Source: Acidobacteriota bacterium (lineage in GTDB: Bacteria; Acidobacteriota; Terriglobia; Terriglobales; Acidobacteriaceae). From it: DNA of 64,000 nucleotides. The notes below the pieces were generated by a model. It worked only from the letters and a program-made list of their open reading frames with translations. It did no database searches and was not told the DNA's origin. Where the stretch lies: contig JAJZGF010000005.1 of NCBI GenBank assembly GCA_021805025.1, positions 1 to 64,000 of the forward strand, in the 5' to 3' direction. The position numbers and the translations under genes were made by a program. Shown piece after piece: positions 1 to 64,000 of this stretch; position 1 is the first letter of the stretch; each line of letters begins with the position of its first letter.

Positions 1-528
1 GAGGTCGTCCGCATTATGGCGGCTGATGGTGGTATGCACCTGGATCGGAATCCCCGCCTCGTTGGCCCACTCGATGGCCTGAATTGTGCGCGCCCAGGCG
101 CCCGGCAGCCCCCGGAAGGTGTCGTGAATCTCCGGCGTCGAGCCATCCAGCGAGATGCCCAGCCGGACGATGCCGGCCTCTTTCATCTTGAAGATGGCCT
201 CGCGCGTCAGCAGCGGCGTGGCGCTGGGCGTCACCGCCACCTTCACACCCTTTTCCGCCGAATAGCGAATCAACTCATAGAGATCCGGCCGCTTCAGCGG
301 GTCGCCGCCCGTAAACACAAAAATTGGAATCTGCATCGCGGCAATCTGGTCGATCAGCGCCTTGCCCTCGGCGGTCGAAAGCTGGTCAGGGTGCGCAATC
401 GGCTGCGCCGCGGCGCGGCAGTGCTTGCACGCCAGGTCGCAGGACTGCGTGACTTCCCAGATGGCAAGAAAAGGCGTTTCGTCGTAATTCAATCCGCCAC
501 GGGCGGGAATGTTGTGCATCGGTTGCAT
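1..528 (-). CDS. Radical SAM protein, partial (C-terminal part runs off the window)
   Basis: Reverse-strand translation MQPMHNIPARGGLNYDETPFLAIWEVTQSCDLACKHCRAAAQ... has the CX3CX2C radical SAM motif; continues open to the window edge. Confidence 0.85.
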   Translation of the reverse strand, partial: MQPMHNIPARGGLNYDETPFLAIWEVTQSCDLACKHCRAAAQPIAHPDQLSTAEGKALIDQIAAMQIPIFVFTGGDPLKRPDLYELIRYSAEKGVKVAVTPSATPLLTREAIFKMKEAGIVRLGISLDGSTPEIHDTFRGLPGAWARTIQAIEWANEAGIPIQVHTTISRHNADDL

Positions 529-899
529 GAGGACCTCCACAAAATCGCGACGGGCCGACCCAGGCAGTACATCCAGCGGCGGGGAACGCCACGATTCCTC
601 TTCAGGAAAGCAGCCTCAGGGGTGCAAAATCTGTGATTCACGTCACCATTCCTCAGATTTTTGCGCAATATCCATCCTGGGGCGCTCGACGTTTCGCCGA
701 TTGTGGTCCACAATTCTCGTTACCGGTGAGCCGAAAGCGGTATACATCCGTCCAACCGGCAGAAGCACGGAAGGCCGGCATCCAACGACCGTGGTTAGGT
801 CGTTTCTCAGGTGATTTAGCTCACTTGGCATCGTGCTGCCGGACACCGTCAACCGCAACCGAGTCTGCCAATGTACAGGCGCACATCAAGGAGGTTGCC

Positions 900-1859
900 A
901 TGGCTGTCAGCTTCAAGCCCGGGTGGAGCAAACCCTCCACCATTCTCTTTGCCTCCGAGATCCCTGCCAATGAAAAGGCCCTGAGCTTTGCCATCGCCCA
1001 GGCCAGGGAATTCAGCGCGGATCTTATTCTGTTTCATGCCTATGACACGCTGGTAGTAGCCGCATCGGAGACCTCCGGAATCCGCTACTACGACTACGCT
1101 GCCGCCGCGCGTGCCGAAATTCGTCATCTTCAACCCATTGCCGAGCGCATCTGCGCCGCCGGCCTTCGCTGCGAGGTTGTCGTCCGGCCCGGTCTCGCCG
1201 CCGATCAGATCCTCAGCTTCGTGCGTGAGCGCGAGGTCGATCGCATCGTTATGGGCACTCACTCGCCAGGCCCCATCGGCAAGCTGCTCGTGGGCTCCGT
1301 CGCGGAAGCCGTTCTGCGCACCGCCAAAGTTCCGGTCTTCGTCGTCGGTCCCGATGTTGCGGACGGGAAATACCGCAACTTTGAGACCCACACTGTTCTC
1401 TGCGCTGTCAGCCTGAATGAAAGCAGCGCCGTCATCACCGGCTTTGCCGCCACGTTGGCTGCCCAGCACAAGGCGCGTCTGGTCCTCGAGCATGTGATCA
1501 AGCCGCAGGATCGCACGGCATTCATGGCCGGCCGCACCATCGAAGAGACCGAACAGGATATGCTCTCCATGGTGCCCGACGAACAGCGCAAACGACTTCA
1601 GGTGCAATCCATCGTCGTTCCCGGCGATCCCACTGAAGAGTTGCTCTATCAGGCCCACGCGCAGCAGGCAGACCTCATCGTCCTCGGAGCGCATGGCACC
1701 ACCGCGTTTACCGCCATCGCCCGCACGGGAATCGTCTACAAGGTTCTTGCGCATGCGCACTGCCCGGTCATCACGCTGTCGCCCTCCATGCTGGCCGCCT
1801 GCGGGGTGACCTACGACAACGCGCATCCCGCTGAGGTCTTTCTCGCAGGAGTCTTTTAA
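900..1859 (+). CDS. Universal stress protein (UspA family), two tandem Usp domains
   Basis: MAVSFKPGWSKPSTILFASEIP...; GTHSPGPIGKLLVGSVAEAVLRTAKVPVFVV Usp nucleotide-binding motif, second C-terminal domain ending LGAHGTTAF...; AAGGAGG just upstream of ATG. Confidence 0.9.
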   Translation: MAVSFKPGWSKPSTILFASEIPANEKALSFAIAQAREFSADLILFHAYDTLVVAASETSGIRYYDYAAAARAEIRHLQPIAERICAAGLRCEVVVRPGLAADQILSFVREREVDRIVMGTHSPGPIGKLLVGSVAEAVLRTAKVPVFVVGPDVADGKYRNFETHTVLCAVSLNESSAVITGFAATLAAQHKARLVLEHVIKPQDRTAFMAGRTIEETEQDMLSMVPDEQRKRLQVQSIVVPGDPTEELLYQAHAQQADLIVLGAHGTTAFTAIARTGIVYKVLAHAHCPVITLSPSMLAACGVTYDNAHPAEVFLAGVF

Positions 1860-1892
1860 GCTCTGCGGGCAGCGGATGGCGACCAAAGATCA

Positions 1893-1981
1893 CCGGCACA
1901 CCAACCGGACGCGTACCGGGTGGGCTTCCGAAAGTTGGGAAGCTCACCCGGAGGGGCGTCTGCCTTGTGCCGGTTTTTTTA
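1893..1981 (+). terminator. Nested stem-loop terminator between convergent genes
   Basis: Outer CCGGCACA(1893-1900)/TGTGCCGG(1966-1973), inner CCGGGTGGGCTTCC/GGGAAGCTCACCCGG, followed by a run of T. Confidence 0.75.
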
Positions 1982-2000
1982 TTGAGACTCCGCCGGGGTC

Positions 2001-3944
2001 TCAGGGCGCGTGCTGTTGAGCAGTCGGACTCTTCCGCCCGGCCTTGGTAGTGCATGGCTGTTGCGCGCACAGCACGCCTGTAATGCCCTTGCCCTCACTG
2101 ATCGTGAAGATGCGATCCTCGGCCGGCAGTTTCACCGTCTCCCTCGCGCCATCCGGCCAGTGGATCTCCGCCACGCCTGCGTCCGTCGCATCGCCCAGGC
2201 CAAAGTGCGGGCGCTGGTCGTTCGAGGATATATAACTCCCGCCGCTCATCACATCCTCGCGCTGGCGCAACCCGTTCGCGGTCAGATAGACCGTCGCGCC
2301 CATCGCATCGCGCGGACTCGTGCGCCCCGTCGCGGCGTCCACCCCGCCCACCAGCTTCAACTCCACCCAGTGATGATGGTCCGAGTTCACATTCTTCAAG
2401 AGCACCGGCGGGCCGTCAATGGGATTGATTACCACGTCAGTCTTGCCGTTGTTGAACAGGTCGCCAAAGGCCGCTCCGCGGCCTGAGGTCAAGGTGGCCA
2501 GCCCTGACCCCCTCACCGCCGGTACATACTCGAATTTGCCATCGCGCGTATTGCGAAACAGCAGGGCACGCTCGGCAAAGGTCGTCCCCCAGTCGTGCTG
2601 ATCCACCTGCGGATACACGTGCCCATTGATCATCATGATGTCTTTCCAGCCATCGTTGTCGTAATCGATAAAGCCGTCGCCCCAGCCCACAAACGGCACA
2701 GCCGCCTGCGTTATGCCCGCCTGCTGGCCCACCTCGGTAAAACTCGCGTCGCCGTCATTGCGGTAGAGCGCCTTGTAGTCGTCGGAGAAGTCCGTCACGA
2801 GCAGATCGACAAGGCCGTTGTTCATGTAGTCACCCACGGCCAGGCCCATCGACGCAATCTCGCGCCCTTCATTGTTCAGCGCAAAGCCTGAGACATAGCT
2901 CTGGTCCTCGAAGGTCCCATCGCCCTTGTTGATGTAGAGATAGTTCGGCACCGAGTCGTTGGCCACCAGCAGATCCGGCCTGCCGTCGTTGTTCACATCC
3001 ACAAAGATCGCCGTGAAGCCGTAGTAGGCGTGCTTGTCAGCGACGCCCGCCTGCACGCTCACATCCGTGAACGTCCCATCCCCGTTGTTGTGGAAGAGAT
3101 GGTCCGGTTCGCCGCGCAACCCATGCGGTCCGCACATCACCTTGAAGCCGTGGAGTTGGCAATAGGCAAAGGGCACTTCGCCCGTGTCCGAGTCCGGCTG
3201 GTGGTTCAGATCGTAGTGCACGTAGCCTGAGACAAACAGATCCAGCCGTCCGTCACCGTCGTAGTCGCCCCACGTCGCACCGTCTGACCAGTTACCCAGC
3301 GTTACGCCCGCCTTCTCCGCCACATCGGTAAACGTGCCGTCGTGATTGTTGCGGTAGAGCCGGTTCTTTCCAAAGTTGCAGACGAAAATGTCCGGCCAGC
3401 CGTCATTGTCAAAGTCCCCGATGGCCACGCCAAAGCCCCATCGGTCATTCGTCACGCCCGCTTGCTTCGCCACGTCGGTAAACGTCCCGTCGTGGTTGTT
3501 GTGGAAGAGCGCGGCATGAGGCGGAGTCGTCTTGCCCGTCAGCGCGTCGTAAGTGGATCCGTTCACAAGATAGATATCCAGCCAGCCATCGTTGTCGTAG
3601 TCGATGAGCCCCACGCCCGAGCCGTCGGTCTCCAGAATGTATTTCTTCTGCGCCGTGCCCATCACGTGCTGCCAACTGGCCAGGCCGGATGCCTTGCTCA
3701 CGTCTTCAAAGATCATCGGGCCCTTGTCCACAAAGCCGCCCGCCGTGATCGGCCGCTTCTCCGCGTCGTACACCGGCGCAAAGGTGCCTGCCGATGAAAT
3801 ACCGCCCATGGGCGATGGCTGTTGCGGAGCGGAATTCTGCGCCCCCATGCGCAGCGGCGCGAGGATGCACAATACCGCGCTGAACAGCAGAGTCGCTCCG
3901 CGCGCGCAGTTGCAATCTCCGCAGTGCGAATCCGTCTGCTGCAC
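2001..3944 (-). CDS. CRTAC1-like protein with FG-GAP/VCBS repeats and C-terminal ASPIC/UnbV domain (paralog 1)
   Basis: Multiple DYDNDGWxDI repeats and VGDATDAGVAEIHWPDGARETVKLPAEDRIFTI C-terminus; start approximate. Confidence 0.85.
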   Translation of the reverse strand: MQQTDSHCGDCNCARGATLLFSAVLCILAPLRMGAQNSAPQQPSPMGGISSAGTFAPVYDAEKRPITAGGFVDKGPMIFEDVSKASGLASWQHVMGTAQKKYILETDGSGVGLIDYDNDGWLDIYLVNGSTYDALTGKTTPPHAALFHNNHDGTFTDVAKQAGVTNDRWGFGVAIGDFDNDGWPDIFVCNFGKNRLYRNNHDGTFTDVAEKAGVTLGNWSDGATWGDYDGDGRLDLFVSGYVHYDLNHQPDSDTGEVPFAYCQLHGFKVMCGPHGLRGEPDHLFHNNGDGTFTDVSVQAGVADKHAYYGFTAIFVDVNNDGRPDLLVANDSVPNYLYINKGDGTFEDQSYVSGFALNNEGREIASMGLAVGDYMNNGLVDLLVTDFSDDYKALYRNDGDASFTEVGQQAGITQAAVPFVGWGDGFIDYDNDGWKDIMMINGHVYPQVDQHDWGTTFAERALLFRNTRDGKFEYVPAVRGSGLATLTSGRGAAFGDLFNNGKTDVVINPIDGPPVLLKNVNSDHHHWVELKLVGGVDAATGRTSPRDAMGATVYLTANGLRQREDVMSGGSYISSNDQRPHFGLGDATDAGVAEIHWPDGARETVKLPAEDRIFTISEGKGITGVLCAQQPCTTKAGRKSPTAQQHAP

Positions 3945-3993
3945 TCTGTCTCCTGTGTTGCTGCGCTGGCCGGGCGTACCCGTCTGCTCGGCT

Positions 3994-5916
3994 CTAGCGT
4001 GTCGCTGCTGCGGCGGCCTTCGGGTCGGCGCACGGGTCGCCGCCGCAAAGCGCGCCGGTAATGCCTTTGCCCTCGGCGATGGTGTAAATGCGGTCCGCCG
4101 CCGGCAGCTTGATCGTCTCTTTGGCGCCGGAGGGCCAGTGAATCTCCGCTTCACCGGCGTCCGTCGCATCGCCCAGGCCAAAGTGCACACGCCGGTCATT
4201 GGACGAAATATAGCTGCCGCTGGCGAGCACGTCCTGACGCATGCGCATCCCGTTCGCTTTCAGATATACCGTGGCGCAGGTCGCATCGCGCGGGCTTTTG
4301 CGTCCGGTCACGGGATTTGTCCCGCCGACCAGCTTCAGTTCAACCCAGTGGTGATGGTCCGGGTTCACATTGCGCAACAGCACCGCCGGCCCGTCAATGG
4401 GATTGATGATCACGTCGATCTTCCCGTCGTTGAACAGATCGCCGAACGCTGCACCGCGCGCCGGAATCACCTCCGCCAGTCCAGTGCCCTTTACCGCGGG
4501 AATGTACTCGAACCGGCGGTCCTTGGGCCCGTCCGGCACGTTATGAAACAACAGCGGCCGCTCAGCCCAGGTGGTGCCCCAGTCGTGCTGATCCACCTCG
4601 GGGTAGACGTGGCCGTTTGCTTCGAACAGGTCCAGCCAGCCGTCGTTGTCATAATCGAGGAATCCGTCGCCCCAGCCAACAAAGGGAATCGTGGTCTGCG
4701 CGATCCCCGCCTTATAGCTCACATCGGTAAAACTCGTGTCTCCATCGTTGTGGAAGAGCACCTTGTAATCGTCGCCGAAGTCGGTGATGTAAAAGTCAAT
4801 CAGTCCGTTGTTCTCGTAGTCGCCCGCCGCAATGCCCATCGATGCAATCTCGCGCCCGTCCTTGTTGAGTGCGAAACCGGACACATAGCTCTGGTCGTCG
4901 AAGGTGCCGTCACCCTTGTTGATATAGAGGAAGTTCGGCTCCGAGTCATTGCCCACCACCAGGTCCGGCTTACCGTCGCCGTTGATGTCCACAAAGATCG
5001 TCGAGAAGCCATAGTACCTGTCCTTGTCCTCCACCCCGGCCTTCACCGTCACATCGGTAAACGTGCCGTCGCCGTTGTTGTGGAACAGATGATCCGGCTC
5101 GCCCGGCAGCCCGCGCGGCCCGCAGTTCACCGACTGACCGCGATAGAGGCACGAGGCGTAGCCCACCGCCTTGCTCCCGCCAATTGGCAGATTTTCGCGG
5201 TCAAAATGCACATAGCCGGTCACATAAAGGTCCAGCAACCCGTCGCCGTCGTAGTCGCCCCAGGCCGAGCCCGGCGACCAGTTGCCCAGCGCCACGCCCG
5301 CCTTTTCCGCCACGTCTGTAAACGTGCCGTCGTGGTTGTTATGGTAGAGCCGGTTCTTGCCGTAGTTGCCCACGTAGAGGTCGGGCCAGCCGTCGTTGTC
5401 ATAATCGGCCGACGAGCAGCCATAGCCCCAGCGGTCGTTCATAACGCCGGCCTTCTGCGCTACCTCGGTAAACGTCCCGTCGTGGTTGTTGTGGAACAGC
5501 GCCGCGTGCGGCGATTCTTCCTTGCCGTCCAGCGAGTCGAACGTCGCCCCGTTCACCAGGTAAATGTCGAGCCAGCCGTCGTTGTCATAGTCCAGCAGGC
5601 ACACCCCGGAGCCGTTTGTCTCCACGATGAACTTCTTCTCCGGCACGCCCATCTTGTGCTTCCAGCCGCCGAGCCCCGCCTGCTTGGTGATGTCCTGGAA
5701 TACGACCGGCCCCTTATCCACAAACCCACCCGCCGTAATCGGCCGCTTCTCGGCGTCGTACACGGGCGCCGCCGCCACGCCCGCGGCAATGCCGCTGCTC
5801 ATCCCGCTCTGTTGAGGTTGCTGGGCTGGGGAATTTACGAGGAAGGAGAAGGCGGCAATCAGGACGCCGATATAAAGTCCGCGAACACGCAACAGCGAGA
5901 ATCCTCCACGGCTTGA
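3994..5916 (-). CDS. CRTAC1-like protein with FG-GAP/VCBS repeats and ASPIC/UnbV domain (paralog 2)
   Basis: Same architecture and strong identity to the adjacent gene (VYDAEKRPITAGGFVDKGP, FHNNHDGTFT, IHWPSGAKETIKLPAADRIYTI); start approximate. Confidence 0.85.
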   Translation of the reverse strand, partial: SSRGGFSLLRVRGLYIGVLIAAFSFLVNSPAQQPQQSGMSSGIAAGVAAAPVYDAEKRPITAGGFVDKGPVVFQDITKQAGLGGWKHKMGVPEKKFIVETNGSGVCLLDYDNDGWLDIYLVNGATFDSLDGKEESPHAALFHNNHDGTFTEVAQKAGVMNDRWGYGCSSADYDNDGWPDLYVGNYGKNRLYHNNHDGTFTDVAEKAGVALGNWSPGSAWGDYDGDGLLDLYVTGYVHFDRENLPIGGSKAVGYASCLYRGQSVNCGPRGLPGEPDHLFHNNGDGTFTDVTVKAGVEDKDRYYGFSTIFVDINGDGKPDLVVGNDSEPNFLYINKGDGTFDDQSYVSGFALNKDGREIASMGIAAGDYENNGLIDFYITDFGDDYKVLFHNDGDTSFTDVSYKAGIAQTTIPFVGWGDGFLDYDNDGWLDLFEANGHVYPEVDQHDWGTTWAERPLLFHNVPDGPKDRRFEYIPAVKGTGLAEVIPARGAAFGDLFNDGKIDVIINPIDGPAVLLRNVNPDHHHWVELKLVGGTNPVTGRKSPRDATCATVYLKANGMRMRQDVLASGSYISSNDRRVHFGLGDATDAGEAEIHWPSGAKETIKLPAADRIYTIAEGKGITGALCGGDPCADPKAAAAATR

Positions 5917-6070
5917 AGTGTATCGCAGTCCGCGTTGTCGCCGTTCGATGCCAACTGTGCTCCCTTTGCGACATTCCGTCACGCCATCGTGCCGATAGGC
6001 TCAAAAAAAACGACTCAAACTACGGAGAAGAATCACGGACAAGCATGCAATCGATGGTCAGGCCCGGACC

Positions 6071-6442
6071 GTGCACGACCATTTCGGCCTGTTCGCGGTG
6101 ACGACATCGCGCTGGCTGGGATCCACCTGGGCGTTTGCGGCGGCAGGCCCGGTGGCTGTGGCGTGGGCCTCAACCGGATCGCCATTTCCGATCTCCAGCC
6201 AATGGGCCATCGGCATCGGCACAGGAACCGGCATCGCGACCTTCCCGACGGTCTTCCTCATCCAAAGCACCCGGAAGCGTGATACCCGCGCGATCAACTT
6301 GACGCTCAATGAGTTGATCCGGGCCCCGGATCCGGCTAGCAATCAAATGATCGATATCGAGAGAATGAGCGATTCGGAACTGGATCACATACAGGCAACC
6401 TATGAGCAGATTAAGACGAGTTCGCCAGATGAGCCGGCTTGA
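6071..6442 (+). CDS. Low-affinity iron permease family small membrane protein
   Basis: MHDHFGLFAVTTSRWLGSTWAFAAA...FLIQSTRKRDTRAINLTLNELIRA resembles the Iron_permease family. Confidence 0.75.
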   Translation: MHDHFGLFAVTTSRWLGSTWAFAAAGPVAVAWASTGSPFPISSQWAIGIGTGTGIATFPTVFLIQSTRKRDTRAINLTLNELIRAPDPASNQMIDIERMSDSELDHIQATYEQIKTSSPDEPA

Positions 6443-6765
6443 CCCCTACGCAGCGGCGATGAGTCCCGCGGTCTGAACGCTGAACCGCGCTCCAGCAAAA
6501 GTCCACCATCTTCTGCGAAGACCGATTAAGCCATCGAATGTGTTCATTTCTATACGGCGGACCGCCACGAAATAATGCGCAACTGTAACCATGGAACTTA
6601 TCCAGATACCGTTCCTGCTGGCCTTGTTTGCGCTCAGGATCCAACTCATCAAGCCCCGCAGTCCCGCGGTGAACCCACCGCCATCCCCTGGAATCCAGAC
6701 GTACTGAAGGCCCGTCATCTCTCCCAACGCACGTTAACGAATTTCGCATCCACCGAGGTGGAAAG

Positions 6766-6996
6766 ATGAACAAGGATAGGGCAAAAGGCAAGGTCGACGA
6801 GGTAGTGGGAAGCGCCAAGCGTCAATTCGGGAACTTGACTGGCGACTCCACAACCGAGGCCAAAGGCGCCATTCAGCAGATCAAGGGCAAAGTCGAAACC
6901 GCGGTGGGCAACCTCAAAGAGGCGGTTCAGGACGCTCGAGATAAATCTCCCGCTCCGCGCGAAACCAACGCTGAGGCCGAGCGCAGGCATCGCTAG
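6766..6996 (+). CDS. CsbD family stress-response protein
   Basis: MNKDRAKGKVDEVVGSAKRQFGNLTGD... typical CsbD-like start. Confidence 0.9.
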   Translation: MNKDRAKGKVDEVVGSAKRQFGNLTGDSTTEAKGAIQQIKGKVETAVGNLKEAVQDARDKSPAPRETNAEAERRHR

Positions 6997-7095
6997 GCTT
7001 TTCACGCCGGGAATCCCGGCTTGACGCAGCTCGCAGAACTGCCGGAGTGGAAAAGACGTGGAAACCGGTCGCAGACGCAGGGGAAAGAGGCACGC

Positions 7096-7311
7096 ATGAA
7101 GATAGCCGGCATTCTCTTGATCCTTTGCGGAATTGCGGCCATCCTCTACGGAGGATTTTCCTACAGCAGCCGGAAAAAGGCCGTAGATATGGGTCCGATG
7201 CAAATCAGCGTAACGGAGCACCATTCGGTGCCCATTCCCCCGATTCTGGGAATCGCGGGCATTCTGGCAGGCGGTGCTCTGGTCTATTTCGGGACCAAAC
7301 AGGGTCGATAG
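7096..7311 (+). CDS. Small two-helix membrane protein (DUF3185-like)
   Basis: MKIAGILLILCGIAAILYGGFSY...PPILGIAGILAGGALVYFG; two hydrophobic segments. Confidence 0.6.
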   Translation: MKIAGILLILCGIAAILYGGFSYSSRKKAVDMGPMQISVTEHHSVPIPPILGIAGILAGGALVYFGTKQGR

Positions 7312-7387
7312 GTCGGCCTGCCGTTACGCGTGAACCCCGCAGGCATTGGCAACTCAAGTGCAGTTCTGCCTGGGAGCGAACTTCATG

Positions 7388-8464
7388 ATCATCTGGAGCC
7401 CCCGCGCGCGGATCGTGAAATCCCATGGAAACTTGCGCCTTATCCGCGTATACTGGGTGCCAAGGCGGCCTGTTCACCGCTCGCCCCAAGTGAGGTGCGT
7501 CTTCCGCAGGGACTACGGTTCACTGACGTTCGACGTTCCACCCTCGGAGACTTCCAGTTGGCGCGCTGTCGCGCGCGTCCTTCGAAGTCCCCTGGATGCC
7601 TTAGGCTGCGCCATCCTTCCCGGTTCCTGCCCTCTCTGCGGCTCACCCTTGCCGCAACTCTTCTCTGTGCCAATCTGTGACGCCTGCTGGACGGAATTTC
7701 CTGCCCAGAACGGCCCCGCCTGCTTCCGCTGCGGCGATGCGCTCGACGCGCCCGCACCCGGCGCTGCAGTGGCTCTCTGCCGCGCCTGCCGCCTCAGCCC
7801 GCCGCCCTTCGAGCGGGCCGTAGCGTACGGCGTCTATGAAGGCCGCATGAGAGACGCCATACACGCGCTGAAGTATGGAAGCCTGCTGCCCGCGGCCAGC
7901 GGTCTGGGACGCATATTGGCGCACGCCATCGCACAGTTGGCAGCCGCGGCGCCCGAGGAGATGCTCGTTGTCCCCATCCCGCTTCACCGCTCCAAACACG
8001 CCGGTCGCGGCTTCAATCAGGCGCGCCTGCTGGCCGTCGAGGCGTTAAAATCCCTGCGCAGGACGCATCCCGGCTGGCAACTCACGTTGGCTCCGGCTGC
8101 CCTGCTCCGCCACCGCGTCACCGAGAGCCCGGCGGGACTTACCCCGCGCCAGCGCCGTCTCAATGTTCGCGGCGCATTCCGCGTTTCCAATGCCTCCATC
8201 GTCACTGACACTGACGTGCTGGTCATCGACGACATCCTCACCACCGGCGCCACAGCACGCGCCGCCGCGCAGGCCCTTCTGGCCGCCGGAGCTCGCTCCG
8301 TCTGGGTGGCAACGCTGGCACGCGCTCGCCGTACTGGCATGGTCCACCCTGGCTCACCCGCATATTTCACTCGTGAGGTGGGGCTCGACAATGTGCCGGG
8401 CAACCCCGCTTTCATCAACCCGCACGCCGCAAGCATGTACTCAAAGGACCAACCATCTTTTTAA
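7388..8464 (+). CDS. ComF family phosphoribosyltransferase-like protein
   Basis: CPLCGSPL...CDACW zinc motif, CRACR, and PRPP loop VLVIDDILTTGATARA; start uncertain within ORF 7346..8464. Confidence 0.85.
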   Translation: MIWSPRARIVKSHGNLRLIRVYWVPRRPVHRSPQVRCVFRRDYGSLTFDVPPSETSSWRAVARVLRSPLDALGCAILPGSCPLCGSPLPQLFSVPICDACWTEFPAQNGPACFRCGDALDAPAPGAAVALCRACRLSPPPFERAVAYGVYEGRMRDAIHALKYGSLLPAASGLGRILAHAIAQLAAAAPEEMLVVPIPLHRSKHAGRGFNQARLLAVEALKSLRRTHPGWQLTLAPAALLRHRVTESPAGLTPRQRRLNVRGAFRVSNASIVTDTDVLVIDDILTTGATARAAAQALLAAGARSVWVATLARARRTGMVHPGSPAYFTREVGLDNVPGNPAFINPHAASMYSKDQPSF

Positions 8465-8479
8465 CGAGAGGAAAAGAAG

Positions 8480-9106
8480 ATGTCGCTGGGAAAAGCCATG
8501 ATTCATGCACGCAAACAAAAGGCCGCCACAAGGGCCGTGGCGCTGGCCGGCGAACACAGCGCCGGCCAGCACGCCGCGCAATCCAACCACATGCTGCAGA
8601 TGCCCGTCCTCGTGCTCAACGCTTCCTATGAGCCCATCAACATCTGCGGAGCGCGGCGCGCCCTGGTGCTTGTGCTCAAAGGCATTGCGCGCACTGAGGA
8701 AGAACACGGCCTCATGCTCCACGCCCAGCGCAATCGCATCGCCATGCCTTCGGTTATCCGGCTTCTTGAGTACCGCCGCATCCCCCACCAGACCCGCGCC
8801 CTCTCGCGGAAAAACATCCTGCTGCGCGACCGCAACACCTGCCAGTACTGCGGCGTCGTGCTGCCCTCCGGCGAGCTCACCCTAGACCACGTCGTTCCCC
8901 GCTCCCGCGGCGGCAACTCCACGTGGGAGAACCTCGTCGCCTGCTGCCATGCCTGCAACCGCCGCAAAGGCAATCGCATGATTCACGAAATCGACGACAT
9001 GACCCTCTTGCGCGAGCCGCGTCCCTTCTCGCTCCACACCAGCCGCCAGATCATGCGCATGTTAGGCCACGGCGACGACCGCTGGCGCAAATATCTCTTC
9101 TATTAA
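8480..9106 (+). CDS. HNH endonuclease
   Basis: CQYCG...[37 protein letters not shown] motif. Confidence 0.92.
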
Positions 9107-9338
9107 GCGCCGTCTCCGCGCCACGCTCAGAAAGCCGCGTCCCTGCGCCCACCCTATTTGTGCTGGCGCTTCTCCCGCCCGATCAGCCGCATCATCCGCA
9201 GATTAATCCGAAAGAACCGCCAAATCTGCCAGGGCACAAACGTCCGCATGAACAGCGTCCCGCGCGTCGGTTGCGTTGCATAGACATTGGTATTGATCTC
9301 GCTCACTGCCGCACCATCCTTTCTTCCCGCACGCGCGC

Positions 9339-10793
9339 TCACTCCGGAATCAGCCACCAGCCGAAGCGCAGATGAGCCTTATAGAGAAACATGTAGTGCA
9401 GAAGCACTTTGATCCAGTGACCGGCCAGCCCAATTTCGCCGGTCGTGTACTTCAGGTCGCGTCCGTACTTCGGATAACGCTCAAAATCCGGCACAATGGG
9501 AAATACCGTCATGGAGGCCGCCGTGCCCTTCAATAGGCTGGCCCCGGAGGAAGCCACGCAGGCCGCGCCCAGCTCTGCCATCGACGCCCCATGCAGCGGC
9601 CGCTCGATGCCCAACATCTTGTCCGCAATGCTGCGCGCCACCACGCGGCCCGTCGTGGCAGAGGGCATCCCGGTCCGCGGAGCCGTCGCAAAGATGGGCG
9701 TCCCCTTGGCGCTCACGTGCGGTCTCGAGATGGGATGCGGTGGCGCAAAGGCAATGCCCGCCGCAAAGATGTTGGGATACGCCGCGCTCTGGTAGGTCTT
9801 CGGCCAGTCGGCGGCCTTCCACTGCTCATACGGCTTCTGCGTGTAGTCGGCGTCCACGCGCATAAACCCGTTGGGCGCAAACATCTTCGCCGTAATCTCC
9901 TCGCCGGCGCGGTCAAAGGCCTTCAGGCCTACCCCGGCAAAGGGCGGCAGCAGCATCGCCATGTCGAAGGCCAGCTCGTGCTCTTCGCCGTCCAGCGTCT
10001 CGTAGAAGACCTTGCCCTTTTCCACCTTGCGCACATGGGCGCGCGTGATCGACCAGATATCTCGCTCGGCCAGCACCGATTCGGTAAAAATGTTGGTCGG
10101 AGTCACGTACCCGTTGCGCCGGATAAACGCGCCATCCATGCCAAAGTCGCCCAGCTCATACTCATTTGTGAGAAAGATGACCTCGGCCTTGTCGCGCACG
10201 CCGTGATGCCGCAGTTCAAACTCCAGATTTACCACGTACTCAAACGCCGCGCCCTGGCAGGTGCACTGGCCATGCCCGCTTCCCACGACAAAGCGGCAGC
10301 GCTCGCCCTGCTTCATCCGCACCACCAGCGCCAGAAACTCCTTCGCGGCTTCCGTGGCATGGTCCGGCGTGCAGACCGAGACGCTGTTCTTCCCAGGCCC
10401 CAATCCCTCCGTGGCCGCAAAGTTCAGCTTTGGACCGGTCGCGTTCACCAGGTAGTCATAGGGGATCCGGCTGCGCTGCCCCGGCTGATCGCCAGAGGTG
10501 CTCTCCACCACCACATACGGCACCGCCGAGTCTGCATCGCCCTCGGGATGAATCTCCACCGCGCGCGCCTGCTCAAACTGAATCCCCGCCCGGCGATAGA
10601 CCGGGGCCAGAGGAACGCTCACCTGTTCCTCCTGCATCAGTCCCAGGCCCAGCCAGATGTTGGAAGGAACCCAGTTGTAATGCGGCGTCGGCGCCACCAC
10701 CACCACTTCGTGCGTCTTGTCCAGCCACTTGCGCAGATACGACGCCGCGGTGTGACCGGCAATACCCGCTCCTAAAACCACTGCTCGACCCAT
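9339..10793 (-). CDS. NAD(P)/FAD-dependent oxidoreductase, sulfide:quinone oxidoreductase-like
   Basis: MGRAVVLGAGIAGHTAASYLRKWL Rossmann motif; CTCQGAAFEYV cysteine motif; C-terminal MFLYKAHLRFGWWLIPE. Confidence 0.8.
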   Translation of the reverse strand: MGRAVVLGAGIAGHTAASYLRKWLDKTHEVVVVAPTPHYNWVPSNIWLGLGLMQEEQVSVPLAPVYRRAGIQFEQARAVEIHPEGDADSAVPYVVVESTSGDQPGQRSRIPYDYLVNATGPKLNFAATEGLGPGKNSVSVCTPDHATEAAKEFLALVVRMKQGERCRFVVGSGHGQCTCQGAAFEYVVNLEFELRHHGVRDKAEVIFLTNEYELGDFGMDGAFIRRNGYVTPTNIFTESVLAERDIWSITRAHVRKVEKGKVFYETLDGEEHELAFDMAMLLPPFAGVGLKAFDRAGEEITAKMFAPNGFMRVDADYTQKPYEQWKAADWPKTYQSAAYPNIFAAGIAFAPPHPISRPHVSAKGTPIFATAPRTGMPSATTGRVVARSIADKMLGIERPLHGASMAELGAACVASSGASLLKGTAASMTVFPIVPDFERYPKYGRDLKYTTGEIGLAGHWIKVLLHYMFLYKAHLRFGWWLIPE

Positions 10794-11017
10794 GCCTCTC
10801 GCTCCTTCCGCTCTCTTGACCCAATGTGACAAGAGCCTGCGGTTGGCACAGTCCACTGTCACATCGGTTGCGGCCGACAGCGTGCGCGGCGCGGAGGGTC
10901 CGGTGCAATCACCCGGAGCGATGCGGCGGCCGAGCAGCCGCCAGCCAATCACGATAAATTCTGGCTGTAGTCTGCGAGCGCAACCACATCCCTGTCAAAT
11001 GGCGACCCTGCGGACAA

Positions 11018-11890
11018 TTACTTCGCTTTGGGTTGCTCGTTGGGCTGCTTCGGCGTAATGTCCTGCCCCTCGTAGATGATCTTCGAGGTCGAGCCGAACC
11101 GCTTGTAATCGGCGTACTTCACAACGTCGCGAATGTGCACATCCTCCGCCATGTAGCCATTGCCGCCGGAGAAGTGCAGGACCCCCTCGCCCTTGGTGTA
11201 GACCGGAAACCAGTAGTGCCCATCCACCTGCTGCCGCCAGGTCATGAACGGCGGATGAAGGTCTTCCTTGCCCTTGCGCGTGTCATCGGGCACCATCCTG
11301 CCGTCCGTCACCACAATCTGCAGATCCGTTGCATCCACCCAGATGCGGCCCAGCAAGTAGCGCTTGCCCTTCACGATCTGCTTTGGGCCTACATCAAACA
11401 CATAGCAGTCCACCTCATCCACCTTCTGCCGGCCCGCGTATTTGATGTTGTAGTCGTTCACCTGTTCAGTGGTCAGCACAAATGGATACCCATGCTGGAT
11501 GTCCTGCAGGTCCGAGGGCGACATCATCACCCGCTGCAGCGAGCTCTCCGGCGCAAACACAACCTTCTCGGTGCGGTGTCCCGAGGGGTCGAAGATCACG
11601 TCGTCCACCTCGTACCACTCTCCATCCACCTTGTTGTCGTCGTCGATTGTCTGCACGCGCGCTGTCCGGCGATAGGTATAGTGGTTCAGCGCATCCTGAA
11701 ACTCGCTTTCCTTGGCGGCAAATTTCTTGATAATTTCGTCGGCCGGCGTTGCCGGCGCCGAAATGTCCATCGGGCCAAATCCCGCGTCCAGCGGCATCGG
11801 CGTAAAGCTGTCCTGATCCTGCCCTGTGACCGTCATCGCCATCGCCAGCGCCGCCAGCGCCAACACCCACGCTCTGTTCCGCATCTTCAA
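11018..11890 (-). CDS. Conserved secreted protein, outer-membrane lipoprotein-sorting-like
   Basis: Signal peptide MKMRNRAWVLALAALAMAMTVTGQ; GRIWVDATDLQIVVTDGR pattern seen in LolA-like/sorting proteins. Confidence 0.55.
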   Translation of the reverse strand: MKMRNRAWVLALAALAMAMTVTGQDQDSFTPMPLDAGFGPMDISAPATPADEIIKKFAAKESEFQDALNHYTYRRTARVQTIDDDNKVDGEWYEVDDVIFDPSGHRTEKVVFAPESSLQRVMMSPSDLQDIQHGYPFVLTTEQVNDYNIKYAGRQKVDEVDCYVFDVGPKQIVKGKRYLLGRIWVDATDLQIVVTDGRMVPDDTRKGKEDLHPPFMTWRQQVDGHYWFPVYTKGEGVLHFSGGNGYMAEDVHIRDVVKYADYKRFGSTSKIIYEGQDITPKQPNEQPKAK

Positions 11891-12228
11891 GGTCTACCCC
11901 CGCCGTTTCATCGTAATCGGCATCGCCCGCCGCTTCCGGATCGCCCCCCGGCTGGTTTCTTCCGTAACGTACAACATTAGACGCATATACATCGCGCCGG
12001 GGTGGCCGGACAATTGTATGTTGATACCATCTACCCCAGATGTGTGCCTTCTCCGGCCCCTTGCTCGCCAAAGCCGAAGTGGGTTCACAAGGTCAATGAT
12101 GCGGTTGGCTGAGCTTCTGGAACGCGCGACGGCCCTGACGGAAATGCCAGATTTGCGTCACACAATTCGCCGTTCAAACCGGTTAGATCGTCTAAACTTT
12201 GGCCTAACGGCTTCAGGAGACGGACGCA

Positions 12229-14256
12229 GTGTCCACGCCAGATAGCTACCAACTACCGGCAGTCATGCTTACGGCACTCCTCTTGCCGGCCTTTGCGCAG
12301 CTTTACTGGCGCTCCCGCGACACGCGGACACTCCTCTGGCTCCTCGGCTTCCTCTTCGCCTTCCTGCGCATGCTCCAGTCTTATCAACTGGGCATTTGGA
12401 ATCTTGCCGATGCCCACGAACATCCCTGGGTGGCGGCCGCCGGCCTCACCTTTGTCCAGATCAGCTCCGGTCTGTTCCTGGCTTCCCTGTCGCCGCTTAC
12501 CTTCCGCATCGGCCAGCGCCGGATTCTTTACGTGATCCCCTTCACGCTGCCCCTCACCCTCTACGCCTTTCTGTTCTACGTTAAATACAACGGGGCGCTC
12601 CCTCCGGGTATCCCGTTTCTGCTCTTTCCGGCCCTCGGGGCGCTGTCTCTGCTGGTCGGCTGCTTCTGGGCCTTTGCCCGCGGCAGCATGCCCACCTGGC
12701 TCGGCCTCGCACTCTGCATCTTCATGGGCGGAGCAGGCCTCTGGATCTGCGTGAGAATCGGCGGAGCGTGGCCCTTGCTCTTCGTCGAGTGCGCCCTGCA
12801 CCTCACCACCGCGCTCCTGGTCTTTTATGTCTTCCGCCGCCTCTCGCCCGGAACCTTCCTCGCCGGTGCTGGCTTCATCGCCTGGTCTTTGAACTTCGCC
12901 GACATCGTTCCTCCCCTCAAAACCCACGCGCTCATTCAACTCACCATGCTCCGCATCTTCTCTCTGGGAGCCATAGTCGCAGCTATCGGCATGATTCTGC
13001 TTGCCTTGGAGGATCAGCTCGACCTGCAGAAGACCTCCCAGATGCGCGAGCAGCGCGCCCGCAAGGAGTTGGAGGCCTACACCCGGCTCACCCTTTCACG
13101 CAGGCGCCTCGACGACTTCGATCGCCAGGGCCCGCAAATCTGCCAGACCATTGTTGAAAACAGTTGCTTTGAGCAGTCAGCCCTGCTCCTGCTCCGCGGC
13201 TCCAGCCAGTTCCGCCTCGCAGGAACCGCCGGCTTTGCCGATTCCACCATCAACGCCATCGAGTCGCTCGTCTCCCGCATCCCGGTCGAGGAGTTTCTCG
13301 CCCCCGACTCGACTCCCGTCGCGGTCGCAGGCAGCCACTCCTACAGCCTCAACCTCCGCCCGTGGCTCCTCCCCGGAGACGACCTCGAACGCCTCCGCTT
13401 CACTGAGGTCATCGCCGTCCCGCTGCCCGGACGCCAGAACGCGGAAGGCGCCATCCTCCTCTCGGCGCAGCGCGACCGCTACCAGAGCCTCCGCTCCGAA
13501 GACCTGATGCCCGTCGAAGTGCTCGCCTCCCGCATCCAGTCCGCACGCAGCCAGACCATGATGCTGGAGAAGCTCGTCGAGAGCGAAAAGTTCGCCAGCC
13601 TCGGACAGTTAGCCAGCAACGTTACCTGGCAATTGAACAATCCGCTGACCGTCATCCTGGGCTACGCATCCCTGCTGGAGGCTGCGGAAAACAAAGAGCC
13701 GCAAGAGATAAAAGCTGTCGAGGCCATCCTGTCCGAGGCCCGCAACATGCGTACCATCCTCGAAAGCCTTTCCCGCTTGTCGCGCAACCAGCCCGAGGAG
13801 TTCTCCGCCGTTTCGGTCACTGAACTGCTCAATGACATCGAGCAGTTGCACCGCTCCGAGTTCGTGCATCGCTCCATCGACTTCCGCCTTCGCATTGCGC
13901 CCGGCGTACCCCGCGTCCTGGGCAACGCCCAGCAGGTCCGCCAGGCCGTCCTCTACTGCCTGCAGTTCGCCATTGAAGCCGTCGAAGGCCCCGACTCAGG
14001 CAGCGAGCGCTCCGTCCAGGTCGACGCAACCTCTGCCGACGAGATGGTCAAAATCGTCATCTCCCACTCCGGCCCCGGCTTCCTCCATCCCAACCGCACC
14101 TTCGACTCCTTTGTCCCCGTGGCGGCCGCCGGAGAAACCGCGGGCCTCGGCCTCAATCTGTGCGCCACCATCCTCCGCGAAAACAGCGGCCGCATCTCCG
14201 CCATGAACCTTGAGCCGCGCGGCGCGGCCCTTGTCCTCGAACTGCAGTCCGCATAA
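12229..14256 (+). CDS. Membrane GAF-domain histidine-kinase-like protein with degenerate catalytic boxes
   Basis: Multiple N-terminal TM helices, GAF-like middle, ASLGQLASNVTWQLNNPLTVILGYASLL dimerisation region, GLGLNLCATIL G2 box; GTG start. Confidence 0.85.
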   Translation: MSTPDSYQLPAVMLTALLLPAFAQLYWRSRDTRTLLWLLGFLFAFLRMLQSYQLGIWNLADAHEHPWVAAAGLTFVQISSGLFLASLSPLTFRIGQRRILYVIPFTLPLTLYAFLFYVKYNGALPPGIPFLLFPALGALSLLVGCFWAFARGSMPTWLGLALCIFMGGAGLWICVRIGGAWPLLFVECALHLTTALLVFYVFRRLSPGTFLAGAGFIAWSLNFADIVPPLKTHALIQLTMLRIFSLGAIVAAIGMILLALEDQLDLQKTSQMREQRARKELEAYTRLTLSRRRLDDFDRQGPQICQTIVENSCFEQSALLLLRGSSQFRLAGTAGFADSTINAIESLVSRIPVEEFLAPDSTPVAVAGSHSYSLNLRPWLLPGDDLERLRFTEVIAVPLPGRQNAEGAILLSAQRDRYQSLRSEDLMPVEVLASRIQSARSQTMMLEKLVESEKFASLGQLASNVTWQLNNPLTVILGYASLLEAAENKEPQEIKAVEAILSEARNMRTILESLSRLSRNQPEEFSAVSVTELLNDIEQLHRSEFVHRSIDFRLRIAPGVPRVLGNAQQVRQAVLYCLQFAIEAVEGPDSGSERSVQVDATSADEMVKIVISHSGPGFLHPNRTFDSFVPVAAAGETAGLGLNLCATILRENSGRISAMNLEPRGAALVLELQSA

Positions 14257-14328
14257 GCCTTTCCCTCCGGGTGTACACTTTCCCTTCGCGCTCCGGAGGT
14301 CGCTCTCCCGCGCGCGTACTGGCGCCTT

Positions 14329-16545
14329 ATGCGGAAATCTTCTCTCGTTCTTTCGTTCGCCCTCGTCGTCGCCTCCATCCCGGTCACATGCGCCCAAACC
14401 ATCCAGCCCCGGCGCCCCATGACCTTCGAGGACATGATGCGCATGAAGCGCCTGGGCGACACCGCCGTCTCGCCCGACGGAAAATGGCTGGCCTACTCCG
14501 TCACAACGGTCGACCTCGACAAGAATTCAAAGACCGCGGCGCTGTTCCTGCAGCCCATCGCAGGCGGCGACCCAAAACCGATCTCCGTCACCCAGCCCGG
14601 CGACAGCGGCCTCCAGTTCTCCGCCGATGGCAAGCGCATCCTCTTCCTCAGCAGTCGCTCCGGCGGTCAGCAGGTCTGGCTCGCCGACTTTGACCCCGTC
14701 ACCGGCGCCGCCAGCAACGCAACACAGCTCACCCGCATCGCCACTGAGGCCGACAACGCCATCTGGTCGCCCGACGGCAAATCCATCGTCTTCACCTCGG
14801 CCGTCTATCCCGACTGTGCACCCATCACCATCTCTGACTTCGCCACCGGCAACGCCTGCAACGCTGCAAAAGACAAAGCCGCCGCAGACAACCCCGTCAA
14901 GGCGCAGATCTGGACCCAGCTGCTCTACCGCCACTGGGACCACTTCACCGGCGAGAAGCGCTCCCACTTGTTTTTGATTGCGGTCGAGAGCGGTGGAGTC
15001 CGCGACCTGACCCCCGCCAACCCGCACGACGTGCCACCCTTCTCGCTGGAAGGCGGCGGTTGCGGCTGCGCGTTCGCGCCCGATGCAAAAGAACTCGCGC
15101 TTACCGATAACCCCGATCCCGTCCCCGCCATCAGCACCAGCCCCCGCATCTACACCCTCGACCTGACCAACCCCGCAGCCAGGCCCGTGCAGATCAGCAC
15201 CTCCGCCGGCGGCAACTTCTCGCCCGCCTACTCGCCCGACGGCAAGTACATCGCCTGGCGCTCGCAGGCGCGCGCGGGGTATGAGAGCGACAAATTCCGC
15301 CTGGTGGCGTACAACCGCGCGGCGAAGACGATCAAGGACGTTCTCCCCAATTTCGACCGTTGGGTGGATGAGTTCGTGTGGACTAATCCGAATGGCATCC
15401 TATTCACCGCAGGTGATCGCGGGCAAGAGAGCGTCTTCAGAGCGAATCCACTGAGTGACAAAGTTGGCCTGGCAGCATGGGGTGGTACCTTTAGTGATTT
15501 ACATCTGGTAACAAATCCGCTGCCTCCGGGAGCCTTGTTCTCCTTCGCGCCCGATTCAATCGTGGCTACGCAAATGAAGGTGGATCGTCCCTCCGAGGTG
15601 GTTTCCGTCTTGCTCTCCGATAGTTGGCCGATTTTCATCGGAAAAAATGGAGATCCTCTGGACCATATTGCGGAAAATGGAAGTGGCGGTCGCCCCAACT
15701 CCATCACACATTTGAACGACACCCTCCTCGCCCAGCTCGACCTCCCCAAGATGCAGTCCTTCTGGTTCACCGCCACAGACGGTACCAAACTGCAGGGCTT
15801 TCTGATCAACCCGCCAGCATTCGATCCAGCAAAGAAGTATCCAGTCAAGTTCCTCATCCACGGCGGCCCGCAGGGCGCATGGGACGACTCCTGGTCCTAC
15901 CGCTGGAATCCCGAGCTCTTCGCCGCCAACGGCTACGTTGTCGTCATGGTCAACCCCCGCGGCAGCACCGGCTACGGCCAGGCCTTCGTCGACGGTGTCA
16001 ACGGCGACTGGGGCGGCAAGCCCTTCACCGACCTGATGACCGGTCTCGACTACGCCGAGCAGCATTATCCCTTCATCGACAAGACGCGCGAGTGCGCCCT
16101 CGGCGCCAGCTACGGCGGCTACATGGCCAACTGGATCCTCGGCCACACCAACCGCTTCAAGTGCATCGTCTCCCACGACGGCATGTTCAACGCCGAGTCC
16201 GCCTTCGGCAGCACAGAAGAGCTCTGGTTCAACACGTGGGAGTTCAAGGGCGCTCCGTGGGACTACTACGGCAAGCCCGATTACGAGAATCCCTTCCGCA
16301 AGTGGTCGCCCTCGCTCTCGGCAAAAAACTTCAAGACGCCGACGCTCGTCATCCACTCGCAGCACGACTACCGCCTCGACCTGAGCGAGGGATTGCAGCT
16401 CTTCACCACGCTGCAACTCCTGCATGTGCCCAGCAAAATGCTCTATTTCCCCGACGAGAGTCACTGGGTCCTCAAGCCGCAGAACTCCCAGCTCTGGTGG
16501 AAGACCGTCAACGATTGGGTGGATCAGTGGACGAAGCAGAAATAG
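14329..16545 (+). CDS. S9 family peptidase (prolyl oligopeptidase / acylaminoacyl peptidase type)
   Basis: WD40-like TolB repeats; catalytic GASYGGYMANWILGHT and C-terminal hydrolase domain. Confidence 0.93.
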   Translation: MRKSSLVLSFALVVASIPVTCAQTIQPRRPMTFEDMMRMKRLGDTAVSPDGKWLAYSVTTVDLDKNSKTAALFLQPIAGGDPKPISVTQPGDSGLQFSADGKRILFLSSRSGGQQVWLADFDPVTGAASNATQLTRIATEADNAIWSPDGKSIVFTSAVYPDCAPITISDFATGNACNAAKDKAAADNPVKAQIWTQLLYRHWDHFTGEKRSHLFLIAVESGGVRDLTPANPHDVPPFSLEGGGCGCAFAPDAKELALTDNPDPVPAISTSPRIYTLDLTNPAARPVQISTSAGGNFSPAYSPDGKYIAWRSQARAGYESDKFRLVAYNRAAKTIKDVLPNFDRWVDEFVWTNPNGILFTAGDRGQESVFRANPLSDKVGLAAWGGTFSDLHLVTNPLPPGALFSFAPDSIVATQMKVDRPSEVVSVLLSDSWPIFIGKNGDPLDHIAENGSGGRPNSITHLNDTLLAQLDLPKMQSFWFTATDGTKLQGFLINPPAFDPAKKYPVKFLIHGGPQGAWDDSWSYRWNPELFAANGYVVVMVNPRGSTGYGQAFVDGVNGDWGGKPFTDLMTGLDYAEQHYPFIDKTRECALGASYGGYMANWILGHTNRFKCIVSHDGMFNAESAFGSTEELWFNTWEFKGAPWDYYGKPDYENPFRKWSPSLSAKNFKTPTLVIHSQHDYRLDLSEGLQLFTTLQLLHVPSKMLYFPDESHWVLKPQNSQLWWKTVNDWVDQWTKQK

Positions 16546-16548
16546 CCT

Positions 16549-16576
16549 GTACTACACAATTTATTTCGTGTAATAC
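16549..16576. promoter_or_regulatory. Candidate operator of the downstream RHH-PIN module
   Basis: Imperfect inverted repeat ACTACAC-N-GTGTAAT in an AT-rich gap just upstream of the antitoxin ATG. Confidence 0.35.
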
Positions 16577-16586
16577 AATCGTATCC

Positions 16587-16844
16587 ATGAAGACAACCGT
16601 GCAGGCACGTCTGGATGAGGTGACGCAGCGAGCGCTGAACAGATTGGTTCAGCGTCATGGGTTAAGCACGTCCGAAATCGTCCGGGAGGGCATTCGCTTG
16701 GTTGAAAAGCAAGTTGCAGCGCCCAAAGGACCAAGACTGATTGGGGCAGGCATGTTCGACAGCGGCATCCCCGACCTGTCAACCAATAGGAAATACATGC
16801 AGGGCTTGGGATTGAAACGACGCAAGGATGCGGGTAGAAGGTGA
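16587..16844 (+). CDS. Ribbon-helix-helix antitoxin (VapB-like)
   Basis: MKTTVQARLDEVTQRALNRLVQRHGLSTSEIVREGIRLVEKQ; overlaps the following PIN gene by 4 nt. Confidence 0.75.
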   Translation: MKTTVQARLDEVTQRALNRLVQRHGLSTSEIVREGIRLVEKQVAAPKGPRLIGAGMFDSGIPDLSTNRKYMQGLGLKRRKDAGRR

Positions 16845-17257
16845 AGCCAATCCTTGTCGATACCAGCTTTCTGGTTGCGATCTATAACCGGGCCGATTCA
16901 CATCATGCGCGCTGCATGACCGTGCATGAGACCATCTATCGACCTCTAGTGACCTGTGAGCCGGTCATCACGGAGTGTTTCCATTTGCTCCATGGGGTCG
17001 AGGGGGTTGAAGAAGCACTTCTGACGAGCGTGGAAACCAGGCAACTAACGGTCCCATTCGCACTTGGCGGTTCCTGCGGCCCGGTGCGTTCCATTATGAA
17101 GAAGTACCGGGACACACCTGCCGATTTTGCAGACGCTTGTCTCATCCACATGGCAGATCAATTGGACACCGGCGACATCCTCACGCTGGACAGCGATTTC
17201 AAACACTACCGCTGGCGCCGCAACAAGCCCTTCCGGCTCCTGGTTCCTATAAAGTAA
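16841..17257 (+). CDS. PIN-domain ribonuclease toxin (VapC-like)
   Basis: MKPILVDTSFLVAIYNRAD..., ADACLIHMAD, LTLDSDFKHYR acidic PIN motifs; GTG start. Confidence 0.8.
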   Translation: MKPILVDTSFLVAIYNRADSHHARCMTVHETIYRPLVTCEPVITECFHLLHGVEGVEEALLTSVETRQLTVPFALGGSCGPVRSIMKKYRDTPADFADACLIHMADQLDTGDILTLDSDFKHYRWRRNKPFRLLVPIK

Positions 17258-17316
17258 GCCGGGTGCCCCACCCTAAACGCGTTCTTTGCGTTTAGGGTGG
17301 GAAAGCACGAACCTCA
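17258..17316. repeat. Palindromic intergenic element (GTGCCCC-hairpin-GTGGG family)
   Basis: 14-bp perfect arms CCCACCCTAAACGC (17267-17280)/GCGTTTAGGGTGGG (17288-17301), 7-nt loop GTTCTTT, tail AAAGCACGAACCTCAA. Confidence 0.85.
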
Positions 17317-17326
17317 AAGAGTCTCC

Positions 17327-17887
17327 ATGTCCTTCCCGCGCAAACCCGCGAAGCCCCGCGAACCCCTCAACGAACGGGGCCTCTACGACTACGCCGTCAA
17401 GGCCCTCGGCCGCACCATGCGGACAGAAGCCGAACTCCGCCGCCTCATGCAATCCCGCGTCGAGCCCGGTGAGCGCGGCCAGGCCATCATCGCCTCCACC
17501 CTCGCCCGCCTCAAAGAGCAGCGCTACATCGACGACCAGGCCTACGCGGAAGCGTTCACCCGCCTCCGCCAGGAGAACGAGAAGCTCGGTCAGCGCACCG
17601 TCCGCCAGAAGCTCGCGCAGAAGGGCATCGCCCGCTCCATCGCGGACACCGCCGTCGACGCCCACTACGCCGCCACCGATGAGGAAGCCCTCGCCCGCCA
17701 GCACATCGAGCGCAAGCGCATCTGCAAGCCCGAGAACGAAAAGGAGACGGCTCGCGTCATGCGCCGCCTCGTCGCCGCAGGGTTCTCCACCGGCGTCATC
17801 TACAAAATCCTCCGCCAGTGGAACGTCCCCGACGAATCCCTCGCCGCCCTCGACACGCTGGACACGGATAAGAGTGACGACCTCTGA
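17327..17887 (+). CDS. recX: Regulatory protein RecX
   Basis: GLYDYAVKALGRTMRTEAELRRLMQSRV...IVASTLARLKEQRYIDDQAYAEAFTRLRQENEKLGQRTVRQKLAQKGI RecX repeats. Confidence 0.85.
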   Translation: MSFPRKPAKPREPLNERGLYDYAVKALGRTMRTEAELRRLMQSRVEPGERGQAIIASTLARLKEQRYIDDQAYAEAFTRLRQENEKLGQRTVRQKLAQKGIARSIADTAVDAHYAATDEEALARQHIERKRICKPENEKETARVMRRLVAAGFSTGVIYKILRQWNVPDESLAALDTLDTDKSDDL

Positions 17888-17896
17888 CCGGTATCC

Positions 17897-18295
17897 TCAC
17901 AGATGCGGAAACAAAGCCAATCCCGGCACCTGAAAATCCCGAACATTGTCGGTCAGCAATTGACATCTATGTTCCATCGCAGTCGCTGCAATCATCATGT
18001 CGGCCAGCGAGTGCGTTTTCCCCGCTTTGCGCCGCATTGCGACCATCTCTCCCGCCCGCCGGGCAATCGAAAGCGTCAGATCGTAACAGGTCAACGAACC
18101 GACAAGCGCATTTGTCGCAGCCTCTTCTCCCGGCCTTGCTCCGGCATACAACTCCCCGGCGTTCACGCAGGAAGTCGCCAACTCAAAGCCGTCTGCAATC
18201 AATTGCTTTAGCAGCGCGATCTGCTTTGGTCGGCGATGCAGCACGTCGATCAAAACCGTCGTATCCAGCAAAATGCTCCGGCTTGCGCTCCTCAC
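17897..18295 (-). CDS. PIN-domain ribonuclease toxin (VapC-like)
   Basis: ILLDTTVLIDVLHRRPKQ..., ELYAGARPGEE, LADMMIAATAMEHRCQLLTDNVRDF. Confidence 0.85.
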   Translation of the reverse strand: MRSASRSILLDTTVLIDVLHRRPKQIALLKQLIADGFELATSCVNAGELYAGARPGEEAATNALVGSLTCYDLTLSIARRAGEMVAMRRKAGKTHSLADMMIAATAMEHRCQLLTDNVRDFQVPGLALFPHL

Positions 18296-18582
18296 CGGCT
18301 ACTGCCCTCCCGCGCGGACCGGGCCAGCCGCTTCTGGCGCGAACTCTGCTCACGGCGCAGACGATGGACCCACTCCGCGGCTCCCACCGCCGCCACGTCG
18401 GGGTGGTTCTCGTCTCGCCATGCCAGGGAATCATCCTCAAGAAACGCCAGCATCTTGCGCCGCTTTACCTCCTTCTCTGCCGTTTCCACCAGAAACGTGC
18501 TGCGTCCGCGCGGACCAGCCAGTTTGTCAATTTCACGCGCCAGTTCCGCCGGCAACACCACGTGTGCTCGAATCGTGGCCAT
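18292..18582 (-). CDS. Antitoxin (VapB/RHH-like)
   Basis: MATIRAHVVLPAELAREIDKLAGPRGRSTFLVETAEKEVKRRK; 4-nt overlap with downstream PIN gene. Confidence 0.75.
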   Translation of the reverse strand: MATIRAHVVLPAELAREIDKLAGPRGRSTFLVETAEKEVKRRKMLAFLEDDSLAWRDENHPDVAAVGAAEWVHRLRREQSSRQKRLARSAREGSSR

Positions 18583-18712
18583 AGCTTTAACACACTCCTT
18601 ATGTGCTTTTATAGCTTAACGCATCCCATGCCTGTGCGCCACACGCGGCTGCACGCACATCCCGCCGCCCGTTACACTGGATGCAACCAGCATTTCTGCC
18701 TCAGGGAACCTC

Positions 18713-21634
18713 ATGACCGGCAACGACATTCGCGAAAAGTTTCTGCGCTTTTTTGAGTCGAAGGGACACCGCCGTGTGCACTCTTCCTCACTGGTGCCCG
18801 CCAACGACCCCACGCTGCTCTTCACCAACGCGGGCATGAACCAGTTCAAGGACCTCTTCCTTGGCGCGGAAAAGCGCGAGTACAACCGGGCGACCACCTC
18901 GCAGAAGTGCGTGCGCGCCGGCGGCAAGCACAACGATCTTGAAAACGTCGGCTTCACCCGCCGCCACCACACCTTCTTTGAGATGCTGGGCAACTTCAGC
19001 TTCGGCGACTACTTCAAGCGCGACGCCATCGCCTACGCATGGGAGCTCGTCACCAGCCCCGAGTGGTTCGCCATCCCCAAAGACCGCCTCTACGTCACCA
19101 TCTTCGAGGGTGCGGACGGCGTCCCCCGCGACAACGAGGCCGAGCAGTTCTGGATCGAGGCCGGCGTCCCCAAAGAGCGCATCTTCCAGTACGGGCTCAA
19201 AGATAATTTCTGGCAGATGGGCGAAACCGGCCCCTGCGGACCCTGCTCGGAGATCTTCTACGACATGGGACTCGAAGCCGCCGAGACGCCCGGCGTCGAT
19301 CTCCCGTTTGGGAAAGACGACGCCCGCTACGTCGAGATCTGGAACCTGGTCTTCATGCAGTTCGACCGCTCCGCCATCGTCGACCCTGCCACCAAACAGA
19401 CCACCTATAACCTGACGCCGCTGCCCAAGCCCTCCATCGACACCGGCATGGGCCTGGAGCGGTTAGCCGCCGTGCTGCAAGGCAAAGTCAGCAACTTCGA
19501 GACGGACCTGTTTACGCCGCTCATCCAGCGCGCCGAAGAACTCACCGGCAAGGTCGTCAGCGAGGCCGCCATCGAGAGCGAAACCCGCACCGCCGATGAC
19601 GCCGCCGCCAGCCTCCGCATCATTGCCGACCACGCCCGCGCGGCCACGTTTCTCATCTCGGACGGCGTACTGCCCTCCAACGAAGGGCGCGGCTACGTCC
19701 TGCGCAAGATCCTTCGCCGCGGAATCCGCCACGGCCGCCTGCTCGGTCAGGAAAAGCCCTTCATGTGCCAGATGGTCTACGCCGTCCGCGATTTGATGCA
19801 GTGCGCTTATCCCGAGCTGATTGATTCTGCTGACCGCGTTGCCAAGGTCGTTGAAGCGGAAGAGAAGCAGTTCGACCGCGTGCTGAAGATCGGTTCGCGA
19901 GAACTCGACGAAGCGATTGTGCGGACCATAAAATCCGCCGTTGAAGCCGGAGTTTCCCGACTGCCCCACCCATGGGAGCCCGACGTCGAAATTGAACGCG
20001 CAGGCGAGTCGCAGGCCTCCATTGAACGATTCCTGCGCAAGAATCCTCAATTCGAACGCACTTTCAGAATCCAAGGTCCTAAGGCGCTATACGGCTTCCT
20101 CCTAACTCAATACCCTGACTTGCGCGTCCAACTCGATGGGAAAGAAGCCTTCCACCTCTACGAGACTTTCGGCCTCCCGTTAGATTTCATGGTCGATGCC
20201 GCCCGCGATGCAGGAGTGCAGTTTGACCACGAGGGCTTCGAATCTGCACGCGCCGAAGAACAAGCCCGCGCCCGCGCCAGTTGGAAGGGCGGCAGCCAGA
20301 AGACCGCCAGCCCCGCCTATCGCGAGCTGCCCAAAACCATCTTCGAAGGCTACCGCCAGCTCACCTCCACCGGCTGCGAGGTCCTCGCCCTCATCAAGGA
20401 CGGTGTCGGCGTTCCCGCCGCCGCCGCGGGCGATACCGTCGAGGTCGTCCTCGACCACACCAGCTTCTACGCCGACTCCGGCGGCCAGACCGGCGACACC
20501 GGTCTTTTCCTGGCCTCGGACGGCAATTCTACAGTCGCCGAGATCACCGGCTGCGTTGCGCCTGTGCAGGGGGTGCGCGCGCACAAGGCCATCCTCAAGC
20601 AAGCGCTGGCCGTGGGCGACCGCGTCAACACCGTCGTGGACGGGGCACGCCGCGACGCTATCCGCCGCAACCACACCGGCACGCACCTGCTCCACGCCGC
20701 GCTGCGCCAGGTCCTCGGCACCCACGTCAAGCAGGCCGGCTCCTCCGTCGAGCCCACGCGCCTGCGCTTCGACTTCTCCCACTTCGCGCAGGTGGCCGAC
20801 GAAGAGTTGCAGGAGATCGAGGACATCGTCAACCGCGAGGTCCTCTCCAACGCCCGCGTCGAAACGCTGGAAGACGTGCCCATCGACGTCGCCGTCAACG
20901 AGTACCACGCCATGGCCCTCTTCGGTGAAAAGTACGGCGACAAGGTTCGCGTCGTGAAGCTCTCCGACGGCTTCTCCACGGAGCTCTGCGGCGGCACGCA
21001 CACCGCGGCCACCGGCGAAATCGGCCTCTTCAAGCTCACCAGCGAGGGCGCCGTCTCCAGCGGCGTGCGCCGCATTGAGGCCATCAGCGGCCTCGGCTCG
21101 CTCTCCACCTTCCGCCGCGACTTCGAGGTCGCCAAGCTCGCCGGCCAGTACGTTCCGACAGTGGATAACCTTGCCGACGGCCTCCGTGCTAAATTCGCCA
21201 GCCAGGAAGAAGAGATGAAGCGCCTGCGCCGCGAGCTCGACGAGATGCGCATGAAGTCCGCCGCCGGCGCGCTGGATGAAGCCCTCAGCCACGCCGTCGA
21301 GGTCAAAGGCGTTCGCCTCGTCACGCTCCGCGCCGACGCACTGGAGCGCGGCCAGCTTCGCACGCTCGTTGACAACCTCAAGCAGAAGCTCGGCGAGGGC
21401 GTCGTCGTTCTCGCCTCGGCCCAGCCCGAGGGCAAGGTGGCCATCATCGCCGGCGTCACGCCCGGCCTCGTCAAGCGCATCCAGGCCGGCAAGCTCGTCG
21501 GCGCAGTCGCAAAGCTGGTGGGCGGCTCCGGCGGCGGCAAGCCCGAGATTGCAGAAGCCGGCGGCAAAGACCAGGCGCAGATTGATGCCGCGCTCAAGGC
21601 CGCGCCGGAGCTGGTCGCCGCGCTGCTCGGCTAG
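18713..21634 (+). CDS. alaS: Alanyl-tRNA synthetase with unusual internal insertion
   Basis: [65 protein letters not shown] editing motif; [13 protein letters not shown]. Confidence 0.97.
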
Positions 21635-21681
21635 TGGATGGCTGCGCCCCGCGCATCCATCGCAACGCAACCGTCAGAAAC

Positions 21682-21716
21682 ACAAAGGGCCGCATCTCTC
21701 CAGTGCGGCCCTTTGT
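21682..21716. terminator. Bidirectional rho-independent terminator between convergent genes
   Basis: ACAAAGGGCCGCA-TCTCTCCAG-TGCGGCCCTTTGT perfect hairpin. Confidence 0.85.
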
Positions 21717-21731
21717 CGCCTTCTGCGCCGG

Positions 21732-22604
21732 TTAGCGCACCGTGGCACTGCGGCCAAAGCTGTAGGCCACGCCGAAAGAGACGAGAGGAAACGTCTTCAA
21801 GGGATCCAGGTCACCTTTCCACTTCGCAATCTGCGCGTTCAGGTCGCTCTGTATCTGGACCGCAAGCGGGTTGGTGATGCTGGCCACGTTGGTGCATTGC
21901 GTCTGCGCCTGGTCATAACAGGCCCAGCCCGACAGGTTCGCCGTGAGGGATGGCGAGCCGATAAAGGCCGCACCCGCCTCAAACGGAAACGACCAGTGCC
22001 CGTTGCGCGGAATCGTATTGCCCCACCCCGCCGTGAGCGTTAGAGCCGGTTTGTTTGAGTGCAGGCCCAGCAGCGCGCTTGCGCTCAACGGCGTCGCGCC
22101 GGTAAACGGGTTGGCGGTCGCCGAGTAATACGTGCTTCCATTCAGCGTAAAGCTCGTTCCTCCCGGAAGGGCCGAGGACGCCGCCAACTGATTGCCGTTG
22201 TACATCATCAGTCCGGGACTGATGCGGAACCCCTTGTGAAAGGGATAGATATCGCCGGCAATCTGCGCCGTAGCCATGTTGAGCGTCGCCGTCGCGGGAA
22301 AGCCATTGGGCGTGAAACTGGTTGAATAGTTGAAGACACTGCCCGTCGCCCGCACGTTGAAATGGTTGTTCACGTACGCCGTCAGTTGCCCGCCCGGCCC
22401 CATCGGCGAAATCGTCCCGCCAATCGCAAAACGGGAAAATGGACGCCCCGATCCCTCGCTGCTCTGGACCACCGGACCTCCGCGCACTACGCCGCCACCG
22501 GCTGCATCGGCAAACAGGCTTGACGAGCTGGAAAACTGAGCTACCAGCGCTGCCGGCATCAACACCAGGGCGAATCCAAAATATCTAAGTCTATGGCTAA
22601 ACAT
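21732..22604 (-). CDS. Outer-membrane beta-barrel protein
   Basis: Signal peptide, alternating strand pattern, C-terminal ...VSFGVAYSFGRSATVR. Confidence 0.6.
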   Translation of the reverse strand: MFSHRLRYFGFALVLMPAALVAQFSSSSSLFADAAGGGVVRGGPVVQSSEGSGRPFSRFAIGGTISPMGPGGQLTAYVNNHFNVRATGSVFNYSTSFTPNGFPATATLNMATAQIAGDIYPFHKGFRISPGLMMYNGNQLAASSALPGGTSFTLNGSTYYSATANPFTGATPLSASALLGLHSNKPALTLTAGWGNTIPRNGHWSFPFEAGAAFIGSPSLTANLSGWACYDQAQTQCTNVASITNPLAVQIQSDLNAQIAKWKGDLDPLKTFPLVSFGVAYSFGRSATVR

Positions 22605-22886
22605 CGCGCCTCCAGAACCTGTCTCATCGCGGACCAGCTACCCTTGGAACAGGACACAGGTGCAAGGGTCAAACGCCGCTGCTTATCCCCTCATCGGCGA
22701 ACTGAAAGGATCCGTGAAGGAGATTCTGAGCGGAGATTACCATGGATTCAGAAAATGATTACTGTCGATCGGACCCATACATTACCTAAGACATGAGAGA
22801 AAAGTTGTATTTCGGAACTGGCCCCGCGCGTGCCATTCGACAGGTCCTTCTCGCGCAACAGGCGCATCATGCCGTAACCTTGCCCC

Positions 22887-23984
22887 ATGATCCAGCCCGA
22901 GATCGATCCTGAGGCGGTTGCCCGCTTCAGGCGAATGCTGCTTGCCTGGTATGACTCCCACCAGCGTGACCTGCCCTGGCGGCAGACGCAAGACCCCTAC
23001 GCCATTTGGGTCTCGGAGATCATGCTCCAGCAGACACGCGTCGCCGTCGTCATCGATCGCTACCAGGCCTTCCTGCAGCGCTTTCCCTCGCTGCCCGCGC
23101 TCGCTCTCGCTCCCGAGCAGGACGTCCTGGCCGTCTGGAGCGGACTCGGCTACTACCGCCGCGCCCGCATGTTGCACAAGGCCGCCCAGTTTGTCATTGA
23201 ACACCACAACGGCGTCCTGCCCTCCACCGTCGAGCAGTTGCGCCTGCTGCCCGGCATCGGGGCTTATACCGCCGCGGCCCTTGCCAGCATCGCCTTCAGT
23301 CGGCCCGTCGGCCTGGTTGACGGCAACGTGGAGCGTGTCTTCTGCCGCCTCCAGGATTGGCCCGGCGCCGTCCGTGTTTCCGGGCCCACCCTCCGCCGCA
23401 GAGTTGAGATCCTTGCCAACCAGCTCGTCCACCCCACCCGGCCCGGAGACTTCAACCAGGCTCTCATGGAACTGGGCGCCACCCTCTGCACTCCGCGCAG
23501 GCCGCAGTGCCTGTCCTGCCCCGTCGCTGTCGACTGCTCCACCCGCGGCGAGCACAAGACAACTCCGCGCCCCCCTATGCTCAGCACGCAGGTCGCCTGC
23601 GCCCTCGCCGTCCGGTCCGCTGCGCAGCCCTGCCCCTCCCACCTCGAGGTGCTCCTCGAGCAGCGGCCGACCGGTGAATCGGTCATGCCCGGGATGTGGC
23701 AATTGCCGGTCCTGCACGACCCTCAGGTGCCCGCTGCGCAGCTCCGCATGACCGTGCGCCATGCCATCATGCAGGTCAACTACTACGTCCGCATCCGCAC
23801 CGTCCTTGAAGACGACGTTGACGCCCTCACCCTCCTCCAGGGCAACCGCCGCTGGGTTCCGCTCGCTGAGGCCGGATCAGTGGCCCTCACCGGCCTGGCC
23901 CGCAAGGTCCTCACCCGAGCGCACCTCGTGCAGCCCTCGGTGCAGAAGCCTGCGGCAGCCCCGCAACGCAGCCACGAGCCGTAA
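22887..23984 (+). CDS. mutY: A/G-specific adenine glycosylase
   Basis: PWRQTQDPYAIWVSEIMLQQTRV, LPGIGAYTAAALASIAF HhH-GPD, CTPRRPQCLSCPVAVDC 4Fe-4S loop. Confidence 0.95.
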   Translation: MIQPEIDPEAVARFRRMLLAWYDSHQRDLPWRQTQDPYAIWVSEIMLQQTRVAVVIDRYQAFLQRFPSLPALALAPEQDVLAVWSGLGYYRRARMLHKAAQFVIEHHNGVLPSTVEQLRLLPGIGAYTAAALASIAFSRPVGLVDGNVERVFCRLQDWPGAVRVSGPTLRRRVEILANQLVHPTRPGDFNQALMELGATLCTPRRPQCLSCPVAVDCSTRGEHKTTPRPPMLSTQVACALAVRSAAQPCPSHLEVLLEQRPTGESVMPGMWQLPVLHDPQVPAAQLRMTVRHAIMQVNYYVRIRTVLEDDVDALTLLQGNRRWVPLAEAGSVALTGLARKVLTRAHLVQPSVQKPAAAPQRSHEP

Positions 23985-23998
23985 AAGCAAGCAGGCTT

Positions 23999-24205
23999 TC
24001 AGTAGTAGTCTGAGCAGCTCAGGTAATAGCCGCATTGGGTGCACACCAGTTTGCATCGGTGGCCCGTCAGCCGGCTGGAACACGTCGGGCATACCTGGCA
24101 GTGGTGCTCGGCGGGTAAATCGGCCGCAGCCGTGCAATCCGCACCACTTTGTGGGAAATCCGAGGCAAAATCGGGATCAAAGGCTTGCGGCCGGTGCGGC
24201 AACAT
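23999..24205 (-). CDS. Small zinc-ribbon protein
   Basis: [33 protein letters not shown]; Cys pairs. Confidence 0.55.
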
Positions 24206-24370
24206 GCCCGACAGATTAGCATAGAGATGAGTACAGCCTGCCCCGCAGTGTCCCGGCAGGTGCCTTTGGCATCAACCTATTTCGAGCGCCGCCCGTGCTT
24301 CCCCTCAGGCGGTGCATCCCAACCATTCATTCAGAATCCACAGATTCCGGAAACAACCCAAGGAGGAAAT

Positions 24371-24802
24371 ATGGCAAGCAAGGCAAGTGCGGTTTGGACA
24401 GGTTCACTGAAGGAAGGCAAGGGCACCATCTCCACGGCAACCGGCGTGCTCAGCAACGCAAACTACTCCTTCGCCACGCGGTTTGAAGGCGCCGCCAGCG
24501 GCACCACGCCCGAGGAGCTCATCGCAGCGGCTCACGCCAGTTGCTTCTCCATGGCGCTGGGCGCGCAGCTTGGCGAAGCCGGACTGACCCCGGCAAAGAT
24601 CGAGACCCACGCCGCCGTCACTCTGGCCAAGACCGACGCGGGCTTCGCCGTGACCAAGATTGCCCTGACCTCCACGGCCAGCGTGCCCGGCGCCACCAAG
24701 GAAACCTTTGACAATGCCGCCGGCAACGCCAAGGCAGGCTGCCCCATCTCCAAGCTCTTCGCCAACAACACAGAGATCACCCTGGACGCCAAGCTGGTCT
24801 GA
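24371..24802 (+). CDS. OsmC family peroxiredoxin
   Basis: ASKASAVWTGSLKEGKGTISTATGVLSNANYSFATRFEG...TTPEELIAAAHASCFSMAL; AGGAGG upstream. Confidence 0.93.
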   Translation: MASKASAVWTGSLKEGKGTISTATGVLSNANYSFATRFEGAASGTTPEELIAAAHASCFSMALGAQLGEAGLTPAKIETHAAVTLAKTDAGFAVTKIALTSTASVPGATKETFDNAAGNAKAGCPISKLFANNTEITLDAKLV

Positions 24803-25015
24803 AGCCGGGCCTTACCCGGCCTGCAGCTCTGGCCCTATCCTGTCCCATCCGCGCCGCGCCGGCCCTCAGCGCAGCCGGGTGGGACACACATTTTGCGCCT
24901 CCGCAAATTCTCTTGACAGTGCAGGCGCCCCTGCGCCAATGTCAATCCCGCGTCGCATCATCCTCTGCCTGCTTCCCTTCATCGCGCGACGAACCATTCC
25001 CCGGCAAAGGAGCCG

Positions 25016-25429
25016 ATGTCCATGCATCATCTGCACTTCAACCACTGGGCCGTTTTCGTCTCTGCTGCTTTTCTCTGGCTCCTCGGAGCAATCTGGTACT
25101 CGCCGCTGCTCTTCGCCAAGCCGTGGGTCGAGATTGTCGGCCGCAAGATGGGCGAGAAGCCCAAAGGCGTCGTCCACGGCATGATCGCGTCTTTTATCGG
25201 AGACCTGCTGATCGCCTTCGTTCTCGCGCACATCATCGCCTGGTCTGGCGCGGACACCGCAGGCTGGGGCGTCTTTATCGGCGTCCTCACCTGGGTCGGT
25301 TTTGTGCTTGCCCCGCTCTACCCGCAGCGCATCTATGAAGGGCGGCCATTCAAATACTTCGCCATCAACGGCGGCTACTGGCTCGCAGGTCTCGCTGTGG
25401 CCGGCGCACTGCTCGCAACCTGGCGCTGA
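25016..25429 (+). CDS. DUF1761 domain membrane protein
   Basis: Four hydrophobic segments; AIWYSPLLFAKPWVEIVG motif. Confidence 0.75.
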   Translation: MSMHHLHFNHWAVFVSAAFLWLLGAIWYSPLLFAKPWVEIVGRKMGEKPKGVVHGMIASFIGDLLIAFVLAHIIAWSGADTAGWGVFIGVLTWVGFVLAPLYPQRIYEGRPFKYFAINGGYWLAGLAVAGALLATWR

Positions 25430-25448
25430 GCCCGATCCCGCCCGCTGA

Positions 25449-26030
25449 TCAACTGGCCCGCTGTCCCGTCGCCGCCTGCACCACCTCGAGCATCGTCGTT
25501 ACCAGCGCCAGCGGCAGCCCGACCACGTTGAAGTAGCAGCCCTCCACACGCGGAATCCACCTGGCGGCCCGCCCCTGGATGCCATAGGCCCCCGCCTTGT
25601 CCATCGGCTCGCCGGTGGCAACGTATGCGGCAATCTCCTCATCGCTCAGCGTCCGGAAGCGCACGCCCGTCACCTCCGCGGCCACCTCCACCCGCCGCGC
25701 CGTCACCACCGCTACGCCGGTGATCACGCGATGCGTGCGCCCGCTCAGCAGCCGCAGCATCCGCGCCGCATCCGCCGCGTCTTCCGGCTTGCCCAGCATG
25801 TGGTTGTCCAGCGTCACCGTCGTGTCCGCGCCCAGCACCACGGCCTCGGCATTGCCCCCCGCGTCAAACACCGCCTGCGCCTTCTCCCGCGCCAGCCGCG
25901 TCACATAGGCGATCGGGTCCTCCTCGGGCCGCGGATCCTCATTGAGATGCGCTGCGCGAACCTCGAAGGTGAACCCCGCCTGCGTCAACAACTCCTTCCG
26001 ACGCGGCGATGCAGAGGCAAGAATCAGCAC
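25449..26030 (-). CDS. maf: Maf family nucleotide pyrophosphatase
   Basis: LILASASPRRKELLTQAGF...VLGADTTV...YGIQGRAARWIPRVEGCYFNVVGLPL; GTG start overlaps upstream stop (GTGCTGA). Confidence 0.92.
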   Translation of the reverse strand: MLILASASPRRKELLTQAGFTFEVRAAHLNEDPRPEEDPIAYVTRLAREKAQAVFDAGGNAEAVVLGADTTVTLDNHMLGKPEDAADAARMLRLLSGRTHRVITGVAVVTARRVEVAAEVTGVRFRTLSDEEIAAYVATGEPMDKAGAYGIQGRAARWIPRVEGCYFNVVGLPLALVTTMLEVVQAATGQRAS

Positions 26031-27016
26031 CCGACCATCCTCAGCCCCGTCCGCATCCCGCCCGGCGTCGCCACGCCCCACGCCATCGCCGGCGTATTGT
26101 GCGCCAGCCCGAAGCGCCCATCCGGCCCCAGCAGAATCATCCCCCCGTGCCCTCCCAGCCGGTTATAGAGATACGCAATCGCCTCCTGCGCGGCCAGCTC
26201 CGGCGCGGTTCCCTCGGCCACGCGGTCCGTGGCCCACTTGCCCAGCACCAGCTTCATAATCGGCTCGCCCCAACCCGTCAGGCTCACCGCCGCCGCCAGG
26301 TTGTCCGCATAACACCCGCATCCGATCAGCGAAGAATCGCCCACGCGCCCCGGCGTCTTGTTCAGCGTGCCGCCGGTCGAGGTCGCCGCCGCCAGGTTGC
26401 CCTCGGCATCCAGCGCCACCGCGCCCACCGTGTCATGCGAATGCATCCGCACCGCGGTCTCCGGACTCTTGTCGTCCTGCAGCACATGGCTGGGAATCGC
26501 CTCGGGACCGCTGAACGTGTCGTCGGCCAGCCCGGCCCGCTCGCGCGCCTTGGCATGGGCCAGCCGCTCGCGCTCGCGCGGCAGCACCAGCTCGCTGTTC
26601 TCAATCAGCGCCATCCCGTGCGACCGCGCAAACTCCTCTGCGCCCGCGCCCACAAAATACACGTGCGGACTCTTTTCCAGCACCAAGCGCGCCGCCTGGA
26701 TCGGGTTTCGCAGGCGCTCCACGCACGCCACGCCGCCCGCCTTCATCCGTCCGCCGTCCATCAACAACGCATCCAGTTGCACGCGCCCGTCGGAGGTCAA
26801 AAAGCTGCCGCGCCCCGCGTCAAATGTCGGATCGTCTTCAAGCACCGTGACGGCCGTCTCCACGGCATCCAGCGCCGCGCCGCCGCGCTCCAGCACCGCA
26901 TAGCCGGCCTCCAGCGCCGCACGCACACCGGCCTCATGCGCCGCCTGCGCCTCTTCGGGGATCGCCCACGCACCCCCGTGCACCAGAAGCGTGGGTTGAT
27001 GTCTTGAATTTTGCAT
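26024..27016 (-). CDS. Isoaspartyl peptidase / L-asparaginase (Ntn hydrolase), cytoplasmic
   Basis: LLVHGGAWAIPEE..., DTVGAVALDAEGNLAAATSTGGT autocleavage site. Confidence 0.92.
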   Translation of the reverse strand: MQNSRHQPTLLVHGGAWAIPEEAQAAHEAGVRAALEAGYAVLERGGAALDAVETAVTVLEDDPTFDAGRGSFLTSDGRVQLDALLMDGGRMKAGGVACVERLRNPIQAARLVLEKSPHVYFVGAGAEEFARSHGMALIENSELVLPRERERLAHAKARERAGLADDTFSGPEAIPSHVLQDDKSPETAVRMHSHDTVGAVALDAEGNLAAATSTGGTLNKTPGRVGDSSLIGCGCYADNLAAAVSLTGWGEPIMKLVLGKWATDRVAEGTAPELAAQEAIAYLYNRLGGHGGMILLGPDGRFGLAHNTPAMAWGVATPGGMRTGLRMVGC

Positions 27017-27099
27017 AACCCGTGTATGGTAGCCGATTCACCGTCGGCCGTGTTGCCGCGCACCCGGCTCGCGGTCTTCTTCCTCAGCCCCGCCGTCTG

Positions 27100-28419
27100 T
27101 CATTCGGTATTCGCGCCCATCTCGCCTGCCAGGCTGCCGTCGTCTGTCATCGCGCGCGATGCACTTTCGCCGTCAACGGCGGCACCATCAGGCGCAAATC
27201 CCGAAAAAATCCACCGGTAGATCCCGCCCACAAATGTCTTGTCCTGCAGAAAGATCAGCACAGACGTAAAGATGATGCTGAACAGCACCACAGCATAGGT
27301 GCTGTTTTGAATCAGGTCTCCGGCGGCGATGCCGTGCTGCAGCGGCAGCGACGCAAGAACCGCCGCCGCCAGCCCTCTGGGCGCCATCACCGCCATCCGG
27401 CAGGCGTCTCTCCGCGGCGTCGACTTATGCACTCCGAAGCGCACAATCGCAATCCGCAAGATGAAGATCAGCAGCGTCACCGTGAGCCCGAAGGTAATCC
27501 ATGAGATGTTCTTCACCTCAATCGAGAGCCCGATGTAGACAAAGAAAAACGTCTTCAGCAGAAAAACAATCTCTGCAAAAAAGGTCTTCTCGCGCTCGTT
27601 CAGCCCCACCGGCTCCAGCGACGGAAACTTCTTTGACATCAGCGCGCCGTGCCATGCCACGTTGCCCAGGCCAATGCCGAACACCAGTGCGGCAATGGCC
27701 CCGCTGTAACCCAGCATCTCCGTCACGCCGAAGATCAGAAACATGAACGCCGCCGTGGTGAACATGCCGTTCTGCAGTGTGCGCATCCGGCTCAGCAGGT
27801 TTGACCAGAAGACCGCGCCCAGCCCGCCCAGAATCCCGGCCAGAAGAAACGAGCCCACCAGCGCCCCCAGCATCGGCCCCACGCGCACATTGCCCGCCCG
27901 CATGCCGTCCAGCAGAGCCAGCGTAATGACGATCGAAAACACATCGCCCACCGCCGATTCCAGAAACAGAATCACCGACGAAGCTCGACCCATCTTGAGC
28001 TGCGCGGAAAGCGGAATGACGACGGCGGGCGAGAGGCCGCCCAGCACCGAACCCATCATCAGGGAGCGCATGACACCGAGATGCGCCAGCTTCCACGCCG
28101 CCAGCGCCACCACGCCCGCCGTCACCACAAAGTTCAACGTGGCCAGAATCAGCGTGCCCTTCAGCGCCGTGCGCAGCGTGTGAATTTGCAGCTCCGTGCC
28201 GCTCTCAAACAGGATGAAGACCAGCGTGACGGTGGTAAAGATCGGGCCGACCTTGCCAAACTCCGCCGGCGTCACCAGGTGCGTCACAGGCCCCAGAATC
28301 AGCCCGATGACAATCAGCAGCAACACGTCCGGCACGCGGGTTTTGGCAAACAGGCCCACAAAGAGATGCGCGCCAAAGACCAGAGCGCCGATGAAGGCAA
28401 TTACCAATGCGGTCATCAT
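27100..28419 (-). CDS. Cation:proton antiporter (CPA family)
   Basis: ~12 TM; RVPDVLLLIVIGLILGPV, SGTELQ, SVLGGLSPAVVIPL. Confidence 0.88.
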   Translation of the reverse strand: MMTALVIAFIGALVFGAHLFVGLFAKTRVPDVLLLIVIGLILGPVTHLVTPAEFGKVGPIFTTVTLVFILFESGTELQIHTLRTALKGTLILATLNFVVTAGVVALAAWKLAHLGVMRSLMMGSVLGGLSPAVVIPLSAQLKMGRASSVILFLESAVGDVFSIVITLALLDGMRAGNVRVGPMLGALVGSFLLAGILGGLGAVFWSNLLSRMRTLQNGMFTTAAFMFLIFGVTEMLGYSGAIAALVFGIGLGNVAWHGALMSKKFPSLEPVGLNEREKTFFAEIVFLLKTFFFVYIGLSIEVKNISWITFGLTVTLLIFILRIAIVRFGVHKSTPRRDACRMAVMAPRGLAAAVLASLPLQHGIAAGDLIQNSTYAVVLFSIIFTSVLIFLQDKTFVGGIYRWIFSGFAPDGAAVDGESASRAMTDDGSLAGEMGANTE

Positions 28420-28559
28420 GACGATTCGACCTCGCGATCTCCGCCGGGTTCTGCAGATGTCAATCTACAACATTCCCGCATCTGCGCAGTGTTGCGACTT
28501 GCTCAAAAAAAAAGACTGTCTGGTGTATGGATGGATTCAGAAGTTCTGCCTGCGCCGCT

Positions 28560-29606
28560 TCACTCTTGGATGCCGTCCTTTTCAAAGCGGCTCCAGTGGT
28601 CCAGAATTTCTTCGACCACCGCGTGACCCACCGTGTAGGCCGCTTCCAGCGAAGGCAGATAGGCGCTGTAGGTTCCGATGCGCTGCTGCGCCAGGCTTTC
28701 AGCCGCACTCATCCCGCGTGGCTGGCGGTCAAAGTTGCTCACTGTGCGCAGCACCAGGATGCGGTTCCAATCCACGCGCCCTGCGCGGCTCAGATCCTTC
28801 AGCGCCAGCAGCGTGCCGGTATCTTCCATCGCTGTGGTCACAAACTGCCCCTTGCCGCCGGTGAAGTAGCTGACCCACTGCGCGGCCCACGCGTCCATCC
28901 GTGCGCCGTGCCAGTAGGTCGAGGACGACAGTTCATCGCCCATCGCTACAAACGGAGGCCGCTGCGCCGCCGCTCCGTCGAAATGGCCGCGTGCCGCGCG
29001 CAGCTTGTCCGTGTCTGCCAAGGGGATCGCGCGCGTCAAATCGTAAGCCCACTGCGCAAGACCCGCGTTCAGCGCATACACCTGTCCATCTAGCGGCGCG
29101 ACCGGCATTTCAAAAGGCCGCTCTTTGCGCAGAGGAATATAGCCCGTGGTCCAATCCGACGGAATCTCGCGCGCATCAATCTCGTACCCCAGATCGCCAT
29201 CCACCACCCACCGCGCCCACACCGCGGATCCCAGTGAGGCCCGCTCCGGCGTTGCGCCCGCGATGCCCGCAATCAGCCAGTACGCATGGCGCAGATCAAA
29301 GCGCGGATCAAGTCCCAGCGCCATGATCGTTGCCGCGGCGTTTCCCGTGCCCTGCCCGGTCAGCACGGCCATCTCGCCCCGCGCATTCATGCGCACGGCA
29401 TGGTAGGCGGCGGGCAGCGGATAGATGCGATCAAGTCGGTCCCGCTCGACCCAATACTGCAGTTCGCCCGGCGCATCCCCCGTGTCCTGGCCCTGCTCAA
29501 ACATGGCCACAACCATAACCTTCACCACGATCGGCCGCGGACCGCCATGGGCCATCACAGCAAAGGCGTATGGGAAAAGGCACGCCGCAAAAGCGCGAAT
29601 ACGCAT
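28560..29606 (-). CDS. Purine nucleoside permease (NUP family)
   Basis: PRPIVVKVMVVAMFEQGQDTGDAPGELQYWVER...VLTGQGTGNAAATIMALGLDPRFDLRHAYWLIAGIAG. Confidence 0.88.
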   Translation of the reverse strand: MRIRAFAACLFPYAFAVMAHGGPRPIVVKVMVVAMFEQGQDTGDAPGELQYWVERDRLDRIYPLPAAYHAVRMNARGEMAVLTGQGTGNAAATIMALGLDPRFDLRHAYWLIAGIAGATPERASLGSAVWARWVVDGDLGYEIDAREIPSDWTTGYIPLRKERPFEMPVAPLDGQVYALNAGLAQWAYDLTRAIPLADTDKLRAARGHFDGAAAQRPPFVAMGDELSSSTYWHGARMDAWAAQWVSYFTGGKGQFVTTAMEDTGTLLALKDLSRAGRVDWNRILVLRTVSNFDRQPRGMSAAESLAQQRIGTYSAYLPSLEAAYTVGHAVVEEILDHWSRFEKDGIQE

Positions 29607-29682
29607 CCTCATTGATTGCGATCTTAAATCATGCGCTGCGCGCAATCGCCGCCGCACTGCGATATAGGATGGGAGGCACGAG

Positions 29683-30771
29683 GTGATCCGCATGAAGTCG
29701 ATGGCAGGAATTCCGATTCTGGCGCTGATGACGGCGGCTGCAATTTCCTCCGCGGCACAGACAGCGCGCGAGGCGCAGCCGCCGCACCGCTGGGCCATTG
29801 TGCTCCACGGCGGCGCGGGCGTCATCGAGCGCGCATCCATGGACCCCAAAACGGAAGCCGCCTACCGCGCATCTCTGAAAGAAGCCATTGAAGCGGGCGC
29901 GAAGGTGCTGGACGGCGGTGGCTCGTCGCTCGATGCAATTGAGGCGTCGATCCACATCCTCGAAGACGATCCGCTCTTCAACGCGGGCCGCGGCGCGGTG
30001 TTTGCCGCCGATGGCAGGAACGAACTGGACGCGGCCATCATGGATGGCGCAACGCTGAAGGCCGGCGCCGTGGCCGGAGTCACGCGCACCCGGCATCCCA
30101 TCAGCCTGGCACGCGCCGTGATGGATAAATCTCAGTGGGTGATGCTCTCCGGGGACGGAGCCGACGCCTTCGCCGCGCACGTGGGGCTGGAACAGGTGGA
30201 CCCCAGCTTCTTCTTCACCGAGCGCCGCTGGCAGTCGCTGGTGCGCGAGTTGAAGAAGGAAGGCCTGCCCATTCCGCCGCGTCCAGCCGGTGCGCCGCCA
30301 CCGCCCGAGGCCTGGAACGATTCATTGCCCGAACCGCCGGACGCGCACAAATACGGCACCGTGGGCGTGGTCGCGCTCGACCGGCAAGGCAACATCGCCG
30401 CGGGCACTTCCACCGGGGGACTGACCGCCAAACGCTGGGGCCGCATCGGCGACTCGCCGATTATCGGCGCAGGCACCTATGCGTCCAATCAGTCCTGCGC
30501 CGTCTCCGCAACCGGCACGGGCGAGTACTTCATCCGGCTCGGCGTGGCGCGCGAAATCTGCAATCTGGTGTACTTCAGGCACATGCGTGTGCAGCAGGCC
30601 GCCGATGAGGTCATCCACAAGGAACTGGACGCTATCCACGGCGATGGCGGCGTCATCGCCATCACGCCCGATGGACAGATGGCCTGGAGCTTCAACACGT
30701 CAGGCATGTTTCGCGCCCGCATCGGCGAGGGCGGCAAGCTGGAAATTGGAGTCTACAGCGACGAGCCGTGA
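29683..30771 (+). CDS. Isoaspartyl peptidase / L-asparaginase (Ntn hydrolase), secreted
   Basis: Signal peptide then WAIVLHGGAGVIERASM; GTVGVVALDRQGNIAAGTSTGGLTAKRWGRIGDSPIIGAGTYA. Confidence 0.95.
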   Translation: MIRMKSMAGIPILALMTAAAISSAAQTAREAQPPHRWAIVLHGGAGVIERASMDPKTEAAYRASLKEAIEAGAKVLDGGGSSLDAIEASIHILEDDPLFNAGRGAVFAADGRNELDAAIMDGATLKAGAVAGVTRTRHPISLARAVMDKSQWVMLSGDGADAFAAHVGLEQVDPSFFFTERRWQSLVRELKKEGLPIPPRPAGAPPPPEAWNDSLPEPPDAHKYGTVGVVALDRQGNIAAGTSTGGLTAKRWGRIGDSPIIGAGTYASNQSCAVSATGTGEYFIRLGVAREICNLVYFRHMRVQQAADEVIHKELDAIHGDGGVIAITPDGQMAWSFNTSGMFRARIGEGGKLEIGVYSDEP

Positions 30772-30806
30772 GCCACATGCATCAGGACAAGCGCCCTGCC
30801 TCGCCC

Positions 30807-31430
30807 TCAATGCATCCCTAATTGAAGAATCCGCAGATACGTGCGCGGGCGCAGAACGTCTCCGTCGCTGGATTCGCTGTCATCCCATTGAAATTGCATC
30901 TGGCGAAATACCCACCGATCGCCGTCGCGGTCAAGAATCGCGGTGAAGCGCAGCGGCCGCTTTGACGGGCCAAAATGAACCACGCCTCCCGTTGCTACCC
31001 AGGCAACATCGCCGGAGGACCAGATATCTGCGCCGTCCACATCCAGCCGCACGTCTCCCCAGTATTGCCAGTCGCGTTGGACAAACGCCTCCACCGCTGG
31101 GTACCCGCGTGCCCACTCGTTAGAAGCGCCTTCGGTGCCCAGCGCCAGCGTATCGGCATTGCGGTCAAAGAGGGTGCCCATGAACGCATCCAGTTGCTGC
31201 GGATCGCGGTTGATGTACCCATCCTGGAAGGTGTGCAGTGCAGCCAGCACGCCCGCGCGCGCCTCGGGCGAGGCATCTCCCGGCGGCAACAGCCGCTGCA
31301 AGCGTACCGTCTCCGGCAACACTCTCCGCAAATGGATCGATGCGACGTAGCCGCCGGCAAAGCTGGAGAGCGCCAGTCCCAGACCGGCGCTTACCGTCAG
31401 AAGCTGCCTGCGTGTCGGCGTGAAGATCAT
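30807..31430 (-). CDS. SnoaL/NTF2-like secreted protein
   Basis: N-terminal RRQLLTVSAGLGLALSSFAGGY signal/anchor; WQYWGDVRLDVDGADIWSSGDVAWVATGGVVHF. Confidence 0.6.
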   Translation of the reverse strand: MIFTPTRRQLLTVSAGLGLALSSFAGGYVASIHLRRVLPETVRLQRLLPPGDASPEARAGVLAALHTFQDGYINRDPQQLDAFMGTLFDRNADTLALGTEGASNEWARGYPAVEAFVQRDWQYWGDVRLDVDGADIWSSGDVAWVATGGVVHFGPSKRPLRFTAILDRDGDRWVFRQMQFQWDDSESSDGDVLRPRTYLRILQLGMH

Positions 31431-31646
31431 AGGCCTTTCTCTGTTAAGTCGTGCGGGGCAATTCACACCGGCCCGCTCGATGCCCGCAGAGATGGCCGAT
31501 GGAGGACCCAACTCCGTAGGTATAGTTGGCTTTTCTTGGTCTGGAAATAGCACTTGTGTGGAATCCGCGCCGTGACGTGCAAATCGCCTGACCGCACTGC
31601 GCTCCACGGGCAGTGCCCAAGCGTTAAGGCCGCGGACTGAATAGGG

Positions 31647-33278
31647 TTAGCGTTGTGATGAGTCGGTGCCGGGCGCAGTGCCTCGTGCTTCGGCCTTCTG
31701 GGCCAGCACTTTGTGCGCGGTGTCTTCCAGCGCCTGCGCCTCGGGCAAAAAGCCCATGGCTTTCTGAATCATCGGGTCCCAGTCAGCCAGCACGCGCAGG
31801 CCCTGCAACTGGCCAAATTGGCTGCTGATGATCTGTTCCTTGATATTCACTTTGACCCAGTCCAGAACCCCGTTCAGGTCGGGCTCGGTCCACGGAATAT
31901 TCTGGCTCGTCAGAAAGCTCTTGAAATCCTTCAGCACCGCATCGTCTACCTGGAAGTTCTTGTCCACCGTATGGCTGGCAAGGTAAGAGGGAGCAAAGTG
32001 AAAGAAGGCCGACTTGTAGAGCAGTTGATCCTGGAAGTCGTTGTTCTTCGGGCTTTCGATCTTCTCATCCGGCGTGATGCCCCCGCCGCCATACACCGTA
32101 CGCCCGGAGTCTGTGAACTTGACCTCGCGATTCGTCGAGTTCGAGGGCAGCGCGCCGGCGTGGTTGTAGTAGTAGTCGTACAGCGAAACTCCGCTGTAGT
32201 TCCGCTGAATCAGCCGTCCCGACGGCGTGTAATAGTGGTAGGTCGTCAGCGCCAGCCCGGTGTTCTCGCTCAGATTGTAGACGGTCTGCACCAGCCCCTT
32301 GCCAAAGGTCGTCTCGCCCACAATCAGCGCGCGGTCGTGGTCCTGCAGCGCGCCGGAGACAATCTCGGCCGCCGATGCCGTGTTGCGGTTCACCAGCACA
32401 ACAATGGGAAAGGTCTTGCCGTCGTTGCCTTGCGTCGCCGTGTACACCTGATCGGGATAGGCGCGTCCGCGCTGCGAAACAATCGTCTGTCCCTTGGCAA
32501 GCAGGTGGTCGCACACTTCCACGGCCTGGCTCAGAAGGCCTCCGGGGTTGCCGCGCAGGTCAAAGACCAGCCCCTTCAGGTTGCCAAAGCCACTGATCGC
32601 ATCAATCACTTCCTGGCCCGTCGTCTCCTGGAACTGGGTCAGGTGGATATACCCGATACCCGGCCGGATCTCAAACGCCAGGTCCACGGATGGATGCGAA
32701 ATTTCATCGCGAATCAGGTCAAAGACCAGGGGCTTGGGCTGGCCTTCGCGGATCATCGTCACTTCGACGTGTGTGCCCTTGGGACCCTTCAGAGCCTTGG
32801 CCACCAGGTCAGAGGTCATCCCGTCGGCCGACTTCCCGTCGATCGCCGAGATCACATCGCCCGGCCGGATACCGGCCTTGTACGACGGCGTGCCCTCATA
32901 CGGCGTGATCACATACACTTTATTGCCCTGCTGCTGGATGACCATGCCCACGCCGTAGTAATGGCCGCGCTGGTCTTCCTGCATCCGCGCGTAGGCCTTC
33001 GGATCATAGAAATTCGAGTGCGGGTCCAGCACGCGCAGCATGCCGGGGATGGCCCCGTCGTAGATCGCCGTGTCCGCCTTGTCCCCGTGGATCGGCTCCG
33101 CGTAGTTCTGCTCCACCAGAGCGTAAACATTCGCGAAAGTCTTCAGGTTGTCACGAATCTGGCTCTCGTCTTCAGACGACTGCGCGCCCACCTTGCGCTG
33201 CATGACGCTGCCCACCAGGGCGCAAACCGTGAAAAAAATGGCGAGAGAAAAGAATGCCCGGCGGGCGCGGGGAGTCAT
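31647..33278 (-). CDS. S41 family C-terminal processing peptidase with PDZ domain
   Basis: SYKAGIRPGDVISAIDGKS PDZ; GLVFDLRGNPGGLLSQAVEV; VLVNRNTASAAEIVSGALQDHDRALIVGETTFGKG. Confidence 0.95.
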   Translation of the reverse strand: MTPRARRAFFSLAIFFTVCALVGSVMQRKVGAQSSEDESQIRDNLKTFANVYALVEQNYAEPIHGDKADTAIYDGAIPGMLRVLDPHSNFYDPKAYARMQEDQRGHYYGVGMVIQQQGNKVYVITPYEGTPSYKAGIRPGDVISAIDGKSADGMTSDLVAKALKGPKGTHVEVTMIREGQPKPLVFDLIRDEISHPSVDLAFEIRPGIGYIHLTQFQETTGQEVIDAISGFGNLKGLVFDLRGNPGGLLSQAVEVCDHLLAKGQTIVSQRGRAYPDQVYTATQGNDGKTFPIVVLVNRNTASAAEIVSGALQDHDRALIVGETTFGKGLVQTVYNLSENTGLALTTYHYYTPSGRLIQRNYSGVSLYDYYYNHAGALPSNSTNREVKFTDSGRTVYGGGGITPDEKIESPKNNDFQDQLLYKSAFFHFAPSYLASHTVDKNFQVDDAVLKDFKSFLTSQNIPWTEPDLNGVLDWVKVNIKEQIISSQFGQLQGLRVLADWDPMIQKAMGFLPEAQALEDTAHKVLAQKAEARGTAPGTDSSQR

Positions 33279-33559
33279 AGAAAGGAGAAACCTCCGGACG
33301 GCAGGTGCGACGGTCGCCGTGAAGGGGCCTCGCAGGGCGGTCTTAATCGCAAGTATACCACTGCGCTGTTAGACGCACTGCGGCGCGATTCGCTTCCCGC
33401 TCCTCCCCATCCGCCGTGCCGCGCCCGCGCAAAAGGTCCGAAAAGTACGCATTTTCTTCAGGATACCCGCCTCTTCCAACCTGCCGTCTGTCCCGTTGCC
33501 GCACCCTGCGTGCTCTGGTGGTAGCCTTCCTTTGTCAGTTAAAACAAAAGGGGGAAGTC

Positions 33560-36400
33560 ATGCGTTCTACCTTGCATTACTTGGTCACAATAGGAGCCGT
33601 TGTCAGCCTAACCCTAGGAGCAGCAGTGCAAAGTCCTTCCACGGCCCGCGCACAAGAGACACCGCAAGCCAAAACCGCCGCCGCAACCCGCGCCGCGCAA
33701 GCTGAACCGGAAGGCAATCCAGTTGCCGATCCTAAAGCCGTCGTCACTTTCGGCCACGCGCGCTTCACCGTCCTCACCCCGCAGCTCATCCGCATGGAGT
33801 GGTCTGTCGAAGACAAGTTCGAAGACCACGCCTCCTTCGTCTTCCTCAACCGCCGCCTGCCTGTGCCGAAATTTACGAAGTCCCAGCTCGGGATGAACGC
33901 CGGCCGGCAGCTCACCATCACGACCGACGCACTCACGCTCACCTATACGCCCACCGGCGACGGCCGCTTCACGCCCGCCAATCTCTCCATTGCGCTCACC
34001 GTGGACAACAAGTCTGTCATCTGGCATCCCGGCATCACCGATCCCGCCAATCTCCAGGGCACCACCCGCACCCTCGACGGCGCACTCGGCAGCAAGACCC
34101 GCGAACCCATCGGCGAGGGCCTCGTCTCTCGCTCCGGCTGGGCGCTGGTCGACGACTCCACCCGCCCGCTCTTTGACTCCGCCGACTTCCGCTTCCTGCA
34201 GGGCGAAAAATCCCCATGGCCCTGGGTCATCGAGCGGCCCGCAAGCGAGCAGCCCGGCTCCTACACGGACTGGTACTTCTTCGGCTACGGGCACGACTAC
34301 CGCGCCGCCCTCGGCGACTACGTCAAAGTCGCGGGCCGCATCCCTCTGCCGCCGCGCTTCGCCTTCGGCGCATGGTGGTCGCGCTACTGGGCCTACTCCG
34401 ATCAGGAAATCATGGAGATCATCCGCGGCTTCCGAGAGAACTCCACACCCCTCGATGTCTTCGTCATCGATATGGACTGGCACATCAACAACGAGCAGCT
34501 CAAGGCCGCCGGACAGGTCGATCAGTCCGGGCATGGCCTGGGCTGGTCCGGCTACACATGGAACAAGCTGCTCTTCCCCGATCCCACCCAATTCCTTGAC
34601 AGGCTCCACGCCGACGGCCTCAAAACCAGCCTCAATCTGCACCCCGCCTCCGGCGTCCAGCCCTGGGAGGCCGCCTATCCCGCCATGGCCAAAGCCATGG
34701 GCATCGACCCCGCGACGAAGAAGTACGTCCCGTTCGACATCACCAACAAGAAATACGCAACCAATTACATGAACATCCTCCATCATCCGCTGGAGAAGCA
34801 GGGAATCGACTTCTGGTGGCTCGACTGGCAGCAGGAGCCGACCACAAGCCTCCCCGGCGTTAACCCCACCTGGTGGCTCAACTACGTCCACTTCACCGAT
34901 CAGCAGCGCGAAGGCAAGCGCCCGCTGCTCTTCCATCGCTGGGGCGGCCTCGGCAATCACCGCTACCAGATCGGCTTCTCCGGCGACACCGTCTCCGTAT
35001 GGGATTCGCTCGCCTTCCAGCCCTGGTTCACCGCCACCGCCGCCAACGTCGGCTATGCGTACTGGAGCCACGACATCGGCGGCCACATGCCCGGCGCCGT
35101 CGAGCCCGAGCTCTACACCCGCTGGGTCCAGTTTGGAGCCTTCAGCCCCATCCTCCGCACCCACACCACCAAGAATCCCGAGTCCGAGCGCCGCATCTGG
35201 GCCTATCCCGAGCCCTACTCATCCATCCTGCGCTCCGCCTTCCAGCTCCGTTACGCCCTCCAGCCCTACATCTACACTGAGGCGCGCCGCACCTACGACA
35301 CCGGCGTCGCCTTCCTGCGCCCGCTTTACTACGACTGGCCCGAAGCCAACGAAGCCTACACCAGCAAGAGCGAATACCTCTTCGGCGATCAGATGCTGGT
35401 CGCGCCCGTCGTCACACCCTCCACCAAAGCCACCGGCCTCGCCGCCGAATCCGTCTGGCTCCCGGCAGGCGAATGGATCGAGTGGCCCACCGGCCGGCAC
35501 TTCACCGGCCCCGTCACACTCGACCGCAGCTTCTCCATCGACCAGACGCCTGTCTATCTGAAGGCAGGCGCCATCGTGCCCATGCAGCCGCCCATGCAGT
35601 ACACCGGCGAAAAGCCCGTGGACCCGCTCGTCGTCAACGTCTGGCCGCTCCAGCCCGGCGCAGCTTCCAGCTATTCCGTCTATGAGGACTCCGGCAAATC
35701 CGTCGACTATCAGCGCGGCGTCTTCACCCGCACGCCCATCAAGGCCACGCAGAGCGGCGACACGCTCAAGGTCGAAGTCGGCCCCGCCCAGATCGGACCT
35801 GGGGGCAGCTATCCCGGCATGATGAAGACACGCGCCTTTGAGCTGCGCCTCCCCGCCGACTGGCCGCCGGCATCGGTGACGGTAAACGGAGCGGCGGTAA
35901 AGCAGGCCGGACCGCTGGGGAAGAATGGCTGGAGCTTCCAGGGCAACACGCTCACCACCGTTGTCCCCGTCCCCGCGCAAAGCACGGCAAAGACGGTCAT
36001 CGTCGAGGTGCGCCGCGCAGCGGGCCTCACCGCGCGCCGCGGCGAGCTGGACGGCTTTGCCGGCTCCATCACCCGGCTGCGCGCAGCGTATGAAGCCCTG
36101 CAGCAGACCTGGCCCGTCTCTGGCCCGCCTGACCTGCTCATTGACGCGATGCAGACCGGCGACCGCCTCGGCTATCACCCCGAACGCGCCCAGGATGAGA
36201 TCGCCCACTTCCACCAGACCCTGCCGCAGGCCCAGTCCGCTGTCACCGCGCTTGGCCAAACCTTCAGTCAGCGCCTGGACGAGATGGCCCAGCGTGCGGC
36301 CAGGAGTCCCTTGCGCCCCGCCAACATGGAGCAGGAAAAGCAGCGCCGTCTTGACGCCCTGAATCGTGCCAAAGCAATGATGGCCGAAGCGAACCGGTAA
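33560..36400 (+). CDS. Secreted glycoside hydrolase family 31 with helical C-terminal extension
   Basis: FAFGAWWSRYWAYSDQEIMEIIRGFRENSTPLDVFVIDMDWH; FWWLDWQQ; YWSHDIGGH. Confidence 0.93.
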   Translation: MRSTLHYLVTIGAVVSLTLGAAVQSPSTARAQETPQAKTAAATRAAQAEPEGNPVADPKAVVTFGHARFTVLTPQLIRMEWSVEDKFEDHASFVFLNRRLPVPKFTKSQLGMNAGRQLTITTDALTLTYTPTGDGRFTPANLSIALTVDNKSVIWHPGITDPANLQGTTRTLDGALGSKTREPIGEGLVSRSGWALVDDSTRPLFDSADFRFLQGEKSPWPWVIERPASEQPGSYTDWYFFGYGHDYRAALGDYVKVAGRIPLPPRFAFGAWWSRYWAYSDQEIMEIIRGFRENSTPLDVFVIDMDWHINNEQLKAAGQVDQSGHGLGWSGYTWNKLLFPDPTQFLDRLHADGLKTSLNLHPASGVQPWEAAYPAMAKAMGIDPATKKYVPFDITNKKYATNYMNILHHPLEKQGIDFWWLDWQQEPTTSLPGVNPTWWLNYVHFTDQQREGKRPLLFHRWGGLGNHRYQIGFSGDTVSVWDSLAFQPWFTATAANVGYAYWSHDIGGHMPGAVEPELYTRWVQFGAFSPILRTHTTKNPESERRIWAYPEPYSSILRSAFQLRYALQPYIYTEARRTYDTGVAFLRPLYYDWPEANEAYTSKSEYLFGDQMLVAPVVTPSTKATGLAAESVWLPAGEWIEWPTGRHFTGPVTLDRSFSIDQTPVYLKAGAIVPMQPPMQYTGEKPVDPLVVNVWPLQPGAASSYSVYEDSGKSVDYQRGVFTRTPIKATQSGDTLKVEVGPAQIGPGGSYPGMMKTRAFELRLPADWPPASVTVNGAAVKQAGPLGKNGWSFQGNTLTTVVPVPAQSTAKTVIVEVRRAAGLTARRGELDGFAGSITRLRAAYEALQQTWPVSGPPDLLIDAMQTGDRLGYHPERAQDEIAHFHQTLPQAQSAVTALGQTFSQRLDEMAQRAARSPLRPANMEQEKQRRLDALNRAKAMMAEANR

Positions 36401-36417
36401 CCTCGCAGCACACCCAT

Positions 36418-36451
36418 CGCGGACGGCAAAGCACGCGCCGCGCCGTCCGCG
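36418..36451. terminator. Hairpin between convergent genes, probable terminator
   Basis: CGCGGACGGC (36418-36427)/GCCGTCCGCG (36442-36451) perfect 10-bp arms; no strong T-run. Confidence 0.5.
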
Positions 36452-36489
36452 GTCGATCCGGCATTATTGCCATTTTTCGATCCGACGGC

Positions 36490-37005
36490 TCAAGCCTTCT
36501 GCATGAAGGCCGGAACTTCATCCGCGCTCGGTCCCCAACTGGCAGGCACGGCAATATCGAGCAGACGCAGATAGACGCTGAACTGGCCGCGATGCTGGTA
36601 CCAGTGGTTCAGCATCACGTCGCGCAAGAACTGGCCGCGCGGCATCGCCAGCACTTCCCGGTCGCCCGCAACCAGCCTCCAGGTCTCACGCAGGGCCGCA
36701 TCGTCGAAGCGCGGCAGCGCCTCCCGCACCGCGGCAATGCTTTCCTCAAAGGTCGAGAGCACTTCGCTGACGCTTGCCGGCTGCGGAAAAGCGAAGTCCG
36801 GCGCAGGCGCCGGATTCTTCTGCGCCGCGCGCACCACGCTCCCCGGCACAAGCGCCAGGTGATACGCCAGTTGTCCCGCCGTCATCGACTTCACATGCGG
36901 CTTCCACAGCAACTTCTCCTCAGGAAGCCTCTCAAGAAACTTCCGCGTCACCGGCGCCTGTACCTCAAACTCAGCAAGATAAGTCTGTGCAATCGGCACG
37001 TCCAT
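36490..37005 (-). CDS. DinB family protein
   Basis: MDVPIAQTYLAEFEVQAPVTRKFLERLPEEKLLWKPHVKSMTAGQLAYHLA...LRDVMLNHWYQHRGQFSVYLRLL. Confidence 0.9.
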   Translation of the reverse strand: MDVPIAQTYLAEFEVQAPVTRKFLERLPEEKLLWKPHVKSMTAGQLAYHLALVPGSVVRAAQKNPAPAPDFAFPQPASVSEVLSTFEESIAAVREALPRFDDAALRETWRLVAGDREVLAMPRGQFLRDVMLNHWYQHRGQFSVYLRLLDIAVPASWGPSADEVPAFMQKA

Positions 37006-37046
37006 CCTCCTCTCCGGGTTCGTGTTGCGTTCAGGCCATCGCCGCG

Positions 37047-37502
37047 CTAGCTGCGCTGCGTCTCCGCGCGCTTCCGCACCTGTTCGTGAATGTATCCCCA
37101 TCCCACCGAGACGCCCTTCCGGTGGTCTTCCAGGATCAATCCAAAGCCGGCGTGCTGAAACTCAATCACCGTCTCTCCGTTCTCCTCGCGGAGCCGATAT
37201 TGCACGTTATTGGCAACCGGGTACGACATAAACAGCGGGCCAGTCATCTCCAGCAGCGTCGGCCTCTTGATCGCCTGCACGTTGCCCCAGAAGTGGCCAT
37301 TCCCGTCGCCCAGGTCGCGGAACCACCGCCCCCCCGGCCACGCCTCCAGCTTCAAGGGCATCGCTGTCCCGTCCGGCCGTTCGTTCAGGGGACCAAGCTG
37401 CTCCAGCAATGCCGCGAATGTGGTCTCGATCGATGCGCGAACACGAACCTCCTGCTTCACGCTCAGTGTCATGTCTTCAATGTTGACAGGGGCTTCAATC
37501 AT
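37047..37502 (-). CDS. SRPBCC/AHSA1 domain protein
   Basis: LSVKQEVRVRASIETTFAALLEQLGP...GRWFRDLGDGNGHFWGNVQAIKRP. Confidence 0.8.
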   Translation of the reverse strand: MIEAPVNIEDMTLSVKQEVRVRASIETTFAALLEQLGPLNERPDGTAMPLKLEAWPGGRWFRDLGDGNGHFWGNVQAIKRPTLLEMTGPLFMSYPVANNVQYRLREENGETVIEFQHAGFGLILEDHRKGVSVGWGYIHEQVRKRAETQRS

Positions 37503-37525
37503 TGTTTTCTCCTCGGTTTGTGGGT

Positions 37526-37864
37526 TCATTTGGATTCCTGAGCTGCCGCACGCTCGGCTCGCTCCTTCACGCGGATCAACTGATGGCTCCAATACCGCTC
37601 GAACGCCGCTGCCCACTCGTGCAACGGCCGGATCGCTTCGGCGTTGGTTCGATAGAACTTCCTGCGTCCATCGCACCGCACCCGCACCAGTCCTACGTCC
37701 CGCAGTACCCGCAGGTGCTTTGACACCGACGGCTGGTCAAGGCGCAGTTCGGCCACAATCTCGTTCACGGGCCGCTCCCGCACGATCAGCAGAGTCAGAA
37801 TCTCGCGCCGCCTCGGCTCGGCAATCGCGTTAAATGCATCGGACGTGGTCGCTGCTCGTGCCAT
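37526..37864 (-). CDS. ArsR family winged-helix regulator
   Basis: AFNAIAEPRRREILTLLIVRERPVNEIVAELRLDQPSVSKHLRVLRDVGLVRVR. Confidence 0.92.
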   Translation of the reverse strand: MARAATTSDAFNAIAEPRRREILTLLIVRERPVNEIVAELRLDQPSVSKHLRVLRDVGLVRVRCDGRRKFYRTNAEAIRPLHEWAAAFERYWSHQLIRVKERAERAAAQESK

Positions 37865-37978
37865 GCCGAAACATTACATTCCCATATAGGAATATGTCAA
37901 GCGATATTTTATTGCTGCGCGCAAAATTTCGTGTATACGTTTGCAGAGCACCGCCGCGCAGCGTTACCATGCCGCCTT

Positions 37979-39709
37979 ATGAAAAATCTCGTCTGTGGTC
38001 TTTCTCTGCTGCTGCTCTCTGCGCCGCTTGTGCTGGCGCAAAGCTCCGCCGCCGATCCCTACGCCCCCACCCTTGGCGTCAATTGCGCGGCCACCGGCGA
38101 CGGGTCTTCGTCGCCGGGGTGTAAATCCGCCGCGGAAATCGACAATGAATGGCAGCAATCCGTCGCCAAATACGACGCAGAGCGCGCCCGCCTGCTCGCC
38201 GACGAACTGAAGCAGCAAAACGACGGCCCTTTCCGCGCCGACTGGGCCTCGCTTGAAAAGTACCAGCAGCCGCAGTGGTACAAGGATGCCAAGTTCGGTA
38301 TCTTCATCCACTGGGGCGTCTACTCCGTGCCTGCCGCGGAAAACGAGTGGTATCCGCGCAACATGTACCACCCCGGCGATGGCGCATATAAAGACTTCCA
38401 GGCCCGCTTCGGCCACAATGGCGAAGGGTGCAGCGGGGCCCCCGCGGACAGGTCTTCGTCCGCGGGGTGTAAGGGCTACAAGGACCTCATCCCGCTCTTC
38501 CGCGCCCAGCACTTTGACGCCACCGCCTGGGCCGCGCTCTTCAAGGAGTCCGGCGCGCAATACGTCGTTCCCGTAGCCGAGCACCACGACGGCTTCTCCA
38601 TGTACGACTCCGGCCTCAGCGACTGGACCGTCGTCAAAATGGGTCCCAAGCGCGATACCCTCGGCGAACTCGCCAAGGCCATACGAGCGCAGGGCCTCCA
38701 CTTTGGCCTCAGCTCCCATCGCGTCGAACATAACTTCTTCTATGACGGCGGCCGCGCCATCCGCTCTGACGTGAATGATCCGAAGAATGCCTCACTCTAC
38801 GGCCCCGCGCACCAGTGGCTCAGCGGCAAGGGCGGCCTCACCAATGACTGGACCTACGTCAGCGATGCCTGGGCCAGCGACTGGCTCGCCCGCGACACCG
38901 AACTCGTCCAGAAGTATCACCCTGAGATCGTCTACTTTGACTGGTGGATCGGCCAGCCCGCCATGCGGCACGCCGTCACACGCTTCGCCGCCTTCTACTA
39001 CAACTACGCAGCCGCCCACGGCTACACCGGCGTCATCAACTTCAAGGATTACGCGATGGACTACCCCGCCGCCGTGCAGGACTTCGAGCGCGGTCAGCAG
39101 GACCACATCGTCCCCCAGCACTGGCAGACCGATACCTCCATCAGCAACAAAAGCTGGGGCTACATCGAGCACGATACCTTCAAGACGCCCGACTTCCTCG
39201 TCCGTCAGCTCGTTGACATCGTGAGCAAGAACGGCAACCTGCTGCTCAACTTCGGCCCGCGTTCCGACGGCACAATTCCGGACGAAGTCCAGACCACGCT
39301 CCGCGCCATGGGCGCATGGCTCAAGGTCAACGGCGAAGCGATCTACGGCACAACGCCATGGACCACCTTCGGCGAAGGCCCCACCAAAGTCGAGGCCGGC
39401 GCCTTCCACGACACAGACACCAAGCCCTATACGCCGGAAGATTTCCGCTTCACCGCGAAAGGCGGCACGGTCTACGCCATCGGCATGGCCTGCCCTGCGA
39501 AGAGCGGAGAGATAGCCGGAAAAGCCGTCATCCACTCCCTCGGATGGGCGCATGAGGGGGCATCGCTGCCTGTCGCTTCCATCACGCTGCTCGGCTCCAA
39601 TGAAAAGGTGGCATGGACCCAGGGCGCCGACGCGCTCGCGGTCACTCTGCCCGCGGACACAGTCTGCACGTACGCCTATGCGCTCAAGCTCACGCCCGCG
39701 GCAAAGTAA
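37979..39709 (+). CDS. Secreted alpha-L-fucosidase, glycoside hydrolase family 29
   Basis: WYKDAKFGIFIHWGVYSVPAAENEWYPRNMY; VYFDWWIGQP; NGNLLLNFGPRSDG. Confidence 0.93.
   Translation: MKNLVCGLSLLLLSAPLVLAQSSAADPYAPTLGVNCAATGDGSSSPGCKSAAEIDNEWQQSVAKYDAERARLLADELKQQNDGPFRADWASLEKYQQPQWYKDAKFGIFIHWGVYSVPAAENEWYPRNMYHPGDGAYKDFQARFGHNGEGCSGAPADRSSSAGCKGYKDLIPLFRAQHFDATAWAALFKESGAQYVVPVAEHHDGFSMYDSGLSDWTVVKMGPKRDTLGELAKAIRAQGLHFGLSSHRVEHNFFYDGGRAIRSDVNDPKNASLYGPAHQWLSGKGGLTNDWTYVSDAWASDWLARDTELVQKYHPEIVYFDWWIGQPAMRHAVTRFAAFYYNYAAAHGYTGVINFKDYAMDYPAAVQDFERGQQDHIVPQHWQTDTSISNKSWGYIEHDTFKTPDFLVRQLVDIVSKNGNLLLNFGPRSDGTIPDEVQTTLRAMGAWLKVNGEAIYGTTPWTTFGEGPTKVEAGAFHDTDTKPYTPEDFRFTAKGGTVYAIGMACPAKSGEIAGKAVIHSLGWAHEGASLPVASITLLGSNEKVAWTQGADALAVTLPADTVCTYAYALKLTPAAK
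38090..38124 (+). repeat. Palindromic element inside GH29 coding sequence, copy 1
   Basis: CCGGCGACG-GGTCTT-CGTCGCCGG followed by GGTGTAAA; compare copy 2. Confidence 0.7.
38432..38474 (+). repeat. Palindromic element inside GH29 coding sequence, copy 2
   Basis: CCCCGCGGAC-AGGTCTTC-GTCCGCGGGG followed by TGTAAG; shares loop GGTCTTCGTC and tail GGGGTGTAA with copy 1 while arms differ with compensation. Confidence 0.75.
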
Positions 39710-39724
39710 TTAGTTCGCGCCTTA

Positions 39725-40048
39725 TCAGCCCGCAGGCGGCGGAGCCACGCTGCGATACACCACGCGATAGCCCTCGCGGAAACCGTGCCGGTAGTCCCCG
39801 ATCAGCTCCGGCGCCACCGGAGGATTGCGAAAGTAGGGATGCCGCTTCGCATTGGGCGCCAGCCCCGCGGCAACGTCGCGCCGCGCTGCTTCAACGCCCG
39901 CATGGTAGGCCTGCTGCGCCACCGCGCTGAAGACCGCCGGCGGCGGAGGCGGTGGGGGCGGAGCGGCATAGACCACCGGCTGCGGGTGAGCGCACCCGGC
40001 CGCAAAGGCACACACGGCAAGCGCCGCGCACAAAAGAGCTTTACGCAT
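39725..40048 (-). CDS. Small proline-rich lipoprotein
   Basis: MRKALLCAALAVCAFAAGCAHP lipobox; VVYAAPPPPPPPPAVFS. Confidence 0.6.
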   Translation of the reverse strand: MRKALLCAALAVCAFAAGCAHPQPVVYAAPPPPPPPPAVFSAVAQQAYHAGVEAARRDVAAGLAPNAKRHPYFRNPPVAPELIGDYRHGFREGYRVVYRSVAPPPAG

Positions 40049-40273
40049 CGTTCGACCTCGAAAAGAGTGGACTCGCACATCGCACCTCCATCGCACCCGC
40101 GGCAATCAGCCATTTCGGGTTAAAGATGAATCTCGCGAGCGGCAGTTGTCTTTCTAGACACACTCGGCAAAAACTAGTTGCGCCTCCTTGTCGCGAACAT
40201 CGCAGCTTGGCGAAGGCCGGACCCGCATGGCAGCATGAAGAGTCGCGCGTCGTCCCCATGGGAGGGTTCTCCA

Positions 40274-41782
40274 ATGCGCTTTCATCGTCGTGCATTCATG
40301 TCCATGCTCGCCTCCACAGCCGCCGCCTCGCTCCGGCGCCGCGTCACCGCGCTGCCGCAGTTCATGTCCGCCTCCGCCGCCCCGGCGCACGATAGCCTGC
40401 GGCCCGCCTATCACTTCCTCGCGCCGCATAACTGGATGAACGATCCCAACGGCCCCATCTGGTGGAAGGGCAACTACCACCTCTTCTACCAGCTAAACCC
40501 GCACGCCGCCGTCTGGGGAGATATGCACTGGGGCCACGCCATCAGCACAGACATGGTGCACTGGCATCACGAGCCCATCGCCCTTGCGCCCACCCCCGGC
40601 AGCGCAGACAGCGAAGGCTGCTTCAGCGGCTCTGCGGTCGTCTTCCACGGCGTGCCCACCGTGATTTACACGGGCGTGCAGAATGCATCGCGCGACCAGG
40701 CCACCATCCGCGACGGCAATGACAAGCTGCGCGAGACGCAGATGCTGGCCACCGCGGAGGACGATCTGCTGTTGCGCTGGAACAAGCTTGCCCAGCCCGT
40801 CATCGCCACGCCGCCGCCTGACATGCACGTCACCGGCTTTCGCGATCCCTGCCCATGGCAGGAGTTCGACGGCTGGTATCTCGCCCTCGGCTCCGGCCAG
40901 CGCGGGCGCGGCGGCTGCATCCTGCTCTATCGCTCGCACGATCTGCGCCACTGGGACTATCTCCATCCGATGTGCTGGGGCAAGCCCAACGGCCTCCAAG
41001 CCGCCAATCCCTGCGACAGCGGCGAGATGTGGGAGTGCCCCGACTTCTTCACCCTCGACGGCCACCACTGCCTGCTCTACTCCACCGAGAACAAGGTCTA
41101 CTGGACCACTGGCGACTACGACCCGCACACCCATCTCTACACGCCGCGGCAACACGGCATTGTGGATCACGGCGCCTTCTACGCGCCCAAGAGCTTTCTC
41201 GCGCCCGACGGCCGCCGCATCCAGTGGGGCTGGATTCAGGAGACCCGTCCGCAGGCCGAATACGCCGCCGCGGGCTGGGCTGGCTGCATGTCCCTTCCAC
41301 GCGTTCTCGGTGTCAATGCAGAGGGCCGGCTCACCATGCGCGTCGCCGCTGAAGTGGAGAAGCTGCGCGGCACGCCGATGCGCGGCACACTCAAAGGCGG
41401 AGCGCAGAACCTGCCGCTTGACCTGCTGCACCAGGAAGTCGCGCTCAACCTCGCCCCGCACACACAGTCGGCAACCCTGCGTCTGCTCGTCGACAAAAAG
41501 CCCGCGTGGGAGCTCGTGCTGGATTGGCGCTCCGGCACGGGCCGTTGCGCGGATCGCACCTTCCCGTTACCGGCACGCACCGCTGCCCCCGCGCCCGTGC
41601 GCCTCTATCTCGATGCCTCGGTCCTTGAAGCATTCGTCGGCGACACCGCCGCCATCTCCACGCGCTGCTACACCATCCGACCCAGCCACATCGCGCTTGA
41701 GGTCACGCTCGATGCGGCCGGCAGCGGCGCCTGGACCCAATGCCCGCTTGCCGCCATCTCTCCGGACCGGCTGACAGTGTAG
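40274..41782 (+). CDS. Glycoside hydrolase family 32 (levanase/fructanase/invertase type)
   Basis: PAYHFLAPHNWMNDPNGPIWWKGNYHLFYQLNPHAAVWGDMHWGHA; FRDPCPW; EMWECPDFF. Confidence 0.96.
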   Translation: MRFHRRAFMSMLASTAAASLRRRVTALPQFMSASAAPAHDSLRPAYHFLAPHNWMNDPNGPIWWKGNYHLFYQLNPHAAVWGDMHWGHAISTDMVHWHHEPIALAPTPGSADSEGCFSGSAVVFHGVPTVIYTGVQNASRDQATIRDGNDKLRETQMLATAEDDLLLRWNKLAQPVIATPPPDMHVTGFRDPCPWQEFDGWYLALGSGQRGRGGCILLYRSHDLRHWDYLHPMCWGKPNGLQAANPCDSGEMWECPDFFTLDGHHCLLYSTENKVYWTTGDYDPHTHLYTPRQHGIVDHGAFYAPKSFLAPDGRRIQWGWIQETRPQAEYAAAGWAGCMSLPRVLGVNAEGRLTMRVAAEVEKLRGTPMRGTLKGGAQNLPLDLLHQEVALNLAPHTQSATLRLLVDKKPAWELVLDWRSGTGRCADRTFPLPARTAAPAPVRLYLDASVLEAFVGDTAAISTRCYTIRPSHIALEVTLDAAGSGAWTQCPLAAISPDRLTV

Positions 41783-41847
41783 CCGCAACCGGTCGCACGC
41801 AGCGCAGCCATCCACAGTGGCAATGCGCGCCGGGGTGTCCGTTTCGT

Positions 41848-43194
41848 TTATCGCTTCGTGCGCGCGCCCCCTCGATGCGGCGCCGGCTTTTTCGAGCTTG
41901 GCTTGTCGGCAGCCAAATGCAGTCCAGTCGCCTTGCGTGCCGATACTGACAGGCCGCCAACCGTGTGCGCCGCCAGATCAACCGTAAAGGTGTCGATGGG
42001 ATGCACAGTGGGCGGTGCGTTGCCGGCCGATGCCGGCGGAGTCACGGCAAGCGCCTCCACCTGAATGGCGTCTGCACTGACCGTGATGCGCAAAAAGCCA
42101 TAGTCAGTGTCGTTGTATTGGTCGAGCGAGATCGTATTGCCCAGCCCGTCCGGCTCTGTGTGCGCGCCCGGCGTGGGCTTGCTGCCGTTGGGGCCGCGCT
42201 TCAGGCCCGGCAGGTTATAGTAGCCGCCGTTGCCCGCCACCACGCATGGAATCTGGCGTCCATCCGCATGCATCGTCCGCGTGTAGCGTTCATACAGATG
42301 CGCATGACCGGAGAGCACAAGGTCAGGCCAGATGCCTGCCTGCTGGCAACAGGTGTCAATCTCCTTCAGCATGCCCACGCTGGGAAAGTGCTGGCTGCTG
42401 CCTGTGAACGGCGGATGATGCACGGCAATAATCAGCGCCTGCGGATTTCTATTGTTGGGATCGGCCTTGCGCGCCGCCAGCGCAGCAGGCAGTTGGCTCT
42501 TGAGAAAATCAACCTGATCCGTTCCGATCTTTGGATCGCTGAGCACGCCCGCCGATTCGCCCGTGTTCGAGTAAAGTCCGATGATGCGCGCGAACGGCGC
42601 GGTCAGCGTAAAGTAGACGCCCGGCTGCGTCATCGTGGTGCGTGCAAAGCTTGGCGCCGCAACCTGCGAAGTAGCCGTGCAGAAGTTATCGACAAATGGC
42701 TGCAGAGAGTAGCTGACCGGCTCTCTGCTGTACATCACGCCATCATGATTGCCCGGAATGGCGAAGATCGGCGCGTCATAGTTACGATACGGGTCATAGA
42801 ACTGCTCCGGGTAATAGAGTTCCTGCCCAAAGTAATAGACCACGTCGCCCAGATGGTAAAAGAACGCGGGCAACCCCGTGGCAAACGTCTTGTTCGTCAG
42901 GTCGGCTGTCAGCGCATCCGCCACCGCAAGCTGCGGCTCCGGGCGGATGATTCCACCCGTATCGCCCACCGAGTGGAAAACCAGGCGGCCTGCCGCCTTG
43001 ATCTCCGCCAGCGTGCTCGCCGGCAGCACCGTGCCAAGGTCCATCACCGGAGGGTCAACCCGCGGCGTGGGAATCGGCTCGATAATCTGCGTGGCGCGCA
43101 GCTTGGTATCGGCTCGGATGTCGCTTGCGCTGTAAGTGTAAAAGTTGTCGGCCGTGTAGGTCGGGTTGGCAAAGGCAAATGCGGTTTTGGACAT
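41848..43194 (-). CDS. Metallophosphoesterase
   Basis: FHSVGDTGG, HLGDVVYYFG, AIPGNHDG, VHHPPFTGS, LSGHAHLYERYTR. Confidence 0.92.
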   Translation of the reverse strand: MSKTAFAFANPTYTADNFYTYSASDIRADTKLRATQIIEPIPTPRVDPPVMDLGTVLPASTLAEIKAAGRLVFHSVGDTGGIIRPEPQLAVADALTADLTNKTFATGLPAFFYHLGDVVYYFGQELYYPEQFYDPYRNYDAPIFAIPGNHDGVMYSREPVSYSLQPFVDNFCTATSQVAAPSFARTTMTQPGVYFTLTAPFARIIGLYSNTGESAGVLSDPKIGTDQVDFLKSQLPAALAARKADPNNRNPQALIIAVHHPPFTGSSQHFPSVGMLKEIDTCCQQAGIWPDLVLSGHAHLYERYTRTMHADGRQIPCVVAGNGGYYNLPGLKRGPNGSKPTPGAHTEPDGLGNTISLDQYNDTDYGFLRITVSADAIQVEALAVTPPASAGNAPPTVHPIDTFTVDLAAHTVGGLSVSARKATGLHLAADKPSSKKPAPHRGGARTKR

Positions 43195-43329
43195 GGGGGA
43201 AGGTCCTCTCTCCGTCTGAAGTCGCTGCGCACGCGCAGCCTGCTTCCGGCAGAGCCATGCCGGCTCCGCCAGCGTGCCGGAATTATACGCCGGGCTCAGT
43301 GAACGGAAGATGATCCGCCGTTCCGCACC

Positions 43330-44169
43330 ATGTACCATGCACTCATGGCCCAGGAACTCATGGCCCAGGGCGAAGCCATCGTCGCACTCGATGCAGTCTG
43401 CAGGAGCTACCCGCGCCGCATCGGCGCGCACATCCAGCACCACACCGTCGTCGATCGCGTCTCGTTCTCCATCGCACCCGGAGAAACCCTCGGCCTGGTC
43501 GGCGAATCCGGCTCCGGCAAAACCACCCTCGCCCGCATGATCCTCGGCCTCGTCGCGCCCACCTCGGGCAGCATCCGCGTCCACGGCGTCGACCTCGCCC
43601 GCGCCACCCATGCCGAAATGCGCGCCCTTCGCCGCCAGATGCAGCCCGTCTTCCAGGACCCCTACGCCGCCCTCAACCCCCGCATGAAGGTCCTCGACAT
43701 CCTCACCGAGCCCTTCGCCATCCACGGCGAAGCCGCCGGCGTCGATCGCTCCCGCGCCGCGCGCCGCACCCGCGCCGCCGAGTTACTCGCGGAAGTGGGC
43801 TTGGACGAGTCGGCCCTTTCGCGCTACCCGCATCAGTTCTCCGGCGGCCAGCGCCAGCGCATCAACATTGCCCGCGCCCTCGCCCTGCGCCCCAGCCTGC
43901 TCATCCTCGATGAGCCCGTATCGGCCCTCGACGTCAGCGTCGGCGCGCAGATCGTCAACCTGCTCCGCGCGCTCCAGCGCGACCACGGCCTCACCTACCT
44001 CTTCATCTCCCACTCCATGCCGCTCGTCCGCTACCTCGCCACCCGCATCGCCGTCCTGCGGCATGGCCGCCTCATCGAAACCGGCGAAGCCGAAGCCCTC
44101 TGCGCCACACCCCGCGAGGAATACACCCGCCAACTCCTCGCCGCCACACCAGAACTCGCCGTCGCCTGA
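43330..44169 (+). CDS. ABC transporter ATP-binding protein, oligopeptide/dipeptide (OppF/DppF) type
   Basis: GLVGESGSGKTTLARMILGL Walker A, FSGGQRQRINIARALALRPSLLILDEPVSALDVSVGAQI. Confidence 0.92.
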   Translation: MYHALMAQELMAQGEAIVALDAVCRSYPRRIGAHIQHHTVVDRVSFSIAPGETLGLVGESGSGKTTLARMILGLVAPTSGSIRVHGVDLARATHAEMRALRRQMQPVFQDPYAALNPRMKVLDILTEPFAIHGEAAGVDRSRAARRTRAAELLAEVGLDESALSRYPHQFSGGQRQRINIARALALRPSLLILDEPVSALDVSVGAQIVNLLRALQRDHGLTYLFISHSMPLVRYLATRIAVLRHGRLIETGEAEALCATPREEYTRQLLAATPELAVA

Positions 44170-44255
44170 GCAACCACGCCTCTCACTGCAAGCAAATCCT
44201 CCAGATACAGCACTAAGACTTCAGGAGAGTAATATTCACCCGAGCGAGATTTTGT

Positions 44256-44285
44256 GTGCCCCAGGTCTCAAAAACGAGACCTGGG
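44256..44285. repeat. Palindromic element A, upstream of mrr-like gene
   Basis: GTGCCCCAGGTCTC-AAAAAC-GAGACCTGGG, 10-bp perfect arms identical to element B. Confidence 0.85.
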
Positions 44286-44306
44286 CCACCCGCCACGAGG
44301 AGGTTA

Positions 44307-45323
44307 GTGGCCAACGAACATCAGATGTGGGGGATTCACGGAGGGCGCACCGGAGACGCCGATACACTTTTTCTGCAAGGAGGGTGTGTTGCTCTCGGCT
44401 GGCATACCGTAGGTGATTTGAGCAAACTACCTGCCAACCGTGAGGGGTTCAAAAGCCGCGTGGCTGAGGTATTCCCGACCATGAAGCAGGGTGCTGTTCC
44501 GGTCAGCGCCGGACAGCTCTATCGGTTTGTATATGAGGCCAAGATTGGCGATATTGTCGTCTATCCCTCCAAGAGCGACAGACATATCCATATCGGTCGC
44601 ATTGAAGGCGACTACGAATACAGCCCTAAGGAAGAGATCACCTACCCTAACCACCGAAAGGTGAAATGGCTCAAAAATTTACCCCGCACCTATTTTTCTC
44701 AAGGCGCGTTGCATGAGATCGGGTCGGCGATGAGCTTTTTCGCGGTCAAAACGTACTCTGATGAATTCTTAGCTGCTATCGAGGGCAAAGGCGTTTCGGT
44801 TCCAGTCGCACAAGATGAAACTGTTGCCCTTGTTGTGAGCGACATTGAAGATCAGACCAACGATTACGTTCTGAAAAAGCTTGCGCAGGAATTGAAAGGC
44901 GGCTCTTTCGAGGATTTTGTCGCCCACCTTCTACAGGCGATGGGGTATAAGACTCAGCAGCCTAAGCGCTGTAAGGGAGCTGATGGTGGGGTCGATATAA
45001 TCGCCCACAAAGACGAACTCGGTTTTGAGCCGCCTATCATCAAGGTTCAGGTCAAAAGTACAGAAGCGAAAAGCGGTGACCAGGAGGTGACCGCGCTATA
45101 TGGCAAATGCAATCCTGACGAGAAGGCGCTCTTTATTACTCTTGGCGAGTTCACAAATCAAGCTGAGAACTTTGCACGGAATAAGCCCAATCTCCGTCTA
45201 ATCCGTGGCGATGAACTTGTGGGGCTTATTTTTCTGCACTACGAAAAATTTGATAGCCGCTATAAGGGACTTCTTCCCCTCAAGAGGGTTTATATTCCTG
45301 ATCCAGAAGAGGCAGAAGAGTAA
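44307..45323 (+). CDS. Mrr-type restriction endonuclease with N-terminal domain
   Basis: GGSFEDFVAHLLQAMGYKTQQPKRCKGADGGVDIIAHKDELGFEPPIIKVQVKS Mrr catalytic pattern (D..QxK); GTG start with GAGGAGG RBS. Confidence 0.88.
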   Translation: MANEHQMWGIHGGRTGDADTLFLQGGCVALGWHTVGDLSKLPANREGFKSRVAEVFPTMKQGAVPVSAGQLYRFVYEAKIGDIVVYPSKSDRHIHIGRIEGDYEYSPKEEITYPNHRKVKWLKNLPRTYFSQGALHEIGSAMSFFAVKTYSDEFLAAIEGKGVSVPVAQDETVALVVSDIEDQTNDYVLKKLAQELKGGSFEDFVAHLLQAMGYKTQQPKRCKGADGGVDIIAHKDELGFEPPIIKVQVKSTEAKSGDQEVTALYGKCNPDEKALFITLGEFTNQAENFARNKPNLRLIRGDELVGLIFLHYEKFDSRYKGLLPLKRVYIPDPEEAEE

Positions 45324-45441
45324 GCCGTACAGCGTCTCGGAAGGGGATCTTCTTTCTATCACTGAGCAATAAGGGCGGAGAGCGGGTTCCATTTCCCAAA
45401 GACGTTTCCGTTCTTGTCCTCGTGGTGTTCGTCTTGGCCGG

Positions 45442-45471
45442 GTGCCCCAGGTCTCGATTCTGAGACCTGGG
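45442..45471. repeat. Palindromic element B, downstream of mrr-like gene
   Basis: GTGCCCCAGGTCTC-GATTCT-GAGACCTGGG; arms identical to element A. Confidence 0.85.
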
Positions 45472-45563
45472 ATCGTAAGAACTCCTCCAAGGTACGGATC
45501 ACACGCATACACGTGAGGCCGGTGGCCCGGCTCCCGGGACGCTGGATCCACCACAAAAAATGG

Positions 45564-45821
45564 TTGCCCCAGGTGCCTCGCATCTGGGCACCTGGGAGAC
45601 CACGAACCTCAACCGGGCGGGTGGCCCCGGTCTCAGGTGAGAGTTTACCTGGCCGAGGGTGCCCCTCGCATTTGGGGACCGGGGATCGCCACAGACCTCA
45701 ACTGCCGGGAACAAATCACCACGGTCTCGATCCGTCCCGGCAAACGGGCATCGCGCAGCAAGAACTTTTCCGACCCGAGATCGTACCCTCCCGCCCAAGC
45801 GAAGCCTGGACGGGGCACCCC
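45564..45821. repeat. Cluster of degenerate palindromic elements
   Basis: CCCAGGTGCC(45568)/GGCACCTGGG(45587); CCCCGGTC(45625)/GACCGGGG(45677); TGCCGGGA(45703)/TCCCGGCA(45735); tails CACGAACCTCAA / CACAGACCTCAA. Confidence 0.7.
45758..45819 (+). repeat. Direct repeat copy 1 (partner at 47301)
   Basis: GCAAGAACTTTTCCGACCCGAGATCGTACCCTCCCGCCCAAGCGAAGCCTGGACGGGGCACC. Confidence 0.85.
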
Positions 45822-45963
45822 CACTGGTGGGAAGGCATGTCGCAAGTATTTTGGGGCGCGGCCACCCGCAGAGGATCAACCAGCGCAGGTGTCGGGGATC
45901 AGAGAACAGAAATCAAGAATCGCAAAATTCACACTTGACATTAGCTGGACAATAAACAACCAT

Positions 45964-46317
45964 ATGGTTGTGAATGATCTGAATACAACATTCGCGGCTT
46001 TGTCGGATCCAACCCGGCGAGCGATGCTCAAACGGCTTTCACGCGGCCCTGCAACTGTGCATGGACTGACGGAACCGTTTGCCCTCTCACAGCAGATGAT
46101 TTCAAAACATATTGCCTACCTGGTGCGGGCGCGGATTGTGATCAAGACGAAGCGTGGACGAGAGAGTGTGTGCACGCTCAGGCCAGAGGCGATCAAGGCA
46201 GTCAGCGAATGGGCGATGAGCTATCGCCGATTCTGGGAAGAGAGTTTCGACAAATTGAATGTAGTTGTAAACCAAATGAAGAAAGAGGAGGTCAGAGATG
46301 ACAGAAAACATGGTTAA
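45964..46317 (+). CDS. ArsR family winged-helix regulator
   Basis: MVVNDLNTTFAALSDPTRRAMLKRLSRGPATVHGLTEPFALSQQMISKHIAYLVRARIV. Confidence 0.92.
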   Translation: MVVNDLNTTFAALSDPTRRAMLKRLSRGPATVHGLTEPFALSQQMISKHIAYLVRARIVIKTKRGRESVCTLRPEAIKAVSEWAMSYRRFWEESFDKLNVVVNQMKKEEVRDDRKHG

Positions 46318-46807
46318 CGAGACAGAGCGGATGATTGTGACACGAGTTTTTGATGCCCCACGCGAGCTGGTTTGGAAGGCGTGGACTGACCCGAAATATG
46401 TGATGCAGTGGTGGGGGCCAACGGGCTTCACCTCGCCTGTTTGTAAGATGGATTTTCGCGTTGGGGGAAAATTCCTCTGCTGCATGAAGACGCCGGATGG
46501 GCAGGAGTTCTGGAATGCAGGTGAATACCACGAGATTGTTCTGCACGAGAAGATCGTTTCCTCGATGTACTTTTCCGACTCGAAGGGCAACAAAATCGAG
46601 CCTGCGGAATTAGGGATAGAACATGAGGCTATAGACGGTGCGTACGACGTGACCATCTTTGAGGATCTCGGAAACGGTCAGACAAAACTTACCTTCATTG
46701 GAAATGAACCCATGGAGAGCGCGAAAAATAGCGGTCAACTCGAGGGCTGGAACCAGATACTCGATAAAGTTGCCGCGGTTCTTGCGGGGCTGGCGCAGGC
46801 GAAGTAA
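46298..46807 (+). CDS. SRPBCC/AHSA1 domain protein
   Basis: ERMIVTRVFDAPRELVWKAWTDPKYVMQWWGPTGFTSPVCKMDFRVGGKFLCCMKTPDG; overlaps the ArsR gene. Confidence 0.92.
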   Translation: MTENMVNETERMIVTRVFDAPRELVWKAWTDPKYVMQWWGPTGFTSPVCKMDFRVGGKFLCCMKTPDGQEFWNAGEYHEIVLHEKIVSSMYFSDSKGNKIEPAELGIEHEAIDGAYDVTIFEDLGNGQTKLTFIGNEPMESAKNSGQLEGWNQILDKVAAVLAGLAQAK

Positions 46808-46861
46808 GACATTTCCTCTGGTATTCTCATCGCATCGCAATCGCATTTTAGGAGGTGCGCC

Positions 46862-47248
46862 ATGAAGATCGCCATTGTGATTGCCCGCGTCCTGCTCGGG
46901 TTCGTGTTTGCCGCTGCTGGTCTAGTTAGCGTTCTTAAGCTTGGCAAGATGGGCGGAATGCCAGGTGATGCCACCACCTTCCTGACCTTGATGGTGGCGC
47001 ATAACTACACCACCTTCGTCGCGCTCGTTATGCTGATGGGTGGCCTGCTGCTTCTGGTGGGCCGCTTTGTTCCATTGGGCCTTGTGCTCCTTGGGCCGAT
47101 CCTTGTTAATATCCTTCTGTTCCATTTCCTGTTTCACGTACCGGGTAGCCCTACGGGACTGGTCTGCACCGCGCTTGAAGTCTTTCTCATCTGGGGATAT
47201 TGGTCCAGCTTCCGCGGGATATTTGCTGCGACACCAAAGATCTTCTAG
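46862..47248 (+). CDS. DoxX-like small membrane protein
   Basis: MKIAIVIARVLLGFVFAAAGLVSVL...; four hydrophobic segments; AGGAGG upstream. Confidence 0.75.
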   Translation: MKIAIVIARVLLGFVFAAAGLVSVLKLGKMGGMPGDATTFLTLMVAHNYTTFVALVMLMGGLLLLVGRFVPLGLVLLGPILVNILLFHFLFHVPGSPTGLVCTALEVFLIWGYWSSFRGIFAATPKIF

Positions 47249-47257
47249 AACAGCCGG

Positions 47258-47297
47258 GGTGCCCCACTCTAGCCGCGTCTTTTGCGGCTAGGGTGGG
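47258..47297. repeat. Palindromic element F (same design as the 17258 element)
   Basis: GGTGCCCCACTCTAGCCGC-GTCTTTT-GCGGCTAGGGTGGG; 14-bp arms with one wobble, 7-nt loop. Confidence 0.85.
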
Positions 47298-47300
47298 ATA

Positions 47301-47363
47301 GCAAGAGCTTTTCCCCGACCCGAGCTTGTACCTTCCCGCCCAAGCGAAGCTTGGACAGGGCAC
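47301..47363 (+). repeat. Direct repeat copy 2 (partner at 45758)
   Basis: GCAAGAGCTTTTCCCCGACCCGAGCTTGTACCTTCCCGCCCAAGCGAAGCTTGGACAGGGCACC. Confidence 0.85.
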
Positions 47364-47679
47364 CTGCTTGTCGTGTGCGGGGTGAGGTTTGTGGTATCCC
47401 ACCCAAGCCGTCCGATGGACGTCATGGATGGGACACCCAGACTTGTTGGGATGCTGAGCGCCAAAAACTCATGAGTGGGCCACCCGCCTTCCGATTCGCA
47501 GTAGCGGGAAACGCGCCTGCGGGGCATCCGCGTGTTTGGCGGAATTTTCCGGGCGCACCATCTGCTGGTTTTCAGCACAACCGGTCGTACATTCCCTTGG
47601 CATGCGATGACGCGTTTTCAAGGCGTGAGCGCGGATGCGCCGGCCAGCAGTTCGAGAATGCGACGCCTGGAAATTGTTA

Positions 47680-48081
47680 TTACTGACCTGCCGGGGCCGC
47701 CTTCTTGTGCTCTGTGAAGATGTGCGCTTGATGACAGTTCACGCACGTCTTGCCTTGCATGAAGGGATCAGACTTCAGTTGTGCCACCTGATCGGTGTGA
47801 CAGGTCTCGCATGTGCTTAACCCCGGCTTGCCCGCGAAGTCCGCTGCGGTTGTCTCGCCATGGCACACGGTGCATTCCACACCGTTGGCGGCATGCGGGC
47901 TGGCTTTCCATTGGTCATATATCACCTTATGGCAGGTGGCACAGGTATCCCCGGCTGGAAGCAGCCGATGGTGGATATGCGTGGGTTTATCCTGCTGAGC
48001 AATGGCAGGTTGGACGGCAGCAGCCAAAAAGAGAAAAAGGAGCAGGGCGGAGCCGAACATACACTTGCGGAAACTATTCAC
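47680..48081 (-). CDS. Small tetraheme periplasmic cytochrome c
   Basis: Signal peptide and four CxxCH motifs: CATCHK, CTVCHG, CETCHT, CVNCHQ. Confidence 0.9.
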   Translation of the reverse strand: MNSFRKCMFGSALLLFLFLAAAVQPAIAQQDKPTHIHHRLLPAGDTCATCHKVIYDQWKASPHAANGVECTVCHGETTAADFAGKPGLSTCETCHTDQVAQLKSDPFMQGKTCVNCHQAHIFTEHKKAAPAGQ

Positions 48082-48629
48082 GGAAAAGTCCTCCTGAGTA
48101 CGATGTCGCAGTATTGAACCGGCGACGGCTGCCGATCAGTGACACATATCACGTCTCACCGGAACGCGATCTTCGCACTGCCCGCGAGGTCTGCCAAATG
48201 AATGGGCACAAACCTCGCCTTATACCGCTGTCTGCCGCTACGGTCGTGCAGATTCACGCGCTATGATGCGCCTTTTCGCTACCGCCTCGGCTGAGGCGTT
48301 GCTGTCACCAGAGTCGGCCCAACCGCACAACGGGCAGCTTACCGAGCCTTTAAGGAACCCTGTCCGGCCGTTCCAACATGAGGGCGAACACCCAAAGCCC
48401 CCATCGAGCAAATGGGGTGCGGCTCTTGGGGAGTCACGCGCAAGCCGGGACTTATCCGTCCATTCGTCAGATCAGTACTCCGAAACGCTCATCGCGCCCG
48501 GATTCCGCACTCCGGGCGCATGCCCAATCGAGTGTGGCGACGATTTGCTCCGGTACCCATACGCACCACGGCCCACCCCGCGCAAGGCAAGCGCCTTCGC
48601 AATGGTGGGCCGCTATTGTCTTCTATCGC

Positions 48630-49409
48630 CTACTGCTGGGGCTGCGCCGGATTCGGCGGCGTCGCTGGCTCTGCCGGCTTGGCCGGTGTCGCAGGCTGTG
48701 CAGGCTGCGCGGGCGCTGCCGTCCCCGGCGTCACCGGCGGATGGCCCGGCGGCATCGGCGCTCCCGGATGGCCCGGCATCCCGCCGCCCATCATGCCCGG
48801 ATGCCCCATCGGCATCTGCATCTCCTTCTGGTCCACCAGCTCCACATCAAAAATCAGGTCAGCCTTCGGTGGAATGCCCGGATGCGCCGCGTCCGGTCCC
48901 GGACGTCCCTTGGCCCCATACGCCAGTTGCCACGGAATGAACAACCGCCGCTTACCGCCCACATGCATCCCGGCGAATCCCTGATCAAATCCCGGAATCA
49001 CCCGCCCGAATCCCTGCGGAAATGCAATCGGCTCCGCATCGCCCAGCTTCGGCTTGCCGTCTTCGCCCATCACCGGCTTGCCGTCCTTATCCATCACCGG
49101 CTGCCGCGGATGGTCATACGACGAGTCGAACTTGTGCCCGTCCGCCGCCAGCCATCCCGTGTAGTGCACCCTGTACACCCAGTTCGGCTGCGCTTCCTCG
49201 CCCGTGCCGATCTTGATCTCCTGATACCGCAGCGCAAACGCCGTCTTCGTCACCGCATGAACCGGCGGCACTCCCGGAGGCAGCGTCGCCGCCGCTGTCG
49301 AAGTATGATGCACCGCGGTCTTCGCGCCCGTCGCCGGCTTGGCCGTCGTTTGCGCGGCAGCTGTTGAAGCGGCGGCCGCAATCAGACAAAGGATGAAAGA
49401 AAATCTCAT
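48630..49409 (-). CDS. FKBP-type peptidyl-prolyl cis-trans isomerase with Pro/Gly/Ala-rich tail
   Basis: YRVHYTGWLAADGHKFDSSYD...FPQGFGRVIPGFDQGFAGMHVGGKRRLFIPWQLAYGAKG. Confidence 0.93.
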   Translation of the reverse strand: MRFSFILCLIAAAASTAAAQTTAKPATGAKTAVHHTSTAAATLPPGVPPVHAVTKTAFALRYQEIKIGTGEEAQPNWVYRVHYTGWLAADGHKFDSSYDHPRQPVMDKDGKPVMGEDGKPKLGDAEPIAFPQGFGRVIPGFDQGFAGMHVGGKRRLFIPWQLAYGAKGRPGPDAAHPGIPPKADLIFDVELVDQKEMQMPMGHPGMMGGGMPGHPGAPMPPGHPPVTPGTAAPAQPAQPATPAKPAEPATPPNPAQPQQ

Positions 49410-49499
49410 ACCGTACAAAGGCTCCTCTTGAACTCCCTCCCGGAGTCTATCAGGCACTCCCTTTATGTCTCTTTATGCATTCGCGGCGTACAGTGGGGC

Positions 49500-50294
49500 A
49501 TGGAGCCATTTTTCCTTCATCTCTTCCATGCAATCTGGCTTCCCTCCGCCTCTTTGCTGGCCGGAATCCTCAACACCATCGCAGGCGGCGGCTCGTTCCT
49601 GTCCCTGCCCGCGCTGCTCGCCAGCACCACCGCCATCGGCGTCGGAGCCGTCACCGCCCAGGCCACCAACACCGTCGCCCTCTGGCCCGGCCAGCTCACG
49701 TCGCTCGTCGCCTACCGCCAGCTCCTCCGCCAATACGGCTGGAGCCTTGTCCCCATCGGTCTTGCCTCCGGCATCGGCGGCGAAATCGGCGGCTGGCTGC
49801 TGCTCCACACCGGCAACAAGCGCTTCCGCGAGCTGCTTCCCTGGCTGCTGCTCTTCGCCGCGGTCATGTTCGCCATGAGCTTCCCCCTCGGCCGCTGGCT
49901 CCAGACGCTTTCCGGCGGCCGCCGCTACGAGCGTTGGCTGCTCATCGGCATGGTCGTCGTCAGCGTCTACGTCGGCTACTTCGGCGCGGGCGGCGGCTTC
50001 CTCGCCATGGCCCTCTTCGGCTTCTGCGGCGTCCACGACATTCACGAGATGAACGCGCTCAAGGTCCTCACCGCGGCCGTCTCCATCGGCATCCCCACCG
50101 CCAACTTCATCCTCGCCGGCCGCGTCGCCTGGCAGTTCTGCCTCGTCATGGCCACCCTCGCCGCCGTCGGCGGCTACCTCGGCGCGCACTTCAGCCGCAA
50201 GGTCAACCAGCGCGCCATGCGCTGGACCGTCGTCACCATCGGCTTCGCCACCGCCGCTTACTTCTTCGTGGACAACTACACGCTGCGGCATTGA
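49500..50294 (+). CDS. Sulfite exporter TauE/SafE family membrane protein
   Basis: AGILNTIAGGGSFLSLPALL...; GYFGAGGGFLAMALFGFCG; MNALKVLTA. Confidence 0.92.
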   Translation: MEPFFLHLFHAIWLPSASLLAGILNTIAGGGSFLSLPALLASTTAIGVGAVTAQATNTVALWPGQLTSLVAYRQLLRQYGWSLVPIGLASGIGGEIGGWLLLHTGNKRFRELLPWLLLFAAVMFAMSFPLGRWLQTLSGGRRYERWLLIGMVVVSVYVGYFGAGGGFLAMALFGFCGVHDIHEMNALKVLTAAVSIGIPTANFILAGRVAWQFCLVMATLAAVGGYLGAHFSRKVNQRAMRWTVVTIGFATAAYFFVDNYTLRH

Positions 50295-50376
50295 TCGAAC
50301 CAAGCACAATCTCCGAACGATCGCATATACTCAGTGCGTTCAGTTCTGGACACACCGTTCTAGAATAGGTAACTCC

Positions 50377-50889
50377 ATGCGATTTGCTCTCTTCCTTCTG
50401 ATCTTTGCGCTCGCCCCTTCAAGCGGATATGGTCAGAATCCTCCACCAGATGCAAGAGTGGGTATCGAAGGGTATGATGCGACGCGCTTGAGCACGCCGC
50501 AACCGTCGTTCACGAGCCTGGTTGAAAAGCAGTCCAGGCTCTGGCAGGCCCGCAAAAATGGAGATGCTCGTTCTGCGAGGAAGATCGTAACGGGCAAGTT
50601 GACCTTAACCAGTGTCACGGGAGCGAACAACGGCAAACAGTTTATTCATCAGATCGAGGCAGGAACCTGCAAAGTCAGTAGCTTCAAGCTGAAGGACTTT
50701 GATGTGAGAAAGCCGAATCAAACCTCATTGGTCCTGACATACAACGCAATCCAGAATGCCGCCTGCGCAGGCAAGACGCTGCCGCATGAGGTTCTTGTGA
50801 AGGTCGGCTATTGGAACGAGGCTGGCGATTGGACAATGATCTATTACCTGGAAGAACTACCCAATCCACTCAAGAACAGCAAGCCCTAA
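50377..50889 (+). CDS. Hypothetical secreted protein
   Basis: MRFALFLLIFALAPSSGYGQ signal peptide; no family recognised. Confidence 0.6.
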   Translation: MRFALFLLIFALAPSSGYGQNPPPDARVGIEGYDATRLSTPQPSFTSLVEKQSRLWQARKNGDARSARKIVTGKLTLTSVTGANNGKQFIHQIEAGTCKVSSFKLKDFDVRKPNQTSLVLTYNAIQNAACAGKTLPHEVLVKVGYWNEAGDWTMIYYLEELPNPLKNSKP

Positions 50890-52157
50890 CTGCGAGAGCG
50901 AAGCAATCGCGCTTTCGACGGAATCTCCCCATTCTCACTGCCCGAGAAGGGTAATTCAATGTTTCCTGTTCCCCTCTCCCTATTTCCTGCTCCGGCCAGC
51001 ATCCCCGCCAGCAGCGCCGTACGTGTTGCCAGATGCTCCACCACCACGTGCTCATGGCTCGCGTGCGCGCCCTCGCCCACAGCGCCCATCCCATCCAACG
51101 TCGGCACGCCCAGCGCCGAGGTAAAATTCCCATCCGATGCCCCGCCCGTCGCCGCTTCCTCCAGCGCAAACCCCAGTTCCGCCGCCAGCGCCCGCGCCCG
51201 CTCAAACAGCTTCACAGTCCCTCGCGTCCGCTCCATGGGTGGCCGGTTGATACCGCCCGTCACCGCCAGCGAGCAGCGCTTGTCCCGCGCGCCCAGCCCG
51301 GCAAACCTGCGCTCCATCCGAACTCCGTCGCCCTTCCGCGCAATCCGCACGTCCACCTCGGCCCACGCCTCCGCGGGAATCACGTTCGACTTTGTCCCGC
51401 CGCCCACCACGCCCACGCTCACCGTCAGCCCGCGCTTCAGAACGGTCCACCCGCTCACCGTCTCCACCGCGCGCGCCAGCTCGCGCACCGCGCTTGCGCC
51501 CTTCTCAAAGTCCACGCCTGCATGTGCGCCCACGCCCTTGATCTCGATGCGCCAGTTCCCCGTGCCTTTGCGCGCCGTCTTGTACGCCAGCCCCTGGGCC
51601 GGCTCCAGCACATACACCGCCGCGCACTCCTGCGCCAGCCGCTCCGTGATGGGCCGCGACACCGGACTGCCCAGCTCTTCCTCACTGTTCAGCAGCAGCA
51701 CAATCTCCCGCTCCAGCAACTCCGCTTCGCTCAACATTTCAATCGCCGTCAGTGCCATCGCCACCCCGGCCTTCATGTCCAGCGTGCCCGGACCCCACAG
51801 CCTTCCGTCGCGCACGCGGCACGGCATCGTCTTCAGCGTGCCCAGCGGCCACACCGTGTCCAGATGCCCCAGCAGCAGCACCCGTCCGCCCGCGCCCGTC
51901 TTCGACTTCGGCCCAAACCGCACCTCCACCACGTCCCCAAACGCCCGCTGCCGATGCAGCTTCACCCGGCCGCCCAGCGCCTTGCACTCCGCCGCCGCCA
52001 TCGCCGCGCACGCATCCACCGCCGCCTTGTCGTCCGACGGCGACTCCGCCGCGACTAGCCGGCGCGTTCGCTCGACAATCGCAGCCTCTTTGCGCCGCGC
52101 CCCCGCCAGCAGCGCCCGCATCGGTATCAAACCCTCATGCACAGCAGTCACTCGCAT
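50886..52157 (-). CDS. M20 family metallopeptidase (carboxypeptidase G2-like)
   Basis: VLLLGHLDTVWPLGTLK, GPGTLDMKAGVAMAL, LLNSEEELGSPVSRP, GGASDGNFTSALGVPTLDGMGAVG. Confidence 0.95.
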   Translation of the reverse strand: MRVTAVHEGLIPMRALLAGARRKEAAIVERTRRLVAAESPSDDKAAVDACAAMAAAECKALGGRVKLHRQRAFGDVVEVRFGPKSKTGAGGRVLLLGHLDTVWPLGTLKTMPCRVRDGRLWGPGTLDMKAGVAMALTAIEMLSEAELLEREIVLLLNSEEELGSPVSRPITERLAQECAAVYVLEPAQGLAYKTARKGTGNWRIEIKGVGAHAGVDFEKGASAVRELARAVETVSGWTVLKRGLTVSVGVVGGGTKSNVIPAEAWAEVDVRIARKGDGVRMERRFAGLGARDKRCSLAVTGGINRPPMERTRGTVKLFERARALAAELGFALEEAATGGASDGNFTSALGVPTLDGMGAVGEGAHASHEHVVVEHLATRTALLAGMLAGAGNRERGTGNIELPFSGSENGEIPSKARLLRSRS

Positions 52158-52184
52158 CCCTGTCTCGCTCGCTTCCGGATTTAT

Positions 52185-53402
52185 TCATCGCAGAGTCTCA
52201 TCCCGCAGTGTCTCCGCGCGCGCAATGAAGCGCTGCCGCGCCGCTGCCTGCTGCGGAGTCCGCGGATGCCCAAGATCAGAAACAAATTGCTGATAGGCCG
52301 CCTCGATCTGGTCGTCCGGCAAGCTGCTCGCACTGGGAAAATCCACCTTCAGCAGTTGCAGCAGCCTGGCGACGTCGTCCTCACTCTGCGGCACGGCGGC
52401 CGCGTAATGCGTGACCCTCGGAGCCTCGCTTTCAATCTCAAATCTGCACGTCGCCTGCCGCGATGCCTGCGGCACTCGCAATCCCGCCGGTACCGGAATC
52501 CGGTCGCACAACGCCTCGTCTTTGGTCTCCACAGCAACCTGATACAGGCAAACACTGCGAAATCCCTCCGGCTCGCCCGCCAGCGGCAGCTCCGCTGGAA
52601 TCTTCTCGCACCAGCGCGCATCCAGGCGCGTCATCGCCGCCAGGTCCGCCAGATACGCGGCATCCTCCCTGCTCACGCCCGCCGCGGGCAGCGTCCCATC
52701 CCGCGCGCCGATCACATGCTCAATCCGCGTCATCAGTGCATCTTTGCTCAGCGTACCGGGAACCACCACCGTCGCAGTCCCCGATGCGTTCCGCCCAATC
52801 TGAAGACCGTATCGATCCGACAGCCCTCGATAGATATCCTTCACCCGAATCAGCGGTCCAATCACGCCCTCATCCTGAATCGTGTCCGGACTGTAGCCCA
52901 TTGCATCAAAAAAATGCAGCCGGGTAGGCGGTCCAACTCCAGCCCCCATCACATGCCTGCGGCGAACACCTTCCAGGCACGAGAACATCGACGTCTGCTG
53001 CCGCAAGATTGCAGGAGAACCCAGGCGCTTCACATACAGACACAGCCACGGGCTCCCTGTGTTGCGGGCCACCGCTTCATAGCACTCCGACCTCGCATAC
53101 GCTGCCGCCGAATCCCACCCGCCCCTCGAGTACGCCGACCATGGAATCTTTGCGCAGAGCTGCGGCGCGTTCGTCTTCTCTGCCGCAAACTCCATGAACT
53201 GCTCATAGTCATCTGGAGCATGCATCCCGGCCAGTTCGACGACCCAGCTTCGCACTCCTGCCAGTTCCGTCAGCGCCCAGACCGCCAGCACCGCTGCACA
53301 GAGGCGCCAGCCCCCTCCTGCCCGGCTTTTCGCTTTCAAATCCACGGCATGATTGTAGCCGTGGGCTGCGTATGCCCCGACGGCGAACTCTTCAGCGAAC
53401 AT
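52185..53402 (-). CDS. Hypothetical protein with recurring Cys-containing modules
   Basis: Long codon-biased ORF with a hydrophobic N-terminal segment; repeated pattern LCAKIPW...SECYEAVA...SPWLC / WCEKIP...SVCLYQVAVETKDEALCDRIP. Confidence 0.7.
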   Translation of the reverse strand: MFAEEFAVGAYAAHGYNHAVDLKAKSRAGGGWRLCAAVLAVWALTELAGVRSWVVELAGMHAPDDYEQFMEFAAEKTNAPQLCAKIPWSAYSRGGWDSAAAYARSECYEAVARNTGSPWLCLYVKRLGSPAILRQQTSMFSCLEGVRRRHVMGAGVGPPTRLHFFDAMGYSPDTIQDEGVIGPLIRVKDIYRGLSDRYGLQIGRNASGTATVVVPGTLSKDALMTRIEHVIGARDGTLPAAGVSREDAAYLADLAAMTRLDARWCEKIPAELPLAGEPEGFRSVCLYQVAVETKDEALCDRIPVPAGLRVPQASRQATCRFEIESEAPRVTHYAAAVPQSEDDVARLLQLLKVDFPSASSLPDDQIEAAYQQFVSDLGHPRTPQQAAARQRFIARAETLRDETLR

Positions 53403-53576
53403 CCGCAGGCACTCCGCCCCCGGTCCCGTCGCGCTCCTTGATGCATTCCCCCCCCGGTCCTGCGTTGCTGAGCCACGGTGCAATCCCGCACTCGGAGTCA
53501 CGCGGTGTTCATAAAGCGTCAAAGTGTGGCAAAATTGCCACAGGACGCAGAAGCCTCCTCGCGTCTAACCTGACTG

Positions 53577-54539
53577 TTGCGCAAGTTTTCCACAGCGGGA
53601 GAAGTTCTTTTGGCCTCAGCGTTTCACCTGGAGCAAACCATAGCGGAGACCCTTGAATTCACAGGGGTAGGCCTCCACTCCGGCGCTCCGGTCACCATGC
53701 GGCTGCTCCCCGCGCCCGCCGGCTCCGGCATCGTCTTCCGCCGCACAGACCTCGACAACTTCGAGATTCCCGCCATCGGCCGCAACGTCGCCAAAGTCAG
53801 CTACGCCACCAGCCTCATGCGCCAGGGCGTGCTCATCTCCACTACCGAGCACCTGCTCTCCGCCCTCATCGGCATGGGCGTCGACAATGTCATCGTCGAA
53901 CTCGACAACCTCGAGCTGCCCATCCTCGACGGCAGCGCACTGCCCTACGTTGAAGCCATTCAGCGCACAGGCATCCACACCCAGCGCCGCCGCCGCGAGT
54001 ACATCCGCGTGCTCAAGCCGGTTGAAGTCCGCGAGGGCGACAAGTTCATCGGCGTCTACCCCGGCCATGGCTACCGCATCGACTACACCATCGACTTCCC
54101 CGCGCCCATCGGCCGCCAGAAGACCAGCGTCGACCTCGCTGCGGAAACCTACGGCCCCCTCATCGCTGCAGCTCGCACCTTCGGCTACAAAGCCGATGAG
54201 CAGCGTCTCCGCGACATGGGCCTCATCCGCGGCGCCAGCACGCAGAACGCCATCGTCCTCGGCCCCAAAGGCCCGGAGAACGGCCCGCTCCGGTTCCGTG
54301 ATGAGTACGTCCGCCACAAGGTCCTCGACCTCATCGGCGATCTCGCCTTGGCAGGCCACCGCATCGAGGGCCATGTCGCAGCCGAGCGCGCTGGCCACTT
54401 CATGCACACCGCGCTCGTCTCCCGCCTCATGAAAGACCGTTCCGCATGGGAGCTCGCCACCGTGCCGGTCGCGCATGCGCACGAAGCATCCGGCACGCAC
54501 GCCGCTGCTCTCGAACGCCCCGCCCTGCTCGGGGTGTGA
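53577..54539 (+). CDS. lpxC: UDP-3-O-acyl-N-acetylglucosamine deacetylase
   Basis: EQTIAETLEFTGVGLHSGAPVTMRLLPAPAGSGIVFRR; STTEHLLSALIGMGVDNVIVELDNLELPILDGSALPYVEA; HKVLDLIGDLALAG. Confidence 0.97.
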   Translation: MRKFSTAGEVLLASAFHLEQTIAETLEFTGVGLHSGAPVTMRLLPAPAGSGIVFRRTDLDNFEIPAIGRNVAKVSYATSLMRQGVLISTTEHLLSALIGMGVDNVIVELDNLELPILDGSALPYVEAIQRTGIHTQRRRREYIRVLKPVEVREGDKFIGVYPGHGYRIDYTIDFPAPIGRQKTSVDLAAETYGPLIAAARTFGYKADEQRLRDMGLIRGASTQNAIVLGPKGPENGPLRFRDEYVRHKVLDLIGDLALAGHRIEGHVAAERAGHFMHTALVSRLMKDRSAWELATVPVAHAHEASGTHAAALERPALLGV

Positions 54540-54751
54540 CGCCTCTGCGCCCACCGCATCGCCCCTTGTATCCAATTCATCCCACCACCGAAAGCTTGCA
54601 GCAAGACCTCAGCTCCCGCAGCGGAGAAGTGCAGGTTGTCGGCCCGCCATCAATTTCCAGATAACCAGGGATTTCCTCCGCCTGGACCTGTGATTGCGAT
54701 AGAACGTCCATCAATGGCTCGGGGATTTCACTTCCGTCGTTGGCGGGAGAC

Positions 54752-55699
54752 TCATTTTCCCGCCGTAGCATGAGGCCCAACCACAACCGGCTCAAAATAC
54801 TTGGGCACGATGACGTCTGTATGCGGAGATGCCGCCTTCACTTCTTCAATGAACGACTGAAGCCTGTCGATCGCAGGCTGTTGCGAGGCATCATAACCCA
54901 CATTGAAGCGGTCCCAATGGGTCGGCATCACCAGCGGGGGATCTCCAAGAGCGTGAAGCAAACGTTCTGTATAGCGATAGATTCTATGTCGTTCCGGCAT
55001 AGCACCGATCAGCGCTACATCCGGCCGTAACCCCTCCACTTCGCGCTCAATATAGTTCATCGACCCAAATACGATGATCTGGTGACCGGCGATGCGGATA
55101 AGGTAGGCAAGCGTTCCTCCCTCGACAAAAAGTTGGCCTAGCCGGAAAGGAGGTCTCGCATTTGCTGGGAAAATGGTGGATGGGGATGGAAAGCTGCTGG
55201 GAAGAATGCCATGCAGGCTGGGAATAACCTGTACGGAACAACCACGCAGCTGCAAGTCCTCGCCTCCCTTTACTGTCACTACCTGCGCAGCAGGGACACC
55301 ATTGTCGCGCGCGAAGTTGGCCGTGCTTTCTGTTCCAATAACCTGCGCACCTGTCTTGCGTGCGATATACGGCATATCCAGCACATGATCCAGGTGCGTA
55401 TGCGTGATCAGAATGTAATCCGCCTTGCGGATATGCGCATCTATCACTGCCTGGTCGGAGTGAACGAAGTCGGAATCTGTAACCAGTGGGCGCGGATCGG
55501 TGGCAAGCGGCGGATCATTCGGCGTTTCAGTCTTGAGTCGCGTCAGGTATGGATCAACGAGAATGACCGTTTGCCCATCCGTGATCTCCCATCCCGCTGT
55601 TCCCAGGTACGAAAGCCTTAGTGTTCCTTGTGCCAGTGCGATAACGGAGCAAGACCACAGAAGCAGCACAAGGACACTGGTGCGCGTGAGCAAGAACAT
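54752..55699 (-). CDS. Secreted MBL-fold metallo-hydrolase
   Basis: Signal peptide; DYILITHTHLDHVLDMPYIARKTGAQVIGT; GTLAYLIRIAGHQIIVFGSMNYIE. Confidence 0.9.
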   Translation of the reverse strand: MFLLTRTSVLVLLLWSCSVIALAQGTLRLSYLGTAGWEITDGQTVILVDPYLTRLKTETPNDPPLATDPRPLVTDSDFVHSDQAVIDAHIRKADYILITHTHLDHVLDMPYIARKTGAQVIGTESTANFARDNGVPAAQVVTVKGGEDLQLRGCSVQVIPSLHGILPSSFPSPSTIFPANARPPFRLGQLFVEGGTLAYLIRIAGHQIIVFGSMNYIEREVEGLRPDVALIGAMPERHRIYRYTERLLHALGDPPLVMPTHWDRFNVGYDASQQPAIDRLQSFIEEVKAASPHTDVIVPKYFEPVVVGPHATAGK

Positions 55700-56003
55700 C
55701 TTGACCTCCGACTGTGCATGAGCACTCCACGCGGCAGTCCGACTCATCACGATCATGGCATGGAACAGACCGATGCGCTCATCCAACCCGATTGCGAGAA
55801 ATTTGCCGCTCCCTCACCGGTCACTCTCCGGTAAATCCACCCGGTCAGCCGCGCATCCCTGTACCCAGCGCGCCACCTACAGCAAATCGCGGCTCATCTC
55901 GGCGGCGTCCACTGTTGAGAGAAGTCTCACTCCGCCCCAACGCACGCCCCAAAGCTCTAAGCCCGGAGCTGGAAGGTACTCGCTAAAAGCTGAAAGCTGC
56001 CTC

Positions 56004-57137
56004 TCACAGAAACAGAATGCACATCGGCGTGGCCGCAGCAAAGCTCCTGCCTTCATTGGCCAGCCGGCCCGTCTCCGGGTCACGCGCAAAAACGCTCAGC
56101 AGGTTCGAGTCCTGGTTCGCCACCAGCATCCACCGCTCCGTCGGGTCCAGCGTAAAATTTCGCGGAATCTTCCCGCCGCAGTTCGAGCGCACCATGGGCG
56201 TCAGCGCGCCCGTCGTTGGATCGGCCTTGAAGCTGTAAAGAAAGTTATTGTCGCGATTGGCAAAGTAGACAAACCGCCCATCGCGCGTGATCACGGTATC
56301 GCAGGCGCGGCTGATGCCATGAAACCCTTCCGGCAGCAGATGGAAGCGCTTCACAAAAGTCAGGCCGCCGTCCGCCTTGTTCCACTCCAGCACCTCCACC
56401 GTCGAGGCCAGCTCAAAGATGCAGTAGGCCGTGTGTCCGTTGGGATGGAAGTGCAGTGTGCGCGGTCCCGAGCCGGGCTGCGCATGGTATGCGCCCGCCG
56501 CCGTCAGATGCGCCGTTGCCGCATTGAGGCGATAGATGTGAATCATGTCGCCGCCCAGGTCGTTGATATAGGCAAAGCGATTGTCGGGCGAATACGAGCA
56601 GAAGTGCGCGTGCGCGCTCTCCTGGCGGTCCTTGTTGGGCCCATGCACTGTGTAGTGCTCGGTCCACACCGCGGGGCTCAGCGCGCCCGCCGTCACCTTG
56701 AAGCTGGCCGCACTGCCGCCGCCATAGTCCGCCGACAGCAACACCTGTCCCGTGTGGTCCAGCGCCACATGGCAGGTTCCCTTGGCCGCGGAGTTCTCGG
56801 CGGAGATGGGGTGCAGCGCGCCGTTCTTCACGCTGAAGCTTGCCACCTCGCCCGTCGGCTTGCCGTTGAAGCTGTCCAACTCGCAGGCCGCGTAGAGATA
56901 CTCATGATCCTGAGAAAAGGTGATCCAGTCCACCGTGGAAACCTTCGCGGCAACTCCGGCTGGGCTCAGCGTGCCCGTCGCGGAGTCCCAGTCGTAGGCC
57001 AGAATCCCATTCTCGGTCCCTGAAGCAACAAAAACTCGTTGCCGGTTGGGCGCGGCAAAGCCTTCCTTGGCAGCGGCGGCAACTAGAGTGGCAGCAGTGG
57101 CGGTTTTCATAAATGCGCGGCGTGTGGGTTTTCCCAT
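56004..57137 (-). CDS. Lactonase family (6-phosphogluconolactonase-like) beta-propeller
   Basis: MGKPTRRAFMKTATAATLV leader; FVASGTENGILAYDWDSATG; CHVALDHTGQVLLSADYGGGSAASF. Confidence 0.9.
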   Translation of the reverse strand: MGKPTRRAFMKTATAATLVAAAAKEGFAAPNRQRVFVASGTENGILAYDWDSATGTLSPAGVAAKVSTVDWITFSQDHEYLYAACELDSFNGKPTGEVASFSVKNGALHPISAENSAAKGTCHVALDHTGQVLLSADYGGGSAASFKVTAGALSPAVWTEHYTVHGPNKDRQESAHAHFCSYSPDNRFAYINDLGGDMIHIYRLNAATAHLTAAGAYHAQPGSGPRTLHFHPNGHTAYCIFELASTVEVLEWNKADGGLTFVKRFHLLPEGFHGISRACDTVITRDGRFVYFANRDNNFLYSFKADPTTGALTPMVRSNCGGKIPRNFTLDPTERWMLVANQDSNLLSVFARDPETGRLANEGRSFAAATPMCILFL

Positions 57138-57290
57138 GGCATCAGCGATTGTCGCCGATCGGGCGCACCGCGCGCCAGCCGAACCGTCCACCAAAGTCAA
57201 TGCAAGCGATAGCCGGCCGCGGCAAGGACCATCCGCGCGATACCCAGTTGCACGATCCGCCCAACCCCACGAGCCCTCAACCCGCCGCGG

Positions 57291-58220
57291 TCAGATCGAC
57301 TCAATCGCGTTGATTTTGCGGCCCACCTCGTATGCCAGGCTCTCCGCATCCGTGAAGAATAGCTTCCGCTCGCGCGCCGGCAACTCCTCCAGCAAATCGC
57401 CGAATGCAGTACACTCGCACGCCGGAAAGGCCGCGAAACCCGCGCTGTCCGCCATCCGGCAGCTCAGCCGGATCAGCGCATCCATATCCCACGTCCCGCC
57501 GCCGCCCGCCAGCTGGTGATGCTCCGCCACAATCGCATCAAAGTCCTCCGGCAGCTTCCAGTCCTTCACCAGCTCACGGCCCACTTCGCAGTGGTCCTTG
57601 CCAAAGGCCTCGCGCTCGCGATCCAGAATGCTCTCCGGCGTACCCCGATGCGTGCTCAGCAGGCGGGCATACTCCCTGGGCCGCACCGATGCCAGCGCCA
57701 CGCGCCCCACATCGTGCATCATGCCAAACGTGTAGGCCGTGTCCCGGTCAATAAAGCCCGCCGACGCCAGTTGCTCGGCAATCGCCGCGCAGGCCAGGTT
57801 GTGCCGCCACACCGCCCGCACAGACGGATTGCCCAGCGATTGCCCCATATACCCGCGCACCCCCACCGTCAGGCACAATCCCTGCAGGTGGCTCGCCCCC
57901 ATCACCGCAATCGCCTGCAGGATGCTGCTGATCGGAAAGCGAGGCGCATAGGCCAGCGAATTCACAATCGCCAGCACCTCGCTGGCAAATGCCGGGTCCG
58001 ACGAAATCAGGTCGCTCAACTCATGCAGCTGCACATTCTCGCGATGCAACAGCTGCAGCACCCGCAGGGCCACCTGCGAGAACGGCGGAAGACGCAGATG
58101 CTCCCATGGCACGGTGCAGTCTTCCCGTATTAGGCCCGTCGCTTCCAAGCGCAATCCTCCCCGCGTACGCTTCGGTCTCCGCTGCAACCCCTTCGCAGAC
58201 AGCCGTGCGCGGCCATGCAC
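57291..58220 (-). CDS. HDOD domain protein
   Basis: LPPFSQVALRVLQLLHRENVQLHELSDLISSDPAFASEVLAIVNSLAYAPRFPISSILQAIAVMG; AYTFGMMHDVGRVAL. Confidence 0.9.
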   Translation of the reverse strand: MHGRARLSAKGLQRRPKRTRGGLRLEATGLIREDCTVPWEHLRLPPFSQVALRVLQLLHRENVQLHELSDLISSDPAFASEVLAIVNSLAYAPRFPISSILQAIAVMGASHLQGLCLTVGVRGYMGQSLGNPSVRAVWRHNLACAAIAEQLASAGFIDRDTAYTFGMMHDVGRVALASVRPREYARLLSTHRGTPESILDREREAFGKDHCEVGRELVKDWKLPEDFDAIVAEHHQLAGGGGTWDMDALIRLSCRMADSAGFAAFPACECTAFGDLLEELPARERKLFFTDAESLAYEVGRKINAIESI

Positions 58221-58340
58221 TTGTTTTGTCGGCTTAAAAGAGGATCTTCTCTAGTGTCCCAATCCGGACAGGTGACCGCATCCACCTGCCGGCACTCCTG
58301 CCCGCGCATCCCCACTGCCGGCGCGCGCCGCCCGCACGCA

Positions 58341-60035
58341 TCAATGCCGGTGCCCCACGCGCGCCATCCGCGGCACCGCAATCAGCGTGACTGCAAACAG
58401 GAAGATCGACGCGGCGATGAACTCCATCCGTCCCTCGCGCAGATCTTCATAGAAGAGCTTCACAGCCATGAAGGCCAGCGCCGCATACGCAATCCGCGTC
58501 ATCTCCAGCCGCTGCCACCGCGCCCCGGCATAGGCCAGCAGCAGCGCCATCGCACACAGAGCCAGCGTCCGCGTAAACGCCGCATGGAAGTCGCTCAGCG
58601 GCACAAACCGCTCAATCATCCCCAGCAACCCCTGCACCAGCAGCGCAGCCGCCGCGCACGAGGCCACCAGCGCCAGAGCCAGATGCAGAACCTGCTCTCT
58701 CCACGCTTCCCCCGGCCGCTCCTTGCTCACCCAATAGCAGGCAGCGCCCGACAGCGCAACCGCCGCGAAACTCAGTGACGGCCAGCCCGGCAGCGTCTCG
58801 GAAAACGCGCGCAGCACATACGCCGGCAGCCCCGCCGCCAGTGCGCCCGCGCCCAGATACAGCACCCCGTGAAAGTCCAGCGTCATGCACTGGAGCCGCA
58901 CGCCCAGCACCGCCCCGGCCAGCGCCGCCCCGGCCAGGCCCGCTGCCGCCCACGGCAGCGGCGCGCTCCAGAACATCCCCGCCAGCAGCAGCCCGCCGCT
59001 CCATGCGCTGAAGACGCGAAAGTTGCGCCGCTCTCGCGCCGCGCGAAAACACCGGAAGGCTGCCGCGTAACACAGCACGCTCAGCCCAAGACACGCGATC
59101 CCAAACACGTGTGCCCCCGTCGCGGGCAGAAAGGTAAACACACTCACCGCAGCCAGCACAAACGCCATCATCGCCTGCAAGGTCTGCCATGCGCGGAGGC
59201 TTTCTCCGGACCGCACCGCGCGCCACGCCACCGCGGCCCCATCCATCAGAAAAAGCAGAAGCGAAGGCATCAGCAGCGCCGAGCTGTCCAGCAGCGGATC
59301 GCCGGGATGCGAGGCCGGCGGCGCGCTATAGAGAAAGATCAGCAGCCACACCGCGCCGTCCGTAACCAGCGCCACCAGTGCCCGGCTCCAGTCGTGCTGT
59401 CCCCTGGGTACGCGCAACCGGCCCGGCAGGTTCATCAGAAGCAGCGCCGCGAGGAACGGCATCAGCGCATGGGTGGCAATCGCCAGCGCCAGAGCAATCA
59501 CCGCCGCCCCGGCAAACACCACGTCTGCCCCATGCGCTTGCGTATGCTTCCATGCCAGTGCGCCGGCTGCCGCCGTAAAACAACAAAGCACCGCCGCGCA
59601 CGCCAAAGCCGAAAGCGTGTTGAAACGCAGGACAAGCTCCCATAGCATCGGTCCCAGAATCAGCATGGACGTCGCTGCGTAGAACCCGCCCACCGCCGCG
59701 CTGCGCACCTCAGCCCGCATTGCCCACACCACCCAGGTCAATGCGTACGCCAGCGCAATCAATGCTACCGGCAGACGAGGCAACGCGCCGGACTCCATCG
59801 CCGCGCGCAGTGCATACGCGCCCGCGATGCCCAGCATCGCCCGGCCCAGCACCGGGAACCATCCTGCCGTCTGCTGAATGGAAGACACGGACTGCTGCCC
59901 GGCGGTCGCGGCTGCCTCCTGTGCCTCTGCGGACGCAGCGGACTCTGCTCCGGGATGCTCAAGGTCTTGAACGCGCCTTTCCAGCGCATCCAGACGGGCC
60001 GATAGCCGCTGCAACTCTTCGGGAACGTCCATCAT
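58341..60035 (-). CDS. DUF2339-like polytopic membrane protein
   Basis: N-terminal coiled coil LQRLSARLDALERRVQDLE followed by many TM helices. Confidence 0.65.
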   Translation of the reverse strand: MMDVPEELQRLSARLDALERRVQDLEHPGAESAASAEAQEAAATAGQQSVSSIQQTAGWFPVLGRAMLGIAGAYALRAAMESGALPRLPVALIALAYALTWVVWAMRAEVRSAAVGGFYAATSMLILGPMLWELVLRFNTLSALACAAVLCCFTAAAGALAWKHTQAHGADVVFAGAAVIALALAIATHALMPFLAALLLMNLPGRLRVPRGQHDWSRALVALVTDGAVWLLIFLYSAPPASHPGDPLLDSSALLMPSLLLFLMDGAAVAWRAVRSGESLRAWQTLQAMMAFVLAAVSVFTFLPATGAHVFGIACLGLSVLCYAAAFRCFRAARERRNFRVFSAWSGGLLLAGMFWSAPLPWAAAGLAGAALAGAVLGVRLQCMTLDFHGVLYLGAGALAAGLPAYVLRAFSETLPGWPSLSFAAVALSGAACYWVSKERPGEAWREQVLHLALALVASCAAAALLVQGLLGMIERFVPLSDFHAAFTRTLALCAMALLLAYAGARWQRLEMTRIAYAALAFMAVKLFYEDLREGRMEFIAASIFLFAVTLIAVPRMARVGHRH

Positions 60036-60076
60036 GGCTTGCACCGACGGGCAGGCCCCTGCCCGGTTCCTCTGGC

Positions 60077-61255
60077 TCAGTCGCCAGTTGCTCCATGCGC
60101 TGCGCTCGCGTCATCCCAGGGAGGCAGCAGCTTCACCAGAACCCACAGAAACAGCAGCGGCAGCAGCGTCAGGGCAATCGCCACCGGAAGTCCCTCGCGC
60201 GTCACCATCCCGACCTTGTAGGTTGTGTAACCCAGAAAACTCTTCGAGAAGAGTTGCCCGCCGATCACCACATTCCACCGCATCGCAAAGATGCCGATCA
60301 GCGTCAGCGCGCCGGCCAGCGCGTAAATGCGCTTGCGGGCCATCTCGGAGAGCTTCGTCACCTGGGTAATGGCCAGCAGCACCAGCGGCGTCAGTGTGCC
60401 CAGGCCGATCTGCACCACAATGTGCGAGAAGTAGAGCTTGGTATGCACCATGAAATTCAGGCTGCGAAATGACTCATCGGCCTCATAGATGCGGTGAATC
60501 AGGTCCAGCATCTCCAGGCTGAAATCGATGATGAAGGTGTAGAAGAGATACATCGCGATCGTATCCACGCAGCCCATGTCAATCGTCGTGCCGCGCAGCT
60601 TTGACGTCGCCATGTAGATCACCATCACGCACGCAATCCCGGAAACCATCGCCGAAAAAATGAACACCACCGGCATCAACGGTGAAGACCACCATGGATT
60701 CGCCTTGATCGAACCGAAGATGAAACCTACATACCCGTGCAGAAGAAACGCCGAGGGAATGCCGATCAGCGTGACCACCCATCCAACCCGTTCATCGATG
60801 TGTAGAGACCGCTCGCTGATGTTGTCCGAGCCCAGCGTCATGACCTTGTAAATCAGACGCAACAGCCCGCGTTCGCGGCGCGCCCGCAGCACGATGTCGC
60901 GGCGATAGTCGAGCCATATCTCGAAGACCAGCACGGCCATCAGATACCACAGATACACATACCCGAACATCGCCATCGCCGACGTGCTGTGCGGCGTAAA
61001 ATACATCTCCGGCGAGCGCTCCGGATGCCCCAGATGCAGTTGCAGCGGCAAAGGCGCCACCAGCAGAAACGACAGCGCCGTCAGCAGCGCCAGCCGATAC
61101 GTCGGCTTCACCGCATCCACGCGAAACACCCGCTCCAGCGACGCCAGAATGAACGCCCCGGCCACCAGTCCGGTAATGTACGGATACAGGACGATCAGCA
61201 CACTCCAGACCAGCTCCACCTCGTTCGGATACATGAAGCCTTCTACGCCATTCAT
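60077..61255 (-). CDS. NrfD/PsrC-like quinone-interacting membrane subunit
   Basis: Polytopic; YITGLVAGAFILASLERVF, HLGHPERSPEMYF, WWSSPLMPVVFIFSAMVSGIA. Confidence 0.88.
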   Translation of the reverse strand: MNGVEGFMYPNEVELVWSVLIVLYPYITGLVAGAFILASLERVFRVDAVKPTYRLALLTALSFLLVAPLPLQLHLGHPERSPEMYFTPHSTSAMAMFGYVYLWYLMAVLVFEIWLDYRRDIVLRARRERGLLRLIYKVMTLGSDNISERSLHIDERVGWVVTLIGIPSAFLLHGYVGFIFGSIKANPWWSSPLMPVVFIFSAMVSGIACVMVIYMATSKLRGTTIDMGCVDTIAMYLFYTFIIDFSLEMLDLIHRIYEADESFRSLNFMVHTKLYFSHIVVQIGLGTLTPLVLLAITQVTKLSEMARKRIYALAGALTLIGIFAMRWNVVIGGQLFSKSFLGYTTYKVGMVTREGLPVAIALTLLPLLFLWVLVKLLPPWDDASAAHGATGD

Positions 61256-61307
61256 CGCTTCTCACCTGTCCTCACCGGCTTCTCCTGCGCATCGCCCGTC
61301 TTGAGGC

Positions 61308-62042
61308 TTAGCGAACCGAGCCGTCCAGCTCGTTGTAAAAAACCTTCGCGCCCGTCGCCATCTGCGGCTTCAGCACCTGCACGGCATGTGTCCTCAAGAA
61401 TTCGTGGATCGGATCGTTCGGATTCTTCAGGTCCACAAGCTGCCGCGCGCCGGTCGGGCACGCCTCGCAACAGGCCGTCGTCAGCCCCTTGGTAATGCGG
61501 TGGTAGCACAGCGTGCACTTGTCCGCCACCTTCTTCTCCGGATGTATGTAGCGGCATCCGTACGGGCAGGCCTGCACACAGTACGCGCAGCCCATGCAAT
61601 ACTTCTGGTCCACCAGCACCACGCCATCCGGCGAGATAAACGTAGCGCCTACCGGGCAAACCTGCGTGCAGGGCGAGTCGGCGCAGTGATTGCAAAGCTT
61701 GGGCACAAAGAAATACTTGCCTGCATCCTCTTTGGCTACTGACGGAAAACCTTCCTTGCCGCCGTCCGGCGAAATCACTTCCGGATACATCATGTTCTCG
61801 TCGGAGACGTGATAGCGCTCCACCCAGGTGCGGAAGCGCCCGTCCGGCACGTCATTCTCCGCCTGGCAGGCGCGCACGCAGTTGCCGCACCCGATGCACT
61901 TGGGGATGTCGATCAACATGCTCCACCAGTGCTCTGACATCGTGTAATTCGGCGCGGCCTCAGGCGTGCCCGCCAGAACGTGCTCCCACGCAATCGCCGC
62001 CGCCGGCAGCAGAATCATCAACTGGCGCCTGGAGAGATTCAT
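61308..62042 (-). CDS. 4Fe-4S ferredoxin subunit with N-terminal leader
   Basis: CIGCGNCVRACQ, CNHCADSPCTQVCPVGA, CMGCAYCVQACPYGCRY, CTLCYHRI. Confidence 0.94.
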   Translation of the reverse strand: MNLSRRQLMILLPAAAIAWEHVLAGTPEAAPNYTMSEHWWSMLIDIPKCIGCGNCVRACQAENDVPDGRFRTWVERYHVSDENMMYPEVISPDGGKEGFPSVAKEDAGKYFFVPKLCNHCADSPCTQVCPVGATFISPDGVVLVDQKYCMGCAYCVQACPYGCRYIHPEKKVADKCTLCYHRITKGLTTACCEACPTGARQLVDLKNPNDPIHEFLRTHAVQVLKPQMATGAKVFYNELDGSVR

Positions 62043-62512
62043 TTTGCACCTCCGGCTTCCAGCGCGGGATTGTGCGGCTTGTGGCATGTCTCGCAGGGAA
62101 CTCCGTTGGCATGGTCGGCCGCATCCACCTGCGGAAAGTTCTTCGGTTTAGCTACGCTCGCCGCATGGCACCGGACGCAGAGCACCGCGGTGTCCAGCTT
62201 GGCCGGCGTCACCGATGCAGGATCATCCGCATGTTTGCCCAGCGGTCCGTGGCAGGCCTCGCAGTTCACATGCGCGTGCTTGCCGCCCTTTTTCTCATCG
62301 GCAATGTCTGCATGGCACGCCTCGCAGGCCTGGTGGCCCGCAAAATGCGCCGGATGCGCGGCTATCTCGCCAATCGCCGCCCCGCGATAATGCCCATACT
62401 CCCCGAAGCTCTTCGGGACAACAAATTTACGGACAACCAGAAAAATGATGAAGGCAAGTACGAACAGTCCTGCGAACCGCAGCAGGTGCCCTGCATCCCT
62501 GAAGGCGCTCAT
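62039..62512 (-). CDS. Membrane-anchored tetraheme cytochrome c
   Basis: N-terminal TM and CEACHA, CEACHG, CVRCHA, CETCHK; ATGA overlap with FeS subunit. Confidence 0.9.
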   Translation of the reverse strand: MSAFRDAGHLLRFAGLFVLAFIIFLVVRKFVVPKSFGEYGHYRGAAIGEIAAHPAHFAGHQACEACHADIADEKKGGKHAHVNCEACHGPLGKHADDPASVTPAKLDTAVLCVRCHAASVAKPKNFPQVDAADHANGVPCETCHKPHNPALEAGGAK

Positions 62513-62732
62513 CCCACGTGCTCCTCTCAACCCGGAGCACACGTAGCGTGTGATCCAGATCATTCGCGCAGGGCTAGACTACCCCCCGCTCATGCATACA
62601 TGTATGTGAGGAGAATCACGGGAGCATGTGATGACGATCATCCCGCCGCAATGCGAAAGGCAGCAAGGCGACATTCGACACATCCAGCACAGCGTCAGAC
62701 CAATTCGGCCTCGCCGCTCCGGCATGCGTGCC

Positions 62733-63725
62733 TTACTTGCCACCCTCCAGCCAGCCGCGCGTCTGCAAAAGCTGGCGCTGATCCAGCGACCACACCTTGC
62801 CCGTCAGCTCATCCGCGGCCTTGCCTTCGCGCGCCGATTTGTCGTACTCGCTCGCCATCGCCTGCATCTTGGCGTCCAGGTCGTCCACAAAGTTCAGCAC
62901 CAGCGCCTCGGGGATCATGGGCAGCTTGGGCGAGCCGAACTCCAGCTTTCCGTGGTGAGACAGAATCATGTGCTCCACCAGCACCTTCAGCCGCGGTGGA
63001 AAGCCCGGCAGGCTGTCGATGGTCTTGTCCACTCGCGCAATGCCCATCTGGATGTGCCCCAGCAGCGTGCCTTCCACCGTGTACTCAAAACCCGCATCCC
63101 AGGCCAGTTCCTCCACCTTGCCAATATCGTGCAGCACCACTCCGGTCAGCAGCAGGTCCCGGTGCAGCATGGGATAATGCGGCGCAATGCGATCGGCCAG
63201 CTTCAGCAGGCTCACCACATGCTCCAGCAGTCCGCCCAGCCACGCATGGTGCAGTTGGCGCGCCGCCGGCGCCTCGCGATACGCCTTTGCCAACGCGGCG
63301 TCACTCAGCAGCGTGGTCAACAGCAGCTTCAGGTGCGGCTCCGTAAAGCTCTCCACAAAGCCCGTCAGCTCCCGCCACAGCGCGTCCACGTCGTATGTCG
63401 TCGAGGGCAGCAGGTCCGTCTTGTCGGTCTCCGCCCCGGTCGCCTTGCGCAACTGGTCTACTTTCATCTGCAGCCGATCGTCAAAACGCGCAACACTGCC
63501 CCGCGCCTTCACCACATCGCCGCGCTCCACGTCCTTGGCAATCCGCGGGTCGGCCGGATCCCACACCCGCGCCTCGACCTGGCCCGTCTTGTCGCCCAGA
63601 ATCAGGTTCAGATACGGCTTGTTTGTCTTGGTCGTCCGCTGCTGCTTCAGCAGCACAATGAAAAAACTGTCAAACGCCCGCCCTTCTTCAAGGCTGGCCA
63701 GGTCCGCAATGTATAGGTCTTTCAT
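62733..63725 (-). CDS. OB-fold + HD domain 3'-5' exoribonuclease YhaM-like
   Basis: FFIVLLKQQRTTKTNKPYLNLILGDKTGQVEARVWD; LLTGVVLHDIGKVEEL; LVEHMILSHHGKLEFGSPKLP. Confidence 0.92.
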   Translation of the reverse strand: MKDLYIADLASLEEGRAFDSFFIVLLKQQRTTKTNKPYLNLILGDKTGQVEARVWDPADPRIAKDVERGDVVKARGSVARFDDRLQMKVDQLRKATGAETDKTDLLPSTTYDVDALWRELTGFVESFTEPHLKLLLTTLLSDAALAKAYREAPAARQLHHAWLGGLLEHVVSLLKLADRIAPHYPMLHRDLLLTGVVLHDIGKVEELAWDAGFEYTVEGTLLGHIQMGIARVDKTIDSLPGFPPRLKVLVEHMILSHHGKLEFGSPKLPMIPEALVLNFVDDLDAKMQAMASEYDKSAREGKAADELTGKVWSLDQRQLLQTRGWLEGGK

Positions 63726-63849
63726 CCTGCCCGTCAGATTAACGCACCGGGCCGTCGCTGCAAAGCAAACCTTCCCTCAAGCAATCCGGGCAAAAACAGC
63801 AAAAGCCCAGATCGCTCCGGGCCCTGCCTCCGTTCAAAGCTTCCGTTGA

Positions 63850-64000
63850 TTATTGCGGCGTGGGTGCCGGTGCCGGGGCCGGGGCGTTACCCGGCTGCGC
63901 CTGGTCTTTGTCGTCCGCCTTCTTGCTGCGGTCGCTCAGACGCGTCTTCTCTCCCGTGGTCGTCGCCTGCTTCTTGTTCTTGCTCGCCACCTGATGCCCA
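63850..64000 (-). CDS. C-terminal fragment of an uncharacterised protein (start outside window)
   Basis: Reverse-strand frame ...VASKNKKQATTTGEKTRLSDRSKKADDKDQAQPGNAPAPAPAPTPQ*. Confidence 0.4.
   Translation of the reverse strand, partial: GHQVASKNKKQATTTGEKTRLSDRSKKADDKDQAQPGNAPAPAPAPTPQ

Follow-up and report, generated by a model that had tools for sequence, protein, structure and literature searches.

The GH29 gene of this acidobacterial genome contains, in its N-terminal part, two palindromes that lie in its reading frame. The question raised by this locus is what these palindromes are, how they came to be there, and whether the hairpin or the encoded peptide has since been maintained.

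The two palindromes inside the GH29 gene

The window, i.e. the whole stretch of 64,000 nt that was analysed, has a G+C content of 62% and lies within a genome of 4.39 Mb in 320 contigs. The GH29 protein matched PF01120 (E 1.7e-96) and PF16757, and the solved chains nearest to it by sequence were 7snk and 7ljj. The near relative 7ljj is named as an exo-alpha-L-galactosidase and, given this name, the substrate of the enzyme of the window (37979-39709) may be other than fucose. The features of the locus are as follows:

37979..39709, + strand: host gene, GH29 alpha-L-fucosidase-like, 576 aa, with an N-terminal signal-like peptide, predicted to be secreted (Pfam)
38081..38084, + strand: AATT (native AAAT), left half of the inferred 4-nt target duplication of copy 1 (empty-site comparison, duplication test)
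38085..38122, + strand: palindromic copy 1, 38-nt core GCGCGGCCACCGGCGACGGGTCTTCGTCGCCGGGGTGT (58.8 bits, E 8e-13, with a covariance model that had both window copies among its 16 training copies)
38092..38101, + strand: 5' arm of copy 1, followed by the loop (38102-38109) and the 3' arm (38110-38119) (fold, family pair counts)
38123..38126, + strand: AAAT, right half of the inferred 4-nt target duplication of copy 1 (empty-site comparison, duplication test)
38433..38470, + strand: palindromic copy 2, 38-nt core GCGGGGCCCCCGCGGACAGGTCTTCGTCCGCGGGGTGT, inside the peptide GCSGAPADRSSSAGCK (67.7 bits, E 4e-15, same covariance model)
38440..38449, + strand: 5' arm of copy 2, CCCCGCGGAC, followed by the loop (38450-38457) and the 3' arm GTCCGCGGGG (38458-38467) (fold, family pair counts)
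38471..38474, + strand: AAGG flank 3' of copy 2, which fits the preferred AARN target class

The initial annotation had described two in-frame hairpins with a common loop and differing, compensated arms, a description that was confirmed by repeat pairing, folds and the covariance model. In the repeat search, 38085-38124 paired with 38433-38472 as direct 40-nt copies of 83% identity, and both cores are translated in the GH29 reading frame. The stem of copy 1 has a single mismatch, at the second outermost pair; plus 4 nt of flank, this copy encodes the peptide NCAATGDGSSSPGC, placed between PTLGV and KSAAEID. The RNA fold energy was about -28 kcal/mol per copy in context, and the sense-strand fold z-scores were modest (-2.2 and -1.9) because the region is GC-rich. 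Membership of the two copies in a family is far beyond chance. Their compensated arms are explained by descent from different arm variants of this mobile family.

Structure, distribution and hosts of the family

The element is a 38-nt hairpin with a 10-bp stem, an 8-nt loop, mostly AGGTCTTC, a 5-nt 5' bulge (GGGGT) and a covarying end pair. Its ends are mostly CC...GG or AC...GT. Among 16 diverse copies, 95.6% of the stem cells were paired, none of 500 shuffles reached the covariation score, and sliding the arms abolished the covariation; the end pair was A-U in seven copies, C-G in three, G-U in two, G-C in one and unpaired in three. The two pairs that vary most among 122 independent copies were formed in 117 (pair 13-30, four Watson-Crick types) and in 120 of them (three types); shuffles gave 54 and 62, respectively. 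Since the stem pairs covary beyond shuffles, the hairpin is constrained in the mobile family. The window and five copy-bearing loci gave no gathering-score match in Rfam.

The exact pattern GGTCTTCGTCNNNGGGGTGTAA was searched across 257 Gb of genomes and gave 11 matching stretches, all from Acidobacteria MAG records and mostly in frame within unrelated genes. The family runs to hundreds of copies: the covariance model, built on 16 copies, found it in every one of the 80 genomes of the genus, from a single copy to more than 80, with at most 80 candidates scored in each genome. In a phylum-wide sample, 12 of 297 genomes were matched, all from four genera of the same family, the Acidobacteriaceae, and none from the other families of this sample. 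The genome of the window has seven covariance-model matches, two of them in GH29; the GH29 copies are the only ones with an exact GGGGTGTAA tail, the seven being reached when the search was relaxed. The GH29 hairpins represent copies of a palindromic element that is mobile, non-autonomous and, as far as sampled, confined to the Acidobacteriaceae.

As the initial annotation had suggested, the hairpin was sought in other ORFs, and it was found in many ORFs of related genomes, encoding x-G-V/A-P-x-D-R/G-SSS-x-G-C/W-K. Hosts of the exact pattern identified by Pfam were a threonine dehydratase (PALP), a DegT aminotransferase and a RecJ-like DHH protein; two further ones we take, from their sequence, to be GNAT-like and FabD-like proteins. 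Other Pfam hosts were GatB (in locus L045), RibD C-domain, 3-hydroxyacyl-CoA dehydrogenase, FAD-binding oxidase, RNase R, MutS-V protein, E1 dehydrogenase, helicase and histidine kinase, and many copies are intergenic. Familiar conserved motifs presumably contain or adjoin the insert in two hosts, L151 (FadB-like) and L163 (NadB/SdhA-like). Apart from its seven matches, the genome of the window carries a degenerate copy in gatB (L064, G000:C317:18314-18339), in which the stem is retained and the loop is altered with respect to the intact orthologous copy in L045 (TGAPGDESLSPGLK vs TGAPGDRSSSPGWK). An IMG/VR phage contig (L211:3238-3290) has a copy in the narrow gap that separates the stop of a tape-measure-like gene from the gene that follows, and a phage-borne copy is a possible route of horizontal spread.

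A larger palindrome of about 170 nt, bounded by the outer repeats AGCGGTTCTCCAATTG, encloses some copies, the element forming its apex; this larger repeat looks like a MITE family of its own that carries the hairpin. Since many copies in some genomes are at this apex, copy number is partly amplification of the larger repeat. In genome G229 (L126, L127, L129, L130, L134, L136, L139 and others), the larger repeat reads TATAGCGGTTCTCCAATTGC...GAATTGGAGAACCGCTCTA, with the variant AGCATTTTCGGAATTGC and nested palindromes. A different constant context, AGTGACCGCNCGAA...GGCAAGCGCAGTGGGC, was observed in another genus of the same family, g34 (L185, L186, L188, L189, L196, L197, L198, L200 and L209); the core there is apparently enclosed in a larger palindrome peculiar to this genus.

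Insertion sites, target duplication and mode of movement

The GH29 orthologues of the genus were aligned by codon, and alignment to them and to PDB chains served to locate the insertion sites. Site 1, between PTLGV and KSAAEID, was filled only in the genome of the window (G000) and in G254, and site 2, before KGYKD, in G000, G254 and G248 (L048 and L047, at 100% identity, duplicate the GH29 loci of G254 and G248 and do not represent additional genomes). Both sites were empty in the other orthologues, about 20 in number, which mostly share 72-89% identity across the protein. The alignment of GH29 homologues that the initial annotation had recommended shows, therefore, that both peptides are lineage-specific insertions, and the same residues were not observed in distant GH29 enzymes without the palindrome.

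The empty site of copy 1 reads GGCGTCAAATCC, GGCGTC/AAATCC (GTC/AAA). The filled site is GTC-AATT-[38]-AAAT-CC in G000 and GTC-CAAT-[GC...38 nt...TGC]-AAAT-CC in G254, which fits a 38-nt element plus a putatively duplicated AAAT, with one later mutation in each left copy. Copy 2 represents a net gain of 14 residues with respect to orthologues such as that of G241. Its left flank, TGCA (38429-38432), does not fit the AARN class, and no target duplication is recognisable any more in the flanks of this copy. Site 2 is considered a variable loop because its length varies even among close orthologues and the nearest solved GH29 chains are gapped there; site 1 follows the signal-like peptide, within the N-terminal tail. 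Both positions favour the initial annotation in its proposed check for placement in surface loops, as far as alignment can indicate. Genome G248 (L166) was without the site-1 insert, though its neighbouring sequence resembles that of the insert-bearing G254 (L165); this may be due to precise excision, to recombination or to two independent insertions.

The duplication was tested on 111 independent sites outside the larger repeat, defined by flank dissimilarity, against shuffled flanks. Identity between left and right flanks peaked at exactly 4 nt (0.529 vs 0.375 +/- 0.017, z 9.0), and exact 4-nt matches were found at 15 sites, against an expectation of 2.3 and never more than 8 in 1000 shuffles. 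At these sites, the signal was absent at 5 nt (z -0.5) and had a z of 1.5 at 3 nt. The 4-nt direct repeats flanking the element are a target-site duplication of fixed length. Right flanks were mostly AAGG, AAGA, AAAG and AAAC, the targets thus being A-rich and AARN-like, and tandem junctions had a period of 42 nt in 15 out of 19 cases. An insertion adds 42 nt, i.e. 14 codons, because the 38-nt element is accompanied by a 4-nt duplication; the net gain per insertion is 14 residues, partly of duplicated target sequence, which corrects the initial annotation.

With respect to movement, a host or phage transposase acting in trans would recognise the folded hairpin, which would account for the covariation of the arms around a fixed loop, and would insert it with a 4-bp staggered cut. 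Genes would survive the insertion because 38 + 4 is divisible by three; selection would then retain those copies that add a flexible, hydrophilic loop (GVPSDRSSSLGWK) where the protein tolerates it, and insertions in other frames would mostly be purged. The two loops inserted in the GH29 enzyme, each with its Cys pair, may now be part of the enzyme. To this explanation as a whole, namely a mobile palindrome moved by a transposase in trans, with a tolerated gain of 14 codons and frame-selected survival, we assign a probability of about 0.85.

The duplication would favour a DDE-type transposase as the enzyme acting in trans. One form of the preferred explanation is a MITE of a DDE-type IS, moved in trans, whose terminal inverted repeats now abut and make up the 38-nt hairpin. 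The fixed 4-nt length of the duplication, the CC...GG ends that pair and covary, and the DDE transposase genes present in these genomes, one of which is itself an insertion target, speak for this form. On the other hand, about 0.97 Mb of related sequence yielded neither split or solo ends nor an IS with matching ends, as expected from an autonomous parent, the ends are unlike each other and the GGGGT bulge is one-sided, and we give this form slightly less than an even chance.

An alternative is a REP element moved as a single-strand hairpin of the GTAG/REP kind by a RAYT, an IS200/IS605-like Y1 transposase. The 38-nt size, the hairpin, the high copy number and the clustering are all REP-like, all searched genomes of the genus have Y1 transposases, and Acidobacteria are known to possess RAYT-like TIRYT genes (PMC3733652). 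However, the terminal GTAG or CGTC tag is missing, as the element has no such unpaired end tag and its CGTC spans loop and arm. At 30 Y1/RAYT-type transposase loci of the genus, no convincing copy was adjacent, there was a single weak model match (27 bits) and no motif clustering, and hence copies do not flank RAYT genes there in the manner of a GTAG-REP/RAYT REPtron. The sharp 4-nt duplication also argues against this alternative, since Y1 transposition is not known to leave a target duplication. We consider it improbable. The searches did not find the mobilising enzyme.

The element was compared with four groups of known elements. The initial annotation had drawn an analogy to the Rickettsia palindromic elements (RPEs), which are 105-146 or about 150 bp long, with target duplication unknown (Ogata et al. 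2000, 2002; PMC2229807, PMC10969869). The analogy is valid for behaviour: both are palindromic, repeated and mobile, inserted in frame in unrelated conserved genes as well as intergenic, and encode a conserved peptide, and the features of an RPE-like functional class were found here (many copies per genome, in-frame copies in unrelated ORFs, and empty sites in GH29 relatives). It need not mean membership in the RPEs; the element has 38 nt plus a 4-nt duplication and belongs to free-living Acidobacteriaceae of soil and bog, in contrast to the obligate intracellular hosts of RPEs, the differences being of size and host. The GTAG/CGTC-tagged REPs (Di Nocera et al. 2013) are hairpins of 20-40 nt in high copy number, some of which lie within genes and encode short peptides; CGTC REPs include RPE-4 and RPE-6, without a known transposase, are mostly head-to-head dimers, and Acidobacteria are not among the CGTC-bearing phyla named (PMC3733652). 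The element shares with them hairpin size, high copy number, intragenic peptide-encoding copies and a transposase likewise not known, and differs from CGTC REPs in its head-to-tail tandem arrangement with a period of 42 nt. Bacterial MITEs with ORFs (Correia/NEMIS, ERIC, RU-2) have about 100-200 nt and most are TA-ended (PMC2229807); they resemble the element in being non-autonomous and hairpin-forming, with target duplication (4 nt here, z 9.0) and in-frame gene fusions, but the element is far smaller and without TA ends. Acidobacterial TIRYT repeats, the TIRs of Y1-like transposases with the motif GGGGWSAS (PMC3733652), are from the same phylum and have G-rich ends as well, but the motif match is inexact and no convincing element copy flanks such genes here. 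No published description of the element family was found in the literature searched, subscription journals being mostly outside it.

Most coding palindromes described so far come from Rickettsia, with a few other lineages besides. The Acidobacteriaceae are a major soil group in which this element family is abundant, and its exact empty sites, measurable duplication, tandem arrays and dozens of independent in-frame insertions in enzymes make mobility, frame selection and protein tolerance directly testable. Lineage-specific inserts of 14 residues with SSSxGWK or SSSxGCK in acidobacterial proteins should be regarded as mobile DNA, and not by default as adaptive loops.

Reading frame and encoded peptide

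Intragenic copies were called with a simple codon model trained on these loci (n = 41 independent sites). The sense frame x-GVPSDRSSSLGW-K (x-GVPSDRSSSLGWK) was used at 32 of them, the antisense frame HPSDEDLSLGTP at four, and two other sense frames at three and two (37 sense vs 4 antisense copies); under equal chances, the probability of this frame bias is about 9e-18. The simplest reading is that insertions into AAR-type codons were subject to purifying selection at the level of the peptide. All six frames of the consensus are free of stops, as are those of 109 of the 122 copies, but this openness by itself does not speak for selection, given that 36% of the composition-matched shuffles of the consensus were equally open owing to high GC.

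Within GH29, the last ten codons at site 1 (GDGSSSPGCK) show four synonymous and no non-synonymous differences between G000 and G254, and the arms of the G254 copy are mismatched at two of the 10 stem pairs, via synonymous changes. Each GH29 insert has a pair of Cys, kept through a synonymous TGT/TGC change at site 1 and in three of three genomes at site 2; at the position of the GH29 Cys, most copies of the family have Trp instead. These few data suggest that, after insertion in GH29, the peptide rather than the hairpin may have been maintained. Conservation of the hairpin in place within GH29 is contradicted by the stem pairs lost in G254. The initial annotation had considered the element as constrained in its nucleic-acid structure, which holds for the covarying mobile family but not for the G254 copy, where stem pairs were lost and most of the peptide was kept.

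Selection of the hairpin gene by gene as an mRNA element, acting in attenuation, ribosome bypassing or excision while the peptide is incidental or skipped, would agree with the strong RNA-type covariation, G-U pairs included, and with the sense-strand bias (37/41). However, 42 nt that are open and divisible by three make bypassing unneeded, site 1 of G254 loses stem pairs synonymously with no change in its last ten residues, and there are many intergenic copies as well as four antisense ones among the intragenic; this possibility is very remote. A domesticated module, i.e. a 14-residue loop kept for use as, for example, a disulphide-closed loop or a linker, would be in accordance with the preference for one frame, the Cys retained at both GH29 sites and the synonymous differences of site 1. 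The hosts, on the other hand, are unrelated and mostly cytosolic by Pfam identity, most copies have Trp and not Cys, and the frame bias is equally explained by simple tolerance, so that such a module is unlikely, if less so than a REP moved by a RAYT. Somewhat better placed, but still doubtful, is a broader proposal, by which the element evolved as a portable 14-residue protein loop that spreads in coding DNA and supplies new surface loops, domesticated in enzymes such as this GH29, with selection at the protein level after decay of the hairpin; it would have spread through coding DNA because its length is divisible by three, its frames are open, and the favoured frame is flexible and sometimes disulphide-closable.
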